From Solirubrobacterales bacterium (GTDB taxonomy: Bacteria > Actinomycetota > Thermoleophilia > Solirubrobacterales > 70-9): DNA of 64,000 nucleotides. How positions within the stretch are numbered: the stretch's first letter is position 1; each line of letters opens with the position of its first letter. The position numbers and the translations under genes were made by a program. The DNA lies in assembly GCA_023958085.1 (NCBI GenBank), contig JAMLGI010000005.1, forward strand, positions 1-64,000, in the 5' to 3' direction. The notes beneath the pieces are model-generated. The model was not told the origin of the DNA. It was given only the letters and a program-made list of their open reading frames with translations, and did not search any database. Below are positions 1 through 64,000 of this stretch, in pieces.

Positions 1-80
1 ATACCGAGAAACAGACCCTGATCCGGGGTCTGATCGCGACCTACAACGCCGATCCGCCAGGCGGCGTCAAAGGCGGCTGA
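1..80 (+). CDS. C-terminal end of an unidentified upstream gene (partial)
   Basis: Only one forward frame stays open from the window edge to a TGA at 78-80. It encodes about 25 residues ending in PPGGVKGG. The stretch is too short to assign to a family. It lies 36 nt before ruvC in the same direction, so it may be the previous gene of that operon. Confidence 0.35.
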   Translation, partial: TEKQTLIRGLIATYNADPPGGVKGG

Positions 81-116
81 AAGAGGCATCCGACGGCCGG
101 TACAGAATCATGAGGG

Positions 117-650
117 ATGAAGGTCGTGATGGGGATAGATCCCGGGACGGCGAATCTCGGGTTCGGAGTGGTTCGAATCGAAGGGGGTCACATGGTGGCT
201 CTCGACGGTGGAGTGGTCGAGACCGACTCGGGGGACCCCCTCGAACGGCGTCTGAGTGAGATCCACTCGACGCTCTCCCGGCTGATCAAGTGGCATCAGC
301 CGGTGGCCCTGGCGATCGAGGATCTCTACTTCGGCAAGAACGTCGGCTCGGCGATGAAGGTGGGCCAGGCTTCGGGCGTCTCCATGCTGGCGGCCGCCCA
401 ATGCGATGTTCCCTGCTTCAGTTACACGCCGCAGGCGATCAAGACTGCGGTCTGCGGTTCCGGCAATGCTGCCAAGCGACAGGTTCAGAAGATGGTCGCG
501 ACCCTGCTCAACCTGAACGAGGTGCCGCAGCCCGACCATGCGGCAGACGCGCTGGCGGTTGCCATCTGCCACGGCGGCACGGCAGGCCGGAGGGACGCGA
601 CCGAGGCCGCCCTGGCCGGGTCTGCCTCGTCCCTGCGGGTGGCAAGTTGA
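117..650 (+). CDS. ruvC: Holliday junction resolvase RuvC
   Basis: RuvC is a dimeric RNase H-fold endonuclease that nicks Holliday junctions symmetrically after RuvAB branch migration. The 177-residue product has the normal length. The acidic metal-binding residues are visible: D8 in GIDPGTANLG, E68 in AIEDLYFGKN, and H141/D144 in DHAADALA. Histidine at the third position is also used by Thermus RuvC. The ATG at 117 gives the usual spacing to the first aspartate; an ATG at 129 has a better-spaced GAAGG upstream and is the alternative. The stop codon overlaps the TTG start of ruvA (TTGA), so the two are probably translationally coupled. The last ~20 residues are Ala/Gly/Arg-rich and not conserved. 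Confidence 0.95.
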   Translation: MKVVMGIDPGTANLGFGVVRIEGGHMVALDGGVVETDSGDPLERRLSEIHSTLSRLIKWHQPVALAIEDLYFGKNVGSAMKVGQASGVSMLAAAQCDVPCFSYTPQAIKTAVCGSGNAAKRQVQKMVATLLNLNEVPQPDHAADALAVAICHGGTAGRRDATEAALAGSASSLRVAS

Positions 651-1246
651 TCGCCACGGTTCGCGGCGAGGTCCTGGTCCGGCGTTCCGATTACGTCGTG
701 ATCGAGGCAGCCGGTGTCGGCTACCGGCTTGCGGTCAGCTCCGAGACGCTGCGCAGCGTTCCGGCGGCCGGACAGGAGATTTTCCTTCACGCGGAAACGA
801 TCAGCCGTGACGACAGCCTTCTCCTCTACGGATTCGCCTCCGAGGAGGAGCGGGACCTCTTCAACATGCTGATCGGGGTCAGCGGGATCGGTCCGAAGGT
901 GGCGGTCGCCGCGCTCTCGGGCGGGCCGCACCGTGAGCTGGTCAGGGCGATCATTGCCGGTGACGCGAAGCGCTTTCAGGCTGTTCCGGGTATCGGAAAG
1001 CGGACGGCCGAGCGGATCATCCTCGAGCTGAAAGACAAGGTGACCAGCGACGCCGAGGAGGCGGGGGAGACCGTCGTTCCGGCCGCTTCCGACGCGCGGT
1101 CGCTGGCCAGGGACGGTCTGATCAATCTCGGCTACGCGCCACTCGAGGCGGAGCAGCTTCTCGACGGTGTCGGGACGGGAGATGATCCGCAGGAGCTGAT
1201 CGGTGCTGCGCTGAAGCGTGCCGCGGCTTCCGGCCGGGGCGAGTGA
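647..1246 (+). CDS. ruvA: Holliday junction branch migration protein RuvA
   Basis: RuvA tetramers bind the four-way junction and load the RuvB motors. The 199-residue product begins MIATVRGEVL, the typical start of the N-terminal OB-fold domain (about residues 1-63). Two helix-hairpin-helix motifs follow: VSGIGPK at 78-84 and VPGIGKRTA at 113-121. The C-terminal third is the RuvB-contacting domain. The start is TTG at 647, inside a TTGA overlap with the ruvC stop. The frame is open further upstream, but that sequence is a shadow of ruvC and does not resemble RuvA. ruvB follows 12 nt downstream. Confidence 0.93.
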   Translation: MIATVRGEVLVRRSDYVVIEAAGVGYRLAVSSETLRSVPAAGQEIFLHAETISRDDSLLLYGFASEEERDLFNMLIGVSGIGPKVAVAALSGGPHRELVRAIIAGDAKRFQAVPGIGKRTAERIILELKDKVTSDAEEAGETVVPAASDARSLARDGLINLGYAPLEAEQLLDGVGTGDDPQELIGAALKRAAASGRGE

Positions 1247-1258
1247 GAACCTTGACAC

Positions 1259-2344
1259 ATGAGTGACCTGCCTGATTTCGGTGGAAAGCGGATCGACCTC
1301 GGGGTCGAGGCGGACCTGCCCGAAGGCGCCGAGCCGCGGGTCCATGATGCGCGGGCCGACCAGCCCGACCGTGAACTCGACCTGTCGCTCAGGCCGAAAG
1401 GCCTCGAAGACTTCGTAAACCAGAAGCAGGTCACCGATCAGCTGGCCGTTTTCATAGAGGCGGCGCGCCGCCGTGGCGAGCCGCTTGACCACGTCCTTCT
1501 GGCCGGCCCGCCGGGGCTGGGCAAGACCTCTCTGGCCAATATCGTCGCCGCCGAGATGGGGGTTCCGCTGGTTCAGACCGCGGGGCCGGCGCTGGAGAGG
1601 AAAGGCGACGTGGCCGCGTTCCTGACCTCGCTCGAGCCTGGCAGCGTCTTTTTCATCGACGAGATCCACCGTCTCGGTCGGGCGGTGGAGGAGACTCTCT
1701 ACCCGGCGATGGAGGATGGTGAGCTGCCGGTGGTCCTCGGTCAGGGCGCGGGAGCACAAACGGTCACCCTGCCGCTGCCTCCGTTCACCCTGATCGGCGC
1801 GACCACCCGCAGCGGGTTGCTGACCACGCCGCTTCGTGACCGGTTCGGAGTCTCCCACCGCCTTGAGTACTACGACCCGGCGGACCTGGCAAAGATCGTG
1901 ACCCGGTCGGCCGGGATCCTCGAGGTCGAGATCGATGCCGCCGGCGCTCTGGCAATCGCCGAACGCTCCCGCGGTACCCCCCGGGTGGCGAACCGGCTGC
2001 TCAAGCGGGTTCGGGATTTCGCCGAGGTGAAGGGCAAGGGCGCGGTCGATGCGGGGATGGCGGCGACGGCTCTGGAGTTACTCGAGGTCGATCGGGTCGG
2101 ACTCGACCGATCCGATCGCGCCCTGCTGGAACTGATCGCCACGCGATTCGGCGGTGGACCGGTCGGACTTTCCACGATCTCGGTTGCGATCGGGGAGGAG
2201 CGGGACACGATCGAGGACGTGCTCGAGCCGTATCTCCTCCAGCTCGGAATGATCAAGCGGACCCCGCGGGGCCGGGTGCTCACTCCGGCTGCATTCGAGC
2301 ACCTCGGCCTGCCGGTGCCAAGCGGACATCAGCAGCTCTTCTGA
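1259..2344 (+). CDS. ruvB: Holliday junction ATP-dependent helicase RuvB
   Basis: RuvB is the hexameric AAA+ motor that drives branch migration with RuvA. The 361-residue product has Walker A GPPGLGKT at 83-90, Walker B DEIH at 134-137, the sensor/arginine-finger region ATTRSG from 181, and the C-terminal winged-helix DNA-binding domain ending near GHQQLF. An acidic, non-conserved N-terminal extension of about 35 residues precedes the core, which explains the length slightly above the usual 330-350. It is the last gene of ruvC-ruvA-ruvB, an order typical of actinobacteria. The next gene lies on the opposite strand, so the operon ends here. Confidence 0.96.
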
Positions 2345-2374
2345 ACTGTCTCGTGGTCGATGTCGTAGACCCGG

Positions 2375-3259
2375 CTACTCGACTGCGCCAGGCGGATCGG
2401 TCACCGGCGCAGCCAGCTCACGGTTTCTCAGATGCATGAAGCGGGCGAAGAGCCCGGCGGTGATGAACATGAAGAGGCTGTAGACCGCGGCCGGGATCAT
2501 CAGGGCATCGGCATTCAGCATTCCGGCCACGGCGATGGCGACCGTTGCATTGTGCACACCCAGTTCCAGCGCTACCGCGGTGGACTGCCGACCGCTCAGC
2601 CTGGCGACCCGTGACAGGGAGAAACTGACTGTCATCGCCAGCAGATTGAGGGCCAGCGCGGCCAACGCGACCTTCGCGAAATGTTCACGAATCAGGTCCA
2701 GTTCCGAGACGACCGCACCGATCACCACGAGGACGAACAGCACCAGCGAGACCGGGGAGAGGCGACTGCGAAGCGATTCCGCCCGGACACCAAGCCGGTG
2801 ATGTACCCAGAGTCCGACCACCAGGGGCAGAACGGTGATCAGGAAGGTCCGGCCCGCGACCGACAGCATGTTGACCTGGTCGAGATCGCCGACGGTGCCG
2901 AAACGGTCCGTCGCCAGGCCGAGAAAGATCGGGATCGTGATCACCGCAACCACCGATGAGACTGCCGTCATCGTGATCGAGAGCGCGGTCTCGCCCCGGG
3001 CAAGGTGGGTGAACATGTTCGCGAGGGTCCCGCCTGGCGTAGCGCCGAGCAGCACCAGCCCAACCGCCATCGCCGGATCCAGGTTGAAGAGCTCGGCCAG
3101 GAGAAAGGCCAGCAACGGTGAGATCAGGAGCAGATTGAACAGGCCCACCCCGACCCCTCGGGGCATCAGGACTACCCGCTTGAAATCACTGGCGGTCAGG
3201 CCCAGGCCGAGCGTGAACATGATCACCGCCAACGCAACCGGCAGCACGACGGATGTCAT
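2375..3259 (-). CDS. Bile acid:sodium symporter family (BASS) transporter
   Basis: A polytopic inner-membrane protein of 294 residues with about nine to ten hydrophobic helices, no signal peptide and family-like segments such as LLGATPGGTLANMFTHLA and ELGVHNATVAIAVAG. BASS members couple uptake of an organic anion to sodium; the substrate cannot be told from sequence. I place the start at the ATG at 3259 (MTSVVLPVAL). It follows an AAAGGGGGA ribosome-binding site on the minus strand, and the 28 upstream residues in the same frame are polar and non-conserved. The gene stands alone, convergent with ruvB and divergent from the PAS gene. Confidence 0.8.
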   Translation of the reverse strand: MTSVVLPVALAVIMFTLGLGLTASDFKRVVLMPRGVGVGLFNLLLISPLLAFLLAELFNLDPAMAVGLVLLGATPGGTLANMFTHLARGETALSITMTAVSSVVAVITIPIFLGLATDRFGTVGDLDQVNMLSVAGRTFLITVLPLVVGLWVHHRLGVRAESLRSRLSPVSLVLFVLVVIGAVVSELDLIREHFAKVALAALALNLLAMTVSFSLSRVARLSGRQSTAVALELGVHNATVAIAVAGMLNADALMIPAAVYSLFMFITAGLFARFMHLRNRELAAPVTDPPGAVE

Positions 3260-3371
3260 CAAGATGGATTCCCCCTTTGAGTTGCCACAGCTCCCCCTCC
3301 GAGGGCGTGACGATACGCGAAGCACTTCGGGCGTGCCGCTCACGGGTCGGACGCCGACCGGGTCGCTTCAC

Positions 3372-3377
3372 TAGATT
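3372..3377 (+). promoter_or_regulatory. -10 box candidate for the zinc-ribbon/PAS gene
   Basis: TAGATT fits the actinobacterial TANNNT -10 pattern and lies 9 nt before the ATG at 3387. A transcript starting there would have almost no leader. No convincing -35 is visible. Confidence 0.4.
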
Positions 3378-3386
3378 TCCGGGGGA

Positions 3387-3875
3387 ATGCCCTTCTTCAT
3401 CTGCCCCAACTGCGGCAGCCGCGACTCGAGTGGCGATCGCAACGCCGGTTTCAGCGCCCGTCCGAAAGGCTGCTCCCGCTGCGGTTTCGGCTTCGTCTTC
3501 GAACTGCTCGACGACTACTACCCGGCACCCAATGCCGCCTTCTTCGTCTGTGACCAGCAGGCGAGAGTGATCGATGCGGGGCGGGGCAGCTTTGAGCTGA
3601 CCGGCCTGACCGATGAGGACGTGATCGGTCGGCCGGTGAGGGATGTGCTCGGACTCAAATGGATCGATCCCGGTGACGGCGGGCCGGAGGCGGATACCGA
3701 CGGTGACGGCGAGACCGATCCGATCGAGACCTCGCTGGAGTGGGGGGTGCGGTCGCTCGGAAAGCGGGTTGCGGTCCGATCGGAAGCCGAATCCTCAACC
3801 AGGGCGGTCGCCGATCTCTTTCCGGCCTACGACGACGACGGTGGCCTGATGATCGTCCTGACGCCGGAAGGGTAG
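3387..3875 (+). CDS. Zinc-ribbon plus PAS-domain protein
   Basis: The 162-residue soluble protein has two parts. Residues 6-32 carry two CxxC pairs (C6/C9 and C29/C32), as in a zinc ribbon. Residues ~48-95 read like a PAS domain (AAFFVCDQQARVIDAG, then TDEDVIGRPVRDVLGL). An acidic loop of DxDGDGE type and a short C-terminal beta-rich segment follow. There is no kinase, cyclase or DNA-binding output domain, so it is either a small sensor acting through a partner or a scaffold. Its stop codon lies 12 nt before the secDF start. A link to protein export is inferred from position only. Confidence 0.6.
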   Translation: MPFFICPNCGSRDSSGDRNAGFSARPKGCSRCGFGFVFELLDDYYPAPNAAFFVCDQQARVIDAGRGSFELTGLTDEDVIGRPVRDVLGLKWIDPGDGGPEADTDGDGETDPIETSLEWGVRSLGKRVAVRSEAESSTRAVADLFPAYDDDGGLMIVLTPEG

Positions 3876-3878
3876 ACT
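3873..3878 (+). promoter_or_regulatory. -10 box candidate for secDF, built on the upstream stop codon
   Basis: TAGACT matches TANNNT and lies 9 nt before the secDF ATG. Its first three bases are the TAG stop of the PAS gene. It may give secDF its own nearly leaderless transcript. Confidence 0.4.
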
Positions 3879-3887
3879 TCCGCGCCA

Positions 3888-6653
3888 ATGGGAGGTCGCC
3901 GCCGCAACATATTCGTGCTGCTCCTGGTCCTCGGACTGGTGTTTGCCTCGGCCGTGGTGGTCGTCAAGAAGCCGGCCCAGCTCGGTCTCGACCTCCAGGG
4001 CGGGATCGAACTCACCCTGCAGGGACGGCCGACCCCGCAGGTGAAGGAAGTCACCTCGGAGGCGATGGACCGTTCGATCGACATCATCCGGTCCGGCTGC
4101 GACCGCCTCGGAGTTTCCGAGATCGAGGTCTCCCGTCTCGGTGCCGATCAGATCTCGGTCGGCATCCCGGGTGCGACCTCGGTCGGAACCGCCACCGAGT
4201 GCGCGACCAAACCGGCCCGGCTCTACTTCTACGACTGGCAGAACAACCTGCTCGGCCCGGCCCGTGAGATCGCCACCGACAAGGGCACCTCCGACCCGCG
4301 GACGGCCCTGAAGGCACAGCGTCAGAAATGGATCGACGCCGGTCGTCGGCCGACCGAGGGCTTCAACCGCCAGATGATCTCCCAAGGCGCCGAACCGACC
4401 ATGTGGGATGCGGTCGAGATCGCCTCGAAGCAGAAGCCGGACCCGGACTGCAAGAACTGCACCTCGCCCGATCGTTACTACCTGTTCGAGGAGAAGCCGC
4501 CTCACGACCTGATCTCCGGTCCTGCCGCCGCCAAGGAGGACCTCTACTTCGACGATCAGGGCAACCCGTTGCCCAAGGAAGGCATCATCAAGATGGTGCC
4601 GCAGGGGACTGTGGTGGTCTCCGAGCTGCCGACCGATCCGGCCACCGGCAAGGCGGTCGAGGATCAGTCCCAGGCCGGCTACTACGTACTGAGGGACAAC
4701 CCGGCCCTGTCGGGATCGGACATCAAGGATCCGCAGCAGGAGCTGGATCAGTTCAACCAGCCGAACGTCACCTTCGGCTTCACCGGGAAGGGACGCAAGG
4801 CCTTCCAGGACATCACCCGGACGATCGCCCAGGAGGGCCAGGCCCGGGCGATCGGCGCGGTCGACAGCGAACAGGCCTCGGCCCTGTCCGGCAACTTCGC
4901 GATCGTCCTCGACAATCAGGTCGTCTCCAAGCCGATCATCAACTTCGTCGAGAACCCGGACGGGATCGACGGCCGGACCGGCGCTCAGATCTCCGGAGGC
5001 TTTGACGTCAAGGAGGCGCAGAGCCTGGCCGAGTATCTCCAGCGAGGTGCCCTCCCGATCGACCTCAAGCTGACCAGCCAGAGCCAGGTTTCGGCGACCC
5101 TCGGCCAAGAGGCCCTCGATCAGGGTGTGAAGGCCCTGGTGATCGGCTTGATCCTGGTGATGATCTTCCTGATCGTCTTCTACCGCTTCCTCGGTGTGGT
5201 GGCCTCGCTGGCCCTGATCTCCTACGCCCTGATCTTCCTCGCCCTGATCAAGCTGATCCCGATCACGCTCACCCTGCCCGGAATCGCGGGTCTGGTGTTA
5301 ACCATCGGGGTCGCGGCGGACTCCAACATCGTGATTTTCGAGCGCGTGAAGGAAGAGCTGCGGGCCGGAAAGTCGCTTCCTTCCGCGATCACCCTCGGCT
5401 ACCGGCACGGAATCAGCACGATCATTGACGCCAACGTCGTCACCCTGATGACCGCCTTCATCCTGTTCGTTCTGGCGACCTCGGGGATCAAGGGCTTCGC
5501 CTTCACCCTCGGCATCGGCACCCTCGTCTCGCTGCTGACCGCGGTCGTGTTCACCCAGTCGCTGCTCGGCACGATGAGCAACACCTCCTTCCTTCGTTCC
5601 GGACGCGGTTTCAGCGGGATCGAAGGCAAGCAGCGCTGGCATTTCAACTTCATGGGCCGGGCGAAATACATGTTCGCCGCTTCCGGGATCATTCTTCTGA
5701 TCGGTGCCGGGGCGCTGACCACGAAAGGACTCAACTTCGGGATCGATTTCGAGTCCGGGACCAGGATCGAGGTCAGTCTCAAGCAGGACGGGGTCACCTC
5801 CGACCAGCTCCGTGCCGCGGTGGCCGGAATCGGTCTCGGCGATGCCTCGATCCAGGCGGTTGACAACCAGACGCTCGGGAGCAACGCCTTCCAGATCCAG
5901 AGCGAAACCCTGGATCCATCCGAGATCGCCAAGGTCGAGGACACCCTGAGAGACGAGTTCGGCGTGACCCGGGATGGCTTCAACAGCACCTCGGTCGGAC
6001 CGACCTTCGGTGCCTCGGTGGCCAAGAGCGCCGGTCTGGCGATCATGTTCTCGCTGCTCCTGATCGCCGGATACGTGGCGATCCGGTTCGGCGGCAAGTT
6101 CACCGTCCCGGTGCTGATCGCGATCCTGCACGACTTCCTGATCGGACTCGGGATCTACTCTCTGCTCGGGTTCGAAGTCTCGAGCGCGACGGTCGCCGCC
6201 TTCCTGACCGTCCTCGGCTACTCCCAGTACGACACGATCATCGTTTTCGACCGAATCCGCGAGAACGCGCCCAAGATGCCGCGGGCGACCTATGCCCAGA
6301 TCGTGAACAAGTCGATGAGCGAAGTGATCACCCGGTCCCTGGTCACCAGCCTCTCGACCATGATCGGGGTCATCGCCCTGCTGGTCTTCGGCGGTGAGAC
6401 GCTGCGGGCGTTCGCGATCGCGATCCTGGTCGGGATTATCTCCGGGACCTACTCCTCGCTCTTCATCGCCTCCCCGGTGCTTTCGCTCTGGAAGGAACGT
6501 GAACCCGCCTTCCAGCGGCGGCATCGCCAGCAGCTGGAAACCCAGGGCTACGTTCCCGCATTTGCCTCGGATCTCGAGGTCGCCAAACACGATGACAACG
6601 GCACCGACCCCGAGCGGGCCCGGACCGAACCGACCGGAGGGAGCGTCGCCTGA
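3888..6653 (+). CDS. secDF: Fused protein translocase subunit SecDF
   Basis: One 921-residue protein combines SecD and SecF, the proton-driven membrane complex that helps pull exported proteins out of SecYEG. The SecD half has TM1 at ~8-26, the GLDLQGG motif at 33-39, a large extracytoplasmic P1 region to ~400, then five TM helices including GVAADSNIVIFERVKEE from 474. The SecF half begins near 590, with GIDFESG near 618 and GYSQYDTIIVFDRIREN from 777. The P1 region is longer than in short SecD proteins and carries a polar insert (~110-280) with a CxxC (DCKNC). SecD and SecF are separate proteins in many bacteria. The TGATG junction overlaps the next gene by one base. Confidence 0.93.
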   Translation: MGGRRRNIFVLLLVLGLVFASAVVVVKKPAQLGLDLQGGIELTLQGRPTPQVKEVTSEAMDRSIDIIRSGCDRLGVSEIEVSRLGADQISVGIPGATSVGTATECATKPARLYFYDWQNNLLGPAREIATDKGTSDPRTALKAQRQKWIDAGRRPTEGFNRQMISQGAEPTMWDAVEIASKQKPDPDCKNCTSPDRYYLFEEKPPHDLISGPAAAKEDLYFDDQGNPLPKEGIIKMVPQGTVVVSELPTDPATGKAVEDQSQAGYYVLRDNPALSGSDIKDPQQELDQFNQPNVTFGFTGKGRKAFQDITRTIAQEGQARAIGAVDSEQASALSGNFAIVLDNQVVSKPIINFVENPDGIDGRTGAQISGGFDVKEAQSLAEYLQRGALPIDLKLTSQSQVSATLGQEALDQGVKALVIGLILVMIFLIVFYRFLGVVASLALISYALIFLALIKLIPITLTLPGIAGLVLTIGVAADSNIVIFERVKEELRAGKSLPSAITLGYRHGISTIIDANVVTLMTAFILFVLATSGIKGFAFTLGIGTLVSLLTAVVFTQSLLGTMSNTSFLRSGRGFSGIEGKQRWHFNFMGRAKYMFAASGIILLIGAGALTTKGLNFGIDFESGTRIEVSLKQDGVTSDQLRAAVAGIGLGDASIQAVDNQTLGSNAFQIQSETLDPSEIAKVEDTLRDEFGVTRDGFNSTSVGPTFGASVAKSAGLAIMFSLLLIAGYVAIRFGGKFTVPVLIAILHDFLIGLGIYSLLGFEVSSATVAAFLTVLGYSQYDTIIVFDRIRENAPKMPRATYAQIVNKSMSEVITRSLVTSLSTMIGVIALLVFGGETLRAFAIAILVGIISGTYSSLFIASPVLSLWKEREPAFQRRHRQQLETQGYVPAFASDLEVAKHDDNGTDPERARTEPTGGSVA

Positions 6654-6925
6654 TGTCGATCGTAGTCTGGTTCACCGTCGCCCTCGCCCTCTGGCACTTC
6701 ACGATCTTCATCCCGGACCGTTTCTGGCAGGGGATTATCGGAGCCTTCCTCGGCTGCGTGATCGGCGGGCTGATCTCGGGTGCCGTGATCGAACTCGCTC
6801 TCGGCCGAAGCCTCTCCGACACCGATCTGCTGACCCTGGTGACCGCGATCCCGGGCACGATCCTCGGCGCATGGTTCGTCTACTGGCTCGGGTCCCGTCA
6901 CGGTGAGGACGCGGTCGAGCATTAG
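6653..6925 (+). CDS. Small integral membrane protein of unknown function
   Basis: A 90-residue protein with three hydrophobic segments: about 1-20, a glycine-rich helix pair at ~24-50 (GIIGAFLGCVIGGLISGAV), and ~58-78. The short C-terminus ends in HGEDAVEH. The glycine-rich helices recall small GlsB/YeaQ-type membrane proteins, but I cannot assign it firmly. Its ATG overlaps the secDF stop (TGATG) and recJ overlaps its 3' end, so it is co-transcribed and probably coupled to secDF. A role as an accessory to SecDF is possible but only inferred from position. Confidence 0.65.
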   Translation: MSIVVWFTVALALWHFTIFIPDRFWQGIIGAFLGCVIGGLISGAVIELALGRSLSDTDLLTLVTAIPGTILGAWFVYWLGSRHGEDAVEH

Positions 6926-9470
6926 AGGCGGCATCGGCTTCGAGGCCGATCCCTACTCGGTCCAGGCGGCTGGTGCTCTCGCTGCTGAACTGGGCCTCTC
7001 CTTCCCGACCGCCGCCATTCTGGCCCGCCGCGGCCATGCTGAAACGGCGGACGCCCGTCGGTTCCTGGCTGCCGATGAGGCCCATGACCCGGGCCGGTTC
7101 GATGGCATCGAGCTGGTCGGCAGCCCGGTGCTCGCCGCGATCCGGGAACGCCGTCAGATCACGATCTACGGCGACTTCGACGCCGACGGGGTCTGTGCGA
7201 CCGCGATCCTCGTGGGGGTCGTTCGCGAACTCGGAGGGATCTGTGACTGGTTCATCCCGGACCGGATCGACGACGGATACGGCCTCAATCCGAACGCGAT
7301 CCGGGAGCTTGCTCGCCGGGGGTCCGAACTTCTGATCACCGTTGACTGCGGGGTCACCGCGGTGGACGAGGTCGCTCTCGCCCGGGAACTCGGCCTGGAG
7401 ATCCTGGTCACCGACCACCACCAGGCCGAGACGGGGCAGCTTCCCGACTGTCCGATCCTTCACCCGGAGCTCTCCGGCTATCCCTTCCCCTCGCTCTGCG
7501 GGGCCGCGGTGGCGGCAAAGCTCGGATCCTGGCTGCGAAGCGAGGCGGGCGAGGGCGCCGCCGGGGACGAAAAGGACCTTGACCTGGTTGCGCTGGCGAC
7601 GGTCGCCGACGTGATGCCTCTGATTGGGGAGAACCGGCGTCTGGTCCGTGAGGGAATCGAGGTGGCGCGAAGGGCACGGCGACCGGGGATGGCGGCCCTG
7701 CTCGAGGAGTGCCGGGTGGCCGCCGGGCAACTCGTCGCCGAAGACTTCGGATTCCGGCTCGGCCCCAGGATCAACGCGGCCGGGCGCATGTACCGGGCCG
7801 ACGCCGGAGTGGAGCTTTTCCTCTCCGAGTCACCGGAGCGGGCGAGTGAGATCGCCCGGGAGCTGAGCTCAGCCAACGCCGAACGGCGAAGGGTTGAGCG
7901 CGAGGTGCTGGCCGCTGCGGAAGAGAAACTGGACGGTCTGGACGAATCGGACGCCGCGATCGTGGTTGCTTCAGAGGGGTGGCATCCCGGCGTGGTCGGG
8001 ATCGTCGCGTCGCGCCTGGTCCGAAAGTACGGCCGTCCGTCGGTCGTGATCTCACTCGACGGTGAACGGGGCCGGGGGTCGGCCCGCAGCGTCCCGGATC
8101 TCGATCTTCACGCCTGTCTGGGGGAGGTTTCGGATCAGCTCCTGGGATTTGGAGGACACGCCGCAGCGGCCGGCCTGCAGATCGAGACCGCCCGGATCGA
8201 GACCTTCCGGCAGGCGCTCGGTGCGACAGTGCAGGCCCGGATCGGGACCGGCACCGCAGCGGTCCGCCCGCGATTCGATGTGGTCGCTGGTGGCGAAGAA
8301 CTCGGGCTCGATCTGGCCGAGGAGCTCACGAAGCTTGGCCCTTTCGGAAACGGAAATCCGTCCGTCTCGATTCTGATCCCGGGAGCACTGGTGGTCGATG
8401 AACGCGAGATGGGGGAGGGCAGGCACTGCCGGTTCACCGTGGTCTCCGGGGCGAACCGGGCTGCCGGGGTGAGCTTCGGGCGGGGTTCGCTCGGGGTGGG
8501 AGAAGGGGAACGGGTTGACCTGCTGGCCGAGCTGGGCCTGAACCACTGGAACGGGGCGGTCCAACCACGGCTCGTGGTGCGGGAGGTGGCGGCGCTCCCG
8601 GAGGCCGAGCCGCTGCCTGGCTGTGAGGAGCAGGAGTGGTGGACCCGCTTCGAGGCGGCGCTGGCCGTAACCGGTGCCGATGACGTCCCGGATCCCCCCA
8701 CGGAAGGCACTGGCCGTGAGCCGGAGGCGGAGAGTCGAACCAGGATCGAGTGGTCCGGGCTGCCGGGCGTTCGAATCGGCGAGCTGATCGGGTCGGGCGC
8801 CCGGGTGGCCATTCTGACCGCGGATGCCGGCCGGAGGTGGAAGGCCCTCGGCGGCCGGGGCGGGCTGGGTCGGTTCAGGCCGGAGGCCGAGATTGCCGGT
8901 CTGTGGGAGGGGAGTCCGGCGGCAGCCTTCGAGCCGGCACTTGGCCGGGCGACGGTGCTGGTCAGCGACTACGTGACGACCGCCAGAGCCGGTCTGCCGG
9001 ACCGTTTCGACGAGGTCGTCCTGTTGGACCCGCCGCCCGGACCGGCCGAGTTGGCCGAAGCCGCCCGAGGGTCCGGACGGCTCCACCTGGTCGCCGGAGC
9101 CGACGAGCACGAGTTTGCGCTCGCGGCAGCATCGCATCGGGGTGATCCGACCGCGGATCTTCGCGATCTCTATCGGGAACTCCGGTCCCGCGGGGCGGTT
9201 GACGATGGGGCCGGACTCTCCGCCGGGGATCTCCGGGAGGTTCTCGGCGGGACCGGGGAGAACCGGCGATCCCCGGAGCGGGCGGCGCTGCTGGTTCGGG
9301 TGTTGGAGGAGAGCGATCTGCTGCGAGGATCAGGCCACGGTGTCGATCGGGTGCTCGGGGTCGTATCCTCGGTGAAGGTGGAGTTGTCCACATCGACCGT
9401 TTTCGGTCGGCACCTCGACCGGCACAAGGAGCAGATCGAATTTCTCAGACAGTCACAGAAGATGATCTGA
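6903..9470 (+). CDS. recJ: Single-stranded-DNA-specific exonuclease RecJ
   Basis: RecJ degrades single-stranded DNA 5' to 3' in recombination and mismatch repair. The 855-residue protein has the DHH-family core: motif I YGDFDADG near 89, SCxGV-like DCGVTAVDE, the DHH motif VTDHHQAE near 171, the DHHA1 glycine motif LLGFGGHAAAAG, and an OB-fold after it. About 250 extra C-terminal residues (from ~610) follow. They resemble the extra C-terminal domain of Firmicutes-type RecJ and are why it exceeds the ~577 residues of E. coli RecJ. The GTG start at 6903 overlaps the upstream gene by 23 nt; the true start could be slightly downstream. Confidence 0.9.
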   Translation: MRTRSSIRGGIGFEADPYSVQAAGALAAELGLSFPTAAILARRGHAETADARRFLAADEAHDPGRFDGIELVGSPVLAAIRERRQITIYGDFDADGVCATAILVGVVRELGGICDWFIPDRIDDGYGLNPNAIRELARRGSELLITVDCGVTAVDEVALARELGLEILVTDHHQAETGQLPDCPILHPELSGYPFPSLCGAAVAAKLGSWLRSEAGEGAAGDEKDLDLVALATVADVMPLIGENRRLVREGIEVARRARRPGMAALLEECRVAAGQLVAEDFGFRLGPRINAAGRMYRADAGVELFLSESPERASEIARELSSANAERRRVEREVLAAAEEKLDGLDESDAAIVVASEGWHPGVVGIVASRLVRKYGRPSVVISLDGERGRGSARSVPDLDLHACLGEVSDQLLGFGGHAAAAGLQIETARIETFRQALGATVQARIGTGTAAVRPRFDVVAGGEELGLDLAEELTKLGPFGNGNPSVSILIPGALVVDEREMGEGRHCRFTVVSGANRAAGVSFGRGSLGVGEGERVDLLAELGLNHWNGAVQPRLVVREVAALPEAEPLPGCEEQEWWTRFEAALAVTGADDVPDPPTEGTGREPEAESRTRIEWSGLPGVRIGELIGSGARVAILTADAGRRWKALGGRGGLGRFRPEAEIAGLWEGSPAAAFEPALGRATVLVSDYVTTARAGLPDRFDEVVLLDPPPGPAELAEAARGSGRLHLVAGADEHEFALAAASHRGDPTADLRDLYRELRSRGAVDDGAGLSAGDLREVLGGTGENRRSPERAALLVRVLEESDLLRGSGHGVDRVLGVVSSVKVELSTSTVFGRHLDRHKEQIEFLRQSQKMI

Positions 9471-9514
9471 CCGGGGAACTGACCGCCCGGGAGCGGACCC
9501 TGCTCGACGACCTG

Positions 9515-11692
9515 TTGGCGGTGATCGACAGCTTCGAGTCCGACCGGGCAGGAGAGAGTCCGGCCGGGATCTCCCCGATCGATCGGGATCGGGTTGTAAC
9601 GGCCTTCCTGTTCGCCTGTCACCATCACGCCGACCAGAAGCGCCAGTCCGGCGACCAGTTCATCGCCCATCCGGTGGGAGTCACCCGGATCTGCGTCGGA
9701 ATGGGACTCGACACGGACACGCTGTGTGCGGCCCTGCTTCACGACACGGTGGAGGACACCTCGGCCAGTCTGGAGGAGATCGAGGCCGAGTTTGGCTCCG
9801 ATGTCGCACTGCTGGTCGACGGCGTCACCAAACTCACCGGCATCACCTTCGAGAGCCGGGATGAACACCAGGCCGAGAACTACCGCAAGATGATGGTGGC
9901 GATGGCTCGCGACGTGCGGGTGATCCTGATCAAGCTCGCGGACCGCCTCCACAACATGCGGACCCTGAGTTCCCTGCCCAAGCAGAAGCAGATCGCCAAG
10001 TCACGCGAAACGCTTGAGATCTACGCGCCGCTGGCGCACCGGCTGGGGATTCACAAGATCAAGTGGGAGCTCGAAGATCTGGCGTTCGCGACCCTTCATC
10101 CGCGCAAGTACGCCGAGATCAAGCAGCTGGTCGCCCAGCAGCGAACCGAGCGCGAGGCCTTCGTGGCCGAAGCCGGCGGCTTTCTCACCGAGGAACTCGA
10201 CAAGGTCGGGATCGAGGCGGAGATCTCCGGTCGGGCGAAGCACTTCTACTCGATCTACACCAAGATGACCAAGAAGAACCGCGAGTTCAACGAGATCTTC
10301 GATCTCACCGCGATGCGGGTCGTGGTCGGTTCAGTCAAGGACTGCTACGGCGCGATCGGGGTGATTCATTCCCTCTGGAAGCCGCTGCCGGGCCGGTTCA
10401 AGGACTACGTGGCGATGCCCAAGGCCAACATGTACCAGGCCCTGCACACAACCGTGGTCGGTCCCGAGGGCAAGCCACTCGAGATTCAGATTCGAACCGC
10501 CGAGATGCACCGTCTGGCGGAGTTCGGGATCGCTGCTCACGTGGCCTACAAGGAAGGTGGCAAGAGCGGTTCCCGGGAACGCATGACCTGGCTTCGGCAG
10601 CTGGTCGAGTCCGAGTCGGAACAGGGTCCGGCCGAGTTCCTCAAGTCGCTGAAGCAGGATCTGTTCGAAGACGAAGTGTTCGTCTTCACACCGAAGGGCG
10701 AGGTGATGAATCTCTCGGCCGGATCGACCCCGCTCGACTTCGCGTACACGATCCACACCGACGTCGGCCACCGCTGCGTCGGGGCAAAGGTAAACGGCAG
10801 CATCGTGCCGCTTCACTACCAGCTCAGGTCCGGGGACATCGTCGAGGTCCTGACGGCCAATCAGGAGCGGGGGCCGTCCCGGGACTGGCTGAAGCTGGTG
10901 CGAACGAGCCGGGCCCGGAACAAGATTCGCGCCTGGTTCCGGGAGGAGAGCCGGGAGGATGCCGAAAAGGACGGGCGTGAAGCCCTCTCCGAAGCCCTGA
11001 AGAAACGGGATCTGCCACCCCAGAAGTTCGCCGGGTCCCCGATGCTGGCCGACGTGATGCGGGAGATGGGGTTCCGCAAGGCGGAAGAGTTCTACGTGGC
11101 GATCGGCCAGGGCAAGATTCCGGCCAAGACCGCCGCCAACAAGCTGATCCAGCGGCTTCGGGCCGGCGAGATCATGGAGCCGGAACCGGTGAAGGCGGGT
11201 GGACTCCACAAGCAGGCGAGACCGATCCGGGAAGCGTCCGAGTTCGGGATCGCCGTCGAAGGAGTCGACAACGTGGCCCTGCGCCTCGCAAAGTGCTGTC
11301 GACCGGTGCCCGGGGACGAGATCGTCGGCTACGTGTCACTCGGCCGGGGCATCACCATCCACCAGGCTTCCTGTCGCAACGTTTCCAGCCTGAAACGGAA
11401 CCCCGACCGGATGGTCGAGGTCTCCTGGGAGGGAGAGAACGAAGCGACGTTCCGGGTCGAGATCCAGATCGACGCCTACGACCGCACTCGCCTGCTGGAG
11501 GAGATCTCCCGCACCTTCGCCGAGGTCGGGGTGAACATCATCAATGCCACCTGCACGACCAGCCCGCCGATGGTCTGCAACCGTTTCGTGATCGAGGTCG
11601 GGGACACCGGACAGCTGAAGCAGTGCATCAACCGGATGCGCCACGTCGAGTCGGTCTTCGACGTGTACCGGGTAACCCCAACCGGCAGTTAA
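9515..11692 (+). CDS. rel: Bifunctional (p)ppGpp synthetase/hydrolase Rel
   Basis: Rel makes and degrades the alarmone (p)ppGpp. The 725-residue protein has the full long RSH layout. The HD hydrolase carries HD at 76-77 and ED at 80-81 in HDTVED. The synthetase domain has RFKD at 294-297, the signature of bifunctional enzymes rather than RelA-only EXDD types, plus EIQIRTAEMH. A TGS domain starts near 388 (VFVFTPKGEVMNL). A Cys-containing linker domain (KCCRPVPGDEIVGY) and a C-terminal ACT domain (~650-725) follow. The start is uncertain: TTG at 9515 or GTG at 9521. The frame is also open upstream into recJ, but no ATG or GTG is seen there. It probably shares the recJ transcript. Confidence 0.93.
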   Translation: MAVIDSFESDRAGESPAGISPIDRDRVVTAFLFACHHHADQKRQSGDQFIAHPVGVTRICVGMGLDTDTLCAALLHDTVEDTSASLEEIEAEFGSDVALLVDGVTKLTGITFESRDEHQAENYRKMMVAMARDVRVILIKLADRLHNMRTLSSLPKQKQIAKSRETLEIYAPLAHRLGIHKIKWELEDLAFATLHPRKYAEIKQLVAQQRTEREAFVAEAGGFLTEELDKVGIEAEISGRAKHFYSIYTKMTKKNREFNEIFDLTAMRVVVGSVKDCYGAIGVIHSLWKPLPGRFKDYVAMPKANMYQALHTTVVGPEGKPLEIQIRTAEMHRLAEFGIAAHVAYKEGGKSGSRERMTWLRQLVESESEQGPAEFLKSLKQDLFEDEVFVFTPKGEVMNLSAGSTPLDFAYTIHTDVGHRCVGAKVNGSIVPLHYQLRSGDIVEVLTANQERGPSRDWLKLVRTSRARNKIRAWFREESREDAEKDGREALSEALKKRDLPPQKFAGSPMLADVMREMGFRKAEEFYVAIGQGKIPAKTAANKLIQRLRAGEIMEPEPVKAGGLHKQARPIREASEFGIAVEGVDNVALRLAKCCRPVPGDEIVGYVSLGRGITIHQASCRNVSSLKRNPDRMVEVSWEGENEATFRVEIQIDAYDRTRLLEEISRTFAEVGVNIINATCTTSPPMVCNRFVIEVGDTGQLKQCINRMRHVESVFDVYRVTPTGS

Positions 11693-11710
11693 CCCCCCCA
11701 ACCAGAGCCA

Positions 11711-11757
11711 TCGACGGGAGCTTTCTCGGCCTATCTGGCTGAAAACCCTCCCCTCGA
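11711..11757. terminator. Weak inverted repeat in the convergent rel/thiamine-binding gene gap
   Basis: TCGACGGGAG (11711-11720) pairs with CTCCCCTCGA (11748-11757) with one mismatch across a 27-nt loop. No T tract follows. It lies where two convergent transcripts end, so a bidirectional terminator is plausible but weakly supported. Confidence 0.25.
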
Positions 11758-11775
11758 TTGCTGGATCCGGGTACT

Positions 11776-12081
11776 TCAGGCGAGGTGCCTGGAGACTGAC
11801 TCCACCTTGTCGTCCAGGGTCTGATCCCGGTCGGTTCTCTGGTCGACCTTGAGCAGGGTGTAGGCGCGGGGGACGTCTTGCTCCAGGGGAATTCGATGGA
11901 GCCTTGCGGCGAGCGCGAAGATGTCTTCGGGCTCGCCCTCAAGTGATGTACCCATCGCATGCATCTCGTACCGGACCCGATCCTGGGCGGCGAGTGCCGT
12001 GGCGATCCTGGCGATCAGGTCACCGACCGACGCCCCTTCACGGCCGATCGGAAGCACTGTGATTTCGGCGGTTGCGGACAT
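11776..12081 (-). CDS. MTH1187-type thiamine-binding protein
   Basis: A 101-residue protein of the MTH1187/YkoF-like family (formerly UPF0045), a small ferredoxin-like fold that binds thiamine or its pyrimidine moiety. Family features are the N-terminal strand AEITVLPIGREGASVGDLI, the central HAMGTSLEGEPEDIF and the late basic segment. There is no signal peptide or membrane segment, so it is cytoplasmic. The start follows a TANNNT hexamer by 7 nt, so it may have its own leaderless transcript although it sits 41 nt after the lipid-kinase gene. No thiamine biosynthesis or TPP riboswitch is visible nearby. Confidence 0.75.
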   Translation of the reverse strand: MSATAEITVLPIGREGASVGDLIARIATALAAQDRVRYEMHAMGTSLEGEPEDIFALAARLHRIPLEQDVPRAYTLLKVDQRTDRDQTLDDKVESVSRHLA

Positions 12082-12088
12082 AGGTCCG

Positions 12089-12094
12089 ATGGTA
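12089..12094 (-). promoter_or_regulatory. -10 box candidate for the thiamine-binding gene
   Basis: On the minus strand TACCAT fits TANNNT and is 7 nt before the ATG at 12081, consistent with a leaderless mRNA. Confidence 0.35.
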
Positions 12095-12122
12095 GTCGGT
12101 CGGTGACCTCGGCCCGGGTGGC

Positions 12123-13076
12123 TCAGGCGACGATCGTGAGCGCGTCTGGTGCGGCCTCGACCACGATCTCCTCGAAGGTCCCGATGTAGTCGCCGTCGAC
12201 CTGCACCGGGAAGGGACGGACCGAGCCGTCCTGATCCCTCGACCGGGAACGAATGTCGGCCCGGAGGAACCGTTCGAAGGTCTCGACCTGACGGTGGGTG
12301 GAGGCCGAAACACGACTGGACAGCAGCCGAGGCACCAGACCGAGAACATCGTGGGGACCGCCCCGTTTGAGCAGGACCATGCCCAGCGTTCCGTCATCGA
12401 TCGAGACGTTCTCGCAGACGTGGATCGAACGGCTGCCGAAGTACGTGAACGGATCCGAGTTCTGGCAGAGGGCGGTCACTCCCTCGTGCGTGGCACCGCC
12501 CACCTCGACCTCCAGCCGGACCGGATCGCGGCTGTATCGCCTCAGGTACCCGGAAACGGCGGACCAGGTGTAGAACCAGGGTCCGGCGCTGGCCTTCAGC
12601 TTCGGGTTGGCATCCACACGTTCGACCACGGTGGCATCGATCCCGGCACCGCAGGCGAAGACAAAGTAACGCTCGTTCACGCGCCCGAGGTCGATCTTCC
12701 GGGGTTTGAAATCGTCTGCCATCGCCAGCAGGTGCTCGGTCGCATCGATCACGTCATTGGGGATACCGAGAGTACGGCAGGCCACGTTGGTATTGCCTCC
12801 GGGCAGGAAGGTGACCGGAATGTCCGTTCCGGCGAGACCGTTGGCGACCTCGTTGATCGTCCCGTCGCCGCCGAAAGCGACCACGACATCGTAGTTGCCG
12901 TCGATCGCATCCCGGCCGATCTCGGTGGCGTGATCCTGCTTCTCGGTGGCTTCGACCTCCACCTCAAACCGGCCCTGCAGTGCGTAGATGACCAGATTCC
13001 GGAGCCGGTCGGACACCGTGGTCGCGTAGGGGTTGACGATGATCAACATGCGACGTTTTCGGCCGGCGGAGTTCAT
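12123..13076 (-). CDS. Diacylglycerol kinase family lipid kinase
   Basis: A 317-residue protein of the DgkB/YegS/sphingosine-kinase-like family, which phosphorylates lipid alcohols at the inner membrane face. The nucleotide-binding motif GGDGTINEVANGL begins at 69, preceded by the family N-terminal strand MLIIVNPYAT. LPGGNTNVACRTLG follows near 105. The C-terminal beta-sandwich ends in VQVDGDYIG and a final hydrophobic strand. The actual lipid substrate is not predictable. The ATG overlaps the stop of the upstream MBL-fold gene (ATGA), and it is the last gene of the HIT-mutase-MBL-kinase operon. Confidence 0.85.
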   Translation of the reverse strand: MNSAGRKRRMLIIVNPYATTVSDRLRNLVIYALQGRFEVEVEATEKQDHATEIGRDAIDGNYDVVVAFGGDGTINEVANGLAGTDIPVTFLPGGNTNVACRTLGIPNDVIDATEHLLAMADDFKPRKIDLGRVNERYFVFACGAGIDATVVERVDANPKLKASAGPWFYTWSAVSGYLRRYSRDPVRLEVEVGGATHEGVTALCQNSDPFTYFGSRSIHVCENVSIDDGTLGMVLLKRGGPHDVLGLVPRLLSSRVSASTHRQVETFERFLRADIRSRSRDQDGSVRPFPVQVDGDYIGTFEEIVVEAAPDALTIVA

Positions 13077-14092
13077 GCCTTCCTCCTGAACCCGGTTGTT
13101 CGATCCGAATCGACCCGTTCTGCCTCGCCTCGCTCGATCAGGATGTCGAGATGTCCGATCACCTCGGACAGGGTGAGGTAGGCCTGGGTCATCGCAACGT
13201 TTCCCCAGATCGACTCGGCGATCGAGTGAGCCGTGCGAGGCTGGTCCCGGAGCAGGCCCAGGATCTTCCGACTGCGTCGCTCCTGCGCTTCGAGCCGCTT
13301 GTCGATCAGGGTCACGTGATCGAGGATCGGCACTCCGTGGCCGGAGAGCATCAGCTCGATCGGCATCTCGCGGGTCAGACGCAGGGATCGCTCGTAATCG
13401 ATCAGGGAACGGGTGCGGCCGCGGCTGCCGTCCAGCGGCTTCGCGATCAACGGATTGGAGGAGATATGCGAAAGCAGGTGGTCACCAGCGAGAGCGACTC
13501 CCCGACCGGAATCCCAGAAGACGGTGTCGGAAGGACTGTGGCCGGGGCGGTGAAGCACCTCGTACTCCCGGGAACCCATCCGCACCGAACTCCCGACCGC
13601 CAGGGGGCGGGTGACGGTCACCGGTCCGCCCCAGTCATGGAAACTGGCGGTCATCTGTTTGAGGCCTTCCGCCACCTCTTCCGGAACCCCGTGACCGACC
13701 ATCAGTCCGACCGCCAGCCGATCTTCTTCTTCGGTGCCGTAGCCGAACTCGGCCAGCCGCCGGACCGCGAGATCGAGCGCCGCCACCTCGGCCCCCGATG
13801 CGTCGGCAACCCCGGAAATCTGACCGATGTGGTCGATGTGCTGGTGAGTGGCGACGATCAGATCGAGATCCGCGATCCGGTAGCCGGCCTGGATGATTCC
13901 CGCTTCGAGCGCCGCCCAGGATCGCTCGGAACGAGGACCGGCGTCAACCAGGGTGAGGGGGTCACCCTCAAGCAGGTAGCAGTTGACCCGACCGACCGCG
14001 AACGGGGTGGGGACCGGGATGGTGTGAATGCCCTGCCCGCGGGCCGCCTCCAGTGCGTCCCGTTCCTCGGCGATCGGCTCGGGGGAGTTCAA
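13073..14092 (-). CDS. Metallo-beta-lactamase-fold hydrolase with C-terminal winged helix
   Basis: The 339-residue protein has the MBL zinc motif THQHIDH at 82-88 and later metal ligands in RPGHSPSDT and ALAGDHLL. The C-terminal part (~250-330) is rich in basic helices and resembles the winged-helix end of LACTB2-like MBL proteins, some of which act as endoribonucleases or thioesterases. The substrate cannot be told. The start is TTG within a TTGA overlap with the phosphohexomutase stop, and its own stop overlaps the lipid-kinase ATG. That tight coupling suggests a single transcript but not necessarily one pathway. Confidence 0.8.
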   Translation of the reverse strand: MNSPEPIAEERDALEAARGQGIHTIPVPTPFAVGRVNCYLLEGDPLTLVDAGPRSERSWAALEAGIIQAGYRIADLDLIVATHQHIDHIGQISGVADASGAEVAALDLAVRRLAEFGYGTEEEDRLAVGLMVGHGVPEEVAEGLKQMTASFHDWGGPVTVTRPLAVGSSVRMGSREYEVLHRPGHSPSDTVFWDSGRGVALAGDHLLSHISSNPLIAKPLDGSRGRTRSLIDYERSLRLTREMPIELMLSGHGVPILDHVTLIDKRLEAQERRSRKILGLLRDQPRTAHSIAESIWGNVAMTQAYLTLSEVIGHLDILIERGEAERVDSDRTTGFRRKA

Positions 14093-15474
14093 GCCCGGAT
14101 CACCGCCAGAATCCGGTCACGTTTCTCCTCCATGTCCCGCTCCGAGACGAGCGACTCGAGATTGAGCCGGAGCAGGGGTTCGGTGTTCGAGGGACGGACG
14201 TTGAAATGCCAGTCGTCGTAGTCGATCGAGACTCCGTCGAGATGGGTGATCGTCGCATCCGGATGCATCGCCTCGATCTCGGCCATCTTTGCGTCCTGGT
14301 CGGCGACCTCGGAATTGATCTCGCCGGAAATGAAGTATCGGGAGCGGAACTCGGCCATGAGGTCGGCGAGCGGACGACCGGAACTCGAAATCAGTTCGAG
14401 CAGGGCCAGGGCGGGCAGGGTCCCGGAATCGGCGCAGTAGAAGTCGCGGAAGTAGTAATGCCCGGACACTTCGCCACCGAAAACCGCGGCTTCCTCCCGC
14501 ATCCGTTTCTTGAAGAAGGCGTGGCCGACGCGCGAGAGCGCGCTGCGACCACCGGCCGAAGCGACCAGGTCCGGAACCGCCCGGCTGGAGCGGGGGTCGT
14601 AGAGAATCGTGCCGCCTGGTTCCCTCTGGAGCGCGGACCGGGCGAGCAGGGCGCAGATGAAGTCACCGTCGCAGAATCGTCCGTTCCCGTCGATGAAGAA
14701 GCAGCGGTCGGCATCCCCGTCCCAGGCGATTCCGAGGTCGGCCCGTTCGGAACGCACGGTCTCCATGATGAGCTGCCTGTTCTCCTCAAGCAGCGGGTTC
14801 GGTTCGTGGTCAGGGAAGTGGCCGTCGGGTTCGAAATAGAGCTCGACCAGATCGAGTCCGAGCCTGCGCAGGATCGGTCCCACCATTGGCCCGGCCATGC
14901 CATTGCCGCCATCGACCACTACCCGCAGTGGCCGAATGCGGGAGGGATCGATCGACCGGAGCGCGGTTTCGTGGTACTCCGCCCAGAGGTCGATCCCGGT
15001 CACCGAACCACCACCGGGTTCCGGGCCGAGATCACCCTCGACCAGATCCCGGATCTCGCCGATCCCGGCATCGCCCGACAGGGCAAGAGCGCCCTCCCGG
15101 ACCAGTTTTACTCCGGTGTACTCCTTCGGGTTGTGGGACGCGGTGCACATCGCGCCTCCGTCGAGTGCGCGGCTGCCGACCAGGTGATAGAGCATCTCGG
15201 TTGCGACCTGGCCCGCATCGATGACTTCCGCCCCTTCGGCCACCATGCCGTCCCGGTAGGCGGCCGCCATCGCCGGCGCGGTCAGCCGCATGTCCCGGCC
15301 GAGACCGACCCGTAGATCACCTGCCGCCTTGCCGCGCAGTCCGGCCAGAACCCGGACGAAGGCACGACCGATGGCGTGAGCGGTCTGCTCGTCCATCTGA
15401 TCGCCGTGGAGTCCGCGAATGTCGTATGCCTTGAAAATCGAGATGTCTCTGCGCTCCTGATCTGTGGCTCTCAC
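14089..15474 (-). CDS. Phosphomannomutase/phosphoglucomutase
   Basis: A 461-residue alpha-D-phosphohexomutase that interconverts hexose 1- and 6-phosphates for nucleotide-sugar and glycan synthesis. The catalytic phosphoserine is S113 in TASHNP. The Mg-binding loop DGDADR lies near 250, and the sugar-binding GEVSGHYYFRD and the C-terminal phosphate-binding RPSNTEP (residues 429-435) are present. Its length matches the ManB/AlgC group. GTG start overlaps the HIT gene stop (GTGA). Mannose versus glucose specificity cannot be read. It could feed the CDP-glucose gene pair at 18912-20659, though that is a separate transcript. Confidence 0.9.
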   Translation of the reverse strand: MRATDQERRDISIFKAYDIRGLHGDQMDEQTAHAIGRAFVRVLAGLRGKAAGDLRVGLGRDMRLTAPAMAAAYRDGMVAEGAEVIDAGQVATEMLYHLVGSRALDGGAMCTASHNPKEYTGVKLVREGALALSGDAGIGEIRDLVEGDLGPEPGGGSVTGIDLWAEYHETALRSIDPSRIRPLRVVVDGGNGMAGPMVGPILRRLGLDLVELYFEPDGHFPDHEPNPLLEENRQLIMETVRSERADLGIAWDGDADRCFFIDGNGRFCDGDFICALLARSALQREPGGTILYDPRSSRAVPDLVASAGGRSALSRVGHAFFKKRMREEAAVFGGEVSGHYYFRDFYCADSGTLPALALLELISSSGRPLADLMAEFRSRYFISGEINSEVADQDAKMAEIEAMHPDATITHLDGVSIDYDDWHFNVRPSNTEPLLRLNLESLVSERDMEEKRDRILAVIRA

Positions 15475-15974
15475 GCCCGGTCTTCCCCGAAGGCGGTTCG
15501 GAGAACTCGAAAACTGTCCTCAAGCGACTGCGGCATGACCCGGTGATCAGCGATCACCGGCATGAAGTTGGTGTCTCCGCCCCAACGGGGAACGACGTGC
15601 ATGTGGATGTGGTGCTCAACCCCGGCGCCGGCCGCCCGGCCCTGGTTGAAGCCGACGTTGAACCCCTGCGGGCTGTAGACCTCCTCCAGCCGGTTCATTG
15701 CCATCCGGGCGAGAGTCAGCATCTCGGTGGTCGTCTGCTCGGGGATCTCCTGGATTCGTCCGATGTGCGAATACGGGGCCACCATCAGATGGCCGTTGGT
15801 GTACGGATAGAGATTCAGGATCACGAAGGAGTGTTTCGCCCGGTGGACGATCAGGGCGGTCTCGTCGTCACCCAGCGCCGGCTTGGCGCAGAACACGCAC
15901 TGATCCTCGTTGTCCTTGTCGGCGTCCTTGACGTACTTCAGCCTCCAGGGTGCCCAGATCCGGTTCGCGCTCAT
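15471..15974 (-). CDS. HIT-family nucleotide hydrolase/phosphorylase
   Basis: The 167-residue protein has the histidine triad HHIHMHVV at 121-128, where the middle histidine forms the nucleotidyl intermediate. It also has an N-terminal CVFC pair (C26/C29) and the WAPWRLKYV start of the Ap4A-phosphorylase-like branch found in actinobacteria. The likely role is cleavage of dinucleoside polyphosphates or nucleotide-phosphoramidate-type substrates. It is the first gene of the minus-strand operon running to the lipid kinase. A -10 hexamer lies 9 nt before the ATG. Confidence 0.87.
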   Translation of the reverse strand: MSANRIWAPWRLKYVKDADKDNEDQCVFCAKPALGDDETALIVHRAKHSFVILNLYPYTNGHLMVAPYSHIGRIQEIPEQTTTEMLTLARMAMNRLEEVYSPQGFNVGFNQGRAAGAGVEHHIHMHVVPRWGGDTNFMPVIADHRVMPQSLEDSFRVLRTAFGEDRA

Positions 15975-15983
15975 TCGAAGCAG

Positions 15984-15989
15984 AGCCTA
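15984..15989 (-). promoter_or_regulatory. -10 box candidate for the HIT operon
   Basis: On the minus strand TAGGCT fits TANNNT and ends 9 nt before the ATG at 15974. This would make the HIT-mutase-MBL-kinase mRNA nearly leaderless. Confidence 0.35.
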
Positions 15990-16007
15990 CCCGGGCGCAG
16001 GCCCGGG
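15990..16007. terminator. GC-rich hairpin between corA and the HIT gene
   Basis: CCCGGGC (15990-15996) and GCCCGGG (16001-16007) form a 7-bp stem with a 4-nt loop just after the corA stop on the minus strand. No T tract follows. It could end the corA transcript. Confidence 0.3.
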
Positions 16008-16062
16008 CGGCAGTCGCGGGTCTCGCCGGCGACACCCCGCCCGGCACGCCCCGGTGGAGACT

Positions 16063-17079
16063 TCAGAGCCAACGTCGCTTGCGGAAGAAAAGGACCATCC
16101 CCAGCAGCACGATCAGCATGATCCCGACCACCGCCAGGAAGCTGACGTCGTTGTCGGTGGCCGGATCACCGCCTCCCGGCAGCCCGACGTTCATGCCGAA
16201 GATCGAGGCGATCAGGGTGAGCGGGAGCACGATCACGCTGATCCCGGTCAGTACCCGAAGGACGTCGTTCACCCGATGGCTGATGATCGACTCATTGGTC
16301 TCCTCGAGCGCGACGATCACCTCCTTGTAGTTCTCGAGCAGATCCCAGATCCGCTCGTGCGCGTCGACGATGTCGTCGAAGTAGATCTCGAGGTCGAGGT
16401 CGGAGGCCAGGTACCTGGTCTTGACCTTCTCCAGGTCCTGGAGTACCGGGCGCTGGGGGCGGATCACCTTGCGGAAGTTGATTATCTCCTGTTTGGCGTT
16501 CGAGATGTCCCGGACCAGGTCCTCGGAAGGGCTCTCGAAGATCTCTTCCTCGAGAGCATTCAGCTTGTTGTCGATCTTCCTCAGCATCGGGAAGCAGTAG
16601 TCGAACGAGTCGTCGACCAGCCGATACATCAGGTAGCCGGAACCTCGCGCGAACAGCTTCTCGCGGAGGATGTCGTCAGTCCTGCAGCGTTCGAACAGGT
16701 ACTCGATCGGGGGCAGCGGCTGATTCGGCAGGGTGATCACGAAGTCGGGCCCGACGAAGATGTCCACCTCGCCGGCAACCAGCCTCCCGACCCGGCGGTC
16801 GAACACCGGCACGTGGATGACCAGGAAGAGGTAGTCCGGGTACTCGTCGATCTTGGGTCGCTGATTCTTGGAGAGGACGTCATCCAGATCGAGCGCATGG
16901 AAATCGAAATGCTCCTCGAGCCAGGCCCGTTCGGACTGGCCCGGACCCTCGATGTTGATCCAGCGCAGGCCTCTGGCCGCGAGTTCCTCGACCCGGGGAG
17001 CAGCGGGCTCCGGTGAGGCCGGGGCCGGAGGGGCTAGCGGGGCCTCACGAGTACGACGGATACGAGGGAGGTTCGGCAT
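16063..17079 (-). CDS. corA: CorA-type magnesium/cobalt transporter
   Basis: A 338-residue pentameric divalent-cation channel. The N-terminal ~270 residues form the soluble funnel with a long charged helix. Two transmembrane helices follow, with the selectivity-filter GMN at 295-297 ending TM1 and TM2 at about 314-332. The cytoplasmic tail is RKRRWL. The first 30 residues are Pro/Ala-rich and not conserved. A GGGAGG ribosome-binding site precedes the ATG, and a TAACCT hexamer (minus strand of 17122-17127) may be its -10. It is divergent from the SAM-riboswitch unit. Confidence 0.92.
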   Translation of the reverse strand: MPNLPRIRRTREAPLAPPAPASPEPAAPRVEELAARGLRWINIEGPGQSERAWLEEHFDFHALDLDDVLSKNQRPKIDEYPDYLFLVIHVPVFDRRVGRLVAGEVDIFVGPDFVITLPNQPLPPIEYLFERCRTDDILREKLFARGSGYLMYRLVDDSFDYCFPMLRKIDNKLNALEEEIFESPSEDLVRDISNAKQEIINFRKVIRPQRPVLQDLEKVKTRYLASDLDLEIYFDDIVDAHERIWDLLENYKEVIVALEETNESIISHRVNDVLRVLTGISVIVLPLTLIASIFGMNVGLPGGGDPATDNDVSFLAVVGIMLIVLLGMVLFFRKRRWL

Positions 17080-17199
17080 CGGGGCCTCCCGGGATTTCGG
17101 CGCGTTTCGCAGGCATGACCCAAGGTTATGCCAACCGGCAGACCGGGGGCCGGAACGCCCCTCTGTGGTCTTGAGCCTTCATCCGCCACCGGACGGTGC

Positions 17200-17205
17200 T
17201 AGGGT
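17200..17205 (+). promoter_or_regulatory. -10 box candidate for the SAM-riboswitch transcript
   Basis: TAGGGT fits TANNNT and sits 18 nt before the P1 stem of the riboswitch, so transcription would begin around 17212. TTCATC at 17178-17183 could be a weak -35 at 16-bp spacing. Confidence 0.45.
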
Positions 17206-17223
17206 TTCGGGAAGACATAAGCA

Positions 17224-17332
17224 CCACATCCAGAGGGGTGGAGGGACTTGGCCCTACGAAACCCCGGCAACCATCCAGGCGAAAGCCCGGACCTGGTGCC
17301 AAATCCAGCGGCAGAGATGCCGGGAGATGTGG
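17224..17332 (+). promoter_or_regulatory. SAM-I riboswitch aptamer
   Basis: The P1 stem is CCACATC (17224-17230) with GATGTGG (17326-17332), 7 perfect pairs. Between them are the conserved SAM-I blocks in order: AGAGGGGTGGAGGGACTTGG, then GGCAACC (17267-17273), then GGTGCCAAATCC (17295-17306). SAM-I aptamers bind S-adenosylmethionine and shut off methionine- or cysteine-related genes when SAM is plentiful. An intrinsic terminator follows at 17351-17378, so control is probably by transcription attenuation. The regulated gene is a threonine synthase-like enzyme followed by a sulfur carrier. Confidence 0.93.
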
Positions 17333-17350
17333 GGAGGAGCATCCGATCGG

Positions 17351-17378
17351 ACCTTCGCCCCACAGGTGAAGGTTTTTT
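17351..17378 (+). terminator. Riboswitch expression-platform terminator
   Basis: ACCTTCGCC (17351-17359) pairs with GGTGAAGGT (17365-17373) over a 5-nt loop, 9 pairs including one G-U, followed by a run of six T. It lies 19 nt after the SAM aptamer and 32 nt before the ATG, as expected for a SAM-dependent off switch. The nearby self-complementary TCCGATCGGA (17343-17352) overlaps its 5' arm and may take part in the antiterminator. Confidence 0.85.
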
Positions 17379-17410
17379 GTTACCGCCAGTGGCGGAGAAA
17401 GGTCGATCGG

Positions 17411-18643
17411 ATGTCAGTCAACAATCTCAGATGCAAGGAGTGTTCAGCCGAGTTTGAGCTGGATGCCCACTACTACTGCGACCGCTGTTTCGGTCCACTC
17501 GAAGTTCGCTACGACTTCAGTGGGCTCGACCCGGAAAGTGCCCGCCGCAGAATCCAGGCCGGGCCGGACTCGATCTGGCGTTACTCGGACTTCCTACCGT
17601 TCGGGCAGCCGGTACGGGATGCGCTCCAGCCTGGACTCAGCCCGCTGGTCAGGGCGGACCGGCTGGCAGAACGGCTTGGAACCGGGGCCGAGATCTTCAT
17701 CAAGAACGAGGCGGCGAACCCGACCCACTCCTTCAAGGACCGGGTGGTGGCCGTGGCCCTGGCGAAGGCGCAGGAGCTCGGCTACACGACCGTCGCCTGC
17801 GCCTCGACCGGGAACCTGGCCAACGCGGTGGCGGCCCACGCGGCGGCGGCAGGCCTCGAGTCGTACGTTTTCGTCCCCTCCAACCTGGAGGAACAGAAGC
17901 TGCTCGCAACCGACATCTACGGCACCCACCTGGTCGGAGTGAAGGGCAACTATGACGACGTGAATCGGCTCTGCACCCAGCTTGCGGACGAGAAGCCGTG
18001 GGCCTTCGTCAACGTGAACCTGAGGCCGTACTACTCCGAGGGTTCCAAGACCCTTGCCTTCGAGGCAGTCGAGCAGCTCGGCTGGAATCTGCCGGACCGG
18101 GTGGTCGCGCCGGTGGCCTCCGGCTCGCTGTTCACCAAGATCGCCAGAGGCTTCGAGGAGTGGATCGAGGTCGGGTTGGTCGACGGAGCGCTGCCGGCGT
18201 TCCACGGCGCCCAGGCTGCGGGCTGCTCCCCGGTCGCCACCGCCTTCGCCGAGGGGTCACGCGTCTGCCGGCCGCAGAAGCCGGACACGATCGCCAAGAG
18301 CCTCGCGATCGGTGACCCCGCAGACGGCCCCTACGCGGTGGCCCGGGCAACCGAGACCGGAGGTTCGATCGATGCGGTCGATGACGAGGAGATCCGGGCC
18401 GGGATCCGCCTGCTGGCTGAAACCACGGGGATTTTCACCGAGACTGCCGGCGGAGTGACCGTCGGGGTCCTGCGGAAACTGGCCGAGCGGGGCGAACTCC
18501 GGGACGGCGAGAAGGTCGTGGTCTACATCACCGGCGAGGGGTTGAAGACCCTCGACGCCAATCGCGATAGTTTTTCCCTGACCGAGATCGCTCCCGATCC
18601 GGCAGGCTTCGAGGCCGCCTTCGGCCAGGAGGTTCACGTCTGA
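17411..18643 (+). CDS. Threonine synthase-like PLP enzyme under SAM-riboswitch control
   Basis: A 410-residue fold-type-II PLP enzyme. The N-terminus carries a zinc-ribbon-like C8/C11...C23/C26 pattern found in many threonine synthases. The PLP lysine is K109 in NPTHSFKDRVV, and STGNLANAVAAHAAAAG is the substrate/phosphate loop. Threonine synthase converts O-phosphohomoserine to threonine. Here the lysine motif has TH and RVV where classical enzymes usually have TG and RG. The gene is controlled by an SAM riboswitch and overlaps a CysO-like sulfur-carrier gene by one base (TGATG). It may therefore be a paralog that adds sulfur to a phosphorylated amino acid. The start at 17411 follows AGAAAGG by about 11 nt; the longer open frame upstream crosses the riboswitch and is not coding. 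Confidence 0.85.
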   Translation: MSVNNLRCKECSAEFELDAHYYCDRCFGPLEVRYDFSGLDPESARRRIQAGPDSIWRYSDFLPFGQPVRDALQPGLSPLVRADRLAERLGTGAEIFIKNEAANPTHSFKDRVVAVALAKAQELGYTTVACASTGNLANAVAAHAAAAGLESYVFVPSNLEEQKLLATDIYGTHLVGVKGNYDDVNRLCTQLADEKPWAFVNVNLRPYYSEGSKTLAFEAVEQLGWNLPDRVVAPVASGSLFTKIARGFEEWIEVGLVDGALPAFHGAQAAGCSPVATAFAEGSRVCRPQKPDTIAKSLAIGDPADGPYAVARATETGGSIDAVDDEEIRAGIRLLAETTGIFTETAGGVTVGVLRKLAERGELRDGEKVVVYITGEGLKTLDANRDSFSLTEIAPDPAGFEAAFGQEVHV

Positions 18644-18915
18644 TGAGTGTCAAGATCAAGATTCCGGCCCAGCTGCGTGTCGCCACGGGTGGTGAATCCG
18701 AGTTGGCGGTAGAGGGATCCACGGTAGGGGAGGTCCTCGATGCGGCCTTCGCTGCCCACCCGGATCTGCGGGACCGGATCAGCGAGGATGGCGAGCTGAG
18801 GCGGTTCGTGAACGTATATGTGGCCGGCGAGGACATCCGTTTCGGGGACGGCCTCGGTACCGGAGTGAGCTCCGGAGCCGAGGTGACCATTCTCCCCGCG
18901 GTGGCCGGCGGCTGA
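18643..18915 (+). CDS. CysO-like ubiquitin-fold sulfur carrier protein
   Basis: A 90-residue MoaD/ThiS-family protein ending in TILPAVAGG. The C-terminal Gly-Gly is the site that becomes a thiocarboxylate. The FVNVYVAGEDIRFGDGLGT segment and the exact C-terminus resemble Mycobacterium CysO, which delivers sulfide to the PLP enzyme CysM for cysteine synthesis. Here the partner encoded upstream, with a TGATG overlap, is a threonine synthase-like PLP enzyme. No CysM, Mec+ protease or MoeZ-type activating enzyme lies in the window. Its stop overlaps the CTG start proposed for the next gene. Confidence 0.85.
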   Translation: MSVKIKIPAQLRVATGGESELAVEGSTVGEVLDAAFAAHPDLRDRISEDGELRRFVNVYVAGEDIRFGDGLGTGVSSGAEVTILPAVAGG

Positions 18916-19643
18916 AACCCCCGGTCCTGATCCTCAGCGGGGGGCGTGGAACCCGGCTTCGCGAGCGGACCGAGAGTCTGCCGAAGCCGCTGCTCGAGGT
19001 TGGCGGCAAGCCGCTGCTCTGGCATGTGATCTCGATCTACGCGGCCCAGGGATTCACCCGGTTCCATCCGTTGACCGGCTACCTCGGCGACCTCGTGGAC
19101 GAGTTCGTCGCGGCGACCGACTGGACCGACGGGATCACCGTCGAGTGTCTGGCCACCGGGGTCGACACCCCGACCGGAGGCCGGATCAGGGCCGGGGCCC
19201 ACCTCGCCGGAGAGGGCACGTTCTGTGTGACCTACGCCGACGGGGTGGCCGATCTCGATCTCGACGCACTGCTGGCCTTTCATGCATCGGGCCGGCGGAC
19301 CGCCACGATGACCGTGGTGCGTCCCGACCTGCCCTGGGGTGTGGTCGGCGTGGACTCAGAGGGTGATGTCACCGGCTTCCAGGAAAAACCACGGATGCAG
19401 CAGTGGATAAACGGCGGGTTCTTCTGTTTCGAGCAGGAAATATTCACCCGGCTTGGACCGCGGTCGGTGCTTGAACGAGAGCCCCTGGAGGGTCTGGCCG
19501 GGGAAGGTGAGCTGGGGGCGTTTCGACACGATGGATTCTGGGACTGTGTCGATACCTACAAGGACCTGATCGCGCTCAACGATCACTGGGATGCCGGTCG
19601 CGCCCCCTGGATCGGGCCACCGATCCTGACCGGGGAGAGCTGA
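18912..19643 (+). CDS. Glucose-1-phosphate cytidylyltransferase-like nucleotidyltransferase
   Basis: The product makes CDP-glucose from CTP and glucose 1-phosphate in the RfbF-like reading. The nucleotide-binding signature SGGRGTRLRE...LPKPLLEVGGKPLLWH is at the very N-terminus. The RfbF-like YADGVADLDLDALLAFH, FQEKP, WINGGFFCFE and GFWDCVDTYKD follow. No ATG, GTG or TTG precedes the signature in frame. The only suitable start is a CTG at 18912 forming a CTGA overlap with the sulfur-carrier stop. That gives 243 residues, near the ~255 of RfbF. A start at the GTG at 19026 would delete the signature. The next gene overlaps by one base and is the matching dehydratase. Confidence 0.8.
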   Translation: MKPPVLILSGGRGTRLRERTESLPKPLLEVGGKPLLWHVISIYAAQGFTRFHPLTGYLGDLVDEFVAATDWTDGITVECLATGVDTPTGGRIRAGAHLAGEGTFCVTYADGVADLDLDALLAFHASGRRTATMTVVRPDLPWGVVGVDSEGDVTGFQEKPRMQQWINGGFFCFEQEIFTRLGPRSVLEREPLEGLAGEGELGAFRHDGFWDCVDTYKDLIALNDHWDAGRAPWIGPPILTGES

Positions 19644-20659
19644 TGGGGAGATCGCTGGTCACCGGAGGCCAGGGCTTCATCGGCGGACACCTCGCCCGGA
19701 AGCTGCTTGAGCGCGGAGACGAAGTGATCGTTCTCGACCTGCCCGGGGCACCCGGGCGGGCCCTCGACCTCCACGGAATTGCCGAGGAGGTGATTCTGGT
19801 CGAGGGCGACATCTCCGACCGGCGAGCAGTCGATCGGGCTGTCGACGGGGTCGAATCGGTGTTTCACCTTGCCGCCCAGACCCTGGTCGGGCCGGCCGCT
19901 GAAGACCCCGTCGGGACCTTCCGGACCAACGTCGAGGGAACCTGGATCCTGCTGGAAGCCGCACGCAACAGGGAGGTATCTGCGGTCGTCGTCGCCTCCT
20001 CGGACAAAGCCTACGGCCCCTCGGAGAATCTGCCGTACCGGGAGGGGCAGGAACTGCGGCCCGCCGCCCCGTACGAGGGCTCCAAGTCGGCGGCAGACGT
20101 GATCGCACGCAGCTACTGGAAGGCCTTCGGTCTCCCGGTCGGGGTCACCCGGCTGGCCAACGTCTACGGAGGCGGCGACCTCAACTTTTCACGCCTGCTG
20201 CCGGAAGCGATCACCGCATTCCTGGCCGGAAAGCCACCCCGGATCCGTTCGGACGGTTCACCCGAACGCGACTTCCTGCACGTCTCCGACGCGGTGCAGG
20301 CATACCTCGCGATCGAGGAGGCGGTCCGGAGCGGACCGGGTCGGGGGGAGGCCCTGAACGCCGGCACCGGGACCCCGAATTCGGTTCGGGAAGTGATCAA
20401 ACTCGCCGCCGGCGCAGTCGCGGAATCCAACCCGGGCGGGGGTTCGATGCCGGAACCCGTCTTCGAACGGGAAGGCGTCCTGCCGGGAGAGATCGATCGA
20501 CAGTACGTCGATGCCTCCCGACTCCGGCAGTTGACCGGTTGGACCCCGGCGACGGGACTTATCGAGGGAATCACGGAAGCCGTCGGCTGGTATCGGGATC
20601 GACCGGACGCACGCCCGGGAACGCCGGGCCGGATCGAGGCCGACCCGGCCAGACGTTAG
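19643..20659 (+). CDS. NAD-dependent epimerase/dehydratase, likely CDP-glucose 4,6-dehydratase
   Basis: An extended short-chain dehydrogenase of 338 residues. The Rossmann motif GGQGFIGG is at 8-15 and the catalytic YEGSK at 144-148. ASSDKAYGPSE just before it resembles the TSDKCY stretch of CDP-glucose dehydratases, and ARPxN-like TRLANVYGGGDLNFSRLLP follows. Paired with the cytidylyltransferase it would yield CDP-4-keto-6-deoxyglucose, precursor of deoxy sugars in cell-surface glycans. No further sugar genes follow, so the final product is unknown. The ATG overlaps the upstream stop (TGATG). TDP- or UDP-sugar specificity cannot be excluded. Confidence 0.8.
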   Translation: MGRSLVTGGQGFIGGHLARKLLERGDEVIVLDLPGAPGRALDLHGIAEEVILVEGDISDRRAVDRAVDGVESVFHLAAQTLVGPAAEDPVGTFRTNVEGTWILLEAARNREVSAVVVASSDKAYGPSENLPYREGQELRPAAPYEGSKSAADVIARSYWKAFGLPVGVTRLANVYGGGDLNFSRLLPEAITAFLAGKPPRIRSDGSPERDFLHVSDAVQAYLAIEEAVRSGPGRGEALNAGTGTPNSVREVIKLAAGAVAESNPGGGSMPEPVFEREGVLPGEIDRQYVDASRLRQLTGWTPATGLIEGITEAVGWYRDRPDARPGTPGRIEADPARR

Positions 20660-20662
20660 GCT
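20657..20662 (+). promoter_or_regulatory. -10 box candidate for the SRAP gene, built on the upstream stop codon
   Basis: TAGGCT includes the TAG stop of the dehydratase gene (20657-20659) and ends 7 nt before the ATG at 20670. It fits a leaderless promoter for a gene that is functionally unrelated to its neighbours. Confidence 0.4.
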
Positions 20663-20669
20663 GCGGACG

Positions 20670-21374
20670 ATGTGTGGCCGGTACACCCTCACCTCGTCGG
20701 ACCAGCGTCGTCTCGGGTCCCGGTTCCAGATGTCGTTGGACCAGATCGGTGACCGGGGGCAGAATCGCTACAACGTAGCCCCCACCCAGGAGGTACTCAC
20801 CGTCAACTCGGATCCGGCGACCGGAGAGCGGCAGGCGATCCTCGCCCGCTGGGGGCTGGTGCCGGTCTGGGCGAAGGACCTAAACGCGGGCTACCGGATG
20901 ATCAACGCCCGGTCAGAAGGCCTGTTGAAGAGCCGGGCGTACGGGCCCCTCGTCAAGAAGCGGCAGCACCGCTGCCTGATCATTGCGGACGGGTTCTACG
21001 AGTGGATGAAGGCCGAGAAACCGAAGCAACCACGCCAGCCGGTCCGGTTCACGGTCGACCACGGCGAACCCTTCGCATTCGCCGGACTGACGGCCACACG
21101 CGACTGGGAAGGGTCGCCCCTCACCTCTTGCACGATCGTGACCACCTCGGCGAACAAGGTGGTTGAACCGGTCCATGACCGGATGCCGGCAGTTCTGACT
21201 GATCCGGAGGCGGAGGCCGCGTGGCTTGAGGGCGAACTCACTCCGGAAGAGGCAGTATCGCTCTGTGTGCCGCTCGATCCCGGGCGGATGAGCGCGTCCC
21301 CGGCAAACCCGGCGCTGAACAAGGTGGGCGGGACCAGGGAAGGCCCGGACCTGCTTCGCCCTCCGACTTCCTGA
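20670..21374 (+). CDS. SOS response-associated peptidase (SRAP/YedK/HMCES family)
   Basis: SRAP proteins form a covalent thiazolidine crosslink through Cys2 with abasic sites in single-stranded DNA and protect them. The 234-residue protein begins MCGRY, so Cys2 becomes N-terminal after methionine removal. N35 in RYNVAPTQ, E111 in GFYEWMK and H169 in VHDRMPAVL are the other active-site residues. This fixes the start exactly. It has no SOS box that I can see. It probably has its own promoter and is unrelated to the sugar genes upstream. Confidence 0.93.
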   Translation: MCGRYTLTSSDQRRLGSRFQMSLDQIGDRGQNRYNVAPTQEVLTVNSDPATGERQAILARWGLVPVWAKDLNAGYRMINARSEGLLKSRAYGPLVKKRQHRCLIIADGFYEWMKAEKPKQPRQPVRFTVDHGEPFAFAGLTATRDWEGSPLTSCTIVTTSANKVVEPVHDRMPAVLTDPEAEAAWLEGELTPEEAVSLCVPLDPGRMSASPANPALNKVGGTREGPDLLRPPTS

Positions 21375-21381
21375 ACCGCCG

Positions 21382-22182
21382 TCACTCGACGTCGGTCGGC
21401 TCCGGTCCGGTCGCCAGGCTGTCCGGAATCGGCCACCCGACGAGTTTCACCGGCACGCGAACCCGGGCCCGGTCACCCGGCCCCGACTTCGGCTCCGTTC
21501 TGGCCCGGCAGGCGATCTCTCCGGCCGGCCGCTCGTAGGTCTTGAAAATCACGGCGTAATGGAGCGTTGCCGTCCCGACCCCGGTTCCCTTCGGCAGCGA
21601 CCAGACCCAGTTCTGGGAGCGCTCGTGATAGCTGGACCACTCGACCGAGGTCGGAACCCCCGAGTCGGTGTAGCGTCGAAAGTAGTCCCGGATCGGCATC
21701 CCGACCTGATCGAACTTGCGCGTCTTGAACTTGGCGACGGCAAGATCGGGAACCTCCTGCTCCTTGAGTTCTTCACTCGGACGCGGCCAGGCGGCACGCA
21801 GCTTCGTCGTGCGGGCGATCATGGTCTCACCGCCGTTCGATGAGCTCACGTCGCAGCGGACCGTGGTCGGCACCGTTCCACCCGAATCCACGCTGACCGC
21901 CGCGGCGACCTGGAAGATCAGGCCCCCATCGAGGTTGGGCGCAGTCGCCGAGAGCGTGGCGCTGGTGATCCCGAGGGAACCCTCGCTGCCCAGCTTCACC
22001 GGCTCCGGCGAATCGATCTGCTCGACCGCACCCCACTTGAGGCCGGTCGCCCGCCCGTCGGACCGGGAAAGGGCAAGAGCGGCCACCGAGAGCAGCAGAC
22101 CCACCAGGACGATCGCCAGCACGGGCCGGGGGATCCGGTCCTCGGAACGGACCTTCTTCTGTGGTGTATCGCTCTCGTTCAT
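21382..22182 (-). CDS. Membrane-anchored extracytoplasmic protein of unknown function
   Basis: The 266-residue protein has a short charged N-terminus and one transmembrane helix at about 21-40 (VLAIVLVGLLLSVAALAL). A ~225-residue outside domain follows, rich in beta-strand-like Ser/Thr/Val stretches. Three cysteines are absent from the anchor and at least two sit outside (VRCDVSS, IACRART). No lipobox, catalytic motif or known domain is recognised. It converges with the SRAP gene (7-nt gap). A TAACCT hexamer on the minus strand at 22212-22217 could be its -10. Confidence 0.6.
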   Translation of the reverse strand: MNESDTPQKKVRSEDRIPRPVLAIVLVGLLLSVAALALSRSDGRATGLKWGAVEQIDSPEPVKLGSEGSLGITSATLSATAPNLDGGLIFQVAAAVSVDSGGTVPTTVRCDVSSSNGGETMIARTTKLRAAWPRPSEELKEQEVPDLAVAKFKTRKFDQVGMPIRDYFRRYTDSGVPTSVEWSSYHERSQNWVWSLPKGTGVGTATLHYAVIFKTYERPAGEIACRARTEPKSGPGDRARVRVPVKLVGWPIPDSLATGPEPTDVE

Positions 22183-22269
22183 CGATCGCCGGAAGCGGGT
22201 CCGGCCCGGGAAGGTTATCCGGAGCAGGCCCGACCCGACCGGCCGCCGCTCCGGTCAACGCCCGATCAA

Positions 22270-22275
22270 TAGACT
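22270..22275 (+). promoter_or_regulatory. -10 box candidate for tRNA-Arg
   Basis: TAGACT fits TANNNT and ends 10 nt before the mature 5' end of the tRNA. Confidence 0.35.
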
Positions 22276-22285
22276 GCCGACGTCG

Positions 22286-22359
<74 letters not shown>

Positions 22360-22382
22360 TCCGGGGCGGGTACTGCCCCGGA
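22360..22382 (+). terminator. Hairpin directly after tRNA-Arg
   Basis: TCCGGGGC (22360-22367) and GCCCCGGA (22375-22382) form a perfect 8-bp stem with a 7-nt loop immediately 3' of the tRNA. There is no T tract. It is a likely terminator or processing hairpin. Confidence 0.5.
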
Positions 22383-22386
22383 ACCA

Positions 22387-22490
22387 CCAGAGCGGCGTCT
22401 GCTGCGTCACCGAACGGAAACGAACAGCTCACGTACCCACGTACTATCGCGGTCCGTTTCCGTTCGGTTCCTTGCATTCATCCGCTCTGG
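22387..22490. repeat. Nested inverted-repeat element downstream of tRNA-Arg
   Basis: The outer arms CCAGAGCGG (22387-22395) and CCGCTCTGG (22482-22490) are 9-bp perfect complements. The inner arms ACCGAACGGAAACG (22409-22422) and CGTTTCCGTTCGGT (22455-22468) are 14-bp perfect complements. The two unpaired segments between inner and outer arms are both 13 nt, and the apical loop is 32 nt. The symmetry suggests a folded RNA or a miniature mobile element. Its left part is duplicated at 22546-22589. Confidence 0.7.
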
Positions 22491-22545
22491 AGGTCCCGGT
22501 GCAGCACCCGCCTATTGAACCGTCCGCTGGGGAAATCATCGGAGG

Positions 22546-22589
22546 AGCGGCGTCTGCTGCGTCACCGTACGGAATCGAGCAGCTCACGT
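22546..22589 (+). repeat. Second copy of the 44-bp left half of the tRNA-proximal element
   Basis: This 44-bp stretch matches 22391-22434 at 41 of 44 positions. The right arm that would complete the hairpin is not present, so it looks like a half copy or a decayed copy. Confidence 0.7.
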
Positions 22590-22701
22590 CGCGGGGGAGC
22601 CGCTTTCGGAATCCGGGGAATCCTCCGGGATCGGCAGTGCTGCGGGTTCGGGACCCGACCGGGCCCCGATCGGTAGCGCTGACCGATGGCTGGTGGTCCC
22701 G

Positions 22702-23010
22702 TCAGCCCCAGGGGATCAGATCCCGGACATTCTCCAGCCCGTCACTCAGTTGATCGATGCCCTCCGCGAAGACCACGCCCGGGAGGATCACCTCGGAGGG
22801 ATGGTCCCTGGGAATGCTCAGCTTTGACCATGGTTTCGGTCCGGAGCGCGAACCGCGGTTCGCAGAGGCCGCGGGGCGGGTCCAGGTCGGCTGGGCGTTC
22901 GGAACCTCGTCGGCCCGGCTCGGGGCGGCCGGTCCGAGCCCTATGCCGAGCAGAAGGCCGGCGGTTGCGGTGATCAGTACGGCGACCCGGACATGGAAAG
23001 TGAGCCTCAT
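22702..23010 (-). CDS. Small secreted protein of unknown function
   Basis: The 102-residue product starts MRLTFHVRVAVLITATAG and has a classical Sec signal peptide (basic start, ~18-residue hydrophobic core, likely cleavage after PSRA). The mature ~68 residues are Pro/Ser/Arg-rich in the first half and then contain HPSEVILPGVVFAEGIDQLSDGLENV. No cysteines and no known domain are present. The ATG at 23010 has GAAGGG six bases upstream; the ATG at 23016 abuts that site and is less likely. The much longer open frame upstream on this strand is antisense to rnz and is not coding. Confidence 0.6.
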   Translation of the reverse strand: MRLTFHVRVAVLITATAGLLLGIGLGPAAPSRADEVPNAQPTWTRPAASANRGSRSGPKPWSKLSIPRDHPSEVILPGVVFAEGIDQLSDGLENVRDLIPWG

Positions 23011-23114
23011 GTTCATCCCTTCATTTGCTTCCTTGTTGCAAGCTAGCCCCGGAATCGTCGTTCGGTTACGGGGTTTTCCCGCAGCTCGGCCCGATCTCCC
23101 GTGGCCGGTGCCAA

Positions 23115-23120
23115 TAGTCT
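23115..23120 (+). promoter_or_regulatory. -10 box candidate for rnz
   Basis: TAGTCT fits TANNNT and ends 7 nt before the GTG at 23128. This supports 23128, rather than the GTG at 23101, as the start of a leaderless rnz mRNA. Confidence 0.45.
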
Positions 23121-23127
23121 GGCTGCC

Positions 23128-24111
23128 GTGGATCTCTCGGTCGCATTTCTCGGAACGGGCGGGCCGGCCCCGACCGCCCTGCGAAACACCGCCGCGGTGC
23201 TGATCACCCGTGGGGGAGAGCGTCTGCTTTTTGACTGCGGGGAGGGAACCCAGCGACAGCTGCGGCTCTCGACCGGCCTGGTTCAGCTCGACGGGGTCTT
23301 CCTCACCCACTTTCACCTCGACCACTGCCTCGGTCTGCCGGGGCTGCTCAAGACCTACGATCTGAACGAACGTGAGGAACCGCTCTGGCTGGTCGGACCG
23401 ACCGGCCTCGGACAGCTGATCAGGGATCTGCGGCCACTGATCGGGAGGCTCGGGTATCCACTCGAGATCGAAGAGCTCAATGCGGGCGATGTGCTGCCGG
23501 GAGACGGATACGAGATCGAGACCTTCGCGGTCGAGCATCGCACCCGGGCGCTCGGCTACGCACTGCTTGAAGACGACCGGCCCGGCCGCTTTGATCCCGA
23601 GGTGGCGGCTCGTCTCGGAGTTCAGCCAGGCCCGGACTTCGGTCGCCTGCAGGCGGGTGAGACGGTGAAAGGGACCGACGGGACCGTGGAGCCCGACCAG
23701 GTGATGGGCGAGGATCGGTTCGGCCGGTCGATCGCGATCACCGGAGACACGATGCCGACCTCCGCGACCGTCCGGGCGGCCGCCGAAGCGGACCTCCTGA
23801 TCCACGACTCGAGCTTCATGAAGGAAGATGCGGACCGGGCCGAGGAGACCGGGCACTCGACCGGAGTCCAGGCCGCAGGCGTGGCTGCCGAGGCCGGGGT
23901 CAAGATGCTGGCGATGGTTCACATTTCCGCTCGATACCACGTCGGGAAGGCTCTGGACGAGGCCAGGGAGATCTTCCCCGGCGCCGTTGCCCCGCGGGAT
24001 TTCGACCTGATCGAGCTGCCGTTTCCGGAACGGGGAGAGCCCCGGCTGGTTCCGGGTGGAGCCAGGCGAGACCACGATGCCGACCGGAACCAGCCCGGTT
24101 CGGGTGAGTAG
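23128..24111 (+). CDS. rnz: Ribonuclease Z
   Basis: RNase Z trims the 3' end of tRNA precursors that lack an encoded CCA. The 327-residue MBL-fold protein has the zinc motif HFHLDH at 61-66, the N-terminal FLGTGGPAPTALRNT with FDCGEGTQRQL, and the later AITGDTMP, HDSSF and HISARY metal/phosphate motifs. The tRNA-Arg gene nearby lacks CCA, consistent with a need for this enzyme. GTG 23128 is preferred over 23101 because the family N-terminus begins there and a -10 box lies 7 nt upstream. Confidence 0.92.
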   Translation: MDLSVAFLGTGGPAPTALRNTAAVLITRGGERLLFDCGEGTQRQLRLSTGLVQLDGVFLTHFHLDHCLGLPGLLKTYDLNEREEPLWLVGPTGLGQLIRDLRPLIGRLGYPLEIEELNAGDVLPGDGYEIETFAVEHRTRALGYALLEDDRPGRFDPEVAARLGVQPGPDFGRLQAGETVKGTDGTVEPDQVMGEDRFGRSIAITGDTMPTSATVRAAAEADLLIHDSSFMKEDADRAEETGHSTGVQAAGVAAEAGVKMLAMVHISARYHVGKALDEAREIFPGAVAPRDFDLIELPFPERGEPRLVPGGARRDHDADRNQPGSGE

Positions 24112-24213
24112 TACCTTTCCCGTCTCGCGTCGCTGCTTCCGGCCGGTTTCGCGCGGCTCCGGTCCGGAGTGAGGTCGGTCGGTAACGCCAATCGGCCCCG
24201 CCGGGCGCGGTGA

Positions 24214-24219
24214 TAGGGT
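24214..24219 (+). promoter_or_regulatory. -10 box candidate for the pyr operon
   Basis: TAGGGT, the same hexamer as before the SAM riboswitch, lies ~12 nt before the PyrR-binding loop. Transcription would start near 24226. No good -35 is seen. Confidence 0.4.
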
Positions 24220-24230
24220 TGCTTCCGTCG

Positions 24231-24264
24231 GTTCCTTTAATCCGGTCCAGAGAGGCCAGAAGGG
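24231..24264 (+). promoter_or_regulatory. PyrR RNA-binding loop overlapping the pyrR ribosome-binding site
   Basis: The sequence TTCCTTTAAT-CCGG-TCCAGAGAGG-CC-AGAAGGG matches the PyrR-binding hairpin known from Bacillus, with the conserved loop TCCAGAGAGG at 24246-24255. The lower stem pairs CCTT (24234-24237) with AAGG (24260-24263). GAAGGG is also the ribosome-binding site, 7 nt before the TTG start of pyrR. There is no terminator after it. PyrR-UMP binding would therefore block translation, as proposed for mycobacterial pyrR, rather than cause attenuation. Confidence 0.85.
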
Positions 24265-24271
24265 TCCCCGT

Positions 24272-24826
24272 TTGAACGAGAAGACCGTGATGGACGCGAG
24301 TGACGTCGAGCGAACGCTCAGGCGAATCACTCACGAGATCCTCGAGAAGAACCCGGGTGGCGACACGGTCGCGATCGTCGGAATCCACACCCGCGGGGTG
24401 ACTCTGGCCAACCGGCTCGCAGCGCTGCTGAACGAGCTGACCGACAGCGAGGTTCCGCTCGGTGAGATCGACATCTCTTTCTATCGGGATGACATCGGAG
24501 CCCGCGGCGGGGAACACCAGCCGGTGGTTCACGCGACCCGGCTTGATTTTGCACTCGAGGGCAGAACCGTCGTGATGGTTGACGACGTGCTCTTCACCGG
24601 CCGTACCGTGCGGGCCGGAATCGAGGCGCTCTTTGACTACGGCCGCCCGGCCCGGATCCAGCTTGCCGTACTCTGCGACCGGGGCCATCGGGAGTTGCCG
24701 ATCCGACCGGACTACGTGGGCAAGAACCTGCCGACCTCGCGTGGCGAAAAGGTCGCCGTCAGGCTGAGCGAGGATGACGGGAGGGATGAAGTTTCGATCC
24801 TCACTCCGCTGGAGGCGGTCGAATGA
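24272..24826 (+). CDS. pyrR: PyrR, pyrimidine operon RNA-binding regulator
   Basis: PyrR binds pyr mRNA when UMP is abundant and often also has uracil phosphoribosyltransferase activity. The 184-residue protein has the PRPP motif VVMVDDVLFTGRTVRAG at 100-116. It also has HTRGVTLANRLA near 39 and ISFYRDD near 68, all typical of PyrR. It starts with TTG at 24272, just after its own predicted binding hairpin, and overlaps pyrB by ATGA. It is the first gene of pyrR-pyrB-pyrC-carA-carB-pyrK-pyrD. Confidence 0.95.
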   Translation: MNEKTVMDASDVERTLRRITHEILEKNPGGDTVAIVGIHTRGVTLANRLAALLNELTDSEVPLGEIDISFYRDDIGARGGEHQPVVHATRLDFALEGRTVVMVDDVLFTGRTVRAGIEALFDYGRPARIQLAVLCDRGHRELPIRPDYVGKNLPTSRGEKVAVRLSEDDGRDEVSILTPLEAVE

Positions 24827-25770
24827 AACATCTGCTCGGGATTGACGGTCTGGACCGTGACTGGATCGAGGAGGTGCTCGACCGGGCGGACGCCTTTGCC
24901 GAAGTGACCCGGCGCGACATCAAGAAGGTGCCCACCCTTCGGGGCCGGACCGTGCTCACCCTGTTCTACGAGGCGAGCACCCGGACGTCGTCTTCGTTCG
25001 AGCTCGCGGCAAAGCGGCTGTCTGCCGATGTGATCTCGATCAAGGCGACCGGGTCCTCGGTCGAGAAGGGTGAGTCGCTCAAGGACACCGTGGAGACCCT
25101 TTCCGCCTACTCTCCGAGCGCGATCGTGATCCGTCACCCGCAGGCCGGGGCGGCGGAGTTGCTGAGTCGCTGGGCCGACGCCTCGGTGATCAATGCCGGC
25201 GACGGGATGCACCAGCACCCGACCCAGTCGCTGCTCGACCTCTCGGTGCTTCGATCCCGGCTCGGAGATCTGGAAGGCCGGAGGATCTGGATCGTCGGCG
25301 ACGTGCTGCACAGCCGGGTCGCCCGTTCGAACATTCAGGCCTTCCGGACCATGGGGGCCGAGGTGACCGTGGCCGCCCCTCCGACCCTGTTGCCGCGGGG
25401 AATCGAGTCAACCGGGTGCGAGATCCGCTACTCGCTGGATGATCTGGGCGAGGCCGACGTGGTCTATCTGCTGCGGATGCAGCGGGAACGGATGAAGGAG
25501 AACTTCGTTCCCTCCCTTCGCGAGTACGCCCGGTTGTTCCAGGTCGACTCCCGTCGGCTCGGTCCGCGCCAACTGGTGATGCACCCCGGCCCGGTGAACC
25601 GCGGGATCGAGATCGGTCCCGAGCTTGTGGATTCGTCCCGATCCTTGATCACCGATCAGGTGGCCGCCGGGCTGGCGGTGCGGATGGCCGTGCTCTACCA
25701 GCTACTGACCCGGCCCGGAGTGCCCGAATCGGTCTCCTCCGGACCGGTCCCGATAGGAGAACCCGCATGA
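24823..25770 (+). CDS. pyrB: Aspartate carbamoyltransferase catalytic subunit
   Basis: PyrB joins carbamoyl phosphate and aspartate, the committed step of pyrimidine synthesis. The 315-residue protein has the carbamoyl-phosphate loop STRTSSSFE at 52-60, the HPTQSLLDL motif at 132-140 and the aspartate-binding segment with MHPGPVNRG near 256. No pyrI regulatory gene is present, as in other bacteria with trimeric PyrB. ATG and stop overlap both neighbours (ATGA). Confidence 0.96.
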   Translation: MKHLLGIDGLDRDWIEEVLDRADAFAEVTRRDIKKVPTLRGRTVLTLFYEASTRTSSSFELAAKRLSADVISIKATGSSVEKGESLKDTVETLSAYSPSAIVIRHPQAGAAELLSRWADASVINAGDGMHQHPTQSLLDLSVLRSRLGDLEGRRIWIVGDVLHSRVARSNIQAFRTMGAEVTVAAPPTLLPRGIESTGCEIRYSLDDLGEADVVYLLRMQRERMKENFVPSLREYARLFQVDSRRLGPRQLVMHPGPVNRGIEIGPELVDSSRSLITDQVAAGLAVRMAVLYQLLTRPGVPESVSSGPVPIGEPA

Positions 25771-27143
25771 ACAGCGAACCGGCTGCCGAACCGCCGGCTC
25801 TGCCCGAGCCTCTGGTGCAGCGACCCGGACCGGCAGCGAACCTGCTGATCCGGGGGGCGGAGCTGCTCGATCCGGCCGCCGGAATCGAGGGCCGACATGA
25901 CCTGAGGGTTCGTGACGGGGAGATCGCCGAGATCGGCGAACCCGGGTCGCTCGAGACCGAAGGTACCGAAGTGATCGAGGCCGACGGGCTTTTCCTGTTT
26001 CCGGCCTTCTTCGATCCGCACGTTCATTTCCGTACACCGGGGCAGGAGTGGAAAGAGGATCTCGAAACCGGAACCCGTTCGGCCGCGGCGGGTGGCTACG
26101 CGGGGGTGCTGGCGATGGCCAACACGGCGCCCCCGGTCTCGACCGCCGAACAGATCGAAGCCCTGCGGGACCGGGCCCGACATGTGGCCTCGGTGCCGGT
26201 CGGTTTCATGGCCACCGTGACCCGTGGGATGGAGGGCCGCGAGCTGACCGACATGGCCGAGCTTCGCGAGGCGGGCGCCGTCGGCTTCACCGATGACGGA
26301 CTTCCGGTTGCCAGCCCGATGATCCTCCGCCGAGCGCTTCAGTACCAGGCCATGTGTGGGGGGACGATCGCGCTTCACGAGGAGGAACCGACCCTCTCCG
26401 GGACCGGGGTCATGCACGAAGGGACCGTTTCGCTGGAGCTCGGTCTGCGCGGCATCCCGTCGATCTCGGAGTCGGTGATGATCAGCCGGGACGCCGAGAT
26501 CGCCGGCTACGAGAACGGGGCGATCCAGATCCAGCACCTCTCGGCGGCCGAATCGGTGGCCGCGGTCCGACGGGCGAAGGATGCCGGGGTCAGGATCACC
26601 TGCGAGGTGACACCGCACCACCTGGTCCTGACCGACGAAGCGGTCCGGTCGCTGGATGCCTCGCGCCACAAGATGAATCCCCCGTTGCGTTCGGAGAGCG
26701 ACCGTGAGGTCCTGATCGAGGCACTGACCGACGGCACGATCGACTGCATCGCCACCGATCACGCACCACATGCAATCCACGAGAAAGAGGTTCCTTATGA
26801 GGCTGCCAACATGGGCGTGACCGGTCTGGAGACCGCGTTCTCCTCGCTCTACACCCACCTCGTCCGGTCCGGCCTCATCCCGCTGTCACTGCTGGTCGAG
26901 AAACTCGGCTCGGGCGGGGCCGCATTCGGCATCGAGCCGTTCTCGCTGGAGCCGGGATCCCCGGCCAACCTCTGTCTGGTCGACCCGGAGGCGGAGTGGA
27001 CCGTCGGGGCGGACGGCTACGAGTCCCGCTCGACCAACTCATGGTGCGCCGGTGAGAAACAGAGCGGACGGGTCGTGGTCACGCTGGCCGGCGGGCAGGT
27101 CGCCTTCCGGCTGCGCAGCTTCAGCCTCGGGGTGGCCGGTTGA
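25767..27143 (+). CDS. pyrC: Dihydroorotase
   Basis: PyrC cyclises carbamoyl aspartate to dihydroorotate. The 458-residue zinc amidohydrolase has HVH at 85-87 in FFDPHVHFRTPG and the substrate-binding NTAP segment. Further metal-site regions are HEEEP, QIQHLSAAESV, EVTPHHL and ATDHAPH near 329. It belongs to the longer class I (allantoinase-like) dihydroorotases. The ~25 residues before LLIRGAELLDP are a non-conserved Pro/Ala-rich extension. It overlaps carA through TTGA. Confidence 0.95.
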   Translation: MNSEPAAEPPALPEPLVQRPGPAANLLIRGAELLDPAAGIEGRHDLRVRDGEIAEIGEPGSLETEGTEVIEADGLFLFPAFFDPHVHFRTPGQEWKEDLETGTRSAAAGGYAGVLAMANTAPPVSTAEQIEALRDRARHVASVPVGFMATVTRGMEGRELTDMAELREAGAVGFTDDGLPVASPMILRRALQYQAMCGGTIALHEEEPTLSGTGVMHEGTVSLELGLRGIPSISESVMISRDAEIAGYENGAIQIQHLSAAESVAAVRRAKDAGVRITCEVTPHHLVLTDEAVRSLDASRHKMNPPLRSESDREVLIEALTDGTIDCIATDHAPHAIHEKEVPYEAANMGVTGLETAFSSLYTHLVRSGLIPLSLLVEKLGSGGAAFGIEPFSLEPGSPANLCLVDPEAEWTVGADGYESRSTNSWCAGEKQSGRVVVTLAGGQVAFRLRSFSLGVAG

Positions 27144-28281
27144 GTCCGGCCACCGCGGGGCCGAAGAGACAGCCCGGTTTCGTCCTTCTGGAGGACGGCA
27201 CCCGGTTCGACGGTGAACTGATCGGCTCCGGATCCGGGGTCGGTGAGGTGGTCTTCAACACGGCGATGTCCGGCTACCAGGAGGAGGTCTCGGATCCCTC
27301 CTACGCGGGCCAGATCATCGTCTTCACCTATCCGGAGATCGGGAACTACGGGGTTTCCTCCAAGGCGATGGAGTCTGCCCGGGCCCACGCTCGGGGGGTG
27401 ATCATGCGTGACGGGGTGAACTACTCGGACCAGGCCACCGCCGAAGGTGGATGGCTGGACTGGCTCGAGGAGGCCGGAGTGTGGGCGATCGACGGGATCG
27501 ACACCCGCGGACTGGTCCGTCACATCCGGGATCGGGGCGCGATGCGGGGCGGGATCTTTCCCGCCGACCTGACCCCGGATGAGGCGCGGAGCGCGATCGA
27601 GGCGGAGGCCTCGATGACCGGCCGGGACCTGACCGGCGAGGTCACCCCGGAACGGCCGGTGATGATCGAGGGCTCGGGAATTCACGTGGTCGCGCTGGAC
27701 ACCGGGATCAAGAACTCGATCATCCGCCGGTTCCGCAACCGGGACTGTCGGATCACCCTGCTCCCCTGCACCACGGACGCCGAGGGGGTGCTGGCCCACG
27801 ATCCGGACCTGATCTTCCTGGCCAACGGACCCGGCGATCCTGCCGCGACCACGCAGGTGACCGAGACCGCGGTCGCGCTGCTCGGACGCAAGCCGATCGC
27901 CGGCATCTGTTTCGGTCACCAGCTACTCAGCCGGGCAATCGGTCTCGAGACCTTCAAGCTGCCGTTCGGCCACCGCGGCGGCAACCATCCGGTCAAGGAT
28001 CTCGAAGGAGACCTGATCGAAATCACGTCCCAGAACCACGGCTTCTCGGTGGTCGCGCCTGACGGGTCCCGGACCGTGGGCAGCGATCGTCCGCTGGTCT
28101 GGGAGTCCGAATACGGCGAGGCGGCGATCACCCACGTGAACCTGTACGACAACACGATCGAGGGGCTGCGGCTCCCGGAGGCAAAGGCAATTTCCGTTCA
28201 GTACCACCCAGAGGCCGGCCCCGGGCCGCGTGACTCAATCCACATGTTCGACCGTTTCCTCGCCATGGTGGAGGCCGGCTG

Positions 28282-28282
<1 letters not shown>
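27140..28282 (+). CDS. carA: Carbamoyl phosphate synthase small (glutaminase) subunit
   Basis: CarA releases ammonia from glutamine and channels it to CarB. The 380-residue protein has the N-terminal CPSase_sm domain ([21 protein letters not shown]) and a class I glutamine amidotransferase domain. The nucleophile is C257 in [18 protein letters not shown] and the His/Glu pair in [10 protein letters not shown] complete the site. The start is TTG inside a TTGA overlap with pyrC, and the TGATG junction joins it to carB. Confidence 0.96.
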
Positions 28283-31348
<3,066 letters not shown>

Positions 31349-31359
<11 letters not shown>

Positions 31360-32224
31360 CCCGGTCACCGGGGAGCCGGCCCCGGCACCATTCGGAAGGC
31401 GCCGATGCGAGGTGACCGCAACCTCGCCCGCCGGCGGCTACCGGTTGATCGCCATCAGCGACCCGGAGGGTCCGCCGCCGGCCCCCGGCCAGTTCTACAT
31501 GCTGGCCTCCGTCACCGGTTGGAGCGGGGATGGTGGCCGCCCCTTTCTGCCGCGGGCGATCTCTCATGCCCGAACGGGGGTTGCGCCCGGTGGAGGGCTT
31601 CGACTGGAGTTCCTGCTCGACCGGGTCGGCCCCGGAACCGACCGCCTGGCCTCGATGCCTCCGGGGTCGGAGTGCTGGATGGCCGGACCCTTCGGCCGCG
31701 GTTTCAGCCTGCCGCGCCGGCTCAACCCGGAGGCGTTCGGGGCGATTCTCGTCGGAGGCGGAATCGGGATCGCTCCGATGGCAGCGCTCCGCCGGGAACT
31801 GATCGGTCGCAACGTCCCCTCCCGGAGCCTGCTCGGATTCCGTGATCAGGCCAACTCCGGCGGGATCGGTGAACTGTTCGGCTGCGACGATGTCCGACTG
31901 GCATTCGAGGACGGCAGCACCGGACACCGGGGGTACGTGACCGACCTCCTGCTGCAACTGCTCGAGGGTGATGATGCCGGCTCGGCCGCGGTCTACGCGT
32001 GTGGGCCACCGGCAATGCTGGAAGCCGTACGGCAGATCTGTCTGGCCCGCAAGATCCCGGTGGAACTGGCGCTGGAGTCACCGATGGCCTGTGGCTACGG
32101 TGCCTGCTTCGGCTGCGCCGTCCCCAGACCCGGCGGTGGTTACCTGCGGCTCTGCGTTGACGGTCCGGTCGTTCGTGGAGACGAGATAGCCACCGCCCTG
32201 GGTGGGGAGGCGGACCGTGGCTGA
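31349..32224 (+). CDS. pyrK: Dihydroorotate dehydrogenase electron transfer subunit PyrK
   Basis: PyrK carries FAD and a [2Fe-2S] cluster that pass electrons from class 1B PyrD to NAD+. The 291-residue protein has a ferredoxin-reductase-like FAD domain ([15 protein letters not shown]), a nucleotide-binding [12 protein letters not shown] and YACGPPAML. The C-terminal cluster ligands are C248, C253, C256 and C269. Together with the adjacent pyrD this predicts an NAD-linked, not quinone-linked, dihydroorotate oxidation. The ATG overlaps carB by 11 nt. Confidence 0.93.
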
Positions 32225-33137
32225 CCTGTCCACAACCCTCTGCGGCATCGACCTCAAGGGACCCGTACTCAACGGATCCGGGACTTTCGATGCGATCGCC
32301 GCCCGAAAGGTGTTCGGTGACGAGGTGGTCAGGGAGTTCCCGTTCGATTGCTACGTCTCGAAGACGATCACCCTGCACCCACGTCCCGGCAACCCGCCAC
32401 ACCGACTCTGGGAGACACCCTCGGGAATGATCAACTCGATCGGTCTCCCCGGCCCCGGGCTGGAGGGCTTCCTCGAGCGTGACCTCGATGAACTGGCCCG
32501 CTTCGGGGTTCCGCTTGTCGTCTCGGTGATGGCGGACTCGGCCGACGGGTTTGCCGCCCTGCTGGAAGGCGTGGTCTCCCGTCCGGAGGTGGCAGCGGTC
32601 GAGTTGAACGTCTCCTGTCCGAACGTCCACTCCGGGCTGATCGTCGGGGAGCAGCCGGAGGAGACCGAAAAATTGATGGGCCGCCTGCGGCCCCTGACCG
32701 ATCGGCCCCTGATCGTGAAACTGACCCCGAACGTGGCCGGCCCGGAGGCTGTGGCCCGGGCGGCCGAGGCCGGCGGTGCCGACGCGGTCTCCCTGATCAA
32801 CACGATCAAGGCGGCCGCGATCGACCCCGACCGGAACCGCACCTGGCTCGGGGCAGGAACGGGTGGTCTTTCCGGACCGGCGGTGCGGCCCGTGGCACTC
32901 TCCCAGGTGCGGGCGGTGGCGGCCGCCGTATCGGTTCCGGTGATCGGGATGGGTGGCATCACGGACGGGGAGTCGGCCCTGGATTTTGTCCTCGCCGGAG
33001 CCCGGGTCATCGCGGTCGGCACCGAGAACTTCCGTGATCCGAAGGCCGGCATCAGGGTCCGCGAGGGCCTCGATCGTGCCCTCGAGCGGCGCGGCTTCGC
33101 CTCTCTGGCCGAGGCTCAGGCATCAACCTTGAGTTGA
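32217..33137 (+). CDS. pyrD: Dihydroorotate dehydrogenase, class 1B catalytic subunit
   Basis: PyrD oxidises dihydroorotate to orotate using FMN. The 306-residue protein has the class 1 features: catalytic cysteine C134 in ELNVSCPN, KLTPNVAG, SLINTIKAAAID and the FMN phosphate-binding GMGGITDGESALDF. A cysteine base and the neighbouring pyrK identify class 1B. I use the GTG at 32217 ([13 protein letters not shown]), which has GGGGAGG just upstream and an 8-nt overlap with pyrK; the GTG at 32202 is less likely. It ends the operon; pyrE and pyrF are not in the window. Confidence 0.95.
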   Translation: MADLSTTLCGIDLKGPVLNGSGTFDAIAARKVFGDEVVREFPFDCYVSKTITLHPRPGNPPHRLWETPSGMINSIGLPGPGLEGFLERDLDELARFGVPLVVSVMADSADGFAALLEGVVSRPEVAAVELNVSCPNVHSGLIVGEQPEETEKLMGRLRPLTDRPLIVKLTPNVAGPEAVARAAEAGGADAVSLINTIKAAAIDPDRNRTWLGAGTGGLSGPAVRPVALSQVRAVAAAVSVPVIGMGGITDGESALDFVLAGARVIAVGTENFRDPKAGIRVREGLDRALERRGFASLAEAQASTLS

Positions 33138-33195
33138 GGTCTAGGTCGATTTGGCGAAAACTGCCGTTTCTGACTTCCGTCCGAGGCCTGCGGGC

Positions 33196-33201
33196 TATAC
33201 T
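33196..33201 (+). promoter_or_regulatory. -10 box of the mihF-gmk operon
   Basis: TATACT, a near-consensus -10, ends 10 nt before the mihF ATG, so the mRNA would have only a few leader bases or none. The -35 region is not recognisable. Confidence 0.5.
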
Positions 33202-33211
33202 CTCGACCTCA

Positions 33212-33553
33212 ATGCCCCCCCTCGAAGAGCGAGACTCCCGTCCGCCGGAAGCCCCGGAAAGATCCCACGGTCAGCGGATGGCCGCCCTTGAGAGGGCTAA
33301 TGGCATTCGCAGTGCCAGGGCCCGCCTGAAACGTGACCTGAAGGCGGGTCGGGCGAGCATCCACGACCTGCTCCAGGCTCCGCCCGACTACGTGGCGACC
33401 GCCAAGGTTTTTGACATGCTTCTCGCCGTACCCAAGTACGGCCGGGTCAAGGCGAACCGGGTCCTGCAACAGTGCCGGGTCTCCTCGGTGAAGACGATCG
33501 GCGGACTCTCCGAACGGCAGCGGCGGGAACTGATCGAGCGGCTGCGGGCCTGA
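33212..33553 (+). CDS. mihF: Actinobacterial integration host factor (mIHF)
   Basis: A 113-residue nucleoid-associated protein of the mIHF family, which binds and bends DNA and is specific to actinobacteria. The C-terminal part has the helix-two-turn-helix core DVLLAPPxY-type sequence (LLQAPPDYVATAKVFDMLLAVPKYGRVKANRVL). The family ending SSVKTIGGLSERQRRELIERL is also present. The N-terminal ~25 residues are polar and variable. The ATG at 33212 is chosen because a TATACT box lies just upstream, inside what would otherwise be a longer open frame. It is followed 18 nt later by gmk, the usual actinobacterial order. Confidence 0.92.
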   Translation: MPPLEERDSRPPEAPERSHGQRMAALERANGIRSARARLKRDLKAGRASIHDLLQAPPDYVATAKVFDMLLAVPKYGRVKANRVLQQCRVSSVKTIGGLSERQRRELIERLRA

Positions 33554-33571
33554 GCGGAGCAACCCCCCGCG

Positions 33572-34162
33572 ATGAACGAGGTCCCGTCTCCCGGCTCCGA
33601 TCGGCCGGCCCGGGTATTTGTGATCACCGGCCCGTCCGGGGTCGGCAAAGGCAGTCTGATCGCGGGCCTGAGGGGGCGGATTCCGGAACTGGAGCTATCG
33701 ACTTCGGCCACCACCCGGAATCCGAGGCCGGGAGAGGTGGACGGCGGCGACTATCACTTCCTGAAAGCGGACGAGTTCGAACGACGGGTTGAGCGGGGGG
33801 AGTTCCTGGAGCATGCGGCCTATAGCGGCAACCGGTACGGAACCCTTCGCAGCGAAGTCGAGCAGAGACTGATGGCCGGACATCCGGTTGTCCTGGAGAT
33901 CGAGGTTCAGGGAGCACGCCAGGTCCGTGACACGATGCCGGAGGCGGTCCAGGTGTTCATCGCACCACCGGCCCTGGAAACTCTGCGGGAGCGCCTCGAG
34001 GGCCGTGGCACCGACCTGCCCGAAGCGATTGCCTCACGGCTGGAGGTGGCGGCCGGCGAGCTGGCGGCCCGGGGCGAGTTCCATCACCAGGTCGTGAATG
34101 ACGACCTGGATCGGGCAATCGACGAGCTGGAGCTCATCATCAGAGGCAAGCTGTCAAGATAG
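33572..34162 (+). CDS. gmk: Guanylate kinase
   Basis: Gmk phosphorylates GMP to GDP. The 196-residue protein has the P-loop GPSGVGKGS at 20-28, the GMP-binding STSATTRNPRPGEVDGGDYHF segment and EFLEHAAYSGNRYGT, and a typical lid with ERLEGRGTD. A 14-residue variable N-terminus precedes the core. It lies between mihF and rpoZ, 5 nt before the latter. Confidence 0.95.
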   Translation: MNEVPSPGSDRPARVFVITGPSGVGKGSLIAGLRGRIPELELSTSATTRNPRPGEVDGGDYHFLKADEFERRVERGEFLEHAAYSGNRYGTLRSEVEQRLMAGHPVVLEIEVQGARQVRDTMPEAVQVFIAPPALETLRERLEGRGTDLPEAIASRLEVAAGELAARGEFHHQVVNDDLDRAIDELELIIRGKLSR

Positions 34163-34167
34163 GTCCG

Positions 34168-34401
34168 ATGATCAAGCCTCGAGTCGACCAACTGCTAGAG
34201 CATGCCGACACGCACTACGCGGCCGTGGTTGTGGCCGCCCGCCGTGCGCGTCAGATCAACAGCTACTACCAGAGCCTTCAGGAAGGTGGCTACGGCGAGT
34301 ACCCGCCGCCGATGGTTCCGGTCGCTCCGGGCCAGGGCCCGCTGACCACCGCTCTGGAAGAGGTGGCCTCCGGCAAGCTGAAGTACGAGTACCGAAGCTA
34401 G
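34168..34401 (+). CDS. rpoZ: RNA polymerase omega subunit
   Basis: A 77-residue omega subunit that helps fold and assemble the beta-prime subunit. The conserved stretch is YAAVVVAARRARQINSYY (residues 17-34), and the ending TTALEEVASGKLKYEYRS is the actinobacterial type. The gmk-rpoZ-coaBC order is the usual context. Confidence 0.93.
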   Translation: MIKPRVDQLLEHADTHYAAVVVAARRARQINSYYQSLQEGGYGEYPPPMVPVAPGQGPLTTALEEVASGKLKYEYRS

Positions 34402-34431
34402 ACCCCGGGATCCCGACTGCCGGATCGAGAC

Positions 34432-35682
34432 GTGGCTGAAACGGGCGGCCCCAGGATCCTGCTCGGGGTAAGCGGCGGAATCGCCGCTTACAAGGCGGTC
34501 GAGTTCATTCGTCTGGGCGGAGCTGCCGGGTACCGGTTCCGGGTGCTGATGACCCCGGCGGCCCGCAGTTTCATCGGACCGGCGACCTTCGAAGGGATCC
34601 TCGGTGCGCCGGTTCTCACATCCGAGTTCGAACGCGATCCGATGCGTGGCTCGTTCCCCGGGGATCCGGTTCCCGGCCACGAACCGATCGGACACCTGGC
34701 CGTGGCCGAAGCCGCGGACCTTTTTCTGGTCGCGCCGGCCAGCGCCAACACGCTCGCCAAACTCGCGACCGGTCAGGCCGACTCGATCCTGACCACGGCC
34801 TTCCTCGCCTTCACCGGCCCGCGGCTGGTCGCACCCGCGATGAACGAGCGGATGTATCTCGCAGACGCGACCGTGAACAACCTCGAGACCCTGCGACGGC
34901 GCGGGGTGGAGGTGATCGAGCCCGGTTCCGGGCAGCTCGCCTCGAAGGGGGAGTTCGGGATCGGCCGGTTGCCCGAACCGACCGAACTCCTGGCCCGGGT
35001 CGAGGCCGCGATGAGCCATCCGGAACGGGATCTCCAGGGAGTGCGGATCCTGGTCACCGCCGGAGGGACCCGGGAGGCAATCGATCCGGTCCGGTTCATT
35101 GGCAATCGCTCCTCCGGCCGGATGGGCTTCGCGCTGGCCGAAGCGTCCGCCGCCCGGGGGGCCGATGTCACCCTGATCGCGGCGAACGTCAACCTGGAAA
35201 CCCCGGCCGGGGTGGAACGGATCGAGGTCGGCAGCACGGCCGAACTCGACACCGCCTGCCGGGAGCGGTTCCCGGTGAACGACGTTCTGCTGATGGCGGC
35301 GGCTCCCGCCGACTTCACGATCGCCGAGCCGGCGACGGAAAAGCTCTCGAGAGGTCAGGGGACGCTCGAACTTTCTCTGGTCGGTACCGAAGACATCCTG
35401 GCGGGACTGGCGGCTGCCAGGGACCACGGTCAGACCGTGGTCGGATTCGCCGCGCAGCACGGCGGAGACACGGTCTCGGCGGCCCGCGACAAGCTGGAGC
35501 GCAAGGGGGTTGACATGATCGTGCTCAACGATGTCTCCGACCGCAGGATCGGGTTTGACTCGGACTCGAACGAGGTGACCCTGATCGAACCCGACGGCGA
35601 AACCCACCTGGCCCGGGCCCCGAAGGTCCGGATCGCCAACCGGATCCTCGATCGCGTCTCGGTGCTGCGAGGCAGCGACTGA
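34432..35682 (+). CDS. coaBC: Bifunctional phosphopantothenoylcysteine synthetase/decarboxylase CoaBC
   Basis: CoaBC performs two steps of coenzyme A synthesis. In this 416-residue protein the N-terminal flavoprotein (CoaC) has GVSGGIAAYKAVE near residue 10, APASANTLAKLA and PAMN near 136. The C-terminal CoaB half has ILVTAGGTREAIDPVRFIGNRSSGRMG with the conserved Asn of the synthetase. The CoaC lid segment reads GQLASKGEFGIGRL near 168-181. The acid-base cysteine of E. coli Dfp (ACGDIGPGRM) is not present there. GTG start. Confidence 0.93.
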   Translation: MAETGGPRILLGVSGGIAAYKAVEFIRLGGAAGYRFRVLMTPAARSFIGPATFEGILGAPVLTSEFERDPMRGSFPGDPVPGHEPIGHLAVAEAADLFLVAPASANTLAKLATGQADSILTTAFLAFTGPRLVAPAMNERMYLADATVNNLETLRRRGVEVIEPGSGQLASKGEFGIGRLPEPTELLARVEAAMSHPERDLQGVRILVTAGGTREAIDPVRFIGNRSSGRMGFALAEASAARGADVTLIAANVNLETPAGVERIEVGSTAELDTACRERFPVNDVLLMAAAPADFTIAEPATEKLSRGQGTLELSLVGTEDILAGLAAARDHGQTVVGFAAQHGGDTVSAARDKLERKGVDMIVLNDVSDRRIGFDSDSNEVTLIEPDGETHLARAPKVRIANRILDRVSVLRGSD

Positions 35683-35685
35683 GCG

Positions 35686-36102
35686 GTGCGGGCGCTGGTT
35701 CAGCGGGTGTCCCGGGCGGCAGTCCGGGTGGAGGGACGCGAGGTGGCTGCGATCGGGCCGGGAATGCTGGTCCTGCTCGGGGTCGGCCGGGAGGACAGCC
35801 GCGAACAGGCCGAGAAGATCGCGACCCGTCTGCTCAGGCTCAGAATCTTCGAGGACGGAGAGGGGCGGATGAACGATCCGGTAGGTGAGCGTGAGGTGCT
35901 CTGCGTCAGTCAGTTCACCCTGTATGGCGACACCCGCCGCGGCAATCGCCCCGGTTGGGGGGCGGCCGCGAGCAGCGACCAGGCCCGGCCGCTCTACCAG
36001 TTGGTCTGTGACCGGCTTGGGGCGGCCCGGGGCGTGTTCGGTGCCCGGATGGAGGTTGAGTTGGTCAATGATGGTCCGGTAACGGTGTCCCTCGAGACCT
36101 GA
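35686..36102 (+). CDS. dtd: D-aminoacyl-tRNA deacylase
   Basis: Dtd removes D-amino acids wrongly attached to tRNA. The 138-residue protein has the two family motifs at the active site: SQFTLYGD near 81 and the C-terminal NDGPVT. GTG start at 35686, 3 nt after the coaBC stop. It ends the mihF-led gene group; an independent promoter for rimP follows within 40 nt. Confidence 0.92.
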   Translation: MRALVQRVSRAAVRVEGREVAAIGPGMLVLLGVGREDSREQAEKIATRLLRLRIFEDGEGRMNDPVGEREVLCVSQFTLYGDTRRGNRPGWGAAASSDQARPLYQLVCDRLGAARGVFGARMEVELVNDGPVTVSLET

Positions 36103-36139
36103 CCGCCGAGCGCCGGCTCGGCCGCCCGGGGGCACCAAC

Positions 36140-36168
36140 TTGGCCCCGGGGCTGGTTCGGGCTATACT
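36140..36168 (+). promoter_or_regulatory. Promoter of the rimP-nusA-infB operon
   Basis: TTGGCC (36140-36145) and TATACT (36163-36168) are separated by 17 bp, the best -35/-10 pair I see in the window. Transcription would start near 36175, before the leader terminator. Confidence 0.65.
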
Positions 36169-36195
36169 GCTTGAAAGCTTTTCAGTAGTGCCGAG

Positions 36196-36220
36196 AAGTG
36201 GGCTCCGCCCGCTTTTTTTT
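36196..36220 (+). terminator. Intrinsic terminator in the rimP-nusA leader
   Basis: AAGTGGGC (36196-36203) and GCCCGCTT (36207-36214) make an 8-bp stem with a 3-nt loop followed by at least six further T. It lies only ~20 nt after the predicted transcription start and 35 nt before rimP. It would stop most transcripts of the operon, so it is likely a regulated attenuator. NusA, encoded downstream, stimulates pausing and intrinsic termination and could close a feedback loop. Confidence 0.8.
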
Positions 36221-36254
36221 GGCCCCTGTACCGGAAGTTCGTTTGATTACAGCG

Positions 36255-36692
36255 ATGAAACCAGCCCCAGAATTGATCGAAAGCAGGCTCGCCGAGCTCG
36301 ATCCCGCGATCGAGTTTCTGGCCATTGAGCCGTCGGGTCCCGACGGGTTTCGCCTGGTGCTGGATCATCCGGACGGGGTCACTCTCGAGCTCTGTGAACG
36401 GGTGACCGGGAGCTTTCCCGACCTGCTCGCGGAACACGCCCTGGAAGTTGCCTCGCCGGGACCCGAGCGTCCCCTCACCAACCCCTCGCATTTCGAGCGG
36501 TTCAGGGGGCGGCGGGCGAAGGTGACCACCCTGGCGCCGATCGATGGTCGGCGCAACTTCACGGGGACGATCATGGAGGCCGACCCGGACACGGTCGGGA
36601 TCGAGTGTGACGCTACCCTTTTCCGGATCCCGCACGATGACATCAAGCGGGCCCATCTCGTGCCCGAAACCCCAGAAGGAGCAGCCAAGTGA
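36255..36692 (+). CDS. rimP: Ribosome maturation factor RimP
   Basis: RimP assists late assembly of the 30S subunit. The 145-residue protein has the RimP signature LEVASPGPERPLTNPSHF. This is followed by RFRGRRAKVTT in the C-terminal SH3-like domain. The ATG at 36255 is preferred, as upstream codons run through the leader terminator. The stop overlaps the GTG of nusA (GTGA). Promoter and attenuator lie directly upstream. Confidence 0.9.
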   Translation: MKPAPELIESRLAELDPAIEFLAIEPSGPDGFRLVLDHPDGVTLELCERVTGSFPDLLAEHALEVASPGPERPLTNPSHFERFRGRRAKVTTLAPIDGRRNFTGTIMEADPDTVGIECDATLFRIPHDDIKRAHLVPETPEGAAK

Positions 36693-38218
36693 GCCAAGAG
36701 ATCGTCGATGCGGTGAGGGTGCTGGAACAGGAGAAGGGAATCTCGGCCGACACCCTGATGGACGCGCTCGAGGATGCGCTTCTCTCGGCCTACCGCAAGA
36801 GCCCCGGCGCGGCCCGGTACGCGACGGTCGATCTCGACCACGAGACCGGCGATTTCCGGGTCTACGAGTTGATCCTGCCGCCGGACCTCGAGGAGAAGCT
36901 GCTGGAGGACGCGATCGCCGGTCAGGAACGCGAGATCGATCCCGAGACCGGTGAGTACCGGGAGCCGGAAGAACCCGAGATCGACAAGGAGCTGCTCGAG
37001 CCGTACCGTGACCAGATCGAGACCCGGGATGTTACCCCGGACGGATTCGGCCGGATCGCGGCCCAGACCGCCAAGCAGGTGATCTACCAGCGGATCCGCG
37101 AAGCGGAACGGCAGATGATGTACGAAGAGTTCCAGGACCGGGTCGGCGAACTGATCACCGGCCTGATCCAGCAGTCCGACAAGCGCTACACCCTGGTCCA
37201 GTTGCGGGAACGGGTGGAGGCTCTGCTACCCAAGTCGGAGCAGGTCTACAGTGAGCGTTACGACCACGGGACCCGGATCAAGGCCGTGATAACCGACGTC
37301 TCGGACTCGACCAAGGGACCGAGCATCGTGGTGTCTCGCCGGAGTCCGGAGCTGATCAAGGGACTGTTCGAGCTGGAGGTGCCCGAGATCGCCGACCGGC
37401 TGGTCGAGATCGTCGGAGTTGCCCGTGAGCCCGGCTACCGTTCAAAGATCGCGGTCGTTTCCCATGCGGACGGAGTTGATCCGGTCGGGGCCTGTGTCGG
37501 CCCGCGCGGATCCAGGGTGCGCATGGTCGTCTCCGAACTGCGGGGCGAAAAGATCGACATCATCCCCTACAACGAGGAACCCGCCCGATTTGTGGCCAAG
37601 GCACTTTCCCCGGCCCGGGTGCGCGAGGTCCTGGTCGACGACGAGGACATGCAGGCAACCGTGATCGTCCCGGACGACCAGCTTTCCCTGGCGATCGGTC
37701 GTGACGGCCAGAACGCACGTCTCGCTGCCCGCCTTACCGGTTGGCGGGTCGACATCAAGTCGGAGTCGGATTTCGCCAGAGAAGAGAGCCAGGAGGAGTA
37801 CGAGGGCGAAGAGGCCTTTGACGGTCGCTGCCTGGCCGTGCTCTCGAGCGGACGCCGGTGCTCGAATGCCGCGATTGGCGGCTCCACCTTCTGCGGGCTG
37901 CCCCAGCACCAGGCGCTGGTCCGGTTCTCAACCAACCAGGTGGATGTCCTGAACTCGCTCGGCGAGGGTGAGATCGAGCTTCTGGCCGACCCCGATGCCG
38001 ACGAGGCAGCCGTGTCGGCCATCGCTGCCGATGCGGAGGCGGGTTTCGTCGAAGCCGAGGAGTCACAGCCGGAGGCGGCGGCCGAGGACGACACCACCCC
38101 GGAACAGACCGCGGACCCCGAAGGGGAGTCCGGCGGGACCGAAGAAGAGCCGGCAGCGTCGGAGGATGAGCCCGGCGACCAGCCGATCGAGGCGGAAGAA
38201 GAGGTCCAGGACGAGTGA
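36689..38218 (+). CDS. nusA: Transcription factor NusA with C-terminal zinc-knuckle-like extension
   Basis: NusA binds RNA polymerase and nascent RNA and modulates pausing, termination and antitermination. The 509-residue protein has the N-terminal RNAP-binding domain, an S1 domain, and two KH domains ([18 protein letters not shown] and [18 protein letters not shown]). After residue ~375 it departs from standard NusA. C381, C391, C402 and H407 form a C-x9-C-x10-C-x4-H pattern with the sequence [20 protein letters not shown] in between. This resembles short zinc knuckles of the DUF5763 type. A ~95-residue acidic Glu/Asp/Pro-rich tail follows. No ylxR gene separates it from infB. GTG start, GTGA overlap on both sides. 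Confidence 0.93.
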
Positions 38219-40638
38219 GCAAGAAACGCGTTCATGAAATTGCGAAAGCCCGGGGGATCTCCAGCAAGGAGGTGATCCAGGCCCTCGAGGCGGCCGGGGT
38301 CAGTGGCAAGGTGGCCGCATCCAGCGTCGAGGTCGATGTCGCCGAGCAGGCACTGAAGGGTGCCGGCGGGTCGGCCCCCGCCGCAAAGCCAAAGGCGGCA
38401 GGGTCGAAGCCGACCAAAGCCAAGGCGGCCCCGAAAGCGTCTCGCTCCAAGGCCGACAAGCCGAAGACCGGGAAGGCCCGTGCTGCGACGAAGCCGGCAT
38501 CCGGCGCCGCAGGACCCGGCGCAAAGGATGTCAAGCCGTCCCCGGCCCCACGCCAGGGGGGCAGCCCGGACCAGAAGCCCCCGGCCCGGCCGGCCAAGCC
38601 GAAGACGATCCTCAAGTCAGGCTCGATGGTCGAACCGGGCTCGGATCGGCGCCAGAAGCCCGCTCACCCTGCGAGCAGGCCCAAGCCCGGAGCCAAGCCG
38701 GTCCGTCCCGGCGGTGCCCCCGGCAAGAAGCGCCGCCGGGTTGTGATCGACTCGCAGGCCTCGCGCCGGGAACATACCGGCGGCCCGCCCCCCCAGCGCC
38801 CGCCCCGGCGACGCGGTGGACGTCGCCGCAAGCCGGTCCTCGACGAACCGACACCGGTCACCACCGACCCCGAGGTGCCCCAGGCGACCAAGGTCAACTC
38901 CGGAATAACTGTCCGGGCCCTGGCAGAACTGCTCGGCCTCAGCTCGGCAGAGCTGATCAAGAAGCTGATGATGATGGGCGAGATGGCCACGCTCACCCAG
39001 ACCCTGACCGACGACTCGGTCAAGGCGATCGCCGATGAGTACAGCCGCGAGATCGAGATCGTCTCGGCAGCCGAGGAGGAGACCCCGGCCCCGGAGTTCG
39101 ACGATAGCGACGAGGAGCTGGTCGATCGTCCGCCGGTGATCACGATCATGGGACACGTTGACCACGGCAAGACGTCGCTTCTGGACGCCATCCGTGAATC
39201 AGAGGTCGCCGCCGGCGAAGCGGGGGGGATCACCCAGCACATCGGGGCCTACCAGGTCCACCACGGTGATCACACGATCACCTTCCTCGACACTCCGGGC
39301 CACGAGGCCTTCACCGCGATGCGGGCCCGCGGGGCCCAGGTGACCGACGTCGCCGTGATCGTGGTCGCGGCCGACGACGGGGTGATGCCCCAGACCCGGG
39401 AAGCGATCGATCACGCCCGGGCCGCGGATGTGCCGATCCTGATCGCGGTAAACAAGATCGACAAGGAAGGCGCCCAGCCGGACCGCATCCGGACCGAGTT
39501 GGCCGGGGAGGGGCTGAACCCCGAGGACTGGGGTGGAGACACCGTCTACTGCGACGTGTCTGCCAAGACCCGACAGGGTCTGGAGAACCTGCTTGACATG
39601 ATCATCCTGGTGACCGAGCTCGAGGAGCTCGTCGCCAATCCCGATGCGGAGGCTTCGGGATCGGTGATCGAGTCCCAACTCGATCCCGGCCGGGGTCCGG
39701 TGGTTTCGGTGCTTGTCCAGCGCGGCACCCTGAGAATCGGGGACGCGGCTGTGGCCGGCCCGGTCTGGGGCAAGGTTCGCGCGATGCTCGACTACCGGGG
39801 CGAGAAGGTGACCGAAGCGGTTCCCGGGATGCCGGTCGAGGTGCTCGGATTCGAGGGCGTGTGTGACGCGGGCGAGTTCGTACAGGTGGTGGAGAACGAG
39901 CGCCGGGCGCGACAGATGGCCCAGGAGCGGGTGAACCGGCTCAAGGCCGAATCGATCGCTCGCCGCCAGGCCCGCAAGGTCAGCCTCGACGAGATCTTCG
40001 CCCAGGCCCAGACCGGTGATCTCAAGGAACTGAACATCGTGCTCAAGAGCGATGTCGCCGGTTCGCTCGAAGCGCTCCAGGACGAGATCGCCAAGGTACC
40101 CCAGGAGCAGGTCTCGATCAACATCATCCGTGCCCAGACCGGTGGCATCTCGGAGTCCGACGTGATGCTGGCCTCGGCTTCGAACGCGATCATCATCGGA
40201 TTCAACGTCCGGCCGCTGGCCGACGCCCGTCGTGCCGCCCGCGCCGAAGGCGTCGATGTGCGGACCTACTCGGTGATCTACAAGATCACCGAGGAACTCC
40301 GGAACGCGATGGAGGGAATGCTCGACACGGTCGAGGTCGAGGACTCGCTCGGCGAGGCCGAGGTTCGAGAGGTGTTCAAGGCGTCGAAGGTCGGCCGGAT
40401 CGCCGGCTGTGTGGTTACCGAGGGAAGGATCCAGCGGGACGCCTCGGTGCGGTTGGTGCGCGAGGGAACGGTCGTCTGGACCGGCACCCTGGACTCGCTG
40501 CGCCGCTTCAAGGATGCCGTGCAGACTGTCGAGGAAGGTCAGGACTGCGGAATCGTGCTCGACGGGTATGCCGACGTAAAGGTCGGCGACATGCTCGAGT
40601 TCTTCTCGACCCGCCAGGTCGAACAGACTCTGGGCTAG
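38215..40638 (+). CDS. infB: Translation initiation factor IF-2
   Basis: IF-2 delivers initiator tRNA to the 30S subunit and promotes subunit joining by GTP hydrolysis. The 807-residue protein starts with an IF2_N helical unit ([20 protein letters not shown]). About 190 residues of Ala/Lys/Pro-rich disordered sequence follow, then a second IF2_N module near 225-280. The G domain has GHVDHGKT from 313, DTPGHEAF and NKID. Domains II-IV complete the protein. The GTG start overlaps the nusA stop (GTGA). Confidence 0.97.
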
Positions 40639-40646
40639 GAACTGCC

Positions 40647-41021
40647 ATGTCCGGCCGCATGAGACGGGTCAACCAGGTCCTTCGGGAGGTGATCAGCGGT
40701 GCGATCACATCCGACCTCGGCGATCCTCGGCTCGAAATGACCACCGTGACCGCAGTGGATACCACCCCGGACCTCCAGTACGCCAAGGTGTACATCACCT
40801 CGCTCGGGGACGAGGAGTCCCGGGGTGAAGCCCTGGCGGCCCTCCGAAGTGCCCACAACATTCTTCAGGCGCGGATCGCCTCCGAGGTGAGGATCAAGCG
40901 AACTCCGGCCCTGACCTTCGTCTACGACGAATCGGTCGAATCGGGGATGAGGATCGACGCTCTGCTCGAGGCCGGCATGGAAACCCCGGCAGCGGGACCG
41001 GACGAGGACGGGAGACCATGA
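40647..41021 (+). CDS. rbfA: 30S ribosome-binding factor RbfA
   Basis: RbfA is a cold-shock and assembly factor that binds immature 30S subunits. The 124-residue KH-like protein shows the family pattern RMRRVNQVLREVISGAI, then YAKVYITSLGDEE, and ALRSAHNILQARIASEVRIKRTPALTFVYDESVE. ATG 40647 lies 8 nt after infB. It overlaps nrnA by ATGA. Confidence 0.95.
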   Translation: MSGRMRRVNQVLREVISGAITSDLGDPRLEMTTVTAVDTTPDLQYAKVYITSLGDEESRGEALAALRSAHNILQARIASEVRIKRTPALTFVYDESVESGMRIDALLEAGMETPAAGPDEDGRP

Positions 41022-42040
41022 ACGCCCCGTCCGGTGGCGAGGTACGGGTGAGCGGCGACCTTCAGGCGGTGGCCGACCTGATCCGGGACAACAGCAAGTT
41101 TCTGCTCACCACCCATGAAGGGCCGGACGGCGACGCTCTCGGCTCGCTGCTTGGCATGCACCACCTGCTCGAAACACTCGGCCGGGACTCGGTTCCGTTC
41201 CTTGCCGCCAAGGAGTTCCCGCTGCCGGTCGAATACCGGCACATCCGACTGGACGGCGTCTTCCATGAACCCCCGGCCGATCTGCGGGACCGGGTGGTGA
41301 TCTTCCTCGACTGCGGCAACATCGACCGGATGCCGGTGGACTTCCTCAAGTCCGGCGGCCGACTGGTGGTCAACATCGACCACCACCACGACAACACCGA
41401 GTTCGGAGATGTGAACTTCGTCAACTCCGGTGCGTCCTGCACCGCCGAGATCGTGTACGAACTCGCCCGGCTGCTCGACGTGCGGATCTCTCCGGAACTG
41501 GCGAGAAGTCTCTACATCGGGATCGTCACCGACACCGGCAAGTTCATGTACGACGCAACCACCGCCCACACCCATCGGGTCGCGGCCGACCTGATCGAGG
41601 CCGGGGTGGAGGTCGATGACGTGAACCGGCGGCTCTACGAATCGATGCCGCTCGAGAAGCTCAGACTCCTGAGCCGCGCGATCTCCAAGATCGAGATTCT
41701 CGCCGGGGGCGATCTGGTGATCAGCTACCTGACCGAGGCCGACTACCGCGAGGCCGGAGCCGGCGAGGAGATGACCGAGGGGATCATCGACCATCTGCGC
41801 TCGATCGAGGGGGTCAGGGTGGCCGCAATGGTCCGTGATCAGGTGAGCCGTGGTCACGCCCGGCGCAAGGTGAGCCTCCGGGCGGCCGATGACCGGACCG
41901 ACGTCTCGGCAGTTGCCCGGTTCTTCGGAGGCGGCGGTCACGTCCGGGCGGCCGGCTGTTCGACCGACCTCGAGATCGACGAGTTCACCGCCGAGGTCGT
42001 CCGCCTGATCGCGGAGCAGGCGGCCGGCGACGAGCGGTAG
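41018..42040 (+). CDS. nrnA: DHH/DHHA1 oligoribonuclease/pAp phosphatase NrnA
   Basis: NrnA degrades very short RNAs and dephosphorylates 3'-phosphoadenosine 5'-phosphate. The 340-residue protein has the DHH motif IDHHHDNTEFGDVNFV, preceded by FLLTTHEGPDGDALGSLLG and FLDCGN. The DHHA1 end is RFFGGGGHVRAAGC. It stands between rbfA and truB, a common order in actinobacteria. Confidence 0.93.
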   Translation: MNAPSGGEVRVSGDLQAVADLIRDNSKFLLTTHEGPDGDALGSLLGMHHLLETLGRDSVPFLAAKEFPLPVEYRHIRLDGVFHEPPADLRDRVVIFLDCGNIDRMPVDFLKSGGRLVVNIDHHHDNTEFGDVNFVNSGASCTAEIVYELARLLDVRISPELARSLYIGIVTDTGKFMYDATTAHTHRVAADLIEAGVEVDDVNRRLYESMPLEKLRLLSRAISKIEILAGGDLVISYLTEADYREAGAGEEMTEGIIDHLRSIEGVRVAAMVRDQVSRGHARRKVSLRAADDRTDVSAVARFFGGGGHVRAAGCSTDLEIDEFTAEVVRLIAEQAAGDER

Positions 42041-42047
42041 GGCAGAG

Positions 42048-42869
42048 GTGGATCCGACCACGCAGGCGACCGGAGTGCTGGTTGTCGACAAGCCGGCCGG
42101 GGTCACTTCGCACGATGTGGTCGCCCGGATCAGGAGGGAGACGGGAGTGAAGGTCGGGCATGCCGGCACCCTGGACCCGTTCGCGACCGGGGTCCTGCTG
42201 GTGCTCCTGGGCCGCGCAACCCGACTGCAGCGTTACCTGATGGACCAGCCGAAGACCTACGAAGCCACGGCCCGACTGGGCTGGCGGTCGAGTACCGGAG
42301 ATCCCGATGGTGTCCTGACCGAGACCGGCCGGATCCCGGGCGATCTCGCCCTGCCGACCGGGACGATCCGGCAGATGGTGCCGATGACCTCCGCGGTGAA
42401 GGTCGCGGGTGAGCGCCTCTATCGGCGGGCCCATCGGGGCGAGCACCAGGAGGATCGTCCGGTTCGTGAGGTCAGCGTGTACCGGGCGGAACTGCTCGAA
42501 TCCGGCCGTGGCGAGGCCCGGTATCGGGTCGAAGTCAGCGCCGGAACCTACGTGCGGACTCTGATCGAGACGCTCGGGGATGCCTACTGTTCCGCCTTGA
42601 GGAGGACCGCGGTCGGACCGATCGGGATTGATCGGGCGGGTGACCTGCTCGGTCCCGCCGAGGCCCTCTCCTTCCTGCCCCGGGCTGTGCTCAACGAGGC
42701 CCAGGCCCGGGACATCGGGCACGGACGAACCCTGCCGATCGCGGAACTCGAGCTTCCCGGGGACCGGCCGGGCGGGTTGGCTCTGGTGCACCGGGATAAC
42801 CTGATCGCAGTGGCCCATCGAAGCGGCGAAGAGATCAGGCCTGATGTCGTCCTGGAGCCGGTCCAGTGA
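42048..42869 (+). CDS. truB: tRNA pseudouridine(55) synthase TruB
   Basis: TruB makes pseudouridine 55 in the T loop of tRNAs. The 273-residue protein has the catalytic aspartate D43 in GHAGTLDPFATGVL and the family start VLVVDKPAGVTSHDVV. The later YEATARLGW and SAGTYVRTLIETLG segments match, and a short PUA-like C-terminus is present. GTG start at 42048; overlaps ribF by GTGA. Confidence 0.95.
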   Translation: MDPTTQATGVLVVDKPAGVTSHDVVARIRRETGVKVGHAGTLDPFATGVLLVLLGRATRLQRYLMDQPKTYEATARLGWRSSTGDPDGVLTETGRIPGDLALPTGTIRQMVPMTSAVKVAGERLYRRAHRGEHQEDRPVREVSVYRAELLESGRGEARYRVEVSAGTYVRTLIETLGDAYCSALRRTAVGPIGIDRAGDLLGPAEALSFLPRAVLNEAQARDIGHGRTLPIAELELPGDRPGGLALVHRDNLIAVAHRSGEEIRPDVVLEPVQ

Positions 42870-43750
42870 TCAAGGTCACTCCGCTCTACGAGGCGGAACC
42901 GCGCCCACGCAGAGTTGCAATCGGTACCTTCGACGGGGTACACGTCGGTCATCGTGCCGTGATCGCCGGGGCCGACACCGTGCTCACCTTCGAACCTCAT
43001 CCCGTGGCGGTGCTGAACCCGGCTGCCGCACCGAAACTGATCATGCCGTTCGAGGTCAAGCGAGACGTGCTGGACGGTCTCGGAATCAGGGAGATGATCG
43101 TGATCCCGTTCGACCGCGAGTTCACCCGGATCACGGCCGAAGAGTTCATCGATCAGATCATCATCGAACGGCTCGCGGCCACCGAGGTCTCGGTCGGGGA
43201 GAACTTCCGGTTCGGGACCAGGGCAAAGGGGACGCCGGAGATGCTTGCCGAGCGCGAGCAGTTCGTGACCAGGGTGGAACCGCTGGTCGAGGTCGACGGT
43301 GAGACCGTGTCCTCGACCCGGATCCGGGCCCTGGTGGCTGCCGGGGAGATGGCCGAGGCGCGACGCTGTCTCGGGGTGCCGTTCATGGTTGAAGGAACCG
43401 TCGTCAGCGGCGACCAGCGAGGTCGTGAGCTGGGGTTTCCGACCGCCAACATCGTTCCCGACGACCGTCTCGTCAGCCCCGGGCACGGGGTGTATGCGGC
43501 GTTTGCCGACGGTCTTCCGGCGGCGGTGAATATCGGGGTCAGGCCGACCTTCGAGACCGGTCGCGGTGTGTTGATCGAGGCCTATCTCCTCGACCAGGAG
43601 ATCGATCTTTACGGGCGCACCCTGAGAATCGCGTTCGTGGAGAGGCTCCGGGGTGAACGGCGATTCGAATCTCCGGAGGCGCTGGTTGCCCAGATGAAGC
43701 TCGACGCGGAGAAGACCCGGGCCGTCTGTGGTAGCTTCCAGCGGCCGTGA
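42866..43750 (+). CDS. ribF: Bifunctional riboflavin kinase/FAD synthetase RibF
   Basis: RibF converts riboflavin to FMN and then FAD. The 294-residue protein has the FAD-synthetase nucleotidyltransferase motif [14 protein letters not shown] near 19 and the [12 protein letters not shown] segment. The riboflavin-kinase domain has [11 protein letters not shown] and [23 protein letters not shown] start within a GTGA overlap with truB. It is followed by rpsO, a typical arrangement. Confidence 0.95.
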
Positions 43751-43796
43751 CCGGGACCCGGAGCGGTCCCGAAACAAGGAAAGACCAAAAAGACTT

Positions 43797-44066
43797 ATGA
43801 CTCTCACCAAAGAAACCAAAGCCGACCTGGTCAGCAAGTACGGCAAGAAGGACGGGGACACCGGTTCGACCGAGGTCCAGGTGGCGCTGCTCACCGAACG
43901 AATCAACGATCTGACCGAGCACCTCCGTGACCACGGCAAGGACCATCACTCCCGCCGGGGGCTCCTGATGCTGGTCGGAAAGCGTCGACGCCTGCTGCGC
44001 TACCTCGAACGCAACGACCTCGAGCGTTACCGCGCTCTGGTCGCGGATCTCGGCCTGCGCCATTGA
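43797..44066 (+). CDS. rpsO: 30S ribosomal protein S15
   Basis: An 89-residue S15 that binds the central domain of 16S rRNA. Family landmarks are [24 protein letters not shown] and [21 protein letters not shown]. The ATG at 43797 has AAGGAAAG upstream. The stop overlaps the TTG start of a peroxiredoxin gene (TTGA). Confidence 0.97.
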
Positions 44067-44512
44067 TCGAGACCGGCGCCCGGGCGCCCGGTTTCACTCT
44101 CGCCGACCACACCGGACGCGAGGTATCGCTCGACGACTTCACCGGCCGCCGGGTCCTGCTCGCCTTCTATCCGCTTGATTTCAGCCCGGTCTGCTCCGAC
44201 CAGATGACCCTCTACCGGCGACTGAAGCCGGAGCTCGAAGCGGCCGGGGTGACCCTGATCGGAATCTCGGTCGACTCGGCCTTCGCCCACAAGGCGTTCC
44301 GCGACCAGCTCGACCTCGACATCGCCCTGCTGGCCGACTTCGAGCCGAAAGGGGCCGTGGCGCGGTCCTACGGTGCCTACATCGATGGCGCCGGCCACTC
44401 CAACCGTTCCCTGGTCCTGATCGGGGCAGACGGCACCGTCGAGTGGGTCTACGAAACCGGGACGCCGCTCGAAATCCCCCCGCCCGACCTGCTGATCGAA
44501 GCAATCTCCTAG
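44063..44512 (+). CDS. Peroxiredoxin (AhpE/Bcp-like)
   Basis: A 149-residue thioredoxin-fold peroxidase that reduces hydroperoxides. The peroxidatic cysteine is C44 in [13 protein letters not shown], and no second cysteine is present, so it is a one-Cys enzyme that needs an outside thiol. The N-terminus [16 protein letters not shown] is typical. The TTG start at 44063 sits in a TTGA overlap with rpsO, so it is translated with the ribosomal-protein operon. A large inverted repeat follows its stop. Confidence 0.9.
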
Positions 44513-44513
44513 C

Positions 44514-44603
44514 CCCCAAACCCGGCCAGTTCGTTCTGGAGCCGATTTTGGCGATATGGCTTCCACTATCGGCTCCAGAACGGTGTTGGCTTGGCCTTTG
44601 GGG
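44514..44603. repeat. Large nested inverted repeat between the peroxiredoxin gene and pnp
   Basis: The inner arms CGTTCTGGAGCCGAT (44532-44546) and ATCGGCTCCAGAACG (44568-44582) are perfect 15-bp complements around a 21-nt loop. The outer arms CCCCAAA (44514-44520) plus GGCCA (44524-44528) match TGGCC (44592-44596) plus TTTGGGG (44597-44603). There is no T tract. It may end the rimP-led operon, or be a processing structure or a mobile-repeat relic. Confidence 0.65.
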
Positions 44604-44660
44604 AACTCGGTCCGGGGAAGTTCGCATTTTGCGGGGGAGGCGCCTTCCGCCGGGGCGTTA

Positions 44661-44706
44661 TCTGTACGCTTGTCCCTGACAAGAGAACGACAGTTCTGAG
44701 TACAGA
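44661..44706 (+). promoter_or_regulatory. Leader hairpin upstream of pnp
   Basis: TCTGTAC (44661-44667) pairs with GTACAGA (44700-44706), and inside it CTTGTC (44669-44674) pairs with GACAAG (44678-44683). PNPase mRNAs in other bacteria carry leader stem-loops used in autoregulation. This one could have that role, but this is inference. Confidence 0.45.
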
Positions 44707-44747
44707 TGGTCACCAACCGGGTGACCGAAGGGAAAAATCAAGACCCG

Positions 44748-46979
44748 ATGAGTATTTTTGAGACCACGCGTGTAAGCGCACGCGTCGGTGACGAGGAGAT
44801 CTCCTTCGAGACGGGCAAACTGGCCAAGCAGGCCAGCGGCTCCGTAGTGGTACGCAGTGGCGACACGGTCGTGCTGTCAACCGCGACGATGGGCGGTCTG
44901 CGCGACGTCGACTTCCTGCCGCTGACCGTTGACGTCGAGGAGCGGATGTACGCGGCCGGAAAGATCCCCGGCTCCTTCTTCCGTCGCGAGGGTCGTGCCG
45001 GCGAGAAGGCCACCCTGACCGCCCGCATGATCGACCGGCCGATCCGGCCGCTCTTCCCCAAGGGCTGGCACTTCGAGACCCAGCTGGTCACTATCCCGAT
45101 GTCGGTCGACCACGAGCATCCGTACGACATCCTCGCGATGAACGGGGCCTCGGCTGCCCTGGCGATCTCCGAGATCCCGGTTGCCAAGCACGTCGGTGCA
45201 GTCCGGATCGGCAAGCTCGACGGCGATTTCGTGGTCAATCCCGACGAGGAGGATCAGGAGAACCTCGATCTCGACCTGATCGTTGCCGGTACCGATGAAG
45301 CGATCCTGATGGTCGAGGCCGGTGCGAACGGTGTGACCGAGGCCGAAATCCTCGATGCGCTCGATATCGCCCACGGCGAGATCAAGCGCCTGGTTGCAGC
45401 AATCGAGGAACTCCGGCTGAAGGTCGGCAAGGAAAAGCTCGTCGTCGATGCCCCCGGGATCGACGAGGGACTGCTCGCCCAGATCCGCAACTCGCACGGC
45501 CAGGCTCTGGTTGATGCGATCGCCACCACCGGCAAGCTCGAGCGCTACGAGGCAATCGCCCGGGTCAAGGAGGACGTGATCACCGGTTACGCCGTCCCGA
45601 CCGGAGACGAGGCAGCCGACGCGGCCCGCAAGTCCGAGGTCGGAACCGCCTTTGACGCGGTTGAGAAGGACACGATCCGGAAGGCGATCGCGGTCGACAA
45701 GAAGCGCCCCGACGGTCGCGCCCAGGACGAGATCCGGCCGATCGAGTGCGAGGTCGACATCTCGCCGCGGGTCCACGGTTCCGCCCTGTTCACCCGGGGG
45801 GAAACCCAGATTCTCGGCAACGTGACCCTGGGAACGACCCGGATGGACATGCGGGTCGACGGGCTCGGCCTGGAAACCACCAAGACCTTCTGGCACCACT
45901 ACAACTTCCCGCCGTTCTCGGTCGGTGAAGCCGGGTTCATGCGCGGTCCGAAGCGCCGGGACATCGGGCACGGCGCTCTGGCCGAACGCGCCCTGTCCCC
46001 GGAGATCCCCGACCAGGAGGAGTTCCCGTACGTGATCCGTGCGGTCTCCGAGACCCTGGAATCAAACGGCTCCTCGTCGATGGGGTCGGTCTGTGCTTCC
46101 TCGATGGCGATGCAGGCCGCCGGCATCCCGGTCGGTGCTCCGGTCGCCGGTGTCGCGATGGGCCTGATCAAGGAAGGCGATGACTACATAGTCCTGACCG
46201 ACATCGCCGGGGTCGAGGATCACCTCGGTGACATGGACTTCAAGGTGGCCGGAACCGCTGAAGGGATCAACGCCCTTCAGATGGACATCAAGATCACCGG
46301 AGTCACCTTCGAGATCCTGCGCGACGCACTCGAGCAGGCACGGAAGGGACGGCTCTTCATTCTCGGCAAGATGGCCGAGGCGATCGACGGCCCGCGGGCC
46401 GAACTCTCGCCACACGCGCCGCGGATCGAGTCGATCAAGATCGACCAGGAAAAGATCGGTGCCGTGATCGGCAAGGGTGGCGAGACGATCCGCGGTCTCT
46501 GCGAGGAGTTCGAGGCCGAGATCGACGTCGAAGACGACGGGACTATCCGGATCTACGCCCCGACCGGAACCCAGGTCGAGGAGGCGGTTTCCCGAATCCA
46601 GTCGATGACCAAGGAAGCCGAGATCGGCGACCGGTACCAGGCAGCCAAGGTCGTGAAGACCACCACCTTCGGTGCGTTCGTCGAGCTGACCAAGGGAACC
46701 GACGGTCTGCTGCACATCTCGAACGTGAAGCCCGGTGGACGGGTCGAGACGGTCGAAGAGGTGCTCGAATCCGGCACCGAGATCGATGTGACGGTGGCCG
46801 AGGTCGACCGTGAACGCGGGCGGATCGGCCTGCGGCTCAGCGACGACCCGGCAATCGCCGGCAAGAGCCCGGAAGAGATCGCGGCTCTCGGCTCAAACTC
46901 GGGCGGTGGACGCGGTGGACGCGGCGGCCGGGACGGCCGTGACGGCGATCGGCGTCGGCGGCGGGAGCGTCGCAACTAG
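44748..46979 (+). CDS. pnp: Polyribonucleotide nucleotidyltransferase (PNPase)
   Basis: PNPase degrades RNA 3' to 5' by phosphorolysis and can add 3' tails. The 743-residue protein has two RNase PH domains around an all-helical linker. A KH domain with IGAVIGKGGETIRGL lies near 570, and an S1 domain (AAKVVKTTTFGAFVELTKGTDGLLHIS) near 630-695. The C-terminus is rich in Gly, Arg and Asp. I prefer the ATG at 44748 (MSIFETTRVSAR), which matches usual PNPase N-termini. The ATG at 44706 adds 14 residues and lies inside a predicted leader hairpin. Confidence 0.95.
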   Translation: MSIFETTRVSARVGDEEISFETGKLAKQASGSVVVRSGDTVVLSTATMGGLRDVDFLPLTVDVEERMYAAGKIPGSFFRREGRAGEKATLTARMIDRPIRPLFPKGWHFETQLVTIPMSVDHEHPYDILAMNGASAALAISEIPVAKHVGAVRIGKLDGDFVVNPDEEDQENLDLDLIVAGTDEAILMVEAGANGVTEAEILDALDIAHGEIKRLVAAIEELRLKVGKEKLVVDAPGIDEGLLAQIRNSHGQALVDAIATTGKLERYEAIARVKEDVITGYAVPTGDEAADAARKSEVGTAFDAVEKDTIRKAIAVDKKRPDGRAQDEIRPIECEVDISPRVHGSALFTRGETQILGNVTLGTTRMDMRVDGLGLETTKTFWHHYNFPPFSVGEAGFMRGPKRRDIGHGALAERALSPEIPDQEEFPYVIRAVSETLESNGSSSMGSVCASSMAMQAAGIPVGAPVAGVAMGLIKEGDDYIVLTDIAGVEDHLGDMDFKVAGTAEGINALQMDIKITGVTFEILRDALEQARKGRLFILGKMAEAIDGPRAELSPHAPRIESIKIDQEKIGAVIGKGGETIRGLCEEFEAEIDVEDDGTIRIYAPTGTQVEEAVSRIQSMTKEAEIGDRYQAAKVVKTTTFGAFVELTKGTDGLLHISNVKPGGRVETVEEVLESGTEIDVTVAEVDRERGRIGLRLSDDPAIAGKSPEEIAALGSNSGGGRGGRGGRDGRDGDRRRRRERRN

Positions 46980-48260
46980 ATGAGCAACGAACCCGGGGCA
47001 GCGACCGTATCCGAGGCAACCTCCGGTGTTCGCGTGATCACCGAGGCGGTCCCCTCGGTGCGGTCGGTGGCCCTCGGCCTCTGGGTCCGAACCGGTTCGC
47101 GTGACGAAACCCCCGCCCAGGCGGGGGTTTCGCATTTTCTGGAGCATCTGCTCTTCAAGGGAACCGCGGATCTCACCGCGATCGAGATCTCGGAACGCTT
47201 TGACGGTCTCGGTGCCTCCTTCAATGCGGCTACCGGCAAGGAGTCGACCCATCTTCACGCCCGTTTCCTCGACGACCACACCGACGAGGTGTTCTCGCTG
47301 CTGGGAGAGATGCTGCTCAGGCCGACCTTCCCGGACGTCGATTCGGAACGGGAGGTCGTCCTTGAAGAGATCGCGATGTACGAAGACGAACCATCGGACC
47401 GGGTTCACGACTATCTGGCCGAGGCCGTCTTCGGCGACAGCCCGCTCGGGCGGCGCATTCTCGGACAGGCCGAGGTGGTCTCCGGGATTCCGGTGCCGGA
47501 CATCGCCGCCTTCCACGCCCGACGCTACACGGCCGGAAACCTGGTCATCGCCGCAGCCGGAAACGTTGACCACGCCGAGATCCTCGAGCTGGCCGAGTCG
47601 CTGGACCCCGCGCCGGGGGACTGCCACCGGATCGATCCGGCGGACCCTCTGCCCGGGGGGCAGTTCGTGTTCGCCGAAAAGGACACCGAGCAGTACCACG
47701 TCTGTTTCGGAGCCCCCGGGATTCCGCGAGGCGACGAGCGTCGCTTCGCTCTGGCCGTGCTGGACTCGATCCTTGGCGGCTCCAGCTCCTCCCGGCTCTT
47801 CCGCGAAGTCCGCGAAGACCGGGGACTGGCCTACGCCGTCGGCACCTACTCCGACCAGTACACCGACACCGGCCTGGTCGCGGCCTACGTGGGAACCCGG
47901 GAGGACAATGTCGAACAGGCCTGCGAAGTGATCGCGGGAGAGCTCGAGCGAATCCGGAGCGAGCCGGTCAGCCCGGAGGAACTCGCCCGTGGCAAGGAAC
48001 ACGTCAAGGGCCGGCTGGTACTGGCCGGGGAGTCCAGCGCGGCGCGGATGGGACGAATCGCCCGGGCCCTGCTGCACGGGCTGCCGATCCTGACCGTCGA
48101 CGAGATGCTGAGGCGGGTCGACCGGGTCGAGATCGACGACCTCACCGCGCTCGCTGCGGAGCTGTTCGCCCAGCCGCGAATGTCGACCGCGGCAGTCGGG
48201 CGGGACCGGGAACGGTTCCGTTCGGCTGCCCAGCCAATCAGCGGAGGGCTGGCGGCATGA
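46980..48260 (+). CDS. M16-family zinc peptidase (processing-peptidase-like)
   Basis: The 426-residue protein has the inverted zinc motif HFLEH at 52-56 (HxxEH) and the distal glutamate in EREVVLEEIAMYEDEP. The C-terminal half carries the usual inactive repeat with GGSSSSRLFREVREDRGLAYAV. Such proteins are often encoded next to pnp and are thought to degrade or process peptides; the substrate is unknown. There is no signal peptide. It starts on the base after the pnp stop and overlaps dapB by ATGA. Confidence 0.92.
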   Translation: MSNEPGAATVSEATSGVRVITEAVPSVRSVALGLWVRTGSRDETPAQAGVSHFLEHLLFKGTADLTAIEISERFDGLGASFNAATGKESTHLHARFLDDHTDEVFSLLGEMLLRPTFPDVDSEREVVLEEIAMYEDEPSDRVHDYLAEAVFGDSPLGRRILGQAEVVSGIPVPDIAAFHARRYTAGNLVIAAAGNVDHAEILELAESLDPAPGDCHRIDPADPLPGGQFVFAEKDTEQYHVCFGAPGIPRGDERRFALAVLDSILGGSSSSRLFREVREDRGLAYAVGTYSDQYTDTGLVAAYVGTREDNVEQACEVIAGELERIRSEPVSPEELARGKEHVKGRLVLAGESSAARMGRIARALLHGLPILTVDEMLRRVDRVEIDDLTALAAELFAQPRMSTAAVGRDRERFRSAAQPISGGLAA

Positions 48261-48958
48261 CCGGACCGGAAGCGGGACGTCCGATCCGGGTCGGGGTCGC
48301 CGGGGCAGCGGGACGCATGGGATCGACCGTCTGCGGGGCGGTTGAAGCAGCCGACGGCATGGAGTTGACCGGCAGGGCCGATCCGGCCCTGAACACGGAG
48401 CTGGAAGCGATCCTGCCCGGGATCGATGTTCTGGTGGAGTTCACCACGCCGGACACATCGCTGGAAAACTCGATCGCCGCAATTGAAGCGGGGGTGCACG
48501 TGGTGGTCGGCGCAACCGGTTTCGACCTCGGAGCGCTCCGCGAGGCGTCCGAGGCATCCACCACCGGTGCGAACTGCTTTGTCGCGCCCAACTTCGCGAT
48601 CGGCGCGGTGCTGCTGATGACCCTCTCACAGCAGGTCGCGAAACACATGCCTGAATGCGAGATCATCGAGCTGCACCACCCGGCCAAGCTCGACGCACCC
48701 TCGGGGACAGCGGCTCGCACAGCCGAACTTCTTGCCGCTGCCGGCGGCAACGTTCACGAGCCGATCCACTCGGTAAGGCTGCCCGGTCTGGTCGCACATC
48801 AAGAGGTCCTTTTCGGGGGCCAGGGCCAGACGCTCTCAATCCGGCACGACAGCATCGACCGTTCGTCCTTCATGCCCGGTGTGGTGCTCGCCGTCCGCCG
48901 GGTTGGTCAACTCGACGACCGCTTCACGGTCGGACTGGAGAAACTTCTCGATGAGTAA
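48257..48958 (+). CDS. dapB: 4-hydroxy-tetrahydrodipicolinate reductase DapB
   Basis: DapB reduces the DapA product in the lysine/diaminopimelate pathway. The 233-residue protein has the nucleotide-binding GVAGAAGRMG near 13-22. The catalytic segment is ELHHPAKLDAPSGTA. GATGFD, FVAPNFAIGAVLL and the C-terminal FMPGVVLAVRRV also match the family. It is separated from dapA by an amidase gene that starts 8 nt inside the dapB end. Confidence 0.95.
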   Translation: MTGPEAGRPIRVGVAGAAGRMGSTVCGAVEAADGMELTGRADPALNTELEAILPGIDVLVEFTTPDTSLENSIAAIEAGVHVVVGATGFDLGALREASEASTTGANCFVAPNFAIGAVLLMTLSQQVAKHMPECEIIELHHPAKLDAPSGTAARTAELLAAAGGNVHEPIHSVRLPGLVAHQEVLFGGQGQTLSIRHDSIDRSSFMPGVVLAVRRVGQLDDRFTVGLEKLLDE

Positions 48959-50405
48959 CGAACTCACCTGGCTTGACGCCACCGCAATGGCTGGCCTTGT
49001 CGCCCGCGGCGAGGTGACACCGGAAGAGCTGGTTGAGGCGGCGATCTCGCGGGCCGAAGGTCTCAACCCGCTGCTCAACGCGATCATCCACCCGTTCTAT
49101 GACGAAGCCCGTAACGAGGCGACCGGAGATTTGCCGGACGGACCGTTCCGTGGGGTGCCGTTCCTGCGCAAGGACCTCGGGGCCACGATCGCGGGGGAGC
49201 CGTACCACATGGGAAGCCGGATCCTGAAGGAGATCGGCTTCCGGGCGCCGGTCGACTCCAGCCTCGCCCGTCGATTCCGGGCGGCGGGACTGGTGACGAT
49301 CGGCAAGACCAACACTCCGGAGTGGGGCATCGTGCCGACCACCGAACCGGCAGCCTACGGTGCGACCAGGAACCCCTGGGACACCGGCCGCAGTCCGGGA
49401 GGCTCCAGCGGCGGTTCGGGCGCCGCGGTAGCAGCCGGGATCGTTCCGGTCGCTCACGCCAACGACGGCGGCGGGTCGATCCGGATCCCGGCCTCGGTGA
49501 ACGGACTGGTCGGCCTGAAGCCGTCACGGGCCCGGGTATCGGAAGCTCCGGTGACCGGAGACACGATGTCCGGACTGGTCTCGGACTTCATTCTCGCCCG
49601 ATCGGTTCGGGATGTTGCCGCGATGCTCGACTGGGTCAGTGGTCCCGAACCGGGCGATCCGTATGCGGCACTGCCTCCGGAACGCCCCTACCGCGAGGAG
49701 TTGAACCGGGAACCCGGGAAGATGCGGATCGCGCTCCTGACCGAGCCGCTCACCGATGACACCTTCGCGCCGGTAGTCGTGGCCGCCGCCGAACGGGTTG
49801 CCGGACAGCTTGAGTCGATCGGGCACGAGATCGAGCGGCCCGACCTCTCCGGAGCGGCCGGGGGAGTGGACCTCTTCCCGACCTTCATGACCCGATGGGC
49901 GGCCGGCGAGGCGGCGACCGCCTCGATGATCGAAGGGATCATCGGCCGACCGCTGACCGCGGACGACGTGGAACCGTTGACCTGGGCTCTGATCGAGCAA
50001 GGCAGGAAAGAAAGCGGGGCCGACTATCTGGACGCCATCACCCGCCACCAGTTCCTCGGCCGGATTGTCGCCGGACTCCACGAAGGCGGGATCGACCTGA
50101 TCATGACCCCGACCGTCGGACAGCTGCCCCAGCCGCTCGGCAGCTACGACGACTCCGGGCCGGACCCGATGGACGCGATGATCACGGCCCGCGGTTTCGC
50201 CTCGTTCACCGGCCTGTTCAACGCCACCGGACAGCCGGCGATCTCGCTGCCGCTGGCCGAGCACAACGGCCTGCCGGTCGGGATTCAGTTCGCTGCTCCA
50301 ATCTGGCACGAGGACCGGCTGATTCGGCTCGCCGGACAGCTCGAACAGGCGATTCCGTGGGCCGACCGGCACCCCGAACCCGGGGCCGGCGGAGATCCCG
50401 CCTGA
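48951..50405 (+). CDS. Amidase signature family hydrolase
   Basis: A 484-residue amidase with the complete Ser-cisSer-Lys triad: K74 in FLRKDLGA, S152 in the PGGSSGGSGAA loop and nucleophile S176 in GGGSIRIPAS. It lacks GatA-specific context (no gatB or gatC), so it probably acts on a small amide or amino-acid amide. It lies between dapB and dapA, overlapping dapB by 8 nt, so a link to diaminopimelate or lysine metabolism is possible but unproven. The ATG at 48951 is chosen over longer upstream codons that lie inside dapB. Confidence 0.88.
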   Translation: MSNELTWLDATAMAGLVARGEVTPEELVEAAISRAEGLNPLLNAIIHPFYDEARNEATGDLPDGPFRGVPFLRKDLGATIAGEPYHMGSRILKEIGFRAPVDSSLARRFRAAGLVTIGKTNTPEWGIVPTTEPAAYGATRNPWDTGRSPGGSSGGSGAAVAAGIVPVAHANDGGGSIRIPASVNGLVGLKPSRARVSEAPVTGDTMSGLVSDFILARSVRDVAAMLDWVSGPEPGDPYAALPPERPYREELNREPGKMRIALLTEPLTDDTFAPVVVAAAERVAGQLESIGHEIERPDLSGAAGGVDLFPTFMTRWAAGEAATASMIEGIIGRPLTADDVEPLTWALIEQGRKESGADYLDAITRHQFLGRIVAGLHEGGIDLIMTPTVGQLPQPLGSYDDSGPDPMDAMITARGFASFTGLFNATGQPAISLPLAEHNGLPVGIQFAAPIWHEDRLIRLAGQLEQAIPWADRHPEPGAGGDPA

Positions 50406-50411
50406 ATCGAA

Positions 50412-50417
50412 TATGGT
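50412..50417 (+). promoter_or_regulatory. -10 box candidate for dapA
   Basis: TATGGT fits TANNNT and ends 6 nt before the GTG at 50424. It would give dapA-rnj a leaderless transcript separate from dapB and the amidase. Confidence 0.45.
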
Positions 50418-50423
50418 GCGGGC

Positions 50424-51293
50424 GTGAATCAGATTCAGGGAGTAATCACGGCGATGGCGACCGTCTTCGCCGAAGACGGGACGGTCGATCTGCCCCAGAC
50501 CCGGGCGCTCGCCGCCCGGCTGGTCGAACAGGGGTCACACGGCCTGGTGCTGGCGGGAACCACCGGGGAATCACCGACCCTCGAAGACGACGAGAAGCTC
50601 CGCCTGCTGACCGAGGTGAGAGCCGAGGTCGGGGGCGGCACGACCCTGATTCTCGGCACCGGCTCCAACGACACCCGGCACTCGGTCGAGCTGACCAAGG
50701 CTGCGGCCGAAGCGGGGGCTGACGCCGGCCTCGTGGTCACCCCCTACTACAACCGCCCGAGCGAACGCGGCATCCGGGCTCATTTCGAAGCGGTGGCTGC
50801 CGGCGCTCCGGACCTGCCCCTGGTGATCTACAACATTCCGGCACGGGTCGTGGTCAACATTCCGGTTGCCCTGCTGGCGGAACTGGCCGAGATCCCGAAT
50901 GTTGTCGCGGTCAAACAGGCCAATGACGATGATCTCGCCCCGGTGCCCGGTCTCGACCTCTTTGCCGGGAACGATGTCGGGTTCCTGCCCACCCTGAAGC
51001 TCGGCGGCAGGGGCGGGATCCTGGTCGCGTCGCACGTCGTCGGCCCCGAGATGCGGAAGATCTGGGATCTCTGGCGGGACGGCCGGGAGGACGAGGCGGC
51101 GGAACTGGACTCGCGACTTCAGCCGGTGTACGAGGCCATGGGTCTGGCCGGCAACCCGACCTCGGTCAAGGCCTGCCTCGAGATGGCCGGGGTCTGTTCC
51201 GCGCGGATGCGCCTGCCGATGGTCGAGGCGACCGAAGACGAAAAGTCCCGGATCCGGCAACTGCTCGGCCAGGCCGGAGTCAACCTCGGATGA
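50424..51293 (+). CDS. dapA: 4-hydroxy-tetrahydrodipicolinate synthase DapA
   Basis: DapA condenses pyruvate with aspartate semialdehyde. The 289-residue TIM-barrel lyase has the Schiff-base lysine K164 in VVAVKQAN. TTGES at 46-50, TPYYNRPS near 106 and the catalytic tyrosine Y136 in VIYNIPAR are also present. GTG start; ATGA overlap with rnj, a conserved actinobacterial pairing. Confidence 0.95.
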   Translation: MNQIQGVITAMATVFAEDGTVDLPQTRALAARLVEQGSHGLVLAGTTGESPTLEDDEKLRLLTEVRAEVGGGTTLILGTGSNDTRHSVELTKAAAEAGADAGLVVTPYYNRPSERGIRAHFEAVAAGAPDLPLVIYNIPARVVVNIPVALLAELAEIPNVVAVKQANDDDLAPVPGLDLFAGNDVGFLPTLKLGGRGGILVASHVVGPEMRKIWDLWRDGREDEAAELDSRLQPVYEAMGLAGNPTSVKACLEMAGVCSARMRLPMVEATEDEKSRIRQLLGQAGVNLG

Positions 51294-52951
51294 GCGACAG
51301 CCTGCGTCTCCTGCCACTGGGCGGGCTCGGCGAGATCGGCAAGAACATGATGGTCGCGGAGTACCGCGACCGGATCGTCGTGATCGACGCCGGCCTGATG
51401 TTCCCGACCCCGGAAATGCTCGGGATCGACCTGGTGCTACCCGACTTCGAGTACCTCCGCGGCCGGGCGAAAGACATCGAGGCGATCGTCCTGACCCACG
51501 GCCACGAGGACCACGTCGGGGCCCTGCCGTACCTCCTGCGGGAGATCGGCATGCCGAAAGTGATCTACGGCGGCCTCCTCACCGTCGGCATGGTCCGGTC
51601 GAAGCTGGACGAACACAAGCTCGGCGGGGCACCCCTGACCGAACTTCCGGCCGGCGAAGTGGTCTCGGCCGGTCCCTTCACGATCGAGCTGGTACACCTC
51701 TCGCACTCGATTCCGGACATGCGCGGGGTGGTTCTCGGCACCGATCTCGGCAAGGTTTTCTTCACCGGGGACTACAAGTTCGATCAGACCCCGGTCGACG
51801 GTAGACCGGCGGACGTCGCCCGGCTCGCCCGTCTGGGCAGCGAGGGACTGCTCGCACTCTGTGGTGACTCGACCAATGCGGACCGCCTGGGCGTCGCCCC
51901 GTCGGAGTCCAGCGTGGGCCCGGCCCTGTACGACGCATTCTCCGCCTGCGAGGGGCGCATCATCGTCACCTCGTTCGCATCCAACATCCACCGGGTACAG
52001 CAGGTGATCGACGCCGCGGTCCGGCTCGATCGAAAGGTCGCGCTGGTCGGCCGATCGATGCGCAAGAACTTCAACATCGCGTCCAACCTGAGCATGGCCA
52101 ACGCCCCCGAAGGGACCCTGATCCAGCCCCGGGAGATCGAGGACTTTCCGGACGAACGGGTGGTCGTGATCAGCACCGGCTCCCAGGGCGAACCCTTCTC
52201 GGCTCTGCGTCGGATGGCCAACAACGACCATCGCGACATCGAGCTCCATTCCGGTGACACCGTGGTCTTCTCGGCCACTCCCGTACCCGGAAACGAACGC
52301 GCCGTGAACGAGACGATCGACCGGATCTACGAGATCGGCGCCACCGTGATCACGGCGAAGGACCGTCCGATCCACGCGTCCGGTCACGGGTCACGGGAGG
52401 AAATCAAGATGATGCTGAACCTGACCCGGCCGAAATACGTGATGCCGGTCCACGGCGATTTCCAGCGGATTCGACTTCACGCCGAGCTGGCCCGCTCGGT
52501 CGGAATTCCCGACGAGAACATCTTCCGCGGACGGAACGGTCTTCCCCTGGAGATCGGCCCAGACGGAGCCGCCTTCGGGGAGGAGGTCGGGGGTGGAGTG
52601 ATCTTTGTCGACGGCGTGGAACTCGCCGACCCGAACGATGCCACGCTTCGGGACCGACGGACGATCTCGGACGACGGAATCGTGATCGTGGTCGCGACCA
52701 TCGCCGCCGAGAACGGTGAGATCGTGGCTGATCCGGAGCTCATAGCCCGCGGGACCATCAGCCTCGGCGAGGACCCCGACCTGCTCGACGACCTCGCCGA
52801 TACTGTCGAAGAGAGCCTCGAGAAGGCGGCCGGATCCGGGGTCCGTGACCTCGATCTGATCCAGGGCGACCTCCACGATGCGGTTGCCGGCTTCATCCAC
52901 CGGAAGCTGAGGGCTCGGCCGTTGGTGGTGCCGGTAGTAGTCGAAGTCTGA
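51290..52951 (+). CDS. rnj: Ribonuclease J
   Basis: RNase J is a beta-CASP metallo-beta-lactamase-fold nuclease with 5'-3' exo- and endonuclease activity in RNA decay and rRNA maturation. The 553-residue protein has GGLGEIGKNM near 11 and the zinc motif HGHEDH at 70-75. SGDxK-like FFTGDYKFDQTP, the beta-CASP motifs (STGSQGEPFSALRRMA, HASGHGSREE) and the C-terminal domain are present. In actinobacteria it commonly follows dapA, as here. Confidence 0.95.
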   Translation: MSDSLRLLPLGGLGEIGKNMMVAEYRDRIVVIDAGLMFPTPEMLGIDLVLPDFEYLRGRAKDIEAIVLTHGHEDHVGALPYLLREIGMPKVIYGGLLTVGMVRSKLDEHKLGGAPLTELPAGEVVSAGPFTIELVHLSHSIPDMRGVVLGTDLGKVFFTGDYKFDQTPVDGRPADVARLARLGSEGLLALCGDSTNADRLGVAPSESSVGPALYDAFSACEGRIIVTSFASNIHRVQQVIDAAVRLDRKVALVGRSMRKNFNIASNLSMANAPEGTLIQPREIEDFPDERVVVISTGSQGEPFSALRRMANNDHRDIELHSGDTVVFSATPVPGNERAVNETIDRIYEIGATVITAKDRPIHASGHGSREEIKMMLNLTRPKYVMPVHGDFQRIRLHAELARSVGIPDENIFRGRNGLPLEIGPDGAAFGEEVGGGVIFVDGVELADPNDATLRDRRTISDDGIVIVVATIAAENGEIVADPELIARGTISLGEDPDLLDDLADTVEESLEKAAGSGVRDLDLIQGDLHDAVAGFIHRKLRARPLVVPVVVEV

Positions 52952-52973
52952 GGGGCGGGTGGGCTCAGGAACC

Positions 52974-53078
52974 ACCGGCCGTCCGCTGGCGGCGTCATGT
53001 CGTTCGCGGGCTTGCCGACGCATTTCCAATGCGACGGCTTCACCCACTCACTCAAGTCCTTGCCCGCGAACGGCCGGT
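52974..53078. repeat. Nested inverted-repeat element between rnj and the secreted hydrolase
   Basis: Several arms nest here. ACCGGCCGT (52974-52982) pairs with ACGGCCGGT (53070-53078). CGTTCGCGGGC (53001-53011) pairs with GCCCGCGAACG (53062-53072), sharing three bases with the outer arm. An apical hairpin GCCGACGCATT-TCC-AATGCGACGGC (53015-53039) has one A-A mismatch. At about 105 nt it is almost the same size as the element after tRNA-Arg. Confidence 0.6.
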
Positions 53079-53150
53079 ACGGAATCTCCGGCGGGAGCCC
53101 CGCAATCCGTGATAGAAAGCGGTGCAGAGGATTCACCCAAGGGAGGGACT

Positions 53151-55445
53151 ATGAAGAGGCTGGTTGTTCTGCTGGTGACCGCACTTGCGGCAGGATTCGT
53201 GTGGAGCGCGGGGTCGGCATCGGCGGCGCCCTCGGCACTCGGGATTCCGTGCTCCCAGGCCGGTGACAACTCCTACCTGTGCGGCAACACCAGCCCGCGG
53301 AGCACCGCCACCACCTGGGATGGAATGCCGATCGATGTGAATGTCGCGCTACCGGATCCCGGGACCTTCGGTTCGGGCCCATATCCGCTGGTGATGATCT
53401 TCCACGGCTACGGGCAGGCGAAAATCGGTTTTGGCGAGATGAAGCGTTACACGGACGAAGGATACGCCGTCTTTTCGATGTCCGATCGCGGCTTCTACCA
53501 GTCCTGCGGTCAGCCCGACTCGGTGACCGCCGACCCGGTCGGCTGTGCCGGGCAGTACGTACGCCTGATGGACGCCAGATACGAGGTGCGGGATGCCCAG
53601 TACTTCGCCGGTCGCCTTGCTGACGAAGGTCTGGTGCAGCCGACGAAGATCGCCGCCACCGGAAACTCCTACGGGGGCGGGATGTCAATGGCCCTGGCGG
53701 CCCTGAACGACCGCACCATGATGCCGGATGGACTGCTTGTGCCGTGGACCAGCCCGGATGGAAAGGCAATGGCCTTGGCGGCAGCTGCCCCGTTTGCCCC
53801 CTGGACCGACCTCGCCTATGCCCTGGCCCCGAACGGACGCACGCTGGACTACCTGCGGGACAACCGGTACGACCCGGATCACGTCGGAGTGTTGAAACAG
53901 TCGATCACCAACGGGCTCTTCATGGCCGGCAACGCGGTCGGGAGATACGCCCCGGCCGGTGAACTCCCGTCGGCCGACCTCGAGGGCTGGCTGAACCTGA
54001 TCAACCAGGGCGAGCCCTACCAGAACAAGCCGGAGGTGGCCGACATGATCGGTGAACTGACCAACTTCCACTCCTCCTACTATCTCGACCACAGTCGGGC
54101 ACCGGCACCGACCCTGATTGGAGCCGGTTTTACCGACGACATCTTTCCGGTGGATGAGGCTGTGCGCTTCTACCACCGGACAAGAGCCGAACACTCCGGA
54201 ACACCGATCGCCCTGATGGTGGCCGATTTCGGTCACCAACGGGCTCAGAACAAGGGACCGGAACTCGCTGCCTGGAGTGACCTCCAGCTGCGTTGGATCA
54301 ACTGGTATCTGGCCCACAAGGCGCCGAAGCCGAACAACGAGGTGACCGCCTGGACCGAGACCTGCCCGGCGAGCGCTCCGTCCGGCGGTCCCTACCGGGC
54401 CGGTGACTGGGCTTCGCTCGCCGCGGGTGAAATCACCGTGCAGGGCGGAAAGGCCGAACAGGTGATCAAGCCGTGGGGTGGAAGCAGGGATGTCGCCAAC
54501 GCATTCGGTGTCCTCGGCCCGGGTGCCTGCGCCGCACCGGACGGGGCTCGCGAGCCGGGAACGGCCAACTACGAATCGGCACCGGCACCGGCCGCGGGCT
54601 TCACGGTGCTCGGTTCACCAACCGTGATCACCGACCTCGGGGTCACCGGCAGTGGATCCGAGATCGCCGCCCGGCTCGTTGACGTCGCCCCGGACGGCAC
54701 CAAACAGCTCGTCGCCCGACAGCTCTACCGGGCCGACCGGGACGGCTACCAGGTGTTCCAGCTTCACCCCGGGGCCTGGACCTTCGCCGCCGGTCACGTC
54801 GCGCGACTCGAACTACTGCCAAAGGACGGACCGAGCAGCGCTGCAGGGGGCACACTCTCGAACTACGGCAGACCATCGGACCAGCAGCAGGCGATCACGG
54901 TGAGGGACCTGGTACTCAGGCTGCCGGTCACGGAACCGGCCGGTTCGCTCCGTGGTCTGGTCAAGGCCGTCAGTCCGAGAGTCCTGCCCGATGATCGGGG
55001 ACCCGTGGCGTTGGCCCGCGGCTACCTCGGTTCGATCCCGATGAAGGGCTGGACTGCCAGCCGGAAGACCATCCTGCGCGCAGTTGGTCCGGCTCGGGCA
55101 AAGGGACGGACGGTTCGGATCCATGTTTCCTGCATCACCAGTGCCCCGAAGTGCGACCGCTCCCGAATCACGATCCGGGCAAGGGTCAAGGGCCGCAACG
55201 TGACGGTTGCGACCCGTGGCGGGATCAGCGTCGCCCCCGGAACCTCCCGTTCGATTGCCCTCCCGCTCTCGGGCCGGGCCCGGAATCTCATGCGGGAACG
55301 CCGGGTGACCAAGAGGCGAAACGGCCGCCGGGTAAAGATCCGCGTCCAGGGGGTACGGAAGCTCCGGATCAGGGTTGAGATCTCCAGCGGTGCCAGCCGG
55401 TCCACCACGGCAACTGTCCTGAAAAGGACCGGCCCGGTCCGTTAG
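53151..55445 (+). CDS. Large secreted alpha/beta hydrolase (CocE/X-Pro dipeptidyl-peptidase S15-like)
   Basis: The 764-residue protein starts with a Sec signal peptide (MKRLVVLLVTALAAGFVWSAGSASA). An alpha/beta hydrolase core follows, with nucleophile S173 in GNSYGG, acid D329/D330 in GFTDDIFP and H362 in DFGHQRAQ. Next comes a beta-rich domain (~400-580) like the jelly roll of S15/CocE enzymes. A very basic C-terminal ~190 residues has repeated R/K-rich beta segments. Likely activities are peptidase or esterase outside the cell; the substrate is unknown. The ATG at 53151 has GGGAGG upstream. Its position splits the usual rnj-ftsK neighbourhood. Confidence 0.8.
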   Translation: MKRLVVLLVTALAAGFVWSAGSASAAPSALGIPCSQAGDNSYLCGNTSPRSTATTWDGMPIDVNVALPDPGTFGSGPYPLVMIFHGYGQAKIGFGEMKRYTDEGYAVFSMSDRGFYQSCGQPDSVTADPVGCAGQYVRLMDARYEVRDAQYFAGRLADEGLVQPTKIAATGNSYGGGMSMALAALNDRTMMPDGLLVPWTSPDGKAMALAAAAPFAPWTDLAYALAPNGRTLDYLRDNRYDPDHVGVLKQSITNGLFMAGNAVGRYAPAGELPSADLEGWLNLINQGEPYQNKPEVADMIGELTNFHSSYYLDHSRAPAPTLIGAGFTDDIFPVDEAVRFYHRTRAEHSGTPIALMVADFGHQRAQNKGPELAAWSDLQLRWINWYLAHKAPKPNNEVTAWTETCPASAPSGGPYRAGDWASLAAGEITVQGGKAEQVIKPWGGSRDVANAFGVLGPGACAAPDGAREPGTANYESAPAPAAGFTVLGSPTVITDLGVTGSGSEIAARLVDVAPDGTKQLVARQLYRADRDGYQVFQLHPGAWTFAAGHVARLELLPKDGPSSAAGGTLSNYGRPSDQQQAITVRDLVLRLPVTEPAGSLRGLVKAVSPRVLPDDRGPVALARGYLGSIPMKGWTASRKTILRAVGPARAKGRTVRIHVSCITSAPKCDRSRITIRARVKGRNVTVATRGGISVAPGTSRSIALPLSGRARNLMRERRVTKRRNGRRVKIRVQGVRKLRIRVEISSGASRSTTATVLKRTGPVR

Positions 55446-55535
55446 AACCGGGTCGGCGGGGGCAGTGACCAGATACAGCAAGACCGCCGGGCCGGGGGAG
55501 GGGGAGAGGCTCGACGGTCAGTGCTGAAAAAGTGA

Positions 55536-55572
55536 ACCCGCCGGGGCAGTCTGGGGGAGATCCCCGACGGGT
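55536..55572. terminator. Hairpin between convergent hydrolase and histidine-kinase genes
   Basis: ACCCGCCGGGG (55536-55546) pairs with CCCCGACGGGT (55562-55572) with one mismatch, around a 15-nt loop. No T tract. Its place between converging genes fits a bidirectional terminator. Confidence 0.4.
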
Positions 55573-55621
55573 CCATGTGTCTCGTCCGCGAAGAAAGATA
55601 GATCCCGGTCATAAATCGGCG

Positions 55622-57178
55622 CTAAAGCTCCCCTAACGATTTCCTACCGGTTTGCGAACCCCCGTCGACGGAGCCATTCCGGGTTGCCAGCGGCAGAGCG
55701 ACGGTGAACTCGGCACCACCGATCGGTGAGTCACCGACGCTGACCGTGCCGCCGTGCCGCTCGGCGATCGCCTTGACGATCGCCAGCCCGAGCCCGGTCC
55801 CCTTGCCGCCGGCCCGATCGAGAGGGCCGACGCCACGCACAAAACGATCGAAGATCTCCGGCTTGATCGCGGCCGGAATACCGGGTCCGTCGTCGCTGAC
55901 CGTGAGGATGGCGGTTCCCCCGGCCTGATCGGCGGTGGTGGCGACGATGATCCTCGACCTCCCGCCGACATGCCGGATCGCGTTGCCGATCAGGTTCACC
56001 GCAACCCGATGAAGCTCGTCGGCCGCTCCCTGGACCGGAACCGGTCCGGTCGACTTCACCTCGATCGTCTGTTGATCGATCAGAGGTTCCAGTTCTGCCA
56101 CCGCGTCGGCAGCGATCCGTTCGAGATCACAGCCGTCGAAGGCGGCTTCCCTCAAGGCATCGATGCGGGCAAGAACCTGAAGATCGGCGACCAGTCGCCG
56201 CATGCGTCGTGAAGATCGCAGCGCCGACTCAACCGCATCAACGTCGTCGTTGCGATCCGCCTGGCGGAGTGAGTCCTCGAGCAGTTCGAGGTTGGCGAGA
56301 ACGCTGGTGAGCGGGGTTCGAAGTTCATGGGAGGCATCGGCAACGAACTCCCGTTGGCGTCTCAGCAGCCGTTCCTCTTCAGCTCGTGAAAGGGTCAGTT
56401 CGTGGAGCATCTCGCTGAAGGTCCGGGTCAACTCGGCAACCTCGTCGTCGCTGACGGGGGTCGCCAGCCGGACCTCGGGGTCCCGGGTGCGCGCGATCTC
56501 GCGGGCGGTCGAGGTCAGGACCGAGATCGGCCGCATCGCACGCCTGGAGAGCACCATCGCTCCCAGGGCTGCGAGGAGCGTGGCCCCCAGGACTCCGGCC
56601 ATTATCGAGAAACGGATGCTGTTGATCGAGTCGGCCAGCCGGTCCTCGGACCGCCCGTATCGGATCCAGCCAGCCACCTGACTCTCATTCTGGGGGTTGA
56701 TCACCGGCGCGGTAGCGATCTGAAAGCCGTTGAAGGTGGTGACCCCGGACGTGGCGTGAAGGGGTCCCATCGGCGGGTCCTCATCGAGCGGCAGGGAGGT
56801 GATGATGCCGCCGGCGGGCCAGTAGTCGATCCGTCCGGCGCTGGGTCCGATCTCTCTTTCAAACGCCTCATCGTCGATGTATGCCGGGCTGACGATCAGG
56901 TTCGGGATCTTGGGAAGGGCCTCGGCCAGCTCGTCAGCCTTGCTCATGGTGTCGGCCGCGAAGTTGTCGCGAAGCCGGTTGGTGGCGAGTTGCCCGACCA
57001 CTACCCCGAAGATCACGAGGATCAGGAAGGTGAGTCCCGCCGAGACCGCGGTCAGCTTCCAGCGGATCGGCCAGTTTGGCGGCCAGTAGCGCGACTCCCT
57101 CAGATCCGGGCGGCCCGCTCGATCGGGAGCTGCAGGCGGCCGGTCCGGCCCCGGTTCAGAGGGATCGACCGGGTCCAA
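55622..57178 (-). CDS. Sensor histidine kinase
   Basis: A 518-residue membrane kinase. TM1 is near 40-65 (WKLTAVSAGLTFLILVIFGVVV), followed by an extracytoplasmic sensor of ~120 residues. TM2 is near 180-203, then HAMP and HisKA with the phospho-accepting H284 in DASHELRTPLTSVLANLELL. HATPase_c ends in the G2 box GTGLGLAIVKAIAERHGG. The start is uncertain: TTG at 57178 lies 2 nt after the response-regulator stop. No signal is identifiable in the sensor domain. It forms a two-component pair with the upstream OmpR-type regulator. Confidence 0.9.
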   Translation of the reverse strand: MDPVDPSEPGPDRPPAAPDRAGRPDLRESRYWPPNWPIRWKLTAVSAGLTFLILVIFGVVVGQLATNRLRDNFAADTMSKADELAEALPKIPNLIVSPAYIDDEAFEREIGPSAGRIDYWPAGGIITSLPLDEDPPMGPLHATSGVTTFNGFQIATAPVINPQNESQVAGWIRYGRSEDRLADSINSIRFSIMAGVLGATLLAALGAMVLSRRAMRPISVLTSTAREIARTRDPEVRLATPVSDDEVAELTRTFSEMLHELTLSRAEEERLLRRQREFVADASHELRTPLTSVLANLELLEDSLRQADRNDDVDAVESALRSSRRMRRLVADLQVLARIDALREAAFDGCDLERIAADAVAELEPLIDQQTIEVKSTGPVPVQGAADELHRVAVNLIGNAIRHVGGRSRIIVATTADQAGGTAILTVSDDGPGIPAAIKPEIFDRFVRGVGPLDRAGGKGTGLGLAIVKAIAERHGGTVSVGDSPIGGAEFTVALPLATRNGSVDGGSQTGRKSLGEL

Positions 57179-57180
57179 GG

Positions 57181-57873
57181 TCAGGCCCTGATCAGGTATC
57201 CGGCCCCGCGCTTTGTCTGCAGGATCCGCTCTTCGCCGCCCTCCTCCAGCTTTCGGCGAAGATTCGAGATGAAGACGTCGATCGTGTTGGTCTCGTCCAG
57301 GGGGTCGTAACCCCAAACCTCCTCGAGCAGGCGTTCCCGGGAGATGACCAGACGCTGGTTGCGCATCAGGTACTCAAGCAGTTCGAACTCCCGTTTGGTC
57401 AGTTCGAGTTCCCGTTCACCGCGGGAGACCTCCCTGGTGTCCGGATTCAGCCGCAGATCACCGGCGGTGAGCATCGCCGACCCGGTGGGGGGATGACGCC
57501 GAAGCAACGCCCTGATCCGGGCCAGAAGTTCGGATCGGTCGAAGGGCTTGACCAGATAGTCGTCGGCTCCCCGGTCGAGGCCGGTCACCCGGTCCTCGGT
57601 CTCGGCCCGGGCGGTCAGCATCAGGACCGGAACCTCACTTGATTCGCGCAGCCCCGAGCAGACTTCGAGGCCATCCATGTCCGGAAGTCCGAGGTCGAGC
57701 ACGACCAGGTCGGGAAGAAACTCGGTGGCTGTGCCCAGTCCGGCCAGACCCTCCCGTTCGGCCCGGACTTCGTATCCCTCACCACGCAGAGTCCGTCGCA
57801 GTACATCGACGATCTCCTCGTCGTCCTCGATGATCAGGATCCGACCTTCGCTTCCATCCGGTCCGGCGTACAT
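57181..57873 (-). CDS. OmpR-family response regulator
   Basis: A 230-residue DNA-binding regulator. The receiver domain has acidic residues IIEDDEE near 14, the phospho-acceptor D60 in LVVLDLGLPDMDG and the lysine in YLVKPF near 109. The C-terminal winged helix (GDLRLNPDTREVSRGERELELTKREFELLEYL...TKRGAGYLIRA) is OmpR/PhoB type. I use the ATG at 57873 because a TACAAT -10 box lies 6 nt upstream, inside the longer open frame. Regulated genes are unknown; the adjacent secreted hydrolase is a candidate only by position. Confidence 0.92.
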   Translation of the reverse strand: MYAGPDGSEGRILIIEDDEEIVDVLRRTLRGEGYEVRAEREGLAGLGTATEFLPDLVVLDLGLPDMDGLEVCSGLRESSEVPVLMLTARAETEDRVTGLDRGADDYLVKPFDRSELLARIRALLRRHPPTGSAMLTAGDLRLNPDTREVSRGERELELTKREFELLEYLMRNQRLVISRERLLEEVWGYDPLDETNTIDVFISNLRRKLEEGGEERILQTKRGAGYLIRA

Positions 57874-57879
57874 GGGCTG

Positions 57880-57885
57880 ATTGTA
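57880..57885 (-). promoter_or_regulatory. -10 box candidate for the two-component operon
   Basis: On the minus strand TACAAT matches the -10 consensus closely and ends 6 nt before the ATG at 57873, a leaderless arrangement. Confidence 0.5.
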
Positions 57886-57980
57886 GTCAGCGGACCGGAG
57901 GTGGCGTGAACACATCCTGGAGGTGAAACCGGCCGGCTGCGGGCGGGAGGAAACCGGACCGAACCGGCGAAACGGAAGTC

Positions 57981-60719
57981 ATGTTCGTACGTTCATCCAG
58001 GCGGGCCTCCGGGCAGCGCCCGAAGTCGGGTGCAGCAAAGAAGCCCAAAGGCAAGGGGGCGGACCCGGACCCGGCGGAGCGGGCTCGGGAGCCACTGACC
58101 CAGCGCCAGCTCGACCTGCTCGCCCTCGGTGGTGTGCTGGTCGGCGTATATCTGGTCCTCGTCCTCTATTTCGGCTGGAACGGCGGGCAGCTGGGTCAAT
58201 CGATCGGAGACGGGCTCAAGTACGTTCTCGGGCTTGGCGCGTTCCTCGTGCCACCCATTCTCTTTGCGGTTGGCGGGGTGGCCTCATTTCGACCGTCGCT
58301 GCCGTCATCACGCCCGGTCTGGGCCGGAGCGCTGCTTCTGGCCGGAGGCATGCTGCTCGCACTGGCGGCCGGCACGGCCGGGCTCGCCGGCGGGCGTCCC
58401 GACCGGATCGCCTGGTTTGACCCGGGCTGGTTCCCGGATCACGGCGGGGTGATCGGAGAGTCGTTCCACTGGCTGGCCGCCACCCTGTTCCAGCCGTTCG
58501 GCGCGCACCTGATCGCGATCTTCGCGGTCCTGGCGGGGGTTCTCCTGCTGACCGGAACCACAATTGCCGCGGTGGTAGGACGGAGCGGGAAGGCGATCCG
58601 CCGCGCCGGGAGCAGTTCAGCCGAGGCTACCCGGCGACTGATCCACCTGGGATCGGACCCGGAAGCCGATCGGGAAACGGTCTGCCGCGAGAACGAGGAT
58701 CCGGTCCCCGAACCGGATGGGGGCGAGGCGGTTACCGCCGCGGTCGACCTCGTCGATGATTCCGGGGCGACCGTCGAGATCCCGGCCCTGCGCGAACCTT
58801 CGCCGGTGGAGATCGACATCTGGGGGGAGCCCGGGACCGAGCCCGGAATCTCCTCCCGAACCGAACGACTCGAACCGATCGCGATCTTCGGCGAGGGCAG
58901 GGTCACAGCGGACCGGGAAGCCGCCGTCGCCGCGCTCGAACCGGACCGTTCGGACGATCCGACCACGACACTCACCGATGACCTCGAAGAGGAACTCGAC
59001 GATCTGGAGCGAGAGTTCGATTCGGACGAGGGCGTACCGGAGGTCGAGCTGGAACGCGATCCCGAGCTCGAAACCGACCTCGATCCCGGGGGCCACACGG
59101 ACCCGACCCAGCTCGAGTTGACCCCGATGGGCAAGCGACGCGGCGCCACGGTGGCCGAGGCTGCAGTCAGCTACCGCAACCCGGCCCGCAAGTTGCTCGA
59201 CCGCAGCCGCAACGGGAGCGGACCCGATCCAGCCGCGCAGAAGGAGCTTGCCCGGAAACTGGTCGAGACGCTGGGGCATTTCGGGGTTGAAGCAAAGATC
59301 GTTGGCGTGGTCACCGGTCCGCACGTTTCCCGCTTCGAGCTGCAACTCGCTCCCGGCACAAAGGTGGCCAAGGTGAGTCAGCTCTCGAACGATCTTGCCT
59401 ACGCCCTTGCTTCCACCGACATCCGGATCCTGGCGCCGATCCCCGGCAAGCAGGCGGTTGGGGTCGAGGTCCCGAACGAAAGCCGCAAGATGGTCCGGCT
59501 GGGGGATATCTACTCGGCCCCGCCCGAGAAGGCTTCACCGCTCTTCGCCTGGCTCGGCAAGGGAATCGACGGCAAGCCGGTCTCGGCCGATCTCGCCTCG
59601 ATGCCACACGTTCTCGTTGCAGGCACCACCGGTTCCGGCAAGTCCGGCTGCGTGAATGCGGTGCTTTCCTCGATCCTCATGCACGCCTCGCCCAACGATG
59701 TGCGGCTGGTTCTGGTCGACCCGAAGCAGGTCGAACTCAACCACTACGAGGCGGTTCCGCACCTGCTTACCCCGGTCGTGACCCAGCCCAAGCTGGCGGC
59801 CAACGTGCTGAACAACCTCCTTGCCGAGATGGAAACCCGCTACGGGATGATGAAGGAGGCCCGGGCCCGGAATATCGGCGACTACAACGAGATCATGGAA
59901 CGGGAAGGCGGGGAGCGACTGCCTCACATCCTCTGCGTGATCGATGAGCTCGCCGACCTGATGATGGTCGCACCGGCCGACGTCGAATCGGCGATCATCC
60001 GGCTCGCCCAGAAGTCCCGGGCGACCGGGATCCACCTCCTGCTGGCAACCCAGCGCCCCTCGACCGACATCATCACCGGGACGATCAAGGTGAATATCCC
60101 CTCCCGGATCGCGTTCGCGGTCTCATCCCAGACCGATTCCCGGGTGATTCTCGACCAGGGCGGCGCCGAAGCGCTGCTCGGCAAGGGCGACATGCTGTAC
60201 CGGGGGCCGGGAACCTCGAAGCTGGCCCGGATCCAGGGGGCGTTCGTGGATGAGGAGGAGATCGCGAGGATCACCGATCACTGGTCGGCCCAGGGGGAGC
60301 CCGAGTTCGCCCAGGAGTTGTTGAGTGAGAGGGAACCCGCCCGTGAAGAGACCTCCGAGTCCGATTTCGATCCGGATCAGGACGATCTGCTGGACGAAGC
60401 AATCCAGCTCGTGGTGGATACCGAAACCGCTTCGGTCTCGATGATCCAGCGGCGGCTGCGGGTCGGATATACCCGGGCGGGAAGACTGGTCGACATGCTG
60501 GAACGGCGGGGGGTGATCTCCGGGTACGAAGGATCCAAGCCACGCCAGGTCCTGATCACGGCCGCCGATCTGCCCCGGGTTCTGGGGGGAGGCAGTGGGT
60601 CAGGTGCGACGGAAGCGCCCGGGACCGCTGACCCTGCCGGACCCGATCCGGCTGAGCCGGGCCCCACGGCTGCAGATCCGGAAAGTCCGGACGAGGATGC
60701 TCACGGTTCGGACGGATAG
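57981..60719 (+). CDS. ftsK: DNA translocase FtsK/SpoIIIE
   Basis: FtsK pumps chromosomal DNA through the closing division septum. The 912-residue protein has a basic N-terminus and four hydrophobic helices within ~45-215. An acidic Asp/Glu/Pro-rich linker runs to ~380, and the motor follows. Walker A is GTTGSGKS at 548-555, Walker B lies in HILCVIDELADLMM, and IHLLLATQRPSTDIITG is the RecA-like signature. The C-terminal gamma winged helix (SMIQRRLRVGYTRAGRLVDMLERRGVIS), which reads KOPS-like orienting sequences, is followed by a Pro/Ala-rich tail. It sits with cinA and recA as in many actinobacteria. Confidence 0.95.
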   Translation: MFVRSSRRASGQRPKSGAAKKPKGKGADPDPAERAREPLTQRQLDLLALGGVLVGVYLVLVLYFGWNGGQLGQSIGDGLKYVLGLGAFLVPPILFAVGGVASFRPSLPSSRPVWAGALLLAGGMLLALAAGTAGLAGGRPDRIAWFDPGWFPDHGGVIGESFHWLAATLFQPFGAHLIAIFAVLAGVLLLTGTTIAAVVGRSGKAIRRAGSSSAEATRRLIHLGSDPEADRETVCRENEDPVPEPDGGEAVTAAVDLVDDSGATVEIPALREPSPVEIDIWGEPGTEPGISSRTERLEPIAIFGEGRVTADREAAVAALEPDRSDDPTTTLTDDLEEELDDLEREFDSDEGVPEVELERDPELETDLDPGGHTDPTQLELTPMGKRRGATVAEAAVSYRNPARKLLDRSRNGSGPDPAAQKELARKLVETLGHFGVEAKIVGVVTGPHVSRFELQLAPGTKVAKVSQLSNDLAYALASTDIRILAPIPGKQAVGVEVPNESRKMVRLGDIYSAPPEKASPLFAWLGKGIDGKPVSADLASMPHVLVAGTTGSGKSGCVNAVLSSILMHASPNDVRLVLVDPKQVELNHYEAVPHLLTPVVTQPKLAANVLNNLLAEMETRYGMMKEARARNIGDYNEIMEREGGERLPHILCVIDELADLMMVAPADVESAIIRLAQKSRATGIHLLLATQRPSTDIITGTIKVNIPSRIAFAVSSQTDSRVILDQGGAEALLGKGDMLYRGPGTSKLARIQGAFVDEEEIARITDHWSAQGEPEFAQELLSEREPAREETSESDFDPDQDDLLDEAIQLVVDTETASVSMIQRRLRVGYTRAGRLVDMLERRGVISGYEGSKPRQVLITAADLPRVLGGGSGSGATEAPGTADPAGPDPAEPGPTAADPESPDEDAHGSDG

Positions 60720-60757
60720 ATTCAGTAGGTGATGATTCGAACCACCCGTCGGCGACG

Positions 60758-62089
60758 ATGAACGAGGGACTTCCCGGGACCGACCAGACGGTGAAGGCCG
60801 GCATCCTGGTGACCGGAACCGAGGTTCTTCAGGCGACGATCCGGGACGAGAACGGCCCCTGGCTTTCGGAACGACTCGCCGGCCTCGGGATCGAGCTGGT
60901 CGCGACCGTGGTTGTCGCCGACCACCGGGAGGCGGTTGCTCATGCCCTCGGCCAGTTTGCCGGGCTCGGAGCCGACCTGGTGATCACCACCGGCGGGCTT
61001 GGTCCGACCGCGGACGACCTGACCGCCGAGGTCGTTGCCGACTTCTGCCGTAGGCCACTCGCGCTCGATCCGGCCATGGAAAACAGGATCGGGGAGATCC
61101 TGGCCCGTTTCGCCCGGTCGTCGCCCGCTGCGGTTGATCGGGCAGCCCTCGATGCCGCCAACCGCAAGCAGGCGCTTGTGCCGACCGGAGCGGTCGCTCT
61201 CGATCCGGTTGGCACCGCGCCAGGGCTGATCGTTCCCCCGCGATCGGGCGGAGGCCCGCTGGTGCTGGTGCTGCCCGGGCCGCCGCGGGAACTGCGACCG
61301 ATGTGGGAGGCCGCGCTGGAAGAACCCCTGATGCGGGATCTGATCGGCCGCGCCTCGCCCCTCCACAGTCGCCATCTCCGGATGTTCGGAACTCCGGAAT
61401 CGGAGTTGGCCATGGCCCTGCGGGAGATCGAAGCGGACGGGACCTCGCTCGAGCCGCTCGAGGTGACGACCTGCCTCAGGCGGGGGGAGGTCGAGATCGA
61501 TATCCGCTACCGGCCCGGCGGGGAGGAATCCGTGACAGCCCTGACCTCGGCTCTCGCCGCGCGTTTCCCGCGAACTCTCTACAGCCGGGACGGGACGACC
61601 ATCGACCGGATCGTCGCCGACCTGCTCGGGGGACATCGCCTCGCGGTCGCCGAGTCGTGCAGCGCCGGCCTGTTGGCGGCACGGGTCACCGACCTGCCCG
61701 GAGCTTCCGCGTACTTTGCCGGAGGGGTCGTCTCCTACTCGAATCGGGCCAAGCAGGACCTGCTCGGAGTCGACCCGGGGTTGATCGCCCGTGAAGGGGC
61801 GGTCTCCGAGGAGGTCGCCCGGGCGATGGCAGTGGGGGCGCTGGATCGCTTCGACGCCGACGTTGCGGTGGCGATCACCGGGATTGCCGGTCCGGACGGC
61901 GGCAGCGAAGAAAAGCCGGTCGGCCTGGTTCATTTCAATGCCCGCACCGCCGACGGCAGGGAGAAGGCCGCGGCACCGGTCATCCCGGGCGGTCGGAACG
62001 ACGTCCGGGAACGCGCCGCCCTGGTGGCGATGCATCTGCTCCGGTGGTTGCTCGGCGGTTCCGGAACCCGGGCGGCCCCGCCGGAGTGA
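60758..62089 (+). CDS. cinA: CinA, competence/damage-inducible protein (NMN amidohydrolase/ADP-ribose pyrophosphatase family)
   Basis: The 443-residue protein has both usual parts. The N-terminal MoCF-like domain (GILVTGTEVLQATIRDENGPWLSERLAGLG, then TTGGLGPTADDLT) is linked to ADP-ribose pyrophosphatase activity. The C-terminal domain, from about 285, is nicotinamide-nucleotide amidase-like (AESCSAGLLAARVTDLPGASAYFAGGVVSY, GIAGPDGG). The order ftsK-cinA-recA-recX is common in actinobacteria; pgsA, often between ftsK and cinA, is absent here. Confidence 0.93.
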   Translation: MNEGLPGTDQTVKAGILVTGTEVLQATIRDENGPWLSERLAGLGIELVATVVVADHREAVAHALGQFAGLGADLVITTGGLGPTADDLTAEVVADFCRRPLALDPAMENRIGEILARFARSSPAAVDRAALDAANRKQALVPTGAVALDPVGTAPGLIVPPRSGGGPLVLVLPGPPRELRPMWEAALEEPLMRDLIGRASPLHSRHLRMFGTPESELAMALREIEADGTSLEPLEVTTCLRRGEVEIDIRYRPGGEESVTALTSALAARFPRTLYSRDGTTIDRIVADLLGGHRLAVAESCSAGLLAARVTDLPGASAYFAGGVVSYSNRAKQDLLGVDPGLIAREGAVSEEVARAMAVGALDRFDADVAVAITGIAGPDGGSEEKPVGLVHFNARTADGREKAAAPVIPGGRNDVRERAALVAMHLLRWLLGGSGTRAAPPE

Positions 62090-62177
62090 TCCGACGTTTG
62101 ATCCTTTCGGGACACTTCCGTGGCTGAAGCTTTACCCCCGGCGGGCCATGTGTGAGCAGGTCGGAGCAAGGATTGAT

Positions 62178-62206
62178 CCGGACGGAAGGATCCGTTTTCC
62201 GTCCGG
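62178..62206 (+). terminator. Hairpin between cinA and recA
   Basis: CCGGACGGAA (62178-62187) and TTCCGTCCGG (62197-62206) are a perfect 10-bp inverted repeat with a 9-nt loop. No T tract follows. It may end cinA transcripts or act near the recA promoter, which begins immediately downstream. Confidence 0.45.
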
Positions 62207-62215
62207 CCCGGGACG

Positions 62216-62221
62216 TATGGT
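62216..62221 (+). promoter_or_regulatory. -10 box candidate for recA
   Basis: TATGGT fits TANNNT and is 7 nt upstream of the SOS box, so LexA would cover the transcription start. The -35 position falls in the cinA-recA hairpin and is not recognisable. Confidence 0.45.
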
Positions 62222-62228
62222 TCCAGCA

Positions 62229-62242
62229 CGAACTTGTGTTCG
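62229..62242 (+). promoter_or_regulatory. LexA-binding SOS box of recA
   Basis: CGAACTTGTGTTCG is a perfect match to the Gram-positive SOS box core GAAC-N4-GTTC with flanking C and G. It lies 57 nt before the recA ATG. recA should be repressed by LexA and induced by DNA damage. Confidence 0.9.
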
Positions 62243-62298
62243 GGTGAACGACACGGACAAGCAAGGCTGCCCGGCGAGGGCAGGGATTGGCGGAACAG

Positions 62299-63435
62299 AT
62301 GAGTGGCAAGCGATCGAACGACATGGAGCCGGCAACCGAGAAGGAGGCCAAGGCCCGGACCGCGGCACTCAATGCCGCCCGCAGCCAGATCGAGAAGCAG
62401 TTCGGGACCGGCCTGCTGATGAAGTTGGGGGATCAGGCCGCGAAGAACGTCGAGTCAATCTCGACCGGCGCCCTGCCGCTCGACATCGCACTCGGGGTCG
62501 GCGGAATCCCTCGTGGGCGGATCGTGGAGATTTACGGTCCTGAGTCTTCGGGCAAGACCACCCTCGTCTACCACATCATCGCGGAAGCCCAGAAGCGGGG
62601 TGGCGTGTGTGCCTTCGTCGATGCGGAACACGCGATCGATCCGATCTATGCCCGGCGGATCGGGGTGAACACGGATGAACTGCTGGTTTCCCAGCCGGAT
62701 TACGGGGAGCAGGCACTCGAGATCGTGGACGTCCTGACCCGCTCCGGAGCGGTGGACGTGGTTGCAGTGGACTCCGTGGCCGCGCTGACCCCGCGGGCCG
62801 AACTGGAAGGACAGATGGGAGAGGTAACCGTCGGTCTTCAGGCGAGGCTGATGTCCCAGGCGCTTCGGAAGCTGGCTGGAAACCTGAACCGGGCCAACAC
62901 ACTCTGCCTCTTCACCAATCAGATCCGGGAGAAGATCGGAGTTTCCTTCGGCTCCCCGGAAACCCAGCCCGGAGGCCGGGCGTTGAAGTTCTACTCCTCG
63001 CAGCGGCTCGATATCCGGCGGATCGAGACCCTCAAGGACGGAACCGAGGCGGTCGCCAACCGGGTCCGGGTGAAGGTGGTGAAGAACAAGGTGGCCGCAC
63101 CGTTCAAGCAGGCCGAGTTCGACATCGAGTACGGCTTGGGGATCTCGCGGGAAGGCAGCCTGATCGATCTCGGGATCGAACATGACCTGGTTCAGAAGTC
63201 GGGATCCTTCTTCTCCTACGGTGAGACCAGGCTTGGCCAGGGACGCAACAACTCGAAGCAGTTTCTCGCCGAGAATCCGGACATCGCACTCGAGATCGAG
63301 ACTCGAATCCTCGGGAAGCTCGGGATCTCCCGGGACGGAGAGCCGATCACCGACAGCAGCGCGGATGAGAACGGGAAGGATTCCGTGAAACCGGTGCTGA
63401 AGGAAGCGGCCCGAACTGAACGCAAAGCCGCCTGA
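62299..63435 (+). CDS. recA: Recombinase RecA
   Basis: RecA forms filaments on single-stranded DNA, catalyses strand exchange and triggers LexA cleavage. The 378-residue protein has Walker A GPESSGKT at 80-87, Walker [15 protein letters not shown]1 ([15 protein letters not shown]), L2 ([28 protein letters not shown]) and a C-terminal domain ending in a charged tail. No intein is present. The start is uncertain among TTG 62287, ATG 62299 and ATG 62323; the N-terminal ~20 residues are not conserved. An SOS box precedes it. Confidence 0.96.
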
Positions 63436-63877
63436 AAAGGAGCTGCTGGCCCGCGCCCTGGCGGCGATCGGACGGAAGGAGCGGACCGAGGCCGAAATGC
63501 GGGTCTGGCTGGCCGAACGCGAGGATGACCCGGAACTGGTCGAGCAGACAGTCCGGTTTCTGACCGAGAACCTGGCGCTCGATGACGTGCGTTTCAGCCG
63601 GGTGTTTGCCGATGACAAACGGGACCTCGCCGGCTGGGGCGCACGCCGAATCGAAACCACCCTGCGGGAGCGCGGAATTGCCCCGGAGCTGGCGCGGGAG
63701 GTGGCCTCCGGACCGGGTGAAAGCGAAGTTGACCGAGCGGTGCGGGTCCTGGCGGAACGCGGCAGTCAGGTCGACTCCGACCGGGAACGGGGGCGGGCCC
63801 TCGGTCTTCTGGCGAGGAAGGGCTACTCCGCGGAGGATGCCTACGCGGCGATCCGCCGTCTGAGAAACGCCGCCTGA
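63416..63877 (+). CDS. recX: Regulatory protein RecX
   Basis: RecX binds RecA filaments and limits their activity. The first helical repeat of RecX ([26 protein letters not shown]) is encoded upstream of the first ATG (63497). In that frame no ATG, GTG or TTG occurs before it. The likely start is a CTG: 63416, with GAAGGAAG 9 nt upstream and a 20-nt overlap with recA, giving 153 residues, or one of the CTGs at 63443-63460. Later repeats [30 protein letters not shown] and [22 protein letters not shown] are clear. Confidence 0.82.
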
Positions 63878-63893
63878 CCGCAAGATCCGGGGA

Positions 63894-63899
63894 TAGGAT
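63894..63899 (+). promoter_or_regulatory. -10 box candidate for the gene at the window end
   Basis: TAGGAT fits TANNNT and ends 9 nt before the GTG at 63909, the same geometry as several other genes in the window. Confidence 0.35.
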
Positions 63900-63908
63900 C
63901 CCGGCATC

Positions 63909-64000
63909 GTGTCACCGGGTTTCTTCAGATCACTGTTTCAGCGGTCGGACGACGACCGGGCCGGGACCGGGGACGACCCTCCGGAGCCGGTCCGTAACGA
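63909..64000 (+). CDS. N-terminal fragment of an unidentified gene (partial)
   Basis: From a GTG at 63909 the frame is open to the window end, giving 30 residues that start SPGFFRSLFQRSDDDRAG after the initiator and are polar and acidic. It is too short to assign. It lies 31 nt after recX in the same direction with a possible -10 box upstream. Confidence 0.4.
   Translation, partial: MSPGFFRSLFQRSDDDRAGTGDDPPEPVRN

Follow-up and report, generated by a model that had tools for sequence, protein, structure and literature searches.

Why should a gene that matches the threonine synthase family lie behind a SAM riboswitch and run directly into a gene for a sulfur carrier? The question is raised by a locus on the forward strand of the 64,000-nucleotide stretch of DNA analysed here (the window). 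The locus is very likely a SAM-repressed operon that encodes a homocysteine synthase, MetM, together with the sulfur carrier MetO on which it depends. The reaction is not new, as MetM/MetO has already been published, and the window pair is very probably one more member. The following features were identified:

17223..17333, + strand: SAM-I riboswitch aptamer, RF00162 (cmscan 84.1 bits, E = 2.1e-18, full model 1-108)
17328..17364, + strand: antiterminator (fold of 17325-17385, which lacks the 5′ strand of P1, -23.4 kcal/mol)
17351..17378, + strand: intrinsic terminator (sequence; folding of 17350-17380, -14.3 kcal/mol)
17394..17402, + strand: probable ribosome binding site, GGAGAAAGG (sequence; 8 bases before ATG 17411)
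17411..18643, + strand: metM-like gene, ThrC-family fold-type-II PLP enzyme, 410 aa (TIGR00260, PF00291, alignment A1)
18643..18915, + strand: metO-like gene, ubiquitin-like sulfur carrier, 90 aa (PF02597 ThiS, NF041918 SAMP1, alignment A2)

The first-pass annotation had claimed a SAM-I aptamer with a terminator, and both were confirmed. The gathering score of RF00162 is 44.4, and the same aptamer was recovered when the whole genome was scanned for SAM-I. The terminator consists of a 9-bp stem, ACCTTCGCC/GGTGAAGGT (17351-17373), with the loop CCACA, followed by a T6 run that extends to 17378. An antiterminator is also present, in which CCCCACA (17358-17364), a segment covering part of the terminator 5′ arm and the loop, would base-pair with its complement in the 3′ strand of aptamer helix P1, TGTGGGG (17328-17334). 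RNA folding of the whole leader gave the aptamer together with the terminator (-72.0 kcal/mol). With SAM bound, the operon should be off. At high SAM levels, the P1 helix would form, then the terminator, and the operon would be silenced; at low SAM levels, the 3′ strand of P1 would instead pair with the 5′ arm and loop of the terminator, and both genes would be transcribed. The genome-wide scan returned only two SAM-I matches, neither of them on metXY. The second (C6:31100-31199, or L003:7101-7200; 51.8 bits) ends 6 bases before a 168-aa ORF that has no Pfam match and is no recognisable methionine gene, and two small ORFs further 3′ resemble a toxin-antitoxin pair.

The first gene was reported to encode a fold-type-II PLP enzyme, and its product indeed matched TIGR00260 (thrC; 282 bits, cut-off 167) as well as PF00291. 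The start at ATG 17411 agrees with the N-termini of relatives in alignment A1. The Schiff-base lysine is K109 by homology, and a Cys4 motif (C8/C11/C23/C26) is located at the N-terminus. Canonical ThrC (TIGR00260) has the fold, the Schiff-base lysine motif and the expected substrate, O-phosphohomoserine, in common with the window enzyme, which differs in its separate grouping, SAM control, carrier partner and altered active-site motifs. The enzyme is only 38% identical to the canonical ThrC of its own genome; its identity to the corresponding enzyme of G023, which is among the eleven genomes of family f25/genus g49 (probably Streptomyces), is ~54%. In place of the conserved ThrC motifs SFKDRG(M), STGNT and NP.R.EG(Q)KT, it carries SFKDRVV, STGNL and VNLRPYYSEGSKT. 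Alignment showed that V113, L136, R205 and Y208 are invariant in MetM and that V112 occurs in 24 of 25 MetM sequences; the Arg of the ThrC motif NP.R.EG is replaced by Tyr in the MetM group, with an Arg placed three residues earlier. These altered positions may cause the changed reaction. A tree of 50 proteins separated 39 MetM-type sequences, including that of the window, from 11 other ThrC-like sequences (support 100/99). Four of the 39 belong to family f25. Gene context marks only one of the 11 outgroup proteins as a canonical ThrC, and it sits on a long branch; the tree therefore places the window enzyme with MetM without resolving exactly where it branched from ThrC.

The second gene had been described as a ubiquitin-like carrier that ends in Gly-Gly and overlaps the enzyme gene by one base. 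This description was borne out by the matches to PF02597 and NF041918, by the C-terminus ...LPAVAGG, which places a carrier with C-terminal Gly-Gly next to the enzyme, and by the enzyme TGA and carrier ATG, which share exactly one base. The carrier is ~49% identical to that of G023 and 47% identical to the CysO of its own genome. The 5′ neighbour of the locus is a CorA transporter gene on the opposite strand; the 3′ neighbours encode a nucleotidyltransferase, an epimerase and an SRAP protein, and have no evident link to the pair.

In Streptomyces albulus, MetM was described as a homocysteine synthase that uses O-phosphohomoserine (Hasebe et al. 2024, AEM, PMC11497804, as cited in PMC12172450). 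According to the same citing paper, the carrier gene metO neighbours metM, and a SAM riboswitch is located upstream (Hasebe et al. 2024 in PMC12172450, 2025). The window locus has the ThrC-like PLP enzyme, the adjacent sulfur carrier, the upstream SAM riboswitch and the gene order in common with this system. It differs in that its host also keeps MetX-MetY-MetW, and in the one-base overlap of the carrier start with the enzyme stop. The earlier proposal that O-phosphohomoserine and a carrier thiocarboxylate yield homocysteine is supported by homology to the MetM/MetO of PMC12172450, and, judged from sequence, the pair almost certainly serves homocysteine synthesis. The substrate and product would be O-phosphohomoserine and homocysteine, by analogy with the Streptomyces system. 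In S. coelicolor, we take SCO4293 and SCO4294 to be the likely metM and metO orthologues. These genes were grouped with SCO2910-2912 in a sulfate-assimilation expression set (PMC2267785), which fits a role in homocysteine synthesis.

The host assembly is actinobacterial, 2.44 Mb in size and 95% complete, and encodes seven PALP-family enzymes. The first-pass annotation would have counted it against its proposal if the window gene were the only thrC; it is not, as a canonical thrC follows lysA-hom on contig C8, apart from the window pair. The possibility that the carrier works only with a CysM/Mec+ set elsewhere had also been raised. CysM, Mec+, CysO and a MoeZ-type E1 with a rhodanese domain are clustered at about C8:65.2-68.5 kb, and since this set has its own carrier, the window carrier is not needed for CysM. 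A CysK gene is present on contig C20, and the further carriers of the genome are MoaD and a ThiS fused to ThiG, the latter seen as a ThiS and ThiG-like domain within a single 329-aa ORF (L026:5243-6232). The host CysO (L021:6389-6667) ends ...AMAGGSA, two residues past the Gly-Gly, which the nearby Mec+ might trim. The metY, metX and metW genes are adjacent on contig C11, and a classical direct sulfhydrylation route is thus present in the host besides the pair; the metX is unlikely to be a contaminant, because a genome of the same genus (G347) has MetX too. The first-pass annotation had named a complete classical pathway, together with a pair that is not co-conserved, as grounds against its proposal: the former was found, as metX-metY-metW, whereas the latter was not, the pair being strongly co-conserved.

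Co-conservation was surveyed in 396 Actinomycetota genomes, with MetM called by the A1 profile at >350 bits. A SAM-I match was present in 199 of them and MetM in 139. In the 62 MetM genomes with coordinates listed for both riboswitch and MetM, the riboswitch was located on the same strand within 500 bases upstream of MetM in 57. Among 40 riboswitch loci that were fetched, 27 had MetM downstream, with a carrier behind it in 24 (one of the three carrier-less loci ends at a contig end). The remaining 13 loci led, by sequence or by eye, to metX (3), metK (6) or metH-type genes (4), indicating that the riboswitch of this phylum controls methionine and SAM genes, metM-metO among them. The placement of other aptamers on metK, metH-type genes and metX counts in favor of the homocysteine reading. 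The order riboswitch, ThrC-like enzyme, carrier recurs in many families of the phylum, so the arrangement is not due to chance. In some families, such as f14 and f17 (G007, G022, G025, G037 and others), MetM was found without an RF00162 match; these genes are likely under other control or behind a diverged riboswitch. At L077, L089 (family f24) and L094, the SAM-I riboswitch lies on metK, and neither MetM nor MetX was detected in the respective genomes at the thresholds used.

Could the gene nevertheless encode an additional threonine synthase, perhaps with deaminase activity, whose position beside a carrier gene is accidental? The TIGR00260 score is above the cut-off. In addition, according to PMC12172450, a Microcystis homologue that is 51.6% identical to S. 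albulus MetM produced threonine from O-phosphohomoserine in vitro, and also α-ketobutyrate from threonine. With Na2S, homocysteine formation by this homologue was not proven, and the passages describing these assays mention no thiocarboxylated carrier. Given the Microcystis result, some MetM members could be bifunctional or dependent on a loaded carrier. Nevertheless, control in the window is exerted by SAM rather than threonine, and the host has a canonical thrC beside hom. Among the 139 MetM-containing genomes, only four show no further ThrC-like match (counted by eye), the rest having at least one. The MetM group also shows the changes RGM to RVV, STGNT to STGNL, and Arg to Tyr in NP.R.EG, and the carrier is kept beside the enzyme from Actinomycetota to Aquificota. 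A threonine-forming enzyme with a carrier gene as an accidental neighbor is therefore very unlikely, and a plain threonine synthase duplicate was rejected on account of the second thrC, the SAM control and the altered motifs. The Microcystis result does count against the homocysteine reading, as do the match to the general ThrC family model, the MetX, MetY and MetW encoded by the host, and the modest strength of the MetM-MetX association given below.

The relationship between MetM and other homocysteine routes was examined in the same 396 genomes. MetX is missing from 101 of the 139 MetM-containing genomes; 38 genomes have both, 113 have MetX only, and 144 have neither. The association is negative and modest (odds ratio 0.48, p = 0.001, kinship ignored), and it is only modest because so many genomes have neither. 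In families such as f4, f8, f14, f17, f20 and f44, most or all members carry MetM and MetX is absent; in f18, f30, f28 and f61, MetX is present and MetM absent. Owing to the many genomes with neither, 80 good genomes were then selected for closer analysis, with PF01053, MetA and DUF39 added as alternative-route families. MetA and DUF39 were also missing from 41 of the 45 good genomes that have MetM and lack MetX; the pair would make up for a missing acyl-homoserine route in these 41 relatives, but not in the host, which has metX-metY. Every acyl-homoserine route requires a PF01053 enzyme (MetY/MetB/MetZ), and no such enzyme was found in 18 of the 45, compared with 0 of 35 controls (p = 5e-6, kinship ignored). 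In most of the MetX-less relatives examined, no homocysteine route other than the pair is recognisable. In the host, it may be a second homocysteine route, under SAM control.

These results bear on the reading that the carrier feeds MetY with O-acetylhomoserine, as in Wolinella, while the ThrC-like enzyme only makes or diverts a precursor. In Wolinella succinogenes, HcyS/MetY consists of a fold-type-I MetY that uses O-acetylhomoserine, and not of a ThrC-like enzyme. That system resembles the window proposal in that the thiocarboxylate of a carrier is the sulfur donor for homocysteine. The thiocarboxylate route to homocysteine is known in Wolinella (cited in PMC5764234), and the host does have MetX and MetY; however, the host MetY is encoded beside metX and metW on C11 rather than beside a carrier, MetXY is on a contig other than that of the pair and has no SAM riboswitch, and 18 MetM-containing genomes have kept the pair without any PF01053 enzyme. 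A Wolinella-type division of labor is highly improbable. CysM/CysO of Mycobacterium tuberculosis likewise combines a fold-type-II PLP enzyme with a thiocarboxylate carrier, for which MoeZ-type activation is assumed, but its substrate is O-phosphoserine and its product is cysteine, and the window genome has a separate CysM/CysO/Mec+ set. That the pair makes cysteine from O-phosphoserine in this way, an alternative offered at the first pass and suggested by the fold-type-II PLP enzyme and by the resemblance of the carrier to the host CysO, is highly improbable and was rejected, because a complete CysM/Mec+/CysO/MoeZ set and CysK are encoded elsewhere, the enzyme groups with ThrC rather than CysM and has no Mec+ nearby (both CysM and Mec+ being on C8), and the SAM riboswitch and MetX complementarity point to homocysteine.

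For the preferred homocysteine synthase, a chemical sequence can be proposed, in which we infer both the MoeZ partner and the γ-replacement steps. The C-terminal Gly of MetO would be adenylated and then converted to a thiocarboxylate; the MoeZ-type E1/rhodanese whose gene accompanies that of CysO on C8 is the probable catalyst. O-Phospho-L-homoserine would form an aldimine with the PLP of MetM (on K109, by homology), and elimination of phosphate would give a β,γ-unsaturated ketimine, as in threonine synthase. In threonine synthase, Cγ is protonated and water is added at Cβ. MetM would instead take up the thiocarboxylate sulfur of MetO at Cγ, and hydrolysis of the resulting thioester would free homocysteine.

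The pair also extends beyond the Actinomycetota. According to Price et al. (2018), no homocysteine route was known for Aquifex aeolicus, Pyrolobus fumarii or Acidimicrobium ferrooxidans. A. ferrooxidans (G080) carries the SAM-I riboswitch, MetM and the carrier, and is among the 41 genomes without MetX, MetA and DUF39. When its MetM was used as the query in a scan of named genomes, the best 80 matches, which include no Streptomyces records, contained MetM, mostly with a carrier, in Aquificota (including an Aquifex MAG), Nitrospirota, cyanobacteria, Chloroflexota and others. Of these loci, 13 were scanned for the riboswitch: it was detected in those from Actinomycetota and Chloroflexota, but in none from cyanobacteria, Nitrospirota or Aquificota. 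The cyanobacterial result fits the Microcystis thrC, which is given as lacking a SAM riboswitch in PMC12172450.

Threonine synthase models pick up many MetM genes, so annotation would label these as threonine synthases, and automated pathway tools would then call their owners methionine auxotrophs. Reading the trio as a homocysteine synthase operon corrects the annotation in a large share of the Actinomycetota. The same reading is a testable proposal for the gap noted in 2018, as A. ferrooxidans and Aquifex lineages both carry the pair, which is a candidate to close the homocysteine gap in these organisms. The breadth of the pair may merit follow-up, since many genomes show no other recognisable homocysteine route. 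MetM/MetO is probably an old, multi-phylum homocysteine route that fills the A. ferrooxidans/Aquifex gap, and the Nitrospirota cluster, taken as CysM, two E1-like enzymes, an NIL-like protein and a Mec+-like protease, may serve both cysteine and homocysteine synthesis. In the two Nitrospirota loci (L115:3194-8156 and L141:3027-7957), a CysM-like protein, an E1, MetM, MetO, a second E1 and a Mec+-like protease are encoded in a cluster; a small ORF resembling an NIL domain was seen, by eye, in L115 only. The CysM-like protein of L141 has an N-terminal ThiS-like stretch, and its MetO runs on past the Gly-Gly (GGAQEEVGRWPA), so that trimming would be needed.
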